This document shows positions 1 to 27,124 of a stretch of 27,124 nt of DNA, piece after piece. Numbering within the stretch: position 1 is the first letter of the stretch; the number at the start of each line of letters is the position of its first letter. Both the position numbers and the translations under genes were made by a program. The notes under the pieces are model-generated. The model was given only the letters and a program-made list of their open reading frames with translations. It was not told where the DNA came from and made no database searches. Source of the stretch: a virus. The stretch is from IMG/VR virus record IMGVR_UViG_3300020418_000037, positions 1-27,124 of that record; one strand, given 5' to 3'.

Positions 1-1
1 T

Positions 2-199
2 AAAGCAAATACATCAGCAAGAGGAATGCTGAGATCGGCAAGGAGATTAAAATCCTCAGATGATGATTCTTTTCTTAACCACTTGGATATAGGAGACCCC
101 GATTCAAGGAAGCATAAAAGGGGTTTCGGTGGAGCAGATGATATTGCTGATTGGTTCCATAATAATGATAGGTCAGACGATTGGAGACAACGTGATTAA
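2..199 (+). CDS. C-terminal end of an unidentified phage protein (5' truncated)
   Basis: A frame open from base 2 runs to a TAA at 197-199 and gives 65 residues; the gene begins left of the window. The visible part is hydrophilic and highly charged, with Asp clusters and the ending DDWRQRD. It has no membrane segment or domain I recognise. It converges with gp53 on the other strand: the two stop codons abut with no intergenic base, so there is no room for a terminator. Its position beside baseplate genes suggests a conserved cyanophage gene, but no function can be assigned. The absence of stops over 65 codons and the exact abutment of stops are the support for it being real. Confidence 0.6.
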   Translation, partial: KANTSARGMLRSARRLKSSDDDSFLNHLDIGDPDSRKHKRGFGGADDIADWFHNNDRSDDWRQRD

Positions 200-1192
200 T
201 TACCAGTGCCAGTGTTGGTATCCACTTCCATAATATCCTCCACCACCAGAAGATCCACTGCTTGATGAACTGCTAGAAGAAGAGGAACTGGAGCTAGAAC
301 TGCTAGAAGAACTGGAACTAGATTCAGAACTGCTGCCTGTTGATGTACTGTCATACGATGAACCTTGAGAAGTGGTTGATGTTGTAGATGAATCTCCTGT
401 CGATACCTGTGCGTTACTTGATGTTGCTGCTTCAGTAGTATCTCCCGATCCACCTCCACTAGCAATCAATGCTGTTGAAGATCCACCGCCCTGTGCAGAA
501 CCTGTGGATGCTGTAGATTGAGAAGGTTTCCTGTAACTTGATACACCAATAAACTCCTCTGCAATAGTGGTAGGAGTTTTTTTGTGACCTTTTGAATCTA
601 CCTCTGCGTGTGGTAGATAACGACAAAGACGTTTGAATTCATTGAGGAAGTCAGTTACATATTCTTCCCTTATGAGGTATATATTTCTCTTTTTCTCATT
701 TTTCTTTTCTTCTATTTCGAAATATGTCACTGCTCTACGACAGTCTTCCTTTGGTACGACAGTTCCATCTGACCTTACATATTGGAAATTCTCATTCACT
801 ACCATTCCTTCATCTAAAACTTTCTCACCTGTAGTTGCAAATATCTCTATAGATTCATAGTGACTGATTTGATCTACATCACCATAATGTTTTAGTGTGT
901 AATTATATAAGTCTTGACGATTCATTGGCCAATCTTCATTTACATTAATAATATTGTTAATGATCAACACCATCCAGTCCAATCCAGAGTCACCATAGAA
1001 TTTACGTGCCACTTGATCAGGTCTTTCACCTTCACCTATGGAATACTGTGTGAATCCTAGAAGACTTCCAAGAAGATGATCTTTTATTTTAATACGACGG
1101 AAGATGTTACGAGTCAGTTGATAAGGATGATTTCCTTCTTGAATCGTTCTGTTACGTACGTAAACTTTTGGTAAGTATTTGAAGTATGCCAT
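200..1192 (-). CDS. 53: gp53-like baseplate wedge subunit with poly-Ser tail
   Basis: This 330-aa protein resembles the T4 gp53 baseplate wedge family, which helps lock wedges to the hub. Residues about 1-110 carry the recognisable part: an N-terminal MAYFKYLPKVYVRN-type start, then a LysM-like stretch (IGEGERPDQVARKFYGDSGLDWMVLIINN) followed by a segment rich in Asp and Tyr. T4 gp53 is about 196 aa. The excess is a C-terminal low-complexity tail from about residue 222, rich in Ser, Thr and Gly, with an almost pure Ser run near residues 285-312 and an aromatic end (YQHWHW). The start codon overlaps the gp48 stop by one base (TAATG type), so the two are translated together. The gp53 assignment is fairly sure; the role of the tail is unknown. 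Confidence 0.8.
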   Translation of the reverse strand: MAYFKYLPKVYVRNRTIQEGNHPYQLTRNIFRRIKIKDHLLGSLLGFTQYSIGEGERPDQVARKFYGDSGLDWMVLIINNIINVNEDWPMNRQDLYNYTLKHYGDVDQISHYESIEIFATTGEKVLDEGMVVNENFQYVRSDGTVVPKEDCRRAVTYFEIEEKKNEKKRNIYLIREEYVTDFLNEFKRLCRYLPHAEVDSKGHKKTPTTIAEEFIGVSSYRKPSQSTASTGSAQGGGSSTALIASGGGSGDTTEAATSSNAQVSTGDSSTTSTTSQGSSYDSTSTGSSSESSSSSSSSSSSSSSSSSSSSSSGSSGGGGYYGSGYQHWHW

Positions 1193-2277
1193 TAACTTTG
1201 TACCATTTCTCTTGTAACAAATTGAGTCTCTTTAAAAGTTAACTCAAGGTTCATAGATACAGGACCGTAATCGTGATAGGTATCAGCGAGGTTCTTCAAT
1301 GATATGTATCCTTGACCATCACCAGCAGCATCAATTTTAAGGTCAGATAGTACAACTTTTGTAGGATATCTGACTAACTTTGAAATGCCAGCAGGTTTGA
1401 TAGCAGAGAAAGAACCACTCTCAGATTCTGTTGCTTCAACTCTTACGATTGCAAGTCTAAAGATGTCTGGGATGTTTAAGTATCTTGCACCACCGATACT
1501 ACCTCCACCTGTACCTAAGAATGTATCAGCAGCACCTGTAAAATCGTTTTCACCAGAAGAATATGTTGGAAGCATTCTTTCTCTCAATGTAGATACGATT
1601 CTATAACATTCTTGTGCTTCCTTAATGTTGCGAGGTGCCATTTTAAAGGAGAATGAATGTGATCTGTATTGCACACCACGGAATGTAACTTCCTGATATG
1701 GGTTGAAGATCTTCTTAGATGTGATCGCCATTAGATCATCACCAGTCAAGTTACTTTCAGAACCAAGTGCTGAGTTTACTGCACCTAACGCTGTTGCTGC
1801 TGTGTTCATCAAGAACTGTGGTTTAGCAGTACCAGCTAGTTTCTGTAATGCATCAGTAGCACTCTCAGGTGTAATCTCACCTCCCTGTGCCAGATTTGCT
1901 GCTGTTGATGCACCTGTTACACCTGCAACACCCAACGTAGCAGTCTCATAGTTTGCTCCATATTGTTCATTTAAGCCAGGAGGGAGGTAAAGATAAATAG
2001 TTTTGAACAAGCTACTAATATCGTTATTACCTGCTACTGGGTTCGTACCCGATGCTCCATCTCCCACCCAAGTGTATGGGTTAGCACTACCTGTACCTTG
2101 CGTTTTAAAGATTTGGATACGTAGGTAATCAATGTATTGAGTGTCAACAGTATCTTGCCCTCTGATATTATTTTTTGACTTACTCACTTGAGCTGGTAAC
2201 TCTCTCGGATACACCAAAGGTGCACCACCGCCACTGGAAGTCGTCGTTACGTTATCATTTTCTATCTCATTTGCCAT
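1192..2277 (-). CDS. 48: gp48-like baseplate tail tube cap protein
   Basis: This 361-aa protein matches the T4 gp48 type, which sits on the central hub with gp54 and begins the tail tube. The family is close to T4 gp48 in length (364 aa). Visible features are an N-terminal Ser/Gly/Pro-rich segment with VYPRELP, a glycine-rich middle, and a C-terminal half with the tube-like pattern YRSHSFSFKMAPRN followed by ECYRIVSTLRERMLP. It is transcribed with gp53 downstream (one-base overlap), opposite to all later genes. Its start lies four bases from the start of gp4, so its promoter must lie inside gp4; a TATAAATA on the minus strand at 2356-2363 fits. Assignment relies on recalled family features and on the baseplate neighbourhood. 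Confidence 0.75.
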   Translation of the reverse strand: MANEIENDNVTTTSSGGGAPLVYPRELPAQVSKSKNNIRGQDTVDTQYIDYLRIQIFKTQGTGSANPYTWVGDGASGTNPVAGNNDISSLFKTIYLYLPPGLNEQYGANYETATLGVAGVTGASTAANLAQGGEITPESATDALQKLAGTAKPQFLMNTAATALGAVNSALGSESNLTGDDLMAITSKKIFNPYQEVTFRGVQYRSHSFSFKMAPRNIKEAQECYRIVSTLRERMLPTYSSGENDFTGAADTFLGTGGGSIGGARYLNIPDIFRLAIVRVEATESESGSFSAIKPAGISKLVRYPTKVVLSDLKIDAAGDGQGYISLKNLADTYHDYGPVSMNLELTFKETQFVTREMVQS

Positions 2278-2281
2278 TAAA

Positions 2282-2722
2282 ATGTCCTATAAAACGAAGC
2301 AAGGAAGATTCAAGCCACGCAATCCTGGCAAGTATAAAGGGGATCCTAGTAACATTATTTATAGATCTTCGTGGGAAAAGAAATTTATGCTATGGTGTGA
2401 CTGTAATTTAAACGTTCTGGAGTGGGGTAGTGAAGAGATTGTTATTCCCTATCGGTCTCCCCTTGATCGTAGGGTTCATCGGTATTTTCCCGATTTTTAT
2501 GTCAAATCAAGAGACAAGAACGGTTCGACCGTCAAGAGACTCATTGAAGTTAAACCTTATGCTCAGACTAAAGCACCGAAACCAGGACGTAAGACTAAGA
2601 AACTTCTAACAGAGATTGCTACTTGGGGTGTGAATCAAGCGAAGTGGAAAGCAGCGAAGGAATATTGTAAGGATAGACGATGGGAATTTGTGATATTAAC
2701 TGAGAACGAACTAAAGGTATGA
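2282..2722 (+). CDS. 4: gp4-like head completion protein (PD-(D/E)xK fold)
   Basis: This 146-aa protein is close to T4 gp4 (150 aa), which completes DNA-filled heads before tail joining. Shared features are KYKGDPSNIIYRSSWEKKF near residues 18-35, the WGSE motif at 48-51, and the block RRVHRYFPDFYVK. The nuclease-type residues are present: D71 in YFPDF, and E89-x-K91 in LIEVKP, with E32 upstream. That is a complete PD-(D/E)xK arrangement, as in TnsA-like nucleases. Whether the phage protein cuts DNA is not shown here. It is divergent from gp48 with a four-base gap and overlaps the next gene by ATGA. It appears to share translation with the downstream genes. Confidence 0.88.
   Translation: MSYKTKQGRFKPRNPGKYKGDPSNIIYRSSWEKKFMLWCDCNLNVLEWGSEEIVIPYRSPLDRRVHRYFPDFYVKSRDKNGSTVKRLIEVKPYAQTKAPKPGRKTKKLLTEIATWGVNQAKWKAAKEYCKDRRWEFVILTENELKV
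2356..2363 (-). promoter_or_regulatory. T4-type late promoter for gp48-gp53
   Basis: The plus strand reads TATTTATA, which is TATAAATA on the minus strand, the T4-family late promoter core used by cyanomyoviruses. It lies about 79 bases upstream of the gp48 start and inside the gp4 coding sequence. It is the only exact match near the divergent gp48/gp4 starts. It overlaps codons of gp4, so chance occurrence cannot be excluded. Confidence 0.5.
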
Positions 2723-3171
2723 GCCTATTCGAAGACATAAAAGATCTTTCTGGAGGAAAACCACACGGTAATGTGTGGTGGAGAAATCAGCTGTTCTGGG
2801 CTCTCGAAGGTGCTGACGGTCCTATACCAACTACTGCTGTTACATTTACATATAGAGCAGAGTATGGAGAAAAGATGAGGTTTTGGGATAAATATCCTAT
2901 GGTATATATTTTAGGGGAAAGTGGTCAGCACTTTTGGGGTGCAAATGTACACTATCTCCAACCAGCAGCAAGGAGTGCTGGTTTTAGTGTAGCAGCACCT
3001 CCCCAAACAATACATAAATACCTACGTAGTAATGTAATCAGTCCTCTAAAGAAGATCCCAGAGTCTGAATATGATGATATAGGTTTACTTCCAACTGAAC
3101 AATGGATCTCCACTATCAATGGAGTTCAAGTACCTATCCCAAGTGCAATAGTGTATAAAAATTACCTCTAA
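2719..3171 (+). CDS. Conserved-looking 150-aa virion-region protein, function unknown
   Basis: This 150-aa protein overlaps gp4 by four bases (ATGA) and the next gene by one base (TAATG), so it is embedded in the gp4-gp54 operon. It has no signal peptide or membrane segment. A central block around residues 40-80 reads as an aromatic-rich motif: RFWDKYPMVYILG, then FWGANVHYLQP. I have a general memory of marine T4-like phage proteins with the pattern DKFPL...G-(I/L/V)-N-(L/F/V)-HYL-P, but I cannot name the family. Its place between head-completion and tube-initiator genes suggests a neck, tail or baseplate role. That is inference only. Confidence 0.8.
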   Translation: MSLFEDIKDLSGGKPHGNVWWRNQLFWALEGADGPIPTTAVTFTYRAEYGEKMRFWDKYPMVYILGESGQHFWGANVHYLQPAARSAGFSVAAPPQTIHKYLRSNVISPLKKIPESEYDDIGLLPTEQWISTINGVQVPIPSAIVYKNYL

Positions 3172-3890
3172 TGGCAACACCAAATTCATTTACAGTTTTT
3201 AAAGATATCACAGGCAACGGATATAATGAGCCAACGTTGGCAAATTTATACTCTGTTGAGTTTGGTTTACCTGCTATCATAGGTCATTTACCTGGTTTTG
3301 AAGTGGATGTACAGAGTTGGTATAATCATATGAATTATTTTGCTGACGCTGTAAGTATACCTTCACGAAACATCACTACAGGAGACATCAAGAACGTAGG
3401 AATTGGTAGGAAATATGCTACAGGACAGACAGAGAATCAGTTAACTATAAGTTTTATGTTGACAAAAAGTTCTTGGCACAGGAACTTCTTTGAAAAATGG
3501 ATGCAGAAGATAGCACCAGACTCTGAGAATAGAGTTGGTTTCTATGATGATTATACGACTGATATATATGTTAGAAAGTGGGAACGTGGTTCCAACTATC
3601 TGAATCACGTCAAACAAGGTGGGACAGATTACTTTTCAAGAATGAACAAAGCTGTTGGTATCTATCAATTCGCTAAATGTTTCCCAGTTAATATGGGTGG
3701 ACTAGAATTTAGTAACGATGGTGGCGGTGTCTTGAAGATGAATATGTTGTTCAACTATGAGAGATATAGATTCACAACCAAAGTTCAGAAACCTAAAGAC
3801 TGGACTGAGGATAAAGTTATAACAGAGAATTTAGATGTTGCACAAGCGTTAGGGCTTGGAACTGATACAAACACTCAGTTTGGCATCTAA
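3171..3890 (+). CDS. 54: gp54-like baseplate tail tube initiator (tube-fold protein)
   Basis: This 239-aa protein looks like a tail-tube-fold protein of the gp54/gp19 group. gp54 forms the last ring of the hub from which tube polymerisation begins. Supporting features are an early NLYSVEFGLPAIIG segment typical of tube-like beta proteins, a central ITTGDIKNVGIGRKYATGQ loop, an LTISFMLTKS strand followed by FFEKWMQKI, and a late block ending in FNYERYRF. T4 gp54 is longer (320 aa), so this would be a compact version. It could instead be another tube-like protein, but its position beside gp48, gp4 and gp26 favours gp54. The ATG overlaps the previous stop by one base. Confidence 0.62.
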   Translation: MATPNSFTVFKDITGNGYNEPTLANLYSVEFGLPAIIGHLPGFEVDVQSWYNHMNYFADAVSIPSRNITTGDIKNVGIGRKYATGQTENQLTISFMLTKSSWHRNFFEKWMQKIAPDSENRVGFYDDYTTDIYVRKWERGSNYLNHVKQGGTDYFSRMNKAVGIYQFAKCFPVNMGGLEFSNDGGGVLKMNMLFNYERYRFTTKVQKPKDWTEDKVITENLDVAQALGLGTDTNTQFGI

Positions 3891-3894
3891 ATAG
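3885..3894 (+). promoter_or_regulatory. Late-promoter-like ATCTAAATAG before gp26
   Basis: The ten-base sequence ATCTAAATAG contains the stop codon of the previous gene and lies 36 bases before the gp26 start. The same ten bases recur before the genes at 19378 and 22976, and the exact TATAAATA copies at 16022 and 23838 also lie 36 bases before starts. Position and similarity suggest a CTAAATA variant of the late promoter. Confidence 0.45.
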
Positions 3895-3920
3895 TATTAC
3901 TGAATTGTAAACCCTTAAAT

Positions 3921-4625
3921 ATGCCTTTACCAACCCTTAGCATTCCTGATTACGAATGCGTACTTCCATTTGGACAGAAAGTAACTTATCGACCCTTCCT
4001 AGTTCGTGAAGAGAAATTGCTCTATATGGCAATGGAGACTCAGAATCAGAAGGAAATGATTAAAGCGGTGAAAGAGATCATCAAGAACTGTACTAATGTC
4101 AAAAACGTTAACACACTAACAACATTTGATATTGAATATCTCTTCTTGAAGATTCGTGGTAAGTCTGTTGGAGAAGTAAGTGAGTTTAAAATCACTTGCC
4201 CTGATGATGAAAAGACTACTGTTGATGTGGAAGTCAACCTAGATGATGTAGAGATCCAAATCCCAAAAGATCACTCCAATAAGATTAAACTAAATGATGA
4301 AATTACTTTGACGATGAAGTATCCTTCATTAGATTCTTTCGTTAAGAATAATCTAACTGATAATCCTGGCATCGATGATGTGTTCAAACTAGCAGCAGAT
4401 TGTACTGATACTATCGCTGAAGGTGATGAACTACACGAAGCAAAAGATTACAAGAAAGCAGAACTAATTGCATTCTTTGAAGGTATGAACTCCAAACAGT
4501 TTGGTGATGTTCAGAAATTCTTTGAGACTATGCCTAAGTTATCTCACGAGATCGAGGTGTTCAATCCAAAGACTGAAGTTAAGAGCACTGTTACATTGGA
4601 AGGACTAGCAGCTTTTTTCGAATAG
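3921..4625 (+). CDS. 26: gp26-like baseplate hub/assembly protein
   Basis: This 234-aa protein fits T4 gp26 (208 aa), a hub-assembly protein. The N-terminus LPTLSIPDYECVLPFGQKVTYRPFLVREEK, with LYMAMET and a later LFLKIRGKSVGE stretch, is the characteristic pattern. The C-terminal third is helical (FFEGMNSKQFGDVQKFFETMP). The last codons GCT TTT TTC GAA TAG contain a T_TTT_TTC slippery heptamer in the correct frame, which would place ribosomes in the gp51 frame. It follows the tube-initiator gene and precedes the tape-measure-like genes, the position of tail assembly chaperones in other phages. The start is ATG at 3921, with no clear Shine-Dalgarno sequence, 36 bases after a late-promoter-like site. 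Confidence 0.8.
   Translation: MPLPTLSIPDYECVLPFGQKVTYRPFLVREEKLLYMAMETQNQKEMIKAVKEIIKNCTNVKNVNTLTTFDIEYLFLKIRGKSVGEVSEFKITCPDDEKTTVDVEVNLDDVEIQIPKDHSNKIKLNDEITLTMKYPSLDSFVKNNLTDNPGIDDVFKLAADCTDTIAEGDELHEAKDYKKAELIAFFEGMNSKQFGDVQKFFETMPKLSHEIEVFNPKTEVKSTVTLEGLAAFFE
4598..4619 (+). promoter_or_regulatory. Putative -1 ribosomal frameshift site linking gp26 to gp51
   Basis: Bases 4613-4619 read TTTTTTC, split by the gp26 frame as GC(T TTT TTC), an exact X_XXY_YYZ slippery heptamer. Slipping back one base continues at CGA (4619-4621) in the open gp51 frame, avoiding the gp26 stop two codons later. Eight bases upstream is GGAAGGA (4598-4604), a Shine-Dalgarno-like sequence with no suitable start codon at normal distance; such sequences stimulate -1 shifts at the dnaX site. 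I see no strong hairpin downstream. The product would be about 299 residues. Confidence 0.6.
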
Positions 4626-4819
4626 CCCTAGCTCACGACTCTCTATTGAACTTGTATGAGGTTAATTTTGCCCTTATGCAACACCACAAGTACAGTCTAA
4701 CTGAACTTGAGAATATGATGCCTTGGGAAAGAGATGTGTATGTGAACTTGTTAATCAGGTATCTTCGAGAAGAAGAAGCGAGACAGAAACAAGCACAGGG
4801 CACACAGACCAACTTATAG
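4619..4819 (+). CDS. 51: gp51-like hub assembly catalyst, probably made as a gp26 fusion
   Basis: The frame open from CGA at 4619 to TAG at 4817-4819 encodes 66 residues with the gp51-like core LAHDSLLNLYEVNFALMQHH, then YSLTELENMMPWERDV, then a charged helix ending in EEEARQKQAQ. T4 gp51 helps hub assembly and is not in the finished virion. The conserved-looking part begins before any ATG: in-frame candidates are a TTG at 4646 without a Shine-Dalgarno sequence and an ATG at 4676, which would remove the first 19 residues (GAGG lies 14 bases upstream of it). The -1 slip at 4613-4619 is therefore the more economical way to make it. The pattern of an acidic or Arg/Glu-rich helix after an M-P-W-x-R motif resembles C-terminal extensions of tail chaperones. 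The stop abuts the next ATG. Confidence 0.65.
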   Translation, partial: RIALAHDSLLNLYEVNFALMQHHKYSLTELENMMPWERDVYVNLLIRYLREEEARQKQAQGTQTNL

Positions 4820-7141
4820 ATGGCAGCTTTAAAGATCAGATCCTTTTTACCCGCGAAAACCACTGGTGATATTCGCACTGATCCTGCAGCCGCAATGACA
4901 ACCTCTATTAACCGTCTTGGGTTTGTTGTAGAGGATATTGGACATATCATCGCTAAGATGCATATGGATAAGTTGCAGTGGTTAGATGATCAGAAAGATG
5001 CAAGGAAATTAGCGAAAGATCAAGAAAGGGAATCAAAAATAGAGAAAGATGTAGAGAAAGAGGTAGAAGTAGAAGATAAAAAGGCAGGAGGTGTGCAGAG
5101 GAAGACTGGTGGTTTCTTACAGAGACTACTTGCACCCTTTATGTGGATTGGGACGAAGTTACTGACATTCTTTGCGTTGAATTGGATGGCAGATCCAAAG
5201 AACGGAAAGTTTATTAAGACAGTCCTACCGTGGATAGGTAAATGGTTAGGGACATTCTGGAACGTATTATCTACTGGTGTTAATTGGATATTAGAAGCAT
5301 TTGGTGAAAAATCGCCTGTAATGGGAGCATTGAAGATATTTGGTGGTATTGCTGCACTCTTCGCAGCAGACAGAATCTTAAGACCTTGGAAGTTGATTGG
5401 TGATGTCAATAAACTTAGAAAATTAGTTAGTAATGATGCCAATAAGAATCAGCAGACTAACCAGAGTCAGCAGATGACCAAAAGGCAGATTGCCAAGCAA
5501 AGACTGAAGAATATTAATCAGATTAAAGCTAAAAACAAGAGGATTGCCAAACTCAGAAGAATGAGGAGAATGGGTAAGGTGAAGATGGGTAGATTTGTGA
5601 AAGGTGGTGGTTTATCTGCATTGGCTGGTGTTGCATCTTTTGCTGGTAGACTCAGTGCAGGTGATAGTGTACAGAAAGCAGCAGGTGGTGGTATAGGTGC
5701 AGCAGTCGGAGGTGTTGCTATGACTGCTTTGTTAACACCTATACTCGGACCTTTCGCACCATTGGTAGGAAATCTGCTGGGTGGATTTATTGGAGATAAG
5801 ATAGGTGCATTCATCGGTGATGCCATAACTCCTATCATAGCTCCCATAAAAGACTATTTTGTGAACATATGGTGGCCAGCTATGAAGGCATTCTTCACGC
5901 CTTTAGCTACCACGATCGGGGAATATATGGAAGTTGCTATCCCTGTGGTGAAGATGGTTTGGACGAAAATACAACCATTCTTGTCTGAAGGATTGAAAAA
6001 TGTTGGTAAATTCTTGACCGAAGGACCTGTTGGAAAAGCAATTCAAGCATTGATCTGGTTGGTAAAAACAGGTGCGTGGATCTTAGGTGGACTGGTGAAT
6101 GGTATAGCCAAGGTTGTCGGTGGATCCCTTAACACGTACAACCGTGTATTTGGTGATGAAGAGACGAAAGCTGATGCTCAACTGGAAAATGAAAACTATG
6201 ACATTAAGAATTTAAACGAGCAGTTAGCAACTCTGAAAAAGAACAAAGAGAAGAAGGGTGGTGGAAAGAGATCAGTCTGGTTTGGTGTTGATGGTGTCAT
6301 ACGTACAAGTAATGGTGCACCAGGTATGCATATAGGAAATGGTCACGGTCATCCTTTTGGTTCAACCATTGACGAAAAAATCAAGCACTGGGAAGAGGTT
6401 TTGATACCCCACGCTAAACAGAAGGCAGCAGAAGCTGCACAAGCTGTGAAAGATCTTGAAAATTCTGGTGGAAATGTAGAAGCATTAACTACATTTACTG
6501 ATAAAGAACTTACAAGAGGTGATCACGTAGTTACATCTCCAGCTTTGGTTGAGAGATGGGGTAAGATTCACAAGGGTGTTGATATTGCTACAGATATAGG
6601 TGAAAAACTTTACACATTTATGGATGCAGTTGTAGATCAAGTCGGTACAGAAGGAGCCACAAAAGGATATGGTAATTATATCGCATTTACCACTAAGGAC
6701 GGTATAGGACAGTTCTATGCACATATGAATAAGATGTCAACGTTGAAAGATGGACAGAAGATAAAGAAAGGTACACAGGTGGGTGAAGCAGGTAACAGTG
6801 GTGCATCAACAGGACCTCACCTTCACTGGGAGACTGCTACTAACCCTGCTGATGTTGGTTATGGAGGTCCGAGCATCTTTGACCCATTGACAAAATATGG
6901 CAAAGAATCACCATTCTCAGGTAAGTTAGAACCAGTTTCTGATTACATTGTTGGAGGAACAGGTGGTGCTGAGAATCTAAATAAAGAGTTAGTGCAACGT
7001 TCTGAAGCTGAGTCCTCAGCTGAGTTCCGAGGTGGTACCACAGAGACAATGTACATCGTACAACCTGTGTTACGTGACATTGTTCAACAGAACAGTGGTG
7101 ACAAACTCGTGGCAGTTTCCAGATACGGAGATGATATCTAA
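4820..7141 (+). CDS. Tape-measure-like protein with M23 peptidase domain
   Basis: This 773-aa protein is probably a tail tape measure or hub-interior protein that also digests peptidoglycan. Residues about 50-95 are a charged coiled-coil-like helix; 100-185 contain repeated Trp/aromatic hydrophobic segments; 190-245 are Lys/Arg/Gln-rich; 250-410 are Gly/Ala-rich hydrophobic stretches typical of tape measures. A C-terminal LysM-free M23 (LytM) domain follows at about 560-700, with the zinc and catalytic motifs H584-x3-D588, H635 (FYAHM) and H667-x-H669 (HLHWE) all present. It lies just after gp26/gp51, the usual tape-measure position, and its N-terminal half aligns by eye with the next gene (LLTFFALNWM against LITFAALDWL). 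T4 has gp29 in this role; homology to gp29 is not evident. M23 activity is a strong call, tape-measure role moderate. Confidence 0.75.
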   Translation: MAALKIRSFLPAKTTGDIRTDPAAAMTTSINRLGFVVEDIGHIIAKMHMDKLQWLDDQKDARKLAKDQERESKIEKDVEKEVEVEDKKAGGVQRKTGGFLQRLLAPFMWIGTKLLTFFALNWMADPKNGKFIKTVLPWIGKWLGTFWNVLSTGVNWILEAFGEKSPVMGALKIFGGIAALFAADRILRPWKLIGDVNKLRKLVSNDANKNQQTNQSQQMTKRQIAKQRLKNINQIKAKNKRIAKLRRMRRMGKVKMGRFVKGGGLSALAGVASFAGRLSAGDSVQKAAGGGIGAAVGGVAMTALLTPILGPFAPLVGNLLGGFIGDKIGAFIGDAITPIIAPIKDYFVNIWWPAMKAFFTPLATTIGEYMEVAIPVVKMVWTKIQPFLSEGLKNVGKFLTEGPVGKAIQALIWLVKTGAWILGGLVNGIAKVVGGSLNTYNRVFGDEETKADAQLENENYDIKNLNEQLATLKKNKEKKGGGKRSVWFGVDGVIRTSNGAPGMHIGNGHGHPFGSTIDEKIKHWEEVLIPHAKQKAAEAAQAVKDLENSGGNVEALTTFTDKELTRGDHVVTSPALVERWGKIHKGVDIATDIGEKLYTFMDAVVDQVGTEGATKGYGNYIAFTTKDGIGQFYAHMNKMSTLKDGQKIKKGTQVGEAGNSGASTGPHLHWETATNPADVGYGGPSIFDPLTKYGKESPFSGKLEPVSDYIVGGTGGAENLNKELVQRSEAESSAEFRGGTTETMYIVQPVLRDIVQQNSGDKLVAVSRYGDDI

Positions 7142-9171
7142 TGGCTACAGTAAGATTCTATAAATACGTAACTCCACCGAAGGGTGAGACTAAGATTACT
7201 GTTGGTAATAAGACTGTTGCTGGCACAAGTTTTTCTACGACAATTAAATCACTTAATTCATTAGGAGCAACAGTTAACAGTATTGCTGCTGCATTAAAAG
7301 GTCTAAAAACTCAACAATTAAAACAGGCAAAAGACGCTGCTGATCGTGCAAAGTTATTGGCAGATCAGAATAGAGAAGCAAATATAGAAGCACAAGACCC
7401 AGATAATGCTTCGGGTAACGTTGTAAAGAATATTGCTAAAGGTGGATTAGGATTTCTAGGTAATTTGCTGAAATTCTTTAAAACACTTATTACGTTTGCT
7501 GCATTAGATTGGTTGTCAAAACCAGAGAATAGAGAAAGTATCATACGAACGTTTAAACGTCTGAAAGCGATGTTTATATGGATCAGAGATACGATGGGTA
7601 AGTTGTATAACTGGATCACAACTAACTGGGATAGAGCATTTGGTAAAGATAAGACCTTGATGGAAAGGATCCAAGGTGCAGGTAGTTTGTTGGCAGGTGC
7701 TGCTATTGCTCTTGCAGGTCTATCATTCCTTACAAATCCACTTGGTACCATAAAAGCATTTGTGGGTATCTTGAAGATGGTCGGTGGCGGTATTATGAAC
7801 CTAGGAAAAGTTCTAGGTGGTACTGGGCTTGGTAGAGCTGCTATAGGTATCGGTATTGGTATAGGTGCATATCAGAATGTAATGAATGATGAGAACTTTG
7901 AAGGTCCTGAAGAAGATAGGAAAGCTGCTGCTATTGGAGCTGGTGTTGGTGGTACAGGTGGAGCAATGCTCGGAGGACAAATAGGTGCTCAGTTCCTAGG
8001 TCCTGTTGGTGGTATGGTTGGATCTGCATTAGGTGGTTTCTTAGGACAGAAAGCAGGTAAGTTCTTCGGACCTATTGCTAAGAAGTGGTTCGAAAAATTA
8101 AAAGAGATATTTGATACGATGAAAGAATGGTTGGATAAGTTCTTAGCACCACTAAAAGATGCATTTACAAATTTATTTAAAGCACTCGGACCTGTAATAC
8201 AGACTATTGTTGATAAGATAAAACCAATGATGCCTATGATTGAGAAAATTATGGGATTCTTAGGTAAGATAGTCTTCGGACCTCTGATACTGATGATGAA
8301 AGGTATCACGGCTCTGTTGAAGAAGATACCTATTGATGCTGAACTGGATAAGATTAAGACAGATTCTGATGACGCACTAAACCAATTAGATGATCCTAAT
8401 AGTCAACCAGAATTAAGTAAGGGTGGATTTATTCCTAGGAGAACTATTGCTCCTATGAAGTTCCCTGAGTTTAGTAAGGGTGGTTGGATCACAGGACCTC
8501 AGTCAGGTTATCCTGTATCACTTGATGGTAAAGGTGTAGATTTTATAGGTCACGGTACAGAGTATGTTGCAAAGAGATCTGCTGGTGGATTTGTTATTCC
8601 TGTAGATACACCACATACACGTAGAGATCCTGGTTTAACGAGTCGAAGAGCAGCACAAGCTCAGAGAGCTGGTTTTAAATTACCTGGTCGCTCTGCTGGT
8701 GGTAAGATAAATGCAAAACCAACATATAATGTAAGCATACCTAAGACATATCGTTTCAGAGAATATTCTCAAGGTGGTTTCTTCAGTGATATGAAGACTA
8801 GGTTCACGAATAAGATGGATGATATATCCAGTTCTGTTCTGAATATGGCAGAAAATCATCCAAATGAGAATGTTCGTGACTTGGTAAATAACGTAGTGAT
8901 ACCTATAGCAAACAAGACAGGAAACTCTCTTTCTAACGCATTCTCCAGAGTTAAAGACATAGCTGGTAGAGCTGGTCAGAACAATTTGGAAGGTTCAGTT
9001 AGAACTATGGTTGCACAAGCAATGGTAGTACCTCCAACTGTCACAGGTGGTGGCGGTGGGAATGAAGTTCCTGTTATACAGGACATTCCAAGAAATCCAT
9101 CTTCAGAGTTTCTTATCAGTAGATTTGGTAGGTCTGCTGAAGAGAGTAGTCCAGTAAGTAACTTCTTATGA
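7141..9171 (+). CDS. Second tape-measure-like protein, paralogue of the preceding gene
   Basis: This 676-aa protein overlaps the preceding stop by one base and the following start by four. Its early part is a helical Ala/Lys-rich segment (residues 45-85), followed by a hydrophobic aromatic block (about 95-155) that mirrors the previous gene, and then long Gly/Ala-rich stretches (about 180-310). From residue 420 onward it has a Gly/Arg-rich tail with repeated (S/A)-x-GG-(F/W/K) motifs such as LSKGGFIPRR, FSKGGWITGP, RSAGGFVIP and YSQGGFFS. It has no peptidase motif. A role as a second tape-measure or hub-core protein is inferred from composition, order and the paralogy. Repeated KGGF-type motifs also occur in the tails of many tape-measure proteins. 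Confidence 0.65.
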   Translation: MATVRFYKYVTPPKGETKITVGNKTVAGTSFSTTIKSLNSLGATVNSIAAALKGLKTQQLKQAKDAADRAKLLADQNREANIEAQDPDNASGNVVKNIAKGGLGFLGNLLKFFKTLITFAALDWLSKPENRESIIRTFKRLKAMFIWIRDTMGKLYNWITTNWDRAFGKDKTLMERIQGAGSLLAGAAIALAGLSFLTNPLGTIKAFVGILKMVGGGIMNLGKVLGGTGLGRAAIGIGIGIGAYQNVMNDENFEGPEEDRKAAAIGAGVGGTGGAMLGGQIGAQFLGPVGGMVGSALGGFLGQKAGKFFGPIAKKWFEKLKEIFDTMKEWLDKFLAPLKDAFTNLFKALGPVIQTIVDKIKPMMPMIEKIMGFLGKIVFGPLILMMKGITALLKKIPIDAELDKIKTDSDDALNQLDDPNSQPELSKGGFIPRRTIAPMKFPEFSKGGWITGPQSGYPVSLDGKGVDFIGHGTEYVAKRSAGGFVIPVDTPHTRRDPGLTSRRAAQAQRAGFKLPGRSAGGKINAKPTYNVSIPKTYRFREYSQGGFFSDMKTRFTNKMDDISSSVLNMAENHPNENVRDLVNNVVIPIANKTGNSLSNAFSRVKDIAGRAGQNNLEGSVRTMVAQAMVVPPTVTGGGGGNEVPVIQDIPRNPSSEFLISRFGRSAEESSPVSNFL

Positions 9172-10583
9172 GTAGCGAAGAACTTCCAATACAACCGAAA
9201 GGATATAATCTATTAAGATTTAACCTTGTTATGAGGGATGAGTATGATCCTGATGCTCAACTGTCAGAGACTGATGGTGGTGAGGATCTTATTGATCTTA
9301 GAAAGGTTTGTTCTGGATGGAATTATATTGAATCAATCAATTCACCGTCTGTACGGATGGAGTTTGCTATCTATGATACTCTCGATCTTATTAGTACACT
9401 GACTGGTAATGAACTCATTCAACTTACTATAGAAACTGACTCTGCACCTGATCAATCATTAGAGATTGAACAAAGGATTTTCAAGATAGGTAACGTAGTT
9501 AAATCTGAAAGAGCAGTTGCATATATGATCTATACAGTCTCTCCAGAGACACATAACAATGAAACAAACAAGGTATTTAAAGTATTCAAGGACGATCTTG
9601 GATCATCTCACGTTGACTGGATTCTTGAGAATAAATTAAAAACATTTGGTAAGACAAATGTAGTTGAACCTACCAAAGGTAACTTTAATTTTATTGCTTG
9701 TACTTGGAGACCCTATGATTGTATTTCATATATCTCAGATAAAGTAGTAAGTTCAACAACAAATACTGCTGGTTATGTGTTCTTTGAGAATAAGAATGGA
9801 TATAATTTTAGTAGTATTGACTGGTTATGTTCTGACAATAATCCTACAAAGACACAACCTCTTAAGTTTACTTACGAACAGGCAAACGTTGGTGAATCAG
9901 ATTTTAACGCATATAAGATTGAGCAACTTGTATTCCCAGACAGAGCAAATCACCTAGAGAAGATGAGATCTGGAACTTATAGTAATACAGTTCTTGGTCT
10001 TAAGGTTCCTTCTCTTAGTAGTGGTAACTTAGATAATCCTGGTGATGGTGGTACAGAGACTAAAGAAGGTGATGCAGTTGAACAGACAGGTGGTAGTGGT
10101 TCTATTAAAGAACCTCTTCATATGGGTTTAGATAAAGTTTATGGTGTAGCTCAGCAAGCTGGTGGTATCTTAAATGATTCATTCCCATATCCTAAAGTCA
10201 ACCAGAAATTCTTTGAAGACACACGACCAACACGTACAAAGATACGTGCATTGCCAGGTATGAAGAATTCACAGAGTGGATCAGATTCTACAGGTGGTGC
10301 TGCTAATATGGACTTTGATACTGTGTGGGCTTCAGCATACGCTTACTCCAGATATCAGCTTTTGAAAGCAATAACCCTTGACATAACTGTACCTGGTAAT
10401 GTAGGATTGTATGTAGGTATGGTTATACGAATAAATATTCCTGCAAGTTCTAAGGAAGAAGAGAGGACAGTAGAGGATCCTGTTTACTCAGGACTGTACT
10501 TAATCACTGGACTTAGACACAAATATACACCAGAAGGTATAACAACCATTCTAAACTTATCCAAAGATAGTATTATTTCTTAA
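9168..10583 (+). CDS. 27: gp27-like baseplate hub protein
   Basis: This 471-aa protein follows the tape-measure-like genes and is likely the hub ring protein, analogous to T4 gp27 (391 aa), on which gp5 sits. It has the layout of late-control-D/gp27-type hubs: an N-terminal all-beta domain with YIESINSPSVRMEFAIYDT, then QRIFKIGNVVKSERAVAYM, a charged helical insert with RPYDCISYISDKVV (about residues 180-195), and a C-terminal domain with LDITVPGNVGLYVGMVIRINIPA and YLITGLRHKYTPEG, typical of these proteins. The start ATG overlaps the previous stop (ATGA). Assignment is from pattern and order, and no alignment was made. Confidence 0.6.
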   Translation: MSSEELPIQPKGYNLLRFNLVMRDEYDPDAQLSETDGGEDLIDLRKVCSGWNYIESINSPSVRMEFAIYDTLDLISTLTGNELIQLTIETDSAPDQSLEIEQRIFKIGNVVKSERAVAYMIYTVSPETHNNETNKVFKVFKDDLGSSHVDWILENKLKTFGKTNVVEPTKGNFNFIACTWRPYDCISYISDKVVSSTTNTAGYVFFENKNGYNFSSIDWLCSDNNPTKTQPLKFTYEQANVGESDFNAYKIEQLVFPDRANHLEKMRSGTYSNTVLGLKVPSLSSGNLDNPGDGGTETKEGDAVEQTGGSGSIKEPLHMGLDKVYGVAQQAGGILNDSFPYPKVNQKFFEDTRPTRTKIRALPGMKNSQSGSDSTGGAANMDFDTVWASAYAYSRYQLLKAITLDITVPGNVGLYVGMVIRINIPASSKEEERTVEDPVYSGLYLITGLRHKYTPEGITTILNLSKDSIIS

Positions 10584-10588
10584 CTCTT

Positions 10589-10816
10589 ATGGAATCAATC
10601 GAAAAACACATTCAAAAAGATAAGGACATCGTTGATGATCCAACGATGAACCCTGCTGCACGTAGGCACGCAAAAGAAGAACTGCACGACTTGGAAGAAT
10701 ATGCAGAGCATCATAAAGAAGAGATTGCTGCTGGTGATCATCACGATCCAAACGCACTAGAACTTTGGTGTGATCAGCACCCAGAGGAACCAGAATGTTT
10801 AGTGTATGACGATTAG
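10589..10816 (+). CDS. cp12: CP12-like Calvin cycle inhibitor
   Basis: This 75-aa acidic protein has the CP12 C-terminal signature: an Asn-Ala-Leu-Glu-x-Trp/Tyr-Cys stretch, C61 and C70 (spacing Cys-x8-Cys), and the ending LVYDD. CP12 bridges GAPDH and phosphoribulokinase under oxidising conditions and switches off the Calvin cycle. Cyanophages carry it to divert reducing power toward nucleotide synthesis. The N-terminal Cys pair found in most host CP12 proteins is absent here; residues 20-45 are a charged helix instead. It therefore may bind GAPDH through the C-terminus but form only one disulfide. It sits between the hub genes and gp5 as part of a small insert, and the next small gene overlaps its 3' end by 11 bases. 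Confidence 0.82.
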   Translation: MESIEKHIQKDKDIVDDPTMNPAARRHAKEELHDLEEYAEHHKEEIAAGDHHDPNALELWCDQHPEEPECLVYDD

Positions 10817-10979
10817 AAGATTATGGCGAATCTGGAAATACACTCTAGGTTCATTCAGTGATGAGAAAACTAAACGCTACGACAATACGGTTGCAATGGT
10901 ACGTACGTTTATATTCGCTACATACTTAGTAACTAACTGCTTCATTGTAAGTGGTGTGATTAGACATTGGAACAACTAA
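10806..10979 (+). CDS. Small membrane protein (57 aa), probably conserved in cyanophages
   Basis: This gene fills the space between CP12 and the oxygenase. ATG at 10806 lies inside the CP12 3' end (overlap 11 bases) and the stop is at 10977-10979. The protein starts with a basic segment (RRLWRIWKY), then a short motif LGSFSDEKTKRYDNTV, and one hydrophobic stretch at about residues 29-51 that could cross the membrane, ending in IRHWNN. I recall similar LGSFSDEKT..YDN proteins in cyanomyovirus genomes, but know no function. Dense packing (next gene starts 4 bases later) supports it being a real gene. Confidence 0.72.
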   Translation: MTIRRLWRIWKYTLGSFSDEKTKRYDNTVAMVRTFIFATYLVTNCFIVSGVIRHWNN

Positions 10980-10982
10980 ATT

Positions 10983-11543
10983 ATGGCAGTACAAAGTTTT
11001 GTCGCAGGTGGCAAAATCGATGAGGATATCGTCGATGGTGTTATGGAGTTTTGGAATGATTGTACTTACTTAGATAAAGTACCAGGTGAAAGTAATCACG
11101 GTGCTAATAAGATTATCAAAGAATCTACAGATATGGCAGTTCCTTCCTTTATAAAGGATCCTAGGATTGTCAAGTATTTGGATGCAGTACAAGGTGCAAT
11201 AACTTTATATGTGGATCAATATCCTTGGGCTTCTATGTCTGAGTTGGAAATCATTGAACCATTTAATATACAGCATTACAAACCAGGACAGGCATTTACA
11301 CAACCACATACAGAAAGATGTTCATCTGATAAGACAACATCGTTTAGACACCTTGTTTGGATGACATATCTAAACACAGTGGAAGAAGGAGGAGAAACCC
11401 AATGGGTTCACCAAGATCTAGCAATTAAACCAGAGAAAGGTGTAACGTTATTGTGGCCGTGTGATTGGACACACGTTCATCACGGAGTAGTTGCTCCTAA
11501 AGAGGATAAATATATAGTAACAGGATGGATATCTTACGCTTGA
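10983..11543 (+). CDS. 2OG-Fe(II) oxygenase
   Basis: This 186-aa protein belongs to the 2-oxoglutarate/Fe(II)-dependent oxygenase superfamily (prolyl 4-hydroxylase-like). The iron ligands are H109-T-E111 in QPHTER and a distal His, most likely H166 of HVHHG; K176 in the EDKYIVTGW segment is the candidate 2OG-binding residue. The familiar LVWMTYLNTVEEGGETQW block lies between them. The usual HxD appears as HxE. Substrate unknown: phage members could modify proteins, DNA or small molecules. It is placed between the CP12 insert and gp5. T4-like cyanophages often carry several such genes. Confidence 0.87.
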   Translation: MAVQSFVAGGKIDEDIVDGVMEFWNDCTYLDKVPGESNHGANKIIKESTDMAVPSFIKDPRIVKYLDAVQGAITLYVDQYPWASMSELEIIEPFNIQHYKPGQAFTQPHTERCSSDKTTSFRHLVWMTYLNTVEEGGETQWVHQDLAIKPEKGVTLLWPCDWTHVHHGVVAPKEDKYIVTGWISYA

Positions 11544-11546
11544 TAG

Positions 11547-13991
11547 ATGGTATTAAAGATTGACGCTATAGGTAAATCGGATGTAATGGGTCGCGATGGT
11601 TTCACCTGGTGGGTGGGAGAAGTCGAAGACAACACAGATCCGCAGAAGATTGGTAGAGTTCGTGTTCGTATTATCGGTTGGTACACTGGTGCTGGTCGTA
11701 AAGAAGCATACACACAAGAACTTCCTACCGCAGATTTACCGTGGGCAGTTGTATTACTACCAAACGATCAGGCAGGTATCAAGAATACTGGATCTAAGAC
11801 TGAGCTACAGGTCGGTGCTCAGGTGATTGGTTTCTTCCTTGATGGGGAAGAAGCACAACTACCTGTCGTGTTAGGAAACTTCCAACACTTCAGAAATATA
11901 TCTGATCCAGAGTCCGAGGATGATAACCCAGACACTACAGTACAGACTGGTGCAACTACTGTTGCTGATCCTACACTCGCCAAGAAAGATGAGGAAATGC
12001 CTGAGCAAGCACAGGCACTCAATGGTGAAGTAGCACATCAAGGTAATAGTTTTGTTGCTGTTGCTGAAGACACGCCAGGTGATGAGACTGGAAATGAAGA
12101 AAAGACACGTGGTCTCGTTACTAAGTTAAATGGTGATTCACCAGGTAATGTCTATACCAATCCTATTCATATCTCTAACGAAGCATTTGCTATTGGTGAT
12201 GGACTTACAGGTCCTAGAGGTGAAGGTTTTGAAAAAGACTTGGAAAGGATGTTGACAGAGTTTGGTCAGTTATCAGGTAGTATCGCCAAAGATGCAGAAA
12301 ACAACTACGTTTCTATTATCACAGGTAAAAAGATTAGAAACGATCTTCTCACTGCTAACTTAGAGAGAATAAAAACAGCCACCAGTAATATGATTACTGG
12401 AATTATGAGTTCCCTAAAGAACATAATGGCTTCAGCAATCGAGGGAGTTGTAGATGCTATTCTTGGTGCTATTCCAATTCCTATGGGTATCGTTACTAAA
12501 CTTCTAGCATTCGCTTCATCTATCGCTGAGAAGTTTTGTATGTTTGAGACATCCCATTTGCTAGGTGTAATTTCAGGTGCACTTGGTAACATTACATCAT
12601 TTGCAGATACTATTGCTGAGAACGTAGTTACTAAAGTTGTTGGTGGATTTGCTGCTTCAGTACAAGATACAGTTGACGGAGTTCTTTCAAAGATTCAAGG
12701 TGGTGTTGCTAAGATCACTGATGTGATGAACAAGGGACTTGCTGCTCTCAATACTATTAAAGGTAAGTTTGATATAGTTACAGGTGTATTTACGAAATTA
12801 ATGAATTTTGACTTTAAGAATCTAAACTGGGGTGGTTTAGTTAAAATTCTTTTAGGTATCCTTGCAGCATTATTAGGTAATAAAGATTGTGGTAGAAAAT
12901 ATAAACCTCCGAAACAAAAGTTCTGGTTGCCGATGCTCGGAACGAGTACGTGTAATTCTGTACCAGAATTCTTACAACAGGAATATGAAATCCAACAAGG
13001 TGGTGAAACCACTGGTAGTGGTTCTGGATGGCAAGGAAAGTCAGGTGACTTCTTCAGTACCTTGTTACAAGGTTTAAAAACTGAGAACGTAAAGGCAGAA
13101 TCATTTATGAATGGTGCGATGACTCTGCAAATATCTGAACCAGGTAAAGAGCAATCTATCATTCAGCACACAGGTGGACAGACTACTATTGCACTTGCTG
13201 ACGGTAACCAACATAGAAATATGCCTGGTAATGATACTAAGGTAGTTGGACGTGATGAGTGTACTAACGTTAAAGGTAATAAGGTTGTAACTATTGAGGG
13301 TGACTATACTCTTAAAGTTATGGGTGACTTTAACATTGAGATTGGTGGTGTTGAGAATAAATTTATGTCACAAGGATCAAATGATTCTGAAGAAGTACAA
13401 CAGAACAAGAGTTCAATAACATATGCAGGTGATCATACTGTTAACTATGAGGGTAACTATGAATTACAAGCACCTAACATTACTTTCAACGCTGTACAAG
13501 ACATCACAATGGAAGCACAGGGATCTATATCAAATAAGGCAACTGGTCTATTGAATAGTATTTCTGGTGAACTTATCAACGAGTGTGCTTGGAAGACTGA
13601 ATTCATTAACAGTGTTCACTATAAGAACGTGGCACTTATGAATATGTTACCAGGTATTACAGGTGTAGTTAATATTGTTAAAGGTCCGACTCTATCAATC
13701 AATGGTACAGGTATGGGAACCAACCCAATGCCAGCAGCACAGATCAATGTTATTGAAGCAACCACACCTGGTGGTATTGTTGATATCATTAATGGTACCT
13801 CTGGTGGTCGTTTGACTATGGTCAACACTTCTAAAGGTGGTATCGGTGAATTCGTTAATGCAGCAGGTGGAGCAATTATGAACAACGTGACTAATGGTGT
13901 AGCAACATACAACGTTGGTACAGGAGTTTACACCGCAGGTTGTGGTGGAGGTCCTGCTCAATTCTATGGGTTGCCAATTTTATTAAATTAG
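11547..13991 (+). CDS. 5: gp5-like central baseplate spike, apparently without lysozyme domain
   Basis: This 814-aa protein has a gp5-type N-terminal OB-fold (WWVGEVEDNTDPQKIGRVRVRI, then LPWAVVLLPND, and LQVGAQVIGFFLDGE, residues about 20-100). The C-terminal third (about 550-790) is built of short beta-repeat units with Gly/Asn/Val and Thr, matching the gp5 triple beta-helix needle. Between them, residues about 190-450 are predominantly helical, Ala/Ile/Val-rich, and carry no recognisable T4 lysozyme catalytic Glu/Asp/Thr pattern. T4 gp5 has its lysozyme domain between the OB-fold and the needle and is 575 aa. The absence would leave cell-wall digestion to another protein, such as the M23 protein at 4820-7141. 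A lone TTGCCA at its 3' end begins a promoter. Confidence 0.78.
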   Translation: MVLKIDAIGKSDVMGRDGFTWWVGEVEDNTDPQKIGRVRVRIIGWYTGAGRKEAYTQELPTADLPWAVVLLPNDQAGIKNTGSKTELQVGAQVIGFFLDGEEAQLPVVLGNFQHFRNISDPESEDDNPDTTVQTGATTVADPTLAKKDEEMPEQAQALNGEVAHQGNSFVAVAEDTPGDETGNEEKTRGLVTKLNGDSPGNVYTNPIHISNEAFAIGDGLTGPRGEGFEKDLERMLTEFGQLSGSIAKDAENNYVSIITGKKIRNDLLTANLERIKTATSNMITGIMSSLKNIMASAIEGVVDAILGAIPIPMGIVTKLLAFASSIAEKFCMFETSHLLGVISGALGNITSFADTIAENVVTKVVGGFAASVQDTVDGVLSKIQGGVAKITDVMNKGLAALNTIKGKFDIVTGVFTKLMNFDFKNLNWGGLVKILLGILAALLGNKDCGRKYKPPKQKFWLPMLGTSTCNSVPEFLQQEYEIQQGGETTGSGSGWQGKSGDFFSTLLQGLKTENVKAESFMNGAMTLQISEPGKEQSIIQHTGGQTTIALADGNQHRNMPGNDTKVVGRDECTNVKGNKVVTIEGDYTLKVMGDFNIEIGGVENKFMSQGSNDSEEVQQNKSSITYAGDHTVNYEGNYELQAPNITFNAVQDITMEAQGSISNKATGLLNSISGELINECAWKTEFINSVHYKNVALMNMLPGITGVVNIVKGPTLSINGTGMGTNPMPAAQINVIEATTPGGIVDIINGTSGGRLTMVNTSKGGIGEFVNAAGGAIMNNVTNGVATYNVGTGVYTAGCGGGPAQFYGLPILLN

Positions 13992-13999
13992 TATATAAT
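13971..13999 (+). promoter_or_regulatory. Near-consensus sigma70-type promoter at the 3' end of gp5
   Basis: TTGCCA (13971-13976) is followed by exactly 17 bases and TATAAT (13994-13999). It matches 11 of 12 consensus positions. Transcription would begin near 14006, just after the gp5 stop (13989-13991). Phage late genes here use TATAAATA, so this host-type promoter points to early or middle expression of the cassette downstream. It drives the structured leader. Confidence 0.75.
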
Positions 14000-14005
14000 A
14001 TATTT

Positions 14006-14211
14006 GTGCCTGATCAGCACATTGGGAGTGACTGAATAAACTTACTGGCATATAGCTGGTTAAGGTGATGAGACACAGGTGGTGCTGCTGCGAAAGCAGA
14101 ATCGACTTACCAGTCGGGTCTCAGGCAGAGGAGTTTTTCTAAACTGTAGAAATGCCCTCCTCTTGTCGGTACACAGGAATCCGACCTCCCTCTTTCTTTT
14201 TCGAGGTACTT
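14006..14211 (+). ncRNA. Structured leader or small RNA upstream of a 50-aa ORF, family unknown
   Basis: About 205 bases without a convincing protein gene follow the promoter. Complementary segments are: 14005-14009 TGTGC with 14017-14021 GCACA (loop contains TGATCA); 14069-14074 TGAGAC with 14118-14123 GTCTCA, enclosing two hairpins, CTGC-GAAA-GCAG (14088-14099, GNRA loop) and CGACT-TACC-AGTCG (14103-14116); 14127-14133 AGAGGAG with 14157-14163 CTCCTCT, containing 14136-14140 TTTCT with 14148-14152 AGAAA; and 14165-14169 GTCGG with 14181-14185 CCGAC. ACTGG at 14044-14048 could instead pair with CCAGT at 14110-14114. It ends at a ribosome binding site. It does not match the glutamine riboswitch core that I recall. 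Structure by eye only, no folding run. Confidence 0.55.
14165..14202 (+). terminator. Possible hairpin plus T-rich terminator within the leader
   Basis: GTCGG (14165-14169) and CCGAC (14181-14185) form a five-pair stem with an 11-base loop, followed by a pyrimidine stretch with CTTTCTTTTTC. This could terminate the leader as a small RNA, or attenuate the downstream genes. The stem is short and the tract is interrupted by C, so it is a weak call. Confidence 0.3.
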
Positions 14212-14364
14212 ATGAGCAGACGACAGTACACAGTTAAACTAAAAAGACCTCATAGTGCAGTTCCGTTGTACGAGTACGTAGACGACTGCCTAACACCGCA
14301 AGAAGCGGTAATGCGTGCTGAAGCACGAACAGGTCTAAAACACTTCGTCGTTTATCCTTCTTAA
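14212..14364 (+). CDS. Small basic protein (50 aa), unknown
   Basis: ATG at 14212 is preceded by GAGGT at 14203-14207, a fair Shine-Dalgarno sequence. The product starts MSRRQYTVKLKRP, contains VPLYEYVDDCLTPQEAVMRAEART, and ends HFVVYPS. Composition is a short strand-helix-strand-like pattern; I recognise no family. An earlier ATG at 14152 would add 20 residues but would start inside the stem-loop region and has no clear ribosome site, so the later start is preferred. It is the first ORF of the CpeT cassette. Confidence 0.7.
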   Translation: MSRRQYTVKLKRPHSAVPLYEYVDDCLTPQEAVMRAEARTGLKHFVVYPS

Positions 14365-14366
14365 CG

Positions 14367-14615
14367 ATGGATGAAGACGAATTAAACTATATAATTTTTG
14401 AATACCTTGACCTCCTTATGGACTCACAAGATTTATGGTTAGATTATGTCTGGATTAACATCGTACAACGATCTATATCCCTACAGAGTTCTGACGGAAA
14501 CATTGAAAAGATTAGATTTAAGTGGGATAAAGAAGGTGCTGAAGGATTTCAAGAAAGTGTGCGACAAATCTGTGAAGATGTGCCACCCGATCAACGTTGT
14601 TTTATCGAAAAATGA
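14367..14615 (+). CDS. Acidic 82-aa protein, unknown
   Basis: This follows the 50-aa gene after two bases and overlaps the next gene by ATGA. It is acidic, with an N-terminal helix rich in Leu/Asp (LNYIIFEYLDLLMDSQDLW) and a middle strand pair (RSISLQSSDGNIEKIRFKWD) and ends CFIEK. Dense packing and lack of stops support a real gene. I recognise no domain. Confidence 0.72.
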   Translation: MDEDELNYIIFEYLDLLMDSQDLWLDYVWINIVQRSISLQSSDGNIEKIRFKWDKEGAEGFQESVRQICEDVPPDQRCFIEK

Positions 14616-14899
14616 ATAGATTAAACTATCAAGAAGCAGTAGAGAATATTGCTTTTACATTAAAACTTGCATCAAGAGGTACACCTTTTGTTGTAGAATG
14701 CCCAGAGGGAAACGTATTGATTACCCCTGTGGCAAACAAACCATTAGAATTGGTTAATGATGAGTTACGTGAACAAGAAAAGGCAGCAGGTTATCACAAC
14801 GGACCTCTACCTATGCCTGGTGTGAATCTACCTCATCAACACGAAGTAGCAGCATTCGCAAGGGAGGAAACTCAACGTGCTTTCAAAGACATTTCTTGA
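14612..14899 (+). CDS. 95-aa protein, unknown
   Basis: The ATG at 14612 overlaps the previous TGA (ATGA), so I prefer it over the in-frame TTG at 14597. The 95-aa product starts MNRLNYQEAVENIAFTLKL, has a central strand segment (PFVVECPEGNVLITPV), a Gly/Pro-rich loop and a helical end (HEVAAFAREETQRAFKDIS). Its last 23 bases overlap the first CpeT gene, including that gene's strong ribosome binding site. No family was recognised. Confidence 0.75.
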   Translation: MNRLNYQEAVENIAFTLKLASRGTPFVVECPEGNVLITPVANKPLELVNDELREQEKAAGYHNGPLPMPGVNLPHQHEVAAFAREETQRAFKDIS

Positions 14900-15317
14900 C
14901 TTAATTTGTCATAAGTGGGATAATTTGCAGCAAGCACAGTGCTGGCCAAATGAATTTGCACACGTCCATTATGATTGGTGGATGGATAACGGTATATTAC
15001 ATTCAAAGCAATGGTATGATTGGAACGGTGAAGTCTATAGACAAAGGACTCATTCATTAGAAGATGTTAATGAACACGAAATGATTCTACACATTCGTGA
15101 ATCAAAAATGCATCTAGTATTCAAGACAGACGATGAAGGATCACCAGGTCTTATAGGATTGACACCACCTAACTCATACAATGCAAACGGAATTAAGATA
15201 GAGACAACAATAACTTTAGATTCAGAAACATATACATCATTTGATAAAGGAACTACACCAGAAGGTGAGGTTCTCTGGGGTAAGATTCCTAGTGCTTTTG
15301 TTTTTAAACATACATAA
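14877..15317 (+). CDS. cpeT: CpeT-like phycobiliprotein lyase homologue 1
   Basis: This 146-aa protein resembles the CpeT/CpcT family of bilin lyases, which attach or shuttle phycobilins to phycobiliproteins; a cyanophage homologue (from P-HM1) is known to bind bilin. The family pattern visible is W-x4-QA...P-x-x-FAHVHYDWW, then ILHSKQWYDWNGEVYRQRTHSL (about residues 12-58), followed by beta strands with a late LWGKIPSAFVF. The start is GTG at 14877, chosen for AGGGAGG (14861-14867) nine bases upstream; it overlaps the previous gene. A second copy follows. Cellular CpeT is about 200 aa, so this is compact. Confidence 0.8.
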   Translation: MLSKTFLDLICHKWDNLQQAQCWPNEFAHVHYDWWMDNGILHSKQWYDWNGEVYRQRTHSLEDVNEHEMILHIRESKMHLVFKTDDEGSPGLIGLTPPNSYNANGIKIETTITLDSETYTSFDKGTTPEGEVLWGKIPSAFVFKHT

Positions 15318-15326
15318 TGAAGATCA

Positions 15327-15800
15327 ATGGATGAGTTTCTTGACACGCTAGTACATCACTGGCATAATCTAAGACAAGCACAATCAAGTCCTACATCATT
15401 TGCTTATGTACATTATCTTTGGTACTATGACGAGGGTGTTCTAAAAACAAAACAGTGGTACGATTACAATCCGAACGAACCTTACCGAGAACGAACCCAC
15501 AAAGTATACGAAGGTAAAGATAATACTATTATATTAGAGACAAATGATGCAGCAGATACTATTTGGACTACCAAAGCAAACGGATGGGTAGGAGTTACCG
15601 ATCCAAATTGGAAGCATCCAAAAGGTTATACTGTTAAAACTAAAGCAACTCTCGATAAAAGTGGTGTCTTTGCCACAGATGACAGAGGTTGGGATGTGCA
15701 AGGGAATTCACTCTGGGGTTCAGATAAAGGTCCGTTCGTATTTGAACAATGCATTACAAAGTCACAAGCGATTACTACATCATCAGAAATCAGGGATTAG
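15327..15800 (+). CDS. cpeT: CpeT-like phycobiliprotein lyase homologue 2
   Basis: This 157-aa protein is a paralogue of the previous gene. Its shared pattern is FLDTLVHHWHNLRQAQ, then FAYVHYLWYYD and LKTKQWYDYN, PYRERTHKVYE, and a closing LWGSDKGPFVFEQ. The two lie ten bases apart and align across their length by eye. The YRERTH motif is closer to the cellular CpeT pattern than in copy 1. Both may act on the host phycobilisome, by scavenging or attaching bilins, or by keeping light harvesting running; substrate and division of labour are unknown. The last 52 bases overlap the next small gene. Confidence 0.8.
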   Translation: MDEFLDTLVHHWHNLRQAQSSPTSFAYVHYLWYYDEGVLKTKQWYDYNPNEPYRERTHKVYEGKDNTIILETNDAADTIWTTKANGWVGVTDPNWKHPKGYTVKTKATLDKSGVFATDDRGWDVQGNSLWGSDKGPFVFEQCITKSQAITTSSEIRD

Positions 15801-16003
15801 TAAAACTATACTTCATTAATGGAGTAGCATTTACATTTGAAGAGATTGATAATCCTTCTCAAGAATTAATAGAAGAATGCGAGAATAAAATAACTTATAG
15901 AATGGAAGATTTGTACCATAATTCACAGTATTTAATTATGGAACAGTGCCATCCTCTACTGTTTGAAATGGAAGAACTGTGTGAAGGTGAAATCCCTTAT
16001 TAA
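15749..16003 (+). CDS. Small acidic protein (84 aa), unknown
   Basis: An ATG at 15749 inside the end of CpeT copy 2 gives 84 residues, with a Tyr/Ile-rich start, the core LVKLYFINGVAFTFEEIDN and an acidic helical end (EEMELC-type, ending GEIPY). The 52-base overlap and the lack of a good Shine-Dalgarno sequence make the start uncertain; translation may begin later. No family recognised. The stop is followed directly by an inverted repeat and the late promoter. Confidence 0.6.
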   Translation: MHYKVTSDYYIIRNQGLVKLYFINGVAFTFEEIDNPSQELIEECENKITYRMEDLYHNSQYLIMEQCHPLLFEMEELCEGEIPY

Positions 16004-16024
16004 TACCAAGGTTGAAAGTGGTAT
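16003..16024 (+). repeat. Inverted repeat overlapping a late promoter
   Basis: ATACCA (16003-16008) and TGGTAT (16019-16024) form a six-pair stem with a 10-base loop directly after the stop codon of the preceding gene. Its right arm overlaps the first bases of TATAAATA at 16022-16029. It could be a weak transcript end for the cassette, but there is no T tract in the usual place. Confidence 0.4.
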
Positions 16025-16029
16025 AAATA
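16022..16029 (+). promoter_or_regulatory. T4-type late promoter TATAAATA
   Basis: An exact TATAAATA lies 36 bases before the GTG start of the 441-aa structural gene. It marks the return from the auxiliary cassette to late virion genes. Confidence 0.72.
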
Positions 16030-16057
16030 AAACTGTATCAAATAGTGTGCAGAGTTA

Positions 16058-17383
16058 GTGGGAACAAAAAGAATTTCACAATTAGACACTTTGGCAGACG
16101 GAGTATTGACAGGTGAAGCGATTCTTCCTGTTGTTATTTCAGATCCCCTGATTCCTAACCGAAAAGCGAAGATCAATCAGATATTCAAAGGTGTAGGAGC
16201 AGGTAGTCAGTCACAGCCTGGTCTATGCTTCGACTTGGACAGGGACACAGGTCTCTACCAAGATTCGTATAATGAGTTGGGTATTGCATTCGGTACATCA
16301 TCGATGTACTATAAAAAGCAAGACAACGCAGATGGTAGTGCCACGATCAGATTGATCGCAGGTGACACTACATCGTCTAATGTGAACATCGATATGAGAC
16401 CACAGGGTTCTGGTAAGTTCCTTGTTAACGGTCCTGCTGAGTTCCAAGACACCAACTTCTTCCTTGCTGACGATCAGAACCCTGATAAGAAAGCGAAGTT
16501 TGAAATCTCTGGTGTATCAACTGGAGCAGGTATTAGATCATTTGCTCTACCAAGCACAGGTAGTTTTACATCTACAACTCTGGTAGGTAATGACACCTCA
16601 CAGACTTTAAGTAATAAGACTATTATCATTCAAGATGGTAACTTCCAGATCGTTGGTTCATCTAACTCTGGTAAAATTGCTTTATTTGAAACTGACTCTT
16701 GGGAAGCACCTGTAACTCACATCTATAGATTGCCTGACTATGGTACTTCGGCATCACAGTCAACTATCATTGATACTATTACTGAGCAGAATATCAGTAA
16801 TAAGAACCTGATTAATCCCTCTATTTCTAATATTGCATCGGGAGATCCAGAGAACCCAACTCCAAAAGTTACGTTCTTATCTGGTGATCTAACATCAGAT
16901 CGTATTGTTACTTTCCCTGACCAATCACTAGAAGTTGCAGGTACTGAAGCAACTCAGATTTTCAAGAACAAAGACTACGCTGACGCTAGGTTTGCAGACG
17001 CAACTGACGTTACTAAACGTATTCTATTTGACTTATCTGGTTTACCAGGTGCTACAATCCTACGCTATGCATTTCCACATCAGTTGTTGAATGTATCACT
17101 AGGAAACAACAACACACTTGTTACAGAACTTGCACAACAGGTGTTGGATAATAAATCCATTAGATCATTGAAGTTGGTTGATGAAGAGAACGATCAGAAC
17201 CAAATTCATTTCGACCTAAGTAATATCGAAGGAACTAAGTCAATTAGTTTCCCGAACGCAAGTGCAACACTATTATCTACTGAAAACGTCGGCACCTTGG
17301 GTGTTAGTTTCGGTGGTGAAATTTCTGCTCCTGACTTTGGTGGCAGACTCAGACTTACAAATCATTTCTTCGCAGGATTCTAA
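16058..17383 (+). CDS. Repetitive structural protein (441 aa)
   Basis: This starts with GTG at 16058, 36 bases downstream of TATAAATA, and no nearby ATG suits it. The N-terminus is the motif GTKRISQLDTL, which I recall at the start of cyanophage fibre or structural proteins. From about residue 134 to 410 there are about five imperfect repeats of 55-65 residues: each has a strand segment such as KAKFEISG, RILFDLSG or QIHFDLSN, then a (F/L)P turn and an SNKTI-, SNKNL- or DNKSI-type end. This is a beta-rich fibre or decoration protein. It could be a tail fibre or a whisker; no T4 number can be given. Confidence 0.75.
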   Translation: MGTKRISQLDTLADGVLTGEAILPVVISDPLIPNRKAKINQIFKGVGAGSQSQPGLCFDLDRDTGLYQDSYNELGIAFGTSSMYYKKQDNADGSATIRLIAGDTTSSNVNIDMRPQGSGKFLVNGPAEFQDTNFFLADDQNPDKKAKFEISGVSTGAGIRSFALPSTGSFTSTTLVGNDTSQTLSNKTIIIQDGNFQIVGSSNSGKIALFETDSWEAPVTHIYRLPDYGTSASQSTIIDTITEQNISNKNLINPSISNIASGDPENPTPKVTFLSGDLTSDRIVTFPDQSLEVAGTEATQIFKNKDYADARFADATDVTKRILFDLSGLPGATILRYAFPHQLLNVSLGNNNTLVTELAQQVLDNKSIRSLKLVDEENDQNQIHFDLSNIEGTKSISFPNASATLLSTENVGTLGVSFGGEISAPDFGGRLRLTNHFFAGF

Positions 17384-17386
17384 AAA

Positions 17387-19336
17387 ATGGCAGCAGGAAG
17401 ACTAGCAGCATTATCTCCAGGAGCAACAACAGCATCCGTATTGTATTCTACTGACGTAGACACGACAGCGAGTACAGTATTACACGTTACAGAGAGAGGT
17501 AACTCAGCAGCTACATACCGTGTTGGTCACAAAGACTATACACAAGTTTTAACTTTGGATGCAAATACATATAAATTCGAAAGGGGAAACCCAGTATCTA
17601 ACTATAAGATTCAGATCGCACCTGGTATCACAAGAGGTAATGCAACACCTGGTTTAGCAGTTTCATCAGACGACACAGCAAAGAAAGCGAAGATTCTTGA
17701 TGCATATGTCGCTACAGGAACTATTACAAACTACGTTAAAGTGTTGACATATAGTTCTGTTGGTACTAACGCTGCTGGACAAACTGGAACATTCCAAGGT
17801 GGAGAGACTATCACAGGTGGAACTTCTGCTCTTACTGCAACCTTCAGAGGAGCAGGAACTGGTGGTGCTATGAACATCGAGATCGATGATATCACTACAG
17901 GTGCAACATCACTTAAAATTGTAAACGGATCAGCAGTTGAAGTTGGTGGATCAGCAACAGCACATTATTTCGTGCTTGATCAGACACCTGCGACAGGTTA
18001 TGCTACTGAAATTCTACAGACAACTACATCGCTAACTTTCTATTCAGGTACTACAGGTGGTGCTACTGTTGGAGTTACACGTGGACTGTTTGGAACTACA
18101 GCAGGTCCTCATAGAGCAGGTCAGAACGTTAATTTATATACAGATCAAGCAACTACAACAACACTAAACACTGGTGGAGCACAGTTGGCAGCAGGTGCTA
18201 CGACTGTTCCTGTTGTTGATGGTACACAGATCGTTTCTGGTCAGTATTTTAGAATTGGAAACGAGATTCTACTTGCTACTACCGTTCTTGCTAATGACGT
18301 TACAGTTGCACGTGGACAGTGGGGAACTACTGACGCTGCACATAACGATGGATCTACAGTCACTCCTATGACTCAATCTGCAAACCAAGGATTATTCCAA
18401 TGGTTTGACACTTCTGAGACATTAACAGGTGGTACATCAAACGCAACTGTTGACACACAGTTCACTGCTACATCAAGTGCTTTATTCACTACTGGATTTG
18501 TTTGGGGAACCACATCTGGACAAGAGGTAGTACCTTCTGAATTCACAATGGATGTGGATCGTACTTATTTGTTTGATCAGGCAGACTCAAGTAACACAGG
18601 ACTACCACTAAGATTCTCAGATACACAGGAAGGAACTGGTGCTGCTGTACCAGGTACTGAATACACGATTGGTGTTACAAAGACAGGTACTGCTGGTACT
18701 GATGGAACGATTCAAATTATTCCAACCAGTAACACACCAAACCCACTGTATTACTATGCTGAAGGTGTACCGTCTACAGTTGGACAAACCAGTTATTCAA
18801 GTGGTGTTCAGGTAGTTCAGGATCCTATCTTCACAGAGATTTTCCTCTATGATGTAGATGGTACTTGGATTACTGGTGATACATTTAGTATTGGTACTGC
18901 ATCACAAACTGTTGGTACAGTAACAGGTGGTAAGTATGGTCACGTCGCTAAATGGAGTGGATCTGATCTATATGTAACACTTGGAGCTGGATCTGCTGCC
19001 TTTGCAGGTACAGATACATTTGTAGATACACCAAGAGAACAAGGAGCAGATAGAAATACTGCTACTGTTAGTTCCGTAACTGCTGCAACTGATCTTGAGA
19101 CAGCAGATTATATTTTCTATGATTATGCTATTGGTGCAAATAGCACTAACGAACACAAAGGTGTTGTGGTCGGTCCTAATTCACATTTAATTGTATACGC
19201 ATCCTCTGCAAATGTTTCATTCCAAGTCAATGGATTTGAAAATACAGTGAATGATTATACTTCTGTACATTATACACAAGCAGATGCTGGTGGAGCTGGT
19301 GGTGGAGGAGGAGCTGGAGCACCTGGAGCACCCTAA
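17387..19336 (+). CDS. Beta-rich structural protein (649 aa) with Gly/Ala tail
   Basis: This starts four bases after the 441-aa gene, so it is likely in the same transcript. It is Thr/Gly/Ala-rich and beta-rich. The modules (V/T)-R-G-x-x-G-T-T-x-x-x-H occur twice (near residues 228-250 and 300-325), and G-G-E/T-x-(I/L)-T-G-G-T-S occurs twice (near residues 140 and 345). Such modules are common in phage fibre and baseplate-edge proteins. The C-terminus is a low-complexity Gly/Ala/Pro tail. I regard it as a virion structural protein; I cannot map it to a particular T4 gene. Confidence 0.7.
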   Translation: MAAGRLAALSPGATTASVLYSTDVDTTASTVLHVTERGNSAATYRVGHKDYTQVLTLDANTYKFERGNPVSNYKIQIAPGITRGNATPGLAVSSDDTAKKAKILDAYVATGTITNYVKVLTYSSVGTNAAGQTGTFQGGETITGGTSALTATFRGAGTGGAMNIEIDDITTGATSLKIVNGSAVEVGGSATAHYFVLDQTPATGYATEILQTTTSLTFYSGTTGGATVGVTRGLFGTTAGPHRAGQNVNLYTDQATTTTLNTGGAQLAAGATTVPVVDGTQIVSGQYFRIGNEILLATTVLANDVTVARGQWGTTDAAHNDGSTVTPMTQSANQGLFQWFDTSETLTGGTSNATVDTQFTATSSALFTTGFVWGTTSGQEVVPSEFTMDVDRTYLFDQADSSNTGLPLRFSDTQEGTGAAVPGTEYTIGVTKTGTAGTDGTIQIIPTSNTPNPLYYYAEGVPSTVGQTSYSSGVQVVQDPIFTEIFLYDVDGTWITGDTFSIGTASQTVGTVTGGKYGHVAKWSGSDLYVTLGAGSAAFAGTDTFVDTPREQGADRNTATVSSVTAATDLETADYIFYDYAIGANSTNEHKGVVVGPNSHLIVYASSANVSFQVNGFENTVNDYTSVHYTQADAGGAGGGGGAGAPGAP

Positions 19337-19347
19337 TCCATAACGAC

Positions 19348-19357
19348 ATCTAAATAG
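19348..19357 (+). promoter_or_regulatory. Late-promoter-like ATCTAAATAG
   Basis: This is the second of three copies of the same ten bases, 30 bases before the start at 19378 and in the 41-base gap after the 649-aa gene. The sequence CTAAATA differs from the late core TATAAATA by its first bases. Confidence 0.45.
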
Positions 19358-19377
19358 ACACAAGAGGATACTAGAGA

Positions 19378-22300
19378 ATGGCACTAACCCGTCTAAAGAA
19401 TATTATCACGTCGAGGACTGGTCGTATTATATACGTCAACCCCGACGACTTTGACGCATCTGATGCATATGATAACCGAGGTAACTCGGCACTACGTCCA
19501 TTCAAGACATTGCAACGAGCATTTCTTGAAGTGGCAAGGTTCTCTTATCGTGTTGGTTTGAGTAATGACGAATTTGATGCTTTCAGTATATACCTATATC
19601 CTTCAGAGTATGTTTTAGATAATAGACCAGGTACAAACTTATATTCAGAGATCACACCATTTGACGAGAATACAAATTTTGATCTCACTTCTCCTAACAA
19701 TATCCTATACAAATTCAACTCCGTAAACGGTGGAATCATCGTTCCAAGGGGTTGTTCTGTTGTTGGGTCTGACCTTAGAAGAACTAAGATCATTCCTAAG
19801 TACGTACCATATCCTACACTACAGGCATCACTAGGAATTACATCAGCTAACGAACCTGCAACAACTGCTATCTTTAGACTTACTGGTGGTACATATTTCT
19901 GGCAGATGTCATTTTTTGACGGTGACAACAATGGAGTTTACTACCGTCCTGACGTAGTTGATACCATTGCACCTAACTTCTCACACCATAAGATTACTTG
20001 TTTTGAATATGCTAATAATGATGACCTAGATTTATACTATCAAAAGATTTCAAAGGCATACGCTACAATTCCTGATACCTCTGGTACTATCGCTCAAGAC
20101 CAATTACAGGCAAGAGTTGAAGAGAACAGAATTGTCGGTCCGATCTCCGATGAATTCAGAGTTTCTCAGATTATCAGAAATGGACAAACCGCCACAGCTT
20201 TCACAGTTGATATCCAAGATAACCCAAGCAACCACGGATTCTCCGTGGGTGTCGCTGTTAATATTTCTGGGGTTACTGGTCCTACTGAGACTGACTCTAA
20301 CCTCTATAATGGCTCCTTCTTGGTAACGTCAGCACAAGGTAACCAGTTCACATATCAGATGTCAGCAGAACCTAGTGGTAACGCTATTGGTTCAAACGTT
20401 CTTGTTAAGGTTGAGATTGATACAGTTGACTCAGCATCACCTTACGTGTTTAACAACTCCTTACGTTCTGTATGGGGAATCAACGGTATGCACGCTGATG
20501 GTTCACAAGCAACTGGTTTCAAATCAATGGTTGTTGCTCAGTTCACTGGTATCTCACTACAGAAAGACGATAGAGCATTTGTTTTATATAACCCATCAAC
20601 AGGTAACTACGAAGCACAGGCAGCAGGTTCAGGTGCACACATTAATGGACTATGTAAATATAGAAAAGGATGGAGACACAGACATATCTTTGCATCAAAC
20701 GACGCTTTCATTCAGGTCGTTTCGGTGTTCGCTGTTGGATTTGGTGATCACTTCTTTAGTAAATCAGGTGGTGACCTTTCAATTACTAACTCTAACTCAA
20801 ACTTTGGTAACACATCACTTAGATCAACAGGATTTAAAGCAGCAGCATTTACCAAGGATAAAGCAGGTCAGTTAACACATATCATTCCACCTAAGAGTAT
20901 TGAAGACGTACCAGAGATCTCTATCAACTGGGTTACATTTGATATTTCTAAGATCAGAGCAGCAGCAGACCCAACTAAGTTATATCTCTATGGTTATACA
21001 AATGAAAATGCAAAACCACCTTCAAAGATTCAAGGTTACACTGTAGGTGCTCGTAGAGATTCACCCACATTACCTGACAAGATTAACGTGTTGTTGATCG
21101 CTTCAGGTGCACAGCAACCCACAACTCACACTGCAAAGATAGATCCTTCAGGACCTGACGTTACAGGTACATCACCTGGTGACGATGCTTCACCTATTAA
21201 GTTTGATCCTAACCAGTCTAACTGGTATCTACAGGTTGATTCAAACCAGAACGACATCTATACCACACTGATCGCTAACTCACAATATCAGAACTTAGGA
21301 TTCACACCTACATCATTCATCAGACGAGTACCAGATGCAAGAGACCTTAAGGATAGAATTTACAGATTTAGATATGTGTTGGACAAGGATGCGTTCCCGA
21401 TTCCTAGAGAACCCATTACTGGTTTCGTATTACAACCTAGATCTTCAGAGACTAACTCACCTGCATATGACAAGACATACTACATCTATGAAGTAGAAAT
21501 ATTCCAGACATTTGAACGTGGTGTTAAAGATGGTATCTATTATCTTTCAATACTTAATGCTTCAGTAGCACCTGCAACTTCAAACTTTGATGACTTTGCG
21601 TTCTCACAGTATGCAGTGGACATTTATCCTACATTTGACAGAGACAACCCAGTTGCTGACCCTGCTGCTGCGGTATCTATTGCAGACAATGACATCCTTG
21701 GTAAGGTTACCACAACTGACGGTGCACAGCCCCAAGCGAACGAAGATACTAAACTTTCTATTACAAGAGAGACTGCACAGTTCTTCCTATTAGAACAGGA
21801 AAACAACTTAGGATACAATACTACGAGTAACACATTGAACAGTGTGGTAGTTACTGCAAGACTTGGAGATGAAGAGGAAAGAAAAGTTGCACTTAAATTG
21901 AACGCTGATAACTCTGTTGCACCACTGTTAGTTGAGTTACGAAGGTACTCAATTCTCAGAGCATCAGGTCATACGTTTGAATATCTTGGTTTCGGACCTG
22001 GTAACTACTCGACTGCATTCCCATCCACACAGGTGGAAGTGTTATCACCCACACAGGTTCGACTGTCACAGTCACTTAAAGAATCTGCGGGTGTTGCATA
22101 TTATTCTGGTGTTAACAGTGATGGTGAACTATACGTTGGTAACCAGGTTATTAACCCGATTACTGGTCAGATCACCAACGAGGATATTGCACAGTTAAAC
22201 GTTGTTGGTGAAGAGGGAACCACGATCCAAACATTCAGTGAAGTCGTTCTGACTGATAAACTGACTGTTATTGGTGGTGCATCTAACCAGTTAGAATCTG

Positions 22301-22953
22301 TGTTCTCAGGTCCTGTTACTTTCCAAAAGCGAATCAATGCTCAGGAAAATATTCAGACATTGAAGTTAACATATGCCAACGATGATGGAACTGTACTAAA
22401 GCAGTCGTTCCTAGCAGAAGATGATGGCACAGGTCAACCAGATATTGATTCGTCATTAGCATTTAATGATGGCGATATTATCTATAACATTGATTGGCAA
22501 GCTGGTGATTCATTAGGATGGATTTATGATACAGGTATCTGGTATAAGTTTGGTTTGACAGATACTACACCTATTACTGCACGTAGGTTCTCAGGTGTTA
22601 CTAACTATGGTATTGGTATGGCTCCAGACGCATCCAACAGGATGAAGATTGCTGGTAATACTTACATTAACGGTAACTTAGATGTTACTGGTAGGTATGG
22701 TTGCCAAGACAAGTATACACTTGCAACTGGTATTGCTAACAACAATAACGGTGTTATCTACAATGGTAATGGATCTACAACTTCCTTTGCTATTTCACCA
22801 GGTCATACAAGTTATTCTGTATTGGTATTTAATAATGGTGTTGCACAGATTCCTGGTGTTGACTATCAGGTATCAGGTAACGCAGTTGACTTCTCTATTA
22901 GTACACCACCTGCAACAGGGTCGGTTATTCACATAAGAGAACAGGTTATCTAA
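19378..22953 (+). CDS. Large virion structural/fibre protein (1191 aa)
   Basis: This is the largest gene of the window. The N-terminal part (1-90) has RTGRIIYVNPDDFDASD and NSALRPFKTLQRAFLEVARFSYRVG, followed by the beta-helix-like segments ILYKFNSVNGGIIVPRGCSVVGSDLRRTKI; the pattern suggests a pectin-lyase-type beta helix. The middle is mixed beta. The C-terminus repeats a known fibre ending: SYSVLVFNNGVAQIPGVDYQ, then VIHIREQVI. Cyanomyoviruses encode such large structural proteins near their fibre genes. It may be a baseplate-periphery or proximal fibre protein, or a spike with enzyme activity. The fibre/structural call is good, the exact role is not. Confidence 0.75.
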   Translation: MALTRLKNIITSRTGRIIYVNPDDFDASDAYDNRGNSALRPFKTLQRAFLEVARFSYRVGLSNDEFDAFSIYLYPSEYVLDNRPGTNLYSEITPFDENTNFDLTSPNNILYKFNSVNGGIIVPRGCSVVGSDLRRTKIIPKYVPYPTLQASLGITSANEPATTAIFRLTGGTYFWQMSFFDGDNNGVYYRPDVVDTIAPNFSHHKITCFEYANNDDLDLYYQKISKAYATIPDTSGTIAQDQLQARVEENRIVGPISDEFRVSQIIRNGQTATAFTVDIQDNPSNHGFSVGVAVNISGVTGPTETDSNLYNGSFLVTSAQGNQFTYQMSAEPSGNAIGSNVLVKVEIDTVDSASPYVFNNSLRSVWGINGMHADGSQATGFKSMVVAQFTGISLQKDDRAFVLYNPSTGNYEAQAAGSGAHINGLCKYRKGWRHRHIFASNDAFIQVVSVFAVGFGDHFFSKSGGDLSITNSNSNFGNTSLRSTGFKAAAFTKDKAGQLTHIIPPKSIEDVPEISINWVTFDISKIRAAADPTKLYLYGYTNENAKPPSKIQGYTVGARRDSPTLPDKINVLLIASGAQQPTTHTAKIDPSGPDVTGTSPGDDASPIKFDPNQSNWYLQVDSNQNDIYTTLIANSQYQNLGFTPTSFIRRVPDARDLKDRIYRFRYVLDKDAFPIPREPITGFVLQPRSSETNSPAYDKTYYIYEVEIFQTFERGVKDGIYYLSILNASVAPATSNFDDFAFSQYAVDIYPTFDRDNPVADPAAAVSIADNDILGKVTTTDGAQPQANEDTKLSITRETAQFFLLEQENNLGYNTTSNTLNSVVVTARLGDEEERKVALKLNADNSVAPLLVELRRYSILRASGHTFEYLGFGPGNYSTAFPSTQVEVLSPTQVRLSQSLKESAGVAYYSGVNSDGELYVGNQVINPITGQITNEDIAQLNVVGEEGTTIQTFSEVVLTDKLTVIGGASNQLESVFSGPVTFQKRINAQENIQTLKLTYANDDGTVLKQSFLAEDDGTGQPDIDSSLAFNDGDIIYNIDWQAGDSLGWIYDTGIWYKFGLTDTTPITARRFSGVTNYGIGMAPDASNRMKIAGNTYINGNLDVTGRYGCQDKYTLATGIANNNNGVIYNGNGSTTSFAISPGHTSYSVLVFNNGVAQIPGVDYQVSGNAVDFSISTPPATGSVIHIREQVI

Positions 22954-22957
22954 ATAG
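22948..22957 (+). promoter_or_regulatory. Late-promoter-like ATCTAAATAG
   Basis: This third copy of the ten bases contains the stop codon region of the 1191-aa gene and lies 28 bases before the ATG at 22976. A GGGGG ribosome site follows at 22968-22972. Confidence 0.45.
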
Positions 22958-22975
22958 TTAAGATATAGGGGGCTT

Positions 22976-23833
22976 ATGTCAACCCAGATTAATGGTAATA
23001 ATATTCAAGCAACAACTAGAGGTTTAGTTGAAGCGTGGAGCATTACCGAACAATTAAATTTACCGCCACTTAACCAGAGTGCTATCAATGCACTGGGAAC
23101 GCCTGCGTTCGGAACTTTGGTCTATAACACGACTGAAGATATGGCACAGATATACAAACAGGACGCACAACAAGGAAATCCAGGTTGGACTGACGTAGGT
23201 GGAGGAGGTCCGAGTGTTGGTGAGAATAGTATTATTAGAACGAACGGAACAAATATACAAGAGAACTTAACTGTAGGTCCTGTAGCAAACGGTGGTGTTG
23301 AATTTACAAATGGATTTTCATCAGGTCCGATACAGGTAGACTCAGGATTCACAGTAACTATTGAGAACGGTGCTTCTTGGACATTACTTGGAGACGATGA
23401 CCTGTCTTTCGCACAGTTTGTTGACATCACATCTGGTCACGGAACATTCACAGGTGTATTACATTATGGATCAGAGAAAAAGACTGTAAATTTCTATCAG
23501 TCAAGTGGTACAGTCACACACGACTATGGTAACTCCAGTTATGTTTGGATAAACAAGACTGGTGGTGGTAACTTCACATTAAATCTAAACAATGTACCGT
23601 CTGACGGTGCAAATAGAATGGAATGTGATGTGATGATAAAGAACCAAGGTGGATCTGGTTATCCAACTGGTATCAATATTAATGGAACAGGTGTTGACAT
23701 CTATTGGTATAACAATAGTCAACCAGGTATGAATTATAATCACGCTATCATTTCATTTATTATTATACACACTCCAAACAATAACGAAGATATGTGGACA
23801 GTGTTTGCGAGGGAGCACGAGTTCGGTGCTTAA
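22976..23833 (+). CDS. Tail fibre-like protein (285 aa)
   Basis: The protein starts MSTQINGNNIQATTRG and has the phage-fibre pattern GTPAFGTLVYNTTEDMAQIYK, where the IYK block is followed by a Gly/Pro loop. A second block reads SGPIQVDSGFTVTIENGASWTLLGDDD (about residues 118-145), and the last third is a beta-rich domain with NWF-type aromatic residues and HAIISFIIIHT. I take it to be a fibre tip or receptor-binding protein. It lies between the large structural gene and the glycine-rich adhesin, and has the GGGGG ribosome binding site. Confidence 0.7.
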   Translation: MSTQINGNNIQATTRGLVEAWSITEQLNLPPLNQSAINALGTPAFGTLVYNTTEDMAQIYKQDAQQGNPGWTDVGGGGPSVGENSIIRTNGTNIQENLTVGPVANGGVEFTNGFSSGPIQVDSGFTVTIENGASWTLLGDDDLSFAQFVDITSGHGTFTGVLHYGSEKKTVNFYQSSGTVTHDYGNSSYVWINKTGGGNFTLNLNNVPSDGANRMECDVMIKNQGGSGYPTGININGTGVDIYWYNNSQPGMNYNHAIISFIIIHTPNNNEDMWTVFAREHEFGA

Positions 23834-23837
23834 ACTT

Positions 23838-23845
23838 TATAAATA
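23838..23845 (+). promoter_or_regulatory. T4-type late promoter TATAAATA
   Basis: An exact TATAAATA lies 36 bases before the ATG at 23874, the same spacing as at 16022-16058. Confidence 0.72.
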
Positions 23846-23873
23846 AACTTAGGGTAAAAACTAAACAGGCAAA

Positions 23874-24674
23874 ATGAGTACACTAAAAGTTGCATCTATT
23901 AGAGACCTGTCAGGCATTGGTGGATTTACACTTGCGTCTGGAAACATTACTGCGAATGGAACTTTAACCTGTAGTGGCATTACTATTAATGGTACAATTT
24001 CGGGTTCATCTGCACAGATCGTACCAAGTGTTTCAGGACAGTCTGGAAAGTTTCTAACGACAAATGGATCGTCAATGTCTTGGACAGACGTTAGTTCCGA
24101 AAATATTCACTCGATGAACGTATATACAGGTGGTTCCACTTGGAATAGACCGTCTGGTGTTAAGTACATTCACGTAAGAGTTCAAGGTGGTGGAGGTGGA
24201 GCTTCAGGACACGGAGAATCTGGTGGTGCTGGTGGATATTCAGAAAGAGTTCTTGACGTAAATAATATTTCATCTGTATCAATCTCAGTTGGTGGAGGAG
24301 GAGGTGGTACTTGGTACTTCGGTCACGGTGGTGACGGTGGTTCAAGTAACTTCGGACCTTACCTATCAGCAGGTGGTGGACACGGAGCAAACAGAAACAA
24401 CGGACACTCAGGTGGACTAGGACGTGAAGGTTCTGGTGGTAACTTGAATATCTGGGGTGGTGGTGGACAATCACACGCTGCTCACGGTGGTGGAACTGGT
24501 GGTTCTTCACACTTTGGAGGATCAGTTGCTGCTGGTTGGCCAAACGGTGGTAACTTCTCACACAACCACCAAGATCACGCTGCCTATGGTGCTGGTGGGT
24601 CAGGTGGACACTTCCACGGATTCAGAGGTGCTAACGGTAAGTATGGTGTTGTTACAGTCATCAACTACAAGTAA
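23874..24674 (+). CDS. Glycine/histidine-rich putative receptor-binding fibre protein
   Basis: This 266-aa protein has a short N-terminal fibre module (MSTLKVASIRDLSGIGGFTL, then INGTISGS and GQSGKFLTTNGSSMSWTD) and a long C-terminal domain made of glycine-rich strands (residues about 100-245). There are many short runs of three or more Gly, and His recurs every few residues. This resembles the polyglycine-helix sandwich of gp38-type adhesins of T-even-like phages, which cap the fibre and bind receptors. The ending KYGVVTVINYK is a typical fibre end. Repeats in DNA could favour recombination and switching of host range. Fibre assignment is sound, adhesin fold is inference. Confidence 0.7.
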   Translation: MSTLKVASIRDLSGIGGFTLASGNITANGTLTCSGITINGTISGSSAQIVPSVSGQSGKFLTTNGSSMSWTDVSSENIHSMNVYTGGSTWNRPSGVKYIHVRVQGGGGGASGHGESGGAGGYSERVLDVNNISSVSISVGGGGGGTWYFGHGGDGGSSNFGPYLSAGGGHGANRNNGHSGGLGREGSGGNLNIWGGGGQSHAAHGGGTGGSSHFGGSVAAGWPNGGNFSHNHQDHAAYGAGGSGGHFHGFRGANGKYGVVTVINYK

Positions 24675-24682
24675 GGAGTATT

Positions 24683-25210
24683 ATGAAAAAAGCATTAGTT
24701 GATTTTACAGGTTACGTTGCTGACATCGTTGATCCAGGTGAAGAATATACTCTATTCTTTGGTCGTGGATGTTCTCAGATGTGGGTCAATGCACCTGATA
24801 ACATCACAAACTCTTGGACACTAGAGTGGAGTCCAACTGCAAATGATATGATTTGGGTAGAGAGGGTAGAAGCATACTCTGACCCTATGACAATTAGAAA
24901 AGTGTCATATGGTGAAGTAGGTCAGCAATTAGATATGCTATACAGAGATCTTGCTGCTGGTAAGACTCTTAATGCTGCTGATGCTGAGTGGTTCAATCAC
25001 GTTAAAACTGTTAAAGAAAACACAGTAAAACCTTCATCTGTTGAGGAACCAATGGATCCTTCAATGACAGAAGACGAGGTTGCAGAATTTATGTCTGACG
25101 CTGCTGAACCAAATGTAAACAGACCTGCCAAACTATCAACACACGAACAACCCTGTTGGGAAAGATACTCAAATTGGGGTGGTGCATATGACGAATTGGG
25201 AACTGTATGA
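24683..25210 (+). CDS. Possible tail fibre assembly/chaperone-like protein (175 aa)
   Basis: The gene starts nine bases after the adhesin stop, with AAGGAG four bases before its ATG. Its C-terminal half contains a helical motif YGEVGQQLDMLYRDLAAG followed by WFNHVKTVKE, which I recall from small marine phage proteins encoded next to fibre genes (xxIGDQLDMLYHD pattern). The N-terminal half is a beta-rich segment (YTLFFGRGCSQMWV). The Pro/Glu-rich end is likely disordered. A fibre-associated assembly role fits its position, but family identity and function are not established. Confidence 0.6.
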   Translation: MKKALVDFTGYVADIVDPGEEYTLFFGRGCSQMWVNAPDNITNSWTLEWSPTANDMIWVERVEAYSDPMTIRKVSYGEVGQQLDMLYRDLAAGKTLNAADAEWFNHVKTVKENTVKPSSVEEPMDPSMTEDEVAEFMSDAAEPNVNRPAKLSTHEQPCWERYSNWGGAYDELGTV

Positions 25211-25216
25211 TATAAT
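25188..25216 (+). promoter_or_regulatory. Extended -10 promoter before the halogenase
   Basis: TATAAT at 25211-25216 is preceded by TGA at 25208-25210 (TGnTATAAT, which also uses the stop codon of the previous gene), with ATGACG (25188-25193) 17 bases upstream as a partial -35. A start near 25223 gives a leader of about 40 bases to the ATG at 25263. Confidence 0.6.
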
Positions 25217-25262
25217 ATCTGTATAGATTTCTTGACTATATAAGATAAGGTATTAATTTATT

Positions 25263-26945
25263 ATGCAAGTAAATAACATTGTAATCATCGGGGGTGGCAG
25301 TGCAGGTTGGATGACCTGTGCTGCTATTTTAAAGCTTTGCCCTTGGATTAATGTAGTATTAGTAGAGAGCGATAAAACAAAACCAGTAGGAGTAGGAGAA
25401 TCAACTCTAGGACAATTCAATAAGTATCTGGCAGCACTAGGATTAGAAGATACTGATTGGATGCCTTATTGCAATGCGACATATAAAAATAGTATTCAGT
25501 TTACAAATTTTAGAGAGAAAGGAACTACATTTCAATATCCTTTCGGAAAAGATTATAATCATTCAATAGATGAGTTCTTTGATCTACAAAATAATAAACC
25601 AGAGGACTATGGTGCAGATGAATTCGCACCATTTATGAATCCAGAAAACTGTGCGATGGTGAAACATAACAAAGAATGGCACGGTAATGAAACACCAGAA
25701 GGATATGCTAATTGGACAGGATTCAATCCATTTCTTGATAGAGCATATCATTTAGATGCAGAAAAATTTGGACAGTTTTTAAAGGAACGAATTTGCGAAC
25801 CTTGGGCAGAACTAGGAAGATTCACTCACGTTATCGGTGAGGTTAGAGGTATGGTGAAAGATATTTCTAAAGGTGGATCACCGTCTGCATCTAACAGAAC
25901 TATTAATCAGTTGGGAGTCAGATTATCACAAGATAAGAAAACTATTGGAGTTCTTGGTGACCTGTACATCGATTGCACAGGTTTCCACGCTGCTCTAATT
26001 GAAGGTTTAATGGGATCATATTTTCACCCATTTAAAGATAGACTTGCAAATGATACAGCATTTTTTGCACGCATACCTTATAACAATCAAGAGCATCGTG
26101 AAAAATGGATGCATAACGTCACAGATTGCGAAGGAGCGAACAACGGATGGATGTGGACAATTCCACTATGGGATAGGATCGGAGCAGGTTACTGTTGGTC
26201 GTCACGTTTTGCTATGGAGAGTGAAGCACGAGGTGAATTTGAGCAATGGTTGGAAGAGAAATTTGATTGCGATTTAGATGAAGTAGAGATAAAGAAAATA
26301 GATGTTAAACACGGATACAGACAAAATGCTTGGGTGTTGAATGTTGTAGCTATTGGTCTATCATATGGATTTGTTGAACCTTTGGAATCTACATCACTAT
26401 TGACAACACACGAGAATATTCTAAGGTTAGTTGATGTACTAAACAGGAGAGATGGATACGTTACCAATATTGAAAGACAGTGGTTTAACTATCAAGCACA
26501 ACGTGAAATTGTAGGGTTCAGTAAGTTTGTATCGATGCACTATGCATTGAGCAAAAGAACTGATAATCCATATTGGAAATGGTGTACACAGAGAGCAGAG
26601 TATATGGATGAAGGAAAGTTTGGAGAGATCCAAACAACAGATAATTATGAGAGAACTGGATCAAGTCTTGACATATGTACAGAGTTAGATGAGTCACTTG
26701 ATGGTATGAATTATATTATGGCAGGTATGGGAATGAAACTAGGATCTAGGTTCAATGCTGTTAATGAAAAATGGAGGAATTTAAAACGTGAAGATTTGAT
26801 GGTACACTTAAATGAGGTAGACGATCATTATCAGAATTATAAGGAAGAAGTTTATAAGTTTATTGAGTCGGATGACTGCCCTAGTCATTACGAATACTTA
26901 CTTAACAATGTATACGGTGGTGTAGATGATGTTCAATTTTCTTAG
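25263..26945 (+). CDS. Flavin-dependent tryptophan halogenase-like protein (PrnA family)
   Basis: This 560-aa protein shows the full flavin halogenase signature. The FAD-binding GxGxxG is G10-x-G12-x-x-G15 followed by W16; the catalytic lysine position is filled by K75 in NATYKNSIQF; the halogenase motif WxWxIP is W296-x-W298-x-I300-P301; and the FVEPLEST block with E375 is present. PrnA is 538 aa, so this is full-length. Such enzymes halogenate tryptophan using reduced flavin, chloride or bromide and oxygen, but phage substrates and biological role are unknown. The gene has its own promoter and follows fibre genes. The next gene overlaps its last codons by 17 bases. Confidence 0.85.
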   Translation: MQVNNIVIIGGGSAGWMTCAAILKLCPWINVVLVESDKTKPVGVGESTLGQFNKYLAALGLEDTDWMPYCNATYKNSIQFTNFREKGTTFQYPFGKDYNHSIDEFFDLQNNKPEDYGADEFAPFMNPENCAMVKHNKEWHGNETPEGYANWTGFNPFLDRAYHLDAEKFGQFLKERICEPWAELGRFTHVIGEVRGMVKDISKGGSPSASNRTINQLGVRLSQDKKTIGVLGDLYIDCTGFHAALIEGLMGSYFHPFKDRLANDTAFFARIPYNNQEHREKWMHNVTDCEGANNGWMWTIPLWDRIGAGYCWSSRFAMESEARGEFEQWLEEKFDCDLDEVEIKKIDVKHGYRQNAWVLNVVAIGLSYGFVEPLESTSLLTTHENILRLVDVLNRRDGYVTNIERQWFNYQAQREIVGFSKFVSMHYALSKRTDNPYWKWCTQRAEYMDEGKFGEIQTTDNYERTGSSLDICTELDESLDGMNYIMAGMGMKLGSRFNAVNEKWRNLKREDLMVHLNEVDDHYQNYKEEVYKFIESDDCPSHYEYLLNNVYGGVDDVQFS

Positions 26946-27124
26946 GAGAAAGAAACCTTGGATCAGGTTCTATTCACTAGAACCAGGTATAGCAGAATGC
27001 TATCCTCTTATACCTACATCTAAGGTAAAGAGAAGTTGGTTAAGCAAGGAACAGAAAGGAAAGAAATGCCCTTTCCAAGGTACACAAAACAGTTCTAATT
27101 GTCCTGGTATCAAACAGATAGCAA
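26929..27124 (+). CDS. Partial unknown protein at the right edge
   Basis: ATG at 26929 overlaps the halogenase 3' end in another frame, and the frame stays open to the window end (65 codons). The product begins MFNFLRRKKPWIRFYSLEPG, continues with YPLIPTSKVKRSWL, and has two C-P pairs (KKCPFQG and NCPGIKQ), which could bind metal or form a disulfide. No family is assigned and the gene is 3' truncated. Confidence 0.6.
   Translation, partial: MFNFLRRKKPWIRFYSLEPGIAECYPLIPTSKVKRSWLSKEQKGKKCPFQGTQNSSNCPGIKQIA

Follow-up and report, generated by a model that had tools for sequence, protein, structure and literature searches.

A conserved slippery heptamer suggests that gp26 and gp26-gp51 of T4-like cyanophages are the short and long products of a single tail assembly chaperone gene

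In phage lambda, a gene located between those for the tail tube and the tape measure protein gives a short protein, gpG, and a long fusion, gpGT, by -1 slippage near its stop codon. The lambda slippery heptamer is GGGAAAG. Frameshifts of this type are classical for tail assembly chaperones (Xu, Hendrix and Duda 2004, as cited in several later papers), and a chaperone frameshift motif, GTTTTT, is described for other phage families, the Vandenendeviridae and Andersonviridae, for example in Pseudomonas phage Adele (PMC12846349). Vladimirov, Gautam and Davidson (2022, Virology 566:9-15) are reported to have identified the tail assembly chaperone genes of T4-like phages. Two later papers attribute to that study polyT slippery sites in the TAC-N genes of T4-like phages (PMC12846349) and the finding that some T4-like phages carry a separate short gene and a long fused gene (PMC10885494). 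A preliminary description of the DNA analyzed here, which knew of no published account for gp26/gp51, needs correction on this point. In public records, such as those of S-PM2, S-RSM4, and R10Z, gp51 is annotated as a separate gene, and the fusion was annotated as one CDS in none of the phage records examined.

We analyzed a 27,124-base stretch of viral DNA, referred to as the window. Judged from sequence comparisons, its gp26 and "gp51" are very probably one gene that makes two proteins through a -1 slip, a pair resembling the lambda chaperones. As in lambda, the gene is flanked by a tail-tube-like gene and tape-measure-like genes, and its products are predicted to be missing from the virion. 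Compared to the lambda system, the slippery heptamer is T_TTT_TTC and gp26 is longer (234 aa), extending ~150 residues past its chaperone-like N-terminal region. The pair in the window is a strongly conserved new example of a mechanism already familiar from many phages.

Slip site and reading frames in the window

The features of the locus are as follows.
3921-4625, + strand: gp26, 234 aa, putative short tail assembly chaperone, TAC-N (open reading frame, profiles, predicted fold)
4613-4619, + strand: T_TTT_TTC slippery heptamer in -1 register (register, conservation)
4623-4625, + strand: TAG stop of gp26 in the 0 frame (open reading frame)
4619-4819, + strand: gp51 as a -1 extension, 66 codons plus stop (phrog_634, dN/dS, three-helix model)

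The 3' end of gp26 reads GCA GCT TTT TTC GAA TAG. The heptamer at 4613-4619 is in X_XXY_YYZ register with gp26 and its TTT codon begins 9 nt before the stop, in agreement with the preliminary description. The -1 frame is open over 4583-4816, and after a slip it would be read as CGA ATA GCC CTA and onward to the TAG at 4817-4819. The open frame of 66 codons and the fusion of roughly 299 residues described earlier were both recovered, with 66 codons at 4619-4816 and a predicted long chaperone (TAC-NC) of 233 + 66 = 299 aa. Within the extension, ATG first appears at codon 20 (4676), preceded only by TTG at codons 10 (4646) and 12, so the claim that the first 19 residues have no good start also holds.

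TTTTTTC occurs as a single copy on the + strand of the window, where gp26 is the sole open reading frame of at least 100 aa with an X_XXY_YYZ motif no more than five codons from its stop. A TTTAAAG at ~20833 followed by a long -1 extension was rejected, being part of a spurious open reading frame within a large gene (19378-22953).

In the proposed mechanism, the majority of ribosomes would halt at the gp26 TAG and yield the 234-aa short chaperone, and a minority would slip by -1 on T_TTT_TTC and read 66 more codons to yield the 299-aa long chaperone. Extrapolating from lambda gpG/gpGT, coating of the tape measure protein would fall to the short form and recruitment of tail tube subunits to the extra C-terminal part of the long form, with neither form remaining in the finished virion. 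Conservation and homology are seen directly in the sequences; the slippage, its rate, and the role in assembly are our inference.

Conservation of the slip site and of the -1 frame

The gp26 protein was matched in 701 phage records, and 273 loci containing gp26 and its stop, the window included, formed our sample of relatives. T_TTT_TT followed by C, T, G, or A was found 6-12 nt upstream of the gp26 stop in 264 of the 273 loci, across phage families; relatives lacking a heptamer were what the preliminary description had named as evidence against the frameshift. The heptamer-bearing phages included the Kyanoviridae, Caulobacter phage Cr30, Sinorhizobium phage phiN3, Agrobacterium phage OLIVR5, Rhizobium phage P10VF, Vibrio phages R10Z and D486, Aeromonas phages Aeh1 and P19, Stenotrophomonas phage Yut2, and Pseudoalteromonas phage XG4.

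We grouped 263 of the 264 heptamer loci into 53 clusters at 80% gp26 identity and 16 clusters at 50%. Given the codon usage of each gene, finding both the preceding T and TTT throughout has a log10 probability of -30.6 for the 53 clusters and -12.8 for the 16 clusters, values that serve only as guides since the clusters were taken as independent. Among loci paired at 75-95% identity, both slippery Phe codons were identical in 529 of 529 pairs; at the 40 positions upstream of the Phe pair, codons for identical amino acids mostly matched in 30-80% of these pairs. The first slippery codon was TTT in all frameshift-type loci. The slippery codons are conserved beyond protein constraint.

The heptamer was missing in nine loci, those of T4, Merlin, NP4, RB43, IME-SM1 (counted twice, as two copies of one record), CBA120, 207E48.1, and K469. 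In T4, Merlin, and NP4, gp26 and gp51 are divergent genes, and gp26 ends in Phe-Phe written TTC TTT with no heptamer. These phages act as a natural control, as they indicate that the protein sequence alone does not impose the heptamer. In RB43 (locus L111, 2001-3294), genes of the gp51 and gp26 types are adjacent on the same strand, while the T4 pair is divergent.

Stenotrophomonas phage IME-SM1 (Menderavirus; loci L088, 2690-2705, and L094) has five T at the site, compared to six in its close relatives L093 and Yut2. A homopolymer error or a mutation probably accounts for the missing T. The 280-aa gp26 of IME-SM1 was considered as a natural in-frame fusion and rejected, because its reading frame, one T short, enters an unrelated frame.

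In the Ackermannviridae-type phages CBA120, 207E48.1, and K469, an extension-like open reading frame follows gp26 in the -1 frame without the canonical heptamer (L107, 3200-3402; L108, 2651-2848; L089, 2606-2803). Vibrio phages K469 and 207E48.1 have TAATGATG overlaps there, and the long form may thus arise differently.

Purifying selection on the -1 frame is strong, even in codons before any likely start. The dN/dS was 0.073 for extension codons 4-9, situated between the gp26 stop and the earliest likely start, 0.045 for codons 10-45, 0.109 beyond codon 45, and 0.142 for the gp26 body. Start codons are often absent from the same region. Within the first 15 extension codons, ATG is absent from 29 of the 53 clusters, 14 of which lack GTG and TTG as well, so that most relatives, like the window, offer no good ATG for gp51, the opposite of what the preliminary description had named as evidence against a fusion. 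A stand-alone gp51 would hardly account for the selection on early codons and the missing starts.

Some stand-alone gp51 may be made, since in the remaining 24 clusters an ATG falls within the first 15 codons of the extension. Slippage to the fusion might be accompanied by low-level internal initiation that yields a free extension. This combination is consistent with several lineages in which an ATG stands at extension codons 3-5, right after the gp26 stop, but the candidate starts are not conserved between lineages and the window has TTG alone before codon 20, so we consider it unlikely.

Protein families, gene order, and the T4 proteins

The gp26 protein of the window matched the PF12322 family (T4_baseplate) with E = 1e-68 (231.7 bits, curated cutoff 24.5) and phrog_150 with E = 6.6e-76, and the gp51 extension matched phrog_634 with E = 1.2e-28. 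A PDB sequence search with gp26 returned nothing significant. Residues 1-83 of the predicted gp26 structure (pLDDT 86.8) aligned with the HK97 tail assembly chaperone 2ob9 at Z 7.4 over 82 residues. YqbN (3klu) followed at Z 6.8 and a small protein (5ir0) at 5.4, and the next entry was at 2.1. HK97 gp13 (2ob9) and YqbN were therefore the best structural matches to the modeled residues 1-85; both are ~105-120 aa long compared to 234 aa for gp26, and they align with its N-terminal third at 8-11% identity. The 2ob9 match covers only that third, with Z below 8, and its Foldseek E-value of 0.72 makes the assignment of a tail assembly chaperone-like fold to the gp26 N-terminus suggestive. The extension was modeled as three helices.

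Profile matches of the neighboring genes agreed with the order of tube, chaperone, and tape measure given in the preliminary description.
3171-3890, + strand: upstream tail-tube-like gene (phrog_45 tail tube, E = 5.5e-43)
4820-7141, + strand: downstream M23-peptidase gene, possibly of the tape measure type (PF01551, E = 4e-21; phrog_167 and other tape measure families)
7141-9171, + strand: second tape-measure-like gene (phrog_1200, annotated endolysin, E = 8e-78; PHROGs 167, 794, and 305, all tape measure, matched more weakly)

Further downstream, 10983-11540 (+ strand) encodes a 2OG-Fe(II) oxygenase-like protein (phrog_61, E = 1.1e-33), for which the second match was a DNA endonuclease family.

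T4 gp51 (249 aa) matched the gp26 family PF12322 over residues 1-201 (E = 3.9e-52) and covered positions 13-280 of 282 in phrog_150. Its residues 147-246 matched phrog_634, the cyanophage gp51 family, and the extension profile aligned by hhalign with residues 207-244 at its C-terminus (E = 1.3e-5). The gp26 family of the window matched T4 gp26 with E = 1.2e-15, and T4 gp51 and T4 gp26 showed a weak mutual match. From these family matches, T4 gp51 is a full-length long form, consisting of a gp26 homologue and the extension. T4 therefore has a short and a long gene, which are divergent and lack a slippery site, where the window has one gene with a slip site and a proposed frameshift. The proposal that gp26 and gp51 form a frameshift pair thus stands for the heptamer-bearing phages of several families and does not extend to T4 itself.

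Taken with the conservation of the site, the selection on the -1 frame, and the T4 gp51 homology, the best match of the predicted gp26 N-terminal fold to the HK97 chaperone supports the lambda G/GT-like pair that had been suggested before. Most likely, by this structural prediction and by analogy, gp26 and gp26-gp51 are the short and long tail assembly chaperones. The pair might instead be translated as proposed and function in baseplate hub assembly. The hub assembly chaperones listed for T4 include gp26 and gp51, and T4 gp51 is reported to be required for assembly and missing from the particle (PMC3004832). The predicted chaperone-like fold, the gene order, and the short/long architecture argue against a hub role in place of a chaperone role, as does the naming of these genes as TACs in later literature (PMC12846349, PMC10885494), and we regard it as improbable. 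The two roles may be compatible, because the tape measure protein is a component of the T4 hub (PMC3004832).

A small gp51 protein made on its own, from a start at TTG 4646 or ATG 4676 or by reinitiation past the gp26 stop, with the heptamer a by-product of a conserved Phe-Phe, would fit the annotation in the S-PM2, S-RSM4, and R10Z records, the ATG-bearing clusters, and the overlaps in K469 and 207E48.1, but it is very improbable given the low dN/dS at codons 4-9, which in many members come before a start is likely, the invariant TTT in frameshift-type loci versus TTC TTT in T4, Merlin, and NP4, and a T4 gp51 that matches the full fusion with no stand-alone extension.

Candidate RNA stimulators and implications

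The fusion of gp26 and gp51 by slippage could be assisted by RNA elements, for which we obtained the following candidates.
4598-4604, + strand: GGAAGGA, Shine-Dalgarno-like, 8 nt upstream of the heptamer (no support for a role in the window)
4652-4681, + strand: predicted RNA hairpin within the extension, candidate stimulator (folding against a synonymous null)
4625-4639, + strand: 5' arm of a long-range stem (clade duplex z; weak in the window)
4718-4735, + strand: 3' arm of the same stem (clade duplex z; weak in the window)

The Shine-Dalgarno-like GGAAGGA lies where the preliminary description had placed it, 8 nt upstream of the heptamer, but its strength in the window is only that expected from codon usage (-5.5 versus a synonymous-codon null mean of -5.6 kcal/mol). 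Family-wide, the sequence was stronger than its null (-6.0 versus -4.8; p = 3e-5, uncorrected for relatedness).

RNA folding was compared to a null of resampled synonymous codons. Outside the clade of the window (106 representatives), the 36-45 nt past the heptamer were predicted to fold with extra stability (mean z ~-3.1). The stems differ by lineage in register and sequence (for example, in L083, L237, L082, and relatives), with few compensatory changes within lineages. These lineage-specific stem-loops after the slip site are possibly new. The proximal stem is absent in the window's clade (mean z ~+1.2, 16 representatives). In this clade, a 60-nt block at extension codons 10-29 was stable, with a mean z of -3.7 over the 16 members and, in the window (4646-4705), a z of -2.8 (p = 0.01). 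For a long-range stem starting ~6 nt after the heptamer, 11 of the 16 members had a duplex z between about -2 and -4.6, compared to +0.18 in the window; this stem is only tentative, because a search across the clade found no compensatory change in it. RNAalifold gave no convincing consensus for the clade. An Rfam scan of the window detected no known frameshift element; the sole match at the gathering level was a full-length manA RNA motif (RF01745, 14004-14195, + strand, 181 bits).

The RNA stem and Shine-Dalgarno-like signals are thus tentative. Slippage in the window may be inefficient, since the proximal stem is absent, the Shine-Dalgarno-like sequence is at expectation, and the long-range stem is weak. 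The frameshift signal may be a modular and evolving device, with a near-fixed heptamer, a stimulator that has been repeatedly rebuilt, and loss of the device in T4-type phages, a reading we offer tentatively and rate at somewhat short of an even chance. Within it, the window's clade would have swapped the proximal stem for a long-range stem over an internal hairpin, and T4-type phages would have replaced the device by separate short and long genes.

If the frameshift reading of gp26 and gp51 is true, the annotation of the two genes would be corrected in hundreds of records of T4-like cyanophages and other T4-like phages, with one gene for two tail assembly chaperones replacing the "baseplate hub" and "hub assembly catalyst" labels. 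The lineages would supply natural variants of a frameshift stimulator for comparison, and a single protein family would rely on a frameshift in some lineages and on two genes in others to produce its short and long forms.

Follow-up and report, generated by a model that had tools for sequence, protein, structure and literature searches.

What is the structured RNA encoded behind the baseplate gene of a cyanophage, and does it serve the gene that follows it or act on its own? The question is raised by a stretch of 27,124 nucleotides (hereafter, the window) from a 27-kb virus record, in which an earlier reading of the letters alone (the sequence-only reading) had placed a host-type promoter and a structured RNA of unknown family at 13971-14211. 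As described below, the family turned out to be a known one, and the comparison of its members casts doubt, as a lead, on the way in which it has been filed.

Identity of the RNA and its genomic setting

The sole Rfam match in the window is the manA RNA (RF01745), at 14004-14195 of the + strand, with a covariance-model score of 181.1 bits that spans the full model (1-192); for membership, the curated cut-off of 55.2 had to be exceeded with the model covered throughout. The element is a full-length copy of manA, an RNA of marine T4-like cyanophages that had already been catalogued, and the idea of an unknown family is ruled out; the sequence-only reading itself held that a clear Rfam match would make the RNA known rather than new. 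That reading had listed manA, wcaG and Downstream-peptide among the RNA motifs of cyanophages, and so had the right family in hand, but failed to match the element to it. Its interval comprises the RNA together with the promoter before it and the spacer that separates it from the next open reading frame (ORF); the RNA ends at ~14195 and not at 14211. Neither wcaG (RF01761) nor PhotoRC-II (RF01717) has an Rfam match in the window, and ARAGORN finds no tRNA or tmRNA there, which rules out both of these classes.

The suggested cyanophage origin is supported by the gp5-type baseplate hub gene upstream of manA and by two CpeT-like genes which, together with a phrog_662 ORF, lie downstream; the records of similar phages are those of Prochlorococcus, Synechococcus or marine viruses. 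The CpeT-like genes form an adjacent pair (14877-15317 and 15327-15800), and a tryptophan halogenase-like gene (phrog_2928, E 8e-128) is found at 25263-26945.

Comparisons were based on loci gathered, among the matches listed, by scanning for an exact conserved stretch of manA, with further scans for variants of its pseudoknot. A 3′ strand was parsed in 180 of 210 records, and the clustering of 181 gave 101 distinct loci. Excluded before counting were duplicates (L001, L195, L196 and L218-L240), two chance matches in coding sequence (L192 and L193) and loci that a contig end interrupts.

Structure and covariation

The Rfam consensus maps 11 helices onto 14004-14190, exceeding the six or more stems noted initially. 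The RNA opens with a 5′-terminal hairpin, P1 (14004-14022, pairing 14004-14009 with 14017-14022), which has a counterpart in 96 of the 101 distinct loci. Further on, TGAGAC (14069-14074) pairs with GTCTCA (14118-14123) in a helix (14069-14123) that is 99.0% paired in the 101 loci, with double changes in five of its six pairs; it is present as first described but encloses three small hairpins instead of two. A long hairpin follows at 14127-14163, consisting of an outer AGAGGAG/CTCCTCT helix (97.6% paired, double changes in 7/7 pairs) and an inner TTTC/GAAA helix, and the last hairpin, GTCGG/CCGAC (14165-14185), is 100% paired, with double changes in three of five pairs.

In a MAFFT alignment of the 101 distinct loci, standard pairs occupy 88.0% of 5317 cells, with double changes at 38 of the 53 pairs; when partners are slid by one to three columns, only 34.9-47.7% of cells are paired, and double changes occur in 12-15 pairs. 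Together with the Rfam match, this covariation establishes that the structured RNA is real. The helices with low scores are P1 (42.2%) and the inner TTTC/GAAA (56.9%), which we attribute to variable helix lengths misplaced by the alignment. Structure beyond expectation had also been claimed, but the excess of folding energy on the + strand is modest (z -1.75, with 8 of 200 shuffles folding equally well; z = -2.39 on the - strand). Thus, the case for structure rests on covariation and not on stability. Strong covariation in manA is not itself new, as Rfam 14 already gives 48 significant covarying pairs for the family (PMC7779021).

Sequence conservation is also high, with at least 97% identity at 84 of 190 manA positions, partly by construction: the loci were picked through an exact conserved stretch, whose own conservation is therefore a given. 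The GAAA loop pointed out by the sequence-only reading lies within the TGAGAC/GTCTCA helix at 14092-14095, but it is not conserved, as relatives carry GCGA, TTCG, GAGA, GCAA and others. A role for it as a tetraloop-receptor contact is ruled out by this variation.

The 5′ strand of the pseudoknot, GGGAG (14024-14028), pairs with CTCCC (14186-14190), as given by the Rfam alignment and by covariation. This helix carries a “?” in the figure legend of Weinberg et al. (2010; PMC2864571), and compensatory changes, present in four of its five pairs, confirm it. In the 180 parsed loci the strands are GGGAG/CTCCC in 113, GGGTG/CACCC in 48 and AGGAG/CTCCT in 10, and unmatched in eight (five GGGTG/CTCCC, two AGGAG/CTCCC and one CGGAG/CTCCA), with L019 misparsed; four GGGAA/TTCCC and one GTGAG/CTCAC were recognized by eye in the same output. 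As some scans were aimed at copies with an altered 5′ strand, these are not population frequencies. On a tree built without the pseudoknot columns, the two sides of the fourth pair change 12 and 11 times, respectively; considering independent pairs, four to five agree, none oppose and one or two are unchanged, which falls short of significance (p 0.06-0.125).

The promoter at the 5′ end

Immediately upstream of the RNA, the + strand carries a sigma70-type promoter (13971-13999) with its -35 box in the last gp5 codons. Its elements, TTGCCA (13971-13976) and TATAAT (13994-13999), are separated by 17 nt and match the consensus at 11 of 12 positions. Since it is conserved among relatives, this promoter is more than a chance resemblance. 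Among the 95 distinct loci with P1 and sufficient upstream sequence, 84 have a sigma70-type promoter with at least 9/12 matches (the threshold used) placed to start transcription at P1, and 80 have one with at least 11/12. At random positions the corresponding figures are 199 and 18 of 9287; for stretches upstream of other ORFs, each searched in five windows, they are 106 and 19 of 696. The expectation that an autonomous small RNA has its own promoter at its 5′ end agrees with these 84 loci. Additionally, several of the 11 loci scored as promoterless show, by eye, TTGACA and a shifted -10 box, and such a promoter can be seen in all 12 cultured phages (P-RSM6 being L126). In most loci, the start predicted from the -10 box coincides with the first hairpin. 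The claims of a host-type promoter and of a transcript that would start just after gp5 are sustained, the promoter standing at the 5′ end of the RNA as it does in relatives.

In 39 of the 84 distinct loci, the -35 box TTGACA forms part of a terminator hairpin, downstream of which come a T run and TATAAT, in that order; this combined terminator-promoter is found ~30-60 nt upstream of manA (e.g., L141, L125 and L126) and would shut off transcription coming from upstream. A tRNA-Thr gene is flush with the 5′ end of manA in four other cases: L110 (at 1120-1210), which is one of the 11 loci without a scored promoter, and L010, L058 and L120, seen by eye, which are cut by contig ends and are outside the distinct-locus counts. 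As the tRNA gene abuts the first hairpin, tRNA processing could generate the 5′ end of the RNA in such loci.

The region downstream of manA

If manA regulated the gene behind it, some regularity would be expected in that gene or in the sequence that joins them. By BLASTP, the first downstream ORFs of 97 loci belong to 36 protein families, the commonest being gp32 (13), transaldolase (9), phosphomannomutase-like (4) and PurS (3). These genes are not random and are close to the classes given by Weinberg et al. The nearest manA relative shares the downstream family in 14 of 97 loci, and the family differs in 90 of 104 pairs whose manA sequences are 94-96% alike, figures that are biased toward differing neighbours because the 101 loci were selected to differ in the sequence of manA and the 60 nt on its 3′ side; when that selection is dropped, 73 of 85 pairs with at least 98% likeness have a downstream family in common.

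The space between manA and the first ORF is occupied in 39 of the 101 loci, by a terminator in 23, a conserved hairpin in nine and a tRNA in seven (six found by ARAGORN, and L048 by its likeness to an Rfam tRNA match in L018). Of the remaining loci, 52 have an ORF directly within 60 nt, eight have one at 61-400 nt and two have none. A Shine-Dalgarno-like site is found behind manA in 21 of 97 loci.

The conserved hairpin, of ~40 nt and of the form GACCTAAGATGC..GGGCAGATGGTC with a changing tip, occurs behind manA in 30 loci (the 9 of 101 when only distinct ones are counted), for instance at 3480-3550 of L016. It lies 15-23 nt behind the start of the pseudoknot 3′ strand. A T run often comes next, and the hairpin may include an internal loop resembling a k-turn, as judged by eye. 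Within the fetched loci it was not seen elsewhere, and it has no Rfam match above 11.3 bits. In four loci (L034, L086, L101 and L124), aptamers of the glutamine or Downstream-peptide type were seen by eye behind manA, past a terminator-like hairpin. Among cultured phages, S-SSM5 and P-HM1 show, by eye, a terminator-like hairpin behind the RNA.

The window is among the 52 loci with an ORF within 60 nt, with no terminator, conserved hairpin or tRNA behind manA. This ORF (14212-14364, +; 50 aa), the candidate for the first downstream gene, has no match in PHROGs and none by tblastn in 50,697 phage records; a syntenic relative is present, by eye, in L060. Its possible ribosome site, GAGG (14203-14206, +), could pair with ACCTC (14184-14188), which overlaps the 3′ strand of the pseudoknot. 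A translational switch confined to the window can be drawn from this: in the unfolded RNA ACCTC would mask GAGG, and formation of the pseudoknot would free the site of the 50-aa ORF, the two pairings being mutually exclusive in sequence. Relatives generally lack such pairing, and we regard this switch as very improbable. In a simple 5-bp Watson-Crick test, the 3′ strand can pair with a ribosome site in 3 of 63 loci, the window included, against 10 of 378 controls, which leaves a family-wide translational switch unsupported. A family-wide attenuator, an option raised at the outset, is equally unsupported, as the same kind of test found a terminator arm able to pair with the manA 3′ strand in just 1 of the 23 loci in which a terminator precedes the first ORF. 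The coupling of an expression platform to the aptamer that defines a riboswitch was thus not found by these simple pairing tests.

Cis-regulatory leader or independent RNA

Weinberg et al. (PMC2864571) rate manA as “cis-reg Y, switch y”, and Rfam types it as Cis-reg. In such a reading, manA would be a cis-regulatory leader, perhaps a metabolite riboswitch reporting the state of the infected cell, and would control whichever gene follows. The 52 loci with an ORF within 60 nt and nothing between are arranged as a 5′ leader would be, and this also counts against an independent RNA; gp32, talC, PurS, phosphomannomutase, mannose isomerase and Hsp20 are among the downstream genes; and the many near-invariant positions resemble a ligand-binding core, with the reservation that conservation was in part imposed by the selection of loci. 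By contrast, the lack of a common expression platform, the promiscuity of the downstream genes, the scarcity of Shine-Dalgarno-like sites and the tRNAs directly behind manA are difficult to reconcile with a leader. As half of the loci resemble plain leaders, and genes of replication and of sugar and nucleotide metabolism recur downstream, the cis reading keeps a real, if minor, share of the probability.

In E. coli, the ompA leader protects mRNA from 5′-end-dependent decay. By analogy, manA might be a generic cassette of promoter and leader, whose 5′ hairpin and compact fold would shield early phage mRNAs from such decay. The predicted start at the first hairpin and the many different genes behind manA are in keeping with this idea. 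Nevertheless, an RNA of 190 nt in which dozens of bases are near-invariant is more than shielding would require, as is a terminator or tRNA behind it, and with a single copy per genome no more than one transcript would be protected; we consider a shield unlikely.

We favour, with a probability of about one half, the reading of manA as a self-contained early phage RNA whose action is independent of the next gene. Initially, riboswitch, attenuator and independent small RNA had all been left open, and the comparative evidence leans to the last of these without settling the matter against a riboswitch. In the proposed mechanism, host RNA polymerase would probably start at ~14004-14007 from the sigma70-type promoter of the phage itself, in which case the RNA begins with its first hairpin. 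The transcript would fold into a compact pseudoknotted structure of ~190 nt, and the polymerase may continue into the gene that follows or be stopped at a terminator or tRNA. The host-type promoter points to early synthesis, and the early-made RNA, presumably stable and with exact, discrete ends, would act independently of the following gene.

More tentatively, and at slightly worse than even odds, we propose that manA is misfiled and is a single-copy RNA gene restricted to phages, expressed early from its own insulated host-type promoter, moved as a unit from one genome site to another, with an action in trans on the host or on phage development. Rfam and the 2010 paper file it as cis-regulatory, whereas here it has a fixed promoter, a single copy in each complete genome tested and interchangeable 3′ neighbours; the molecule is not different, with the same helices, pseudoknot and marine T4-like cyanophage setting as in Weinberg et al. 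Neither manA as an independent RNA nor a map of its transcript was found in the available text of PMC2864571, PMC9964418, PMC10665884, PMC3023696, PMC7657543, PMC7779021 and PMC5082946. If manA were reassigned, a stretch of DNA that ranks among the best conserved in marine T4-like cyanophages would be an RNA gene, and ligand searches guided by neighbouring genes would have looked in the wrong place.

Related RNAs of phages

Phage T4 encodes tRNAs and stable RNAs 1 and 2. These are phage-borne RNA genes too, and some manA loci adjoin tRNAs. The glutamine riboswitch and the Downstream-peptide RNA are likewise structured and intergenic in cyanophages, but differ from manA in sequence and fold. 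At E 0.001, the glutamine riboswitch has a single match in seven of the 12 manA-bearing records (two of them above the cut-off), with a promoter close to the aptamer in only two of the seven, unlike the large majority of manA loci. Its occurrence at most once per genome in the same 12 records means that single copy discriminates poorly between a riboswitch and an independent RNA. Two further cyanophage families, wcaG and PhotoRC-II, come from the same survey as manA: none of the 12 manA-bearing phage records matched wcaG, in a search run without a positive control, and PhotoRC-II had one match in 20 loci scanned, in P-SSM7.

Copy number, distribution and origin

manA is present as a single copy in 12 of 12 complete cyanophage records and in four of four long contigs, and occupies at least seven neighbourhoods in the 12 complete genomes. 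Its upstream neighbours in cultured phages are gp23 or its like, pstS, or a ferredoxin or NAD synthetase gene; it is also placed between regA and purL, before talC, before gp32 and, in the window, behind gp5. In P-HM2 (GU075905) it lies at 4771-4969; an infection RNA-seq study of this phage included read counts for intergenic regions (PMC5082946). When 9 kb of the window were compared by megablast, manA was the matched piece in all 15 records that were listed out of 33.

A pattern scan of 84,980 genomes for exact conserved words found manA in only two contigs filed under cellular genomes. One (L123, QCLS01000003.1) belongs to a Prochlorococcus single-cell genome, the genus and family of which have RF01745 in 1 of 266 and 1 of 300 genomes, respectively, the same genome both times; T4-like genes for recombination and helicases are found close to manA on this 189-kb contig. 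The other (L122, PBKX01000039.1), from a Flavobacteriales metagenome-assembled genome, contains phage head-protein families. Both look like phage DNA, and a host origin of manA was rejected on these grounds for the genomes scanned; Weinberg et al. (PMC2864571) also mention two gammaproteobacterial cases. Finally, hypothetical proteins are annotated over manA in P-HM1, P-HM2, S-SSM5 and P-SSM4 (L128, L129, L133 and L134), and these are probably spurious ORFs called on the RNA.
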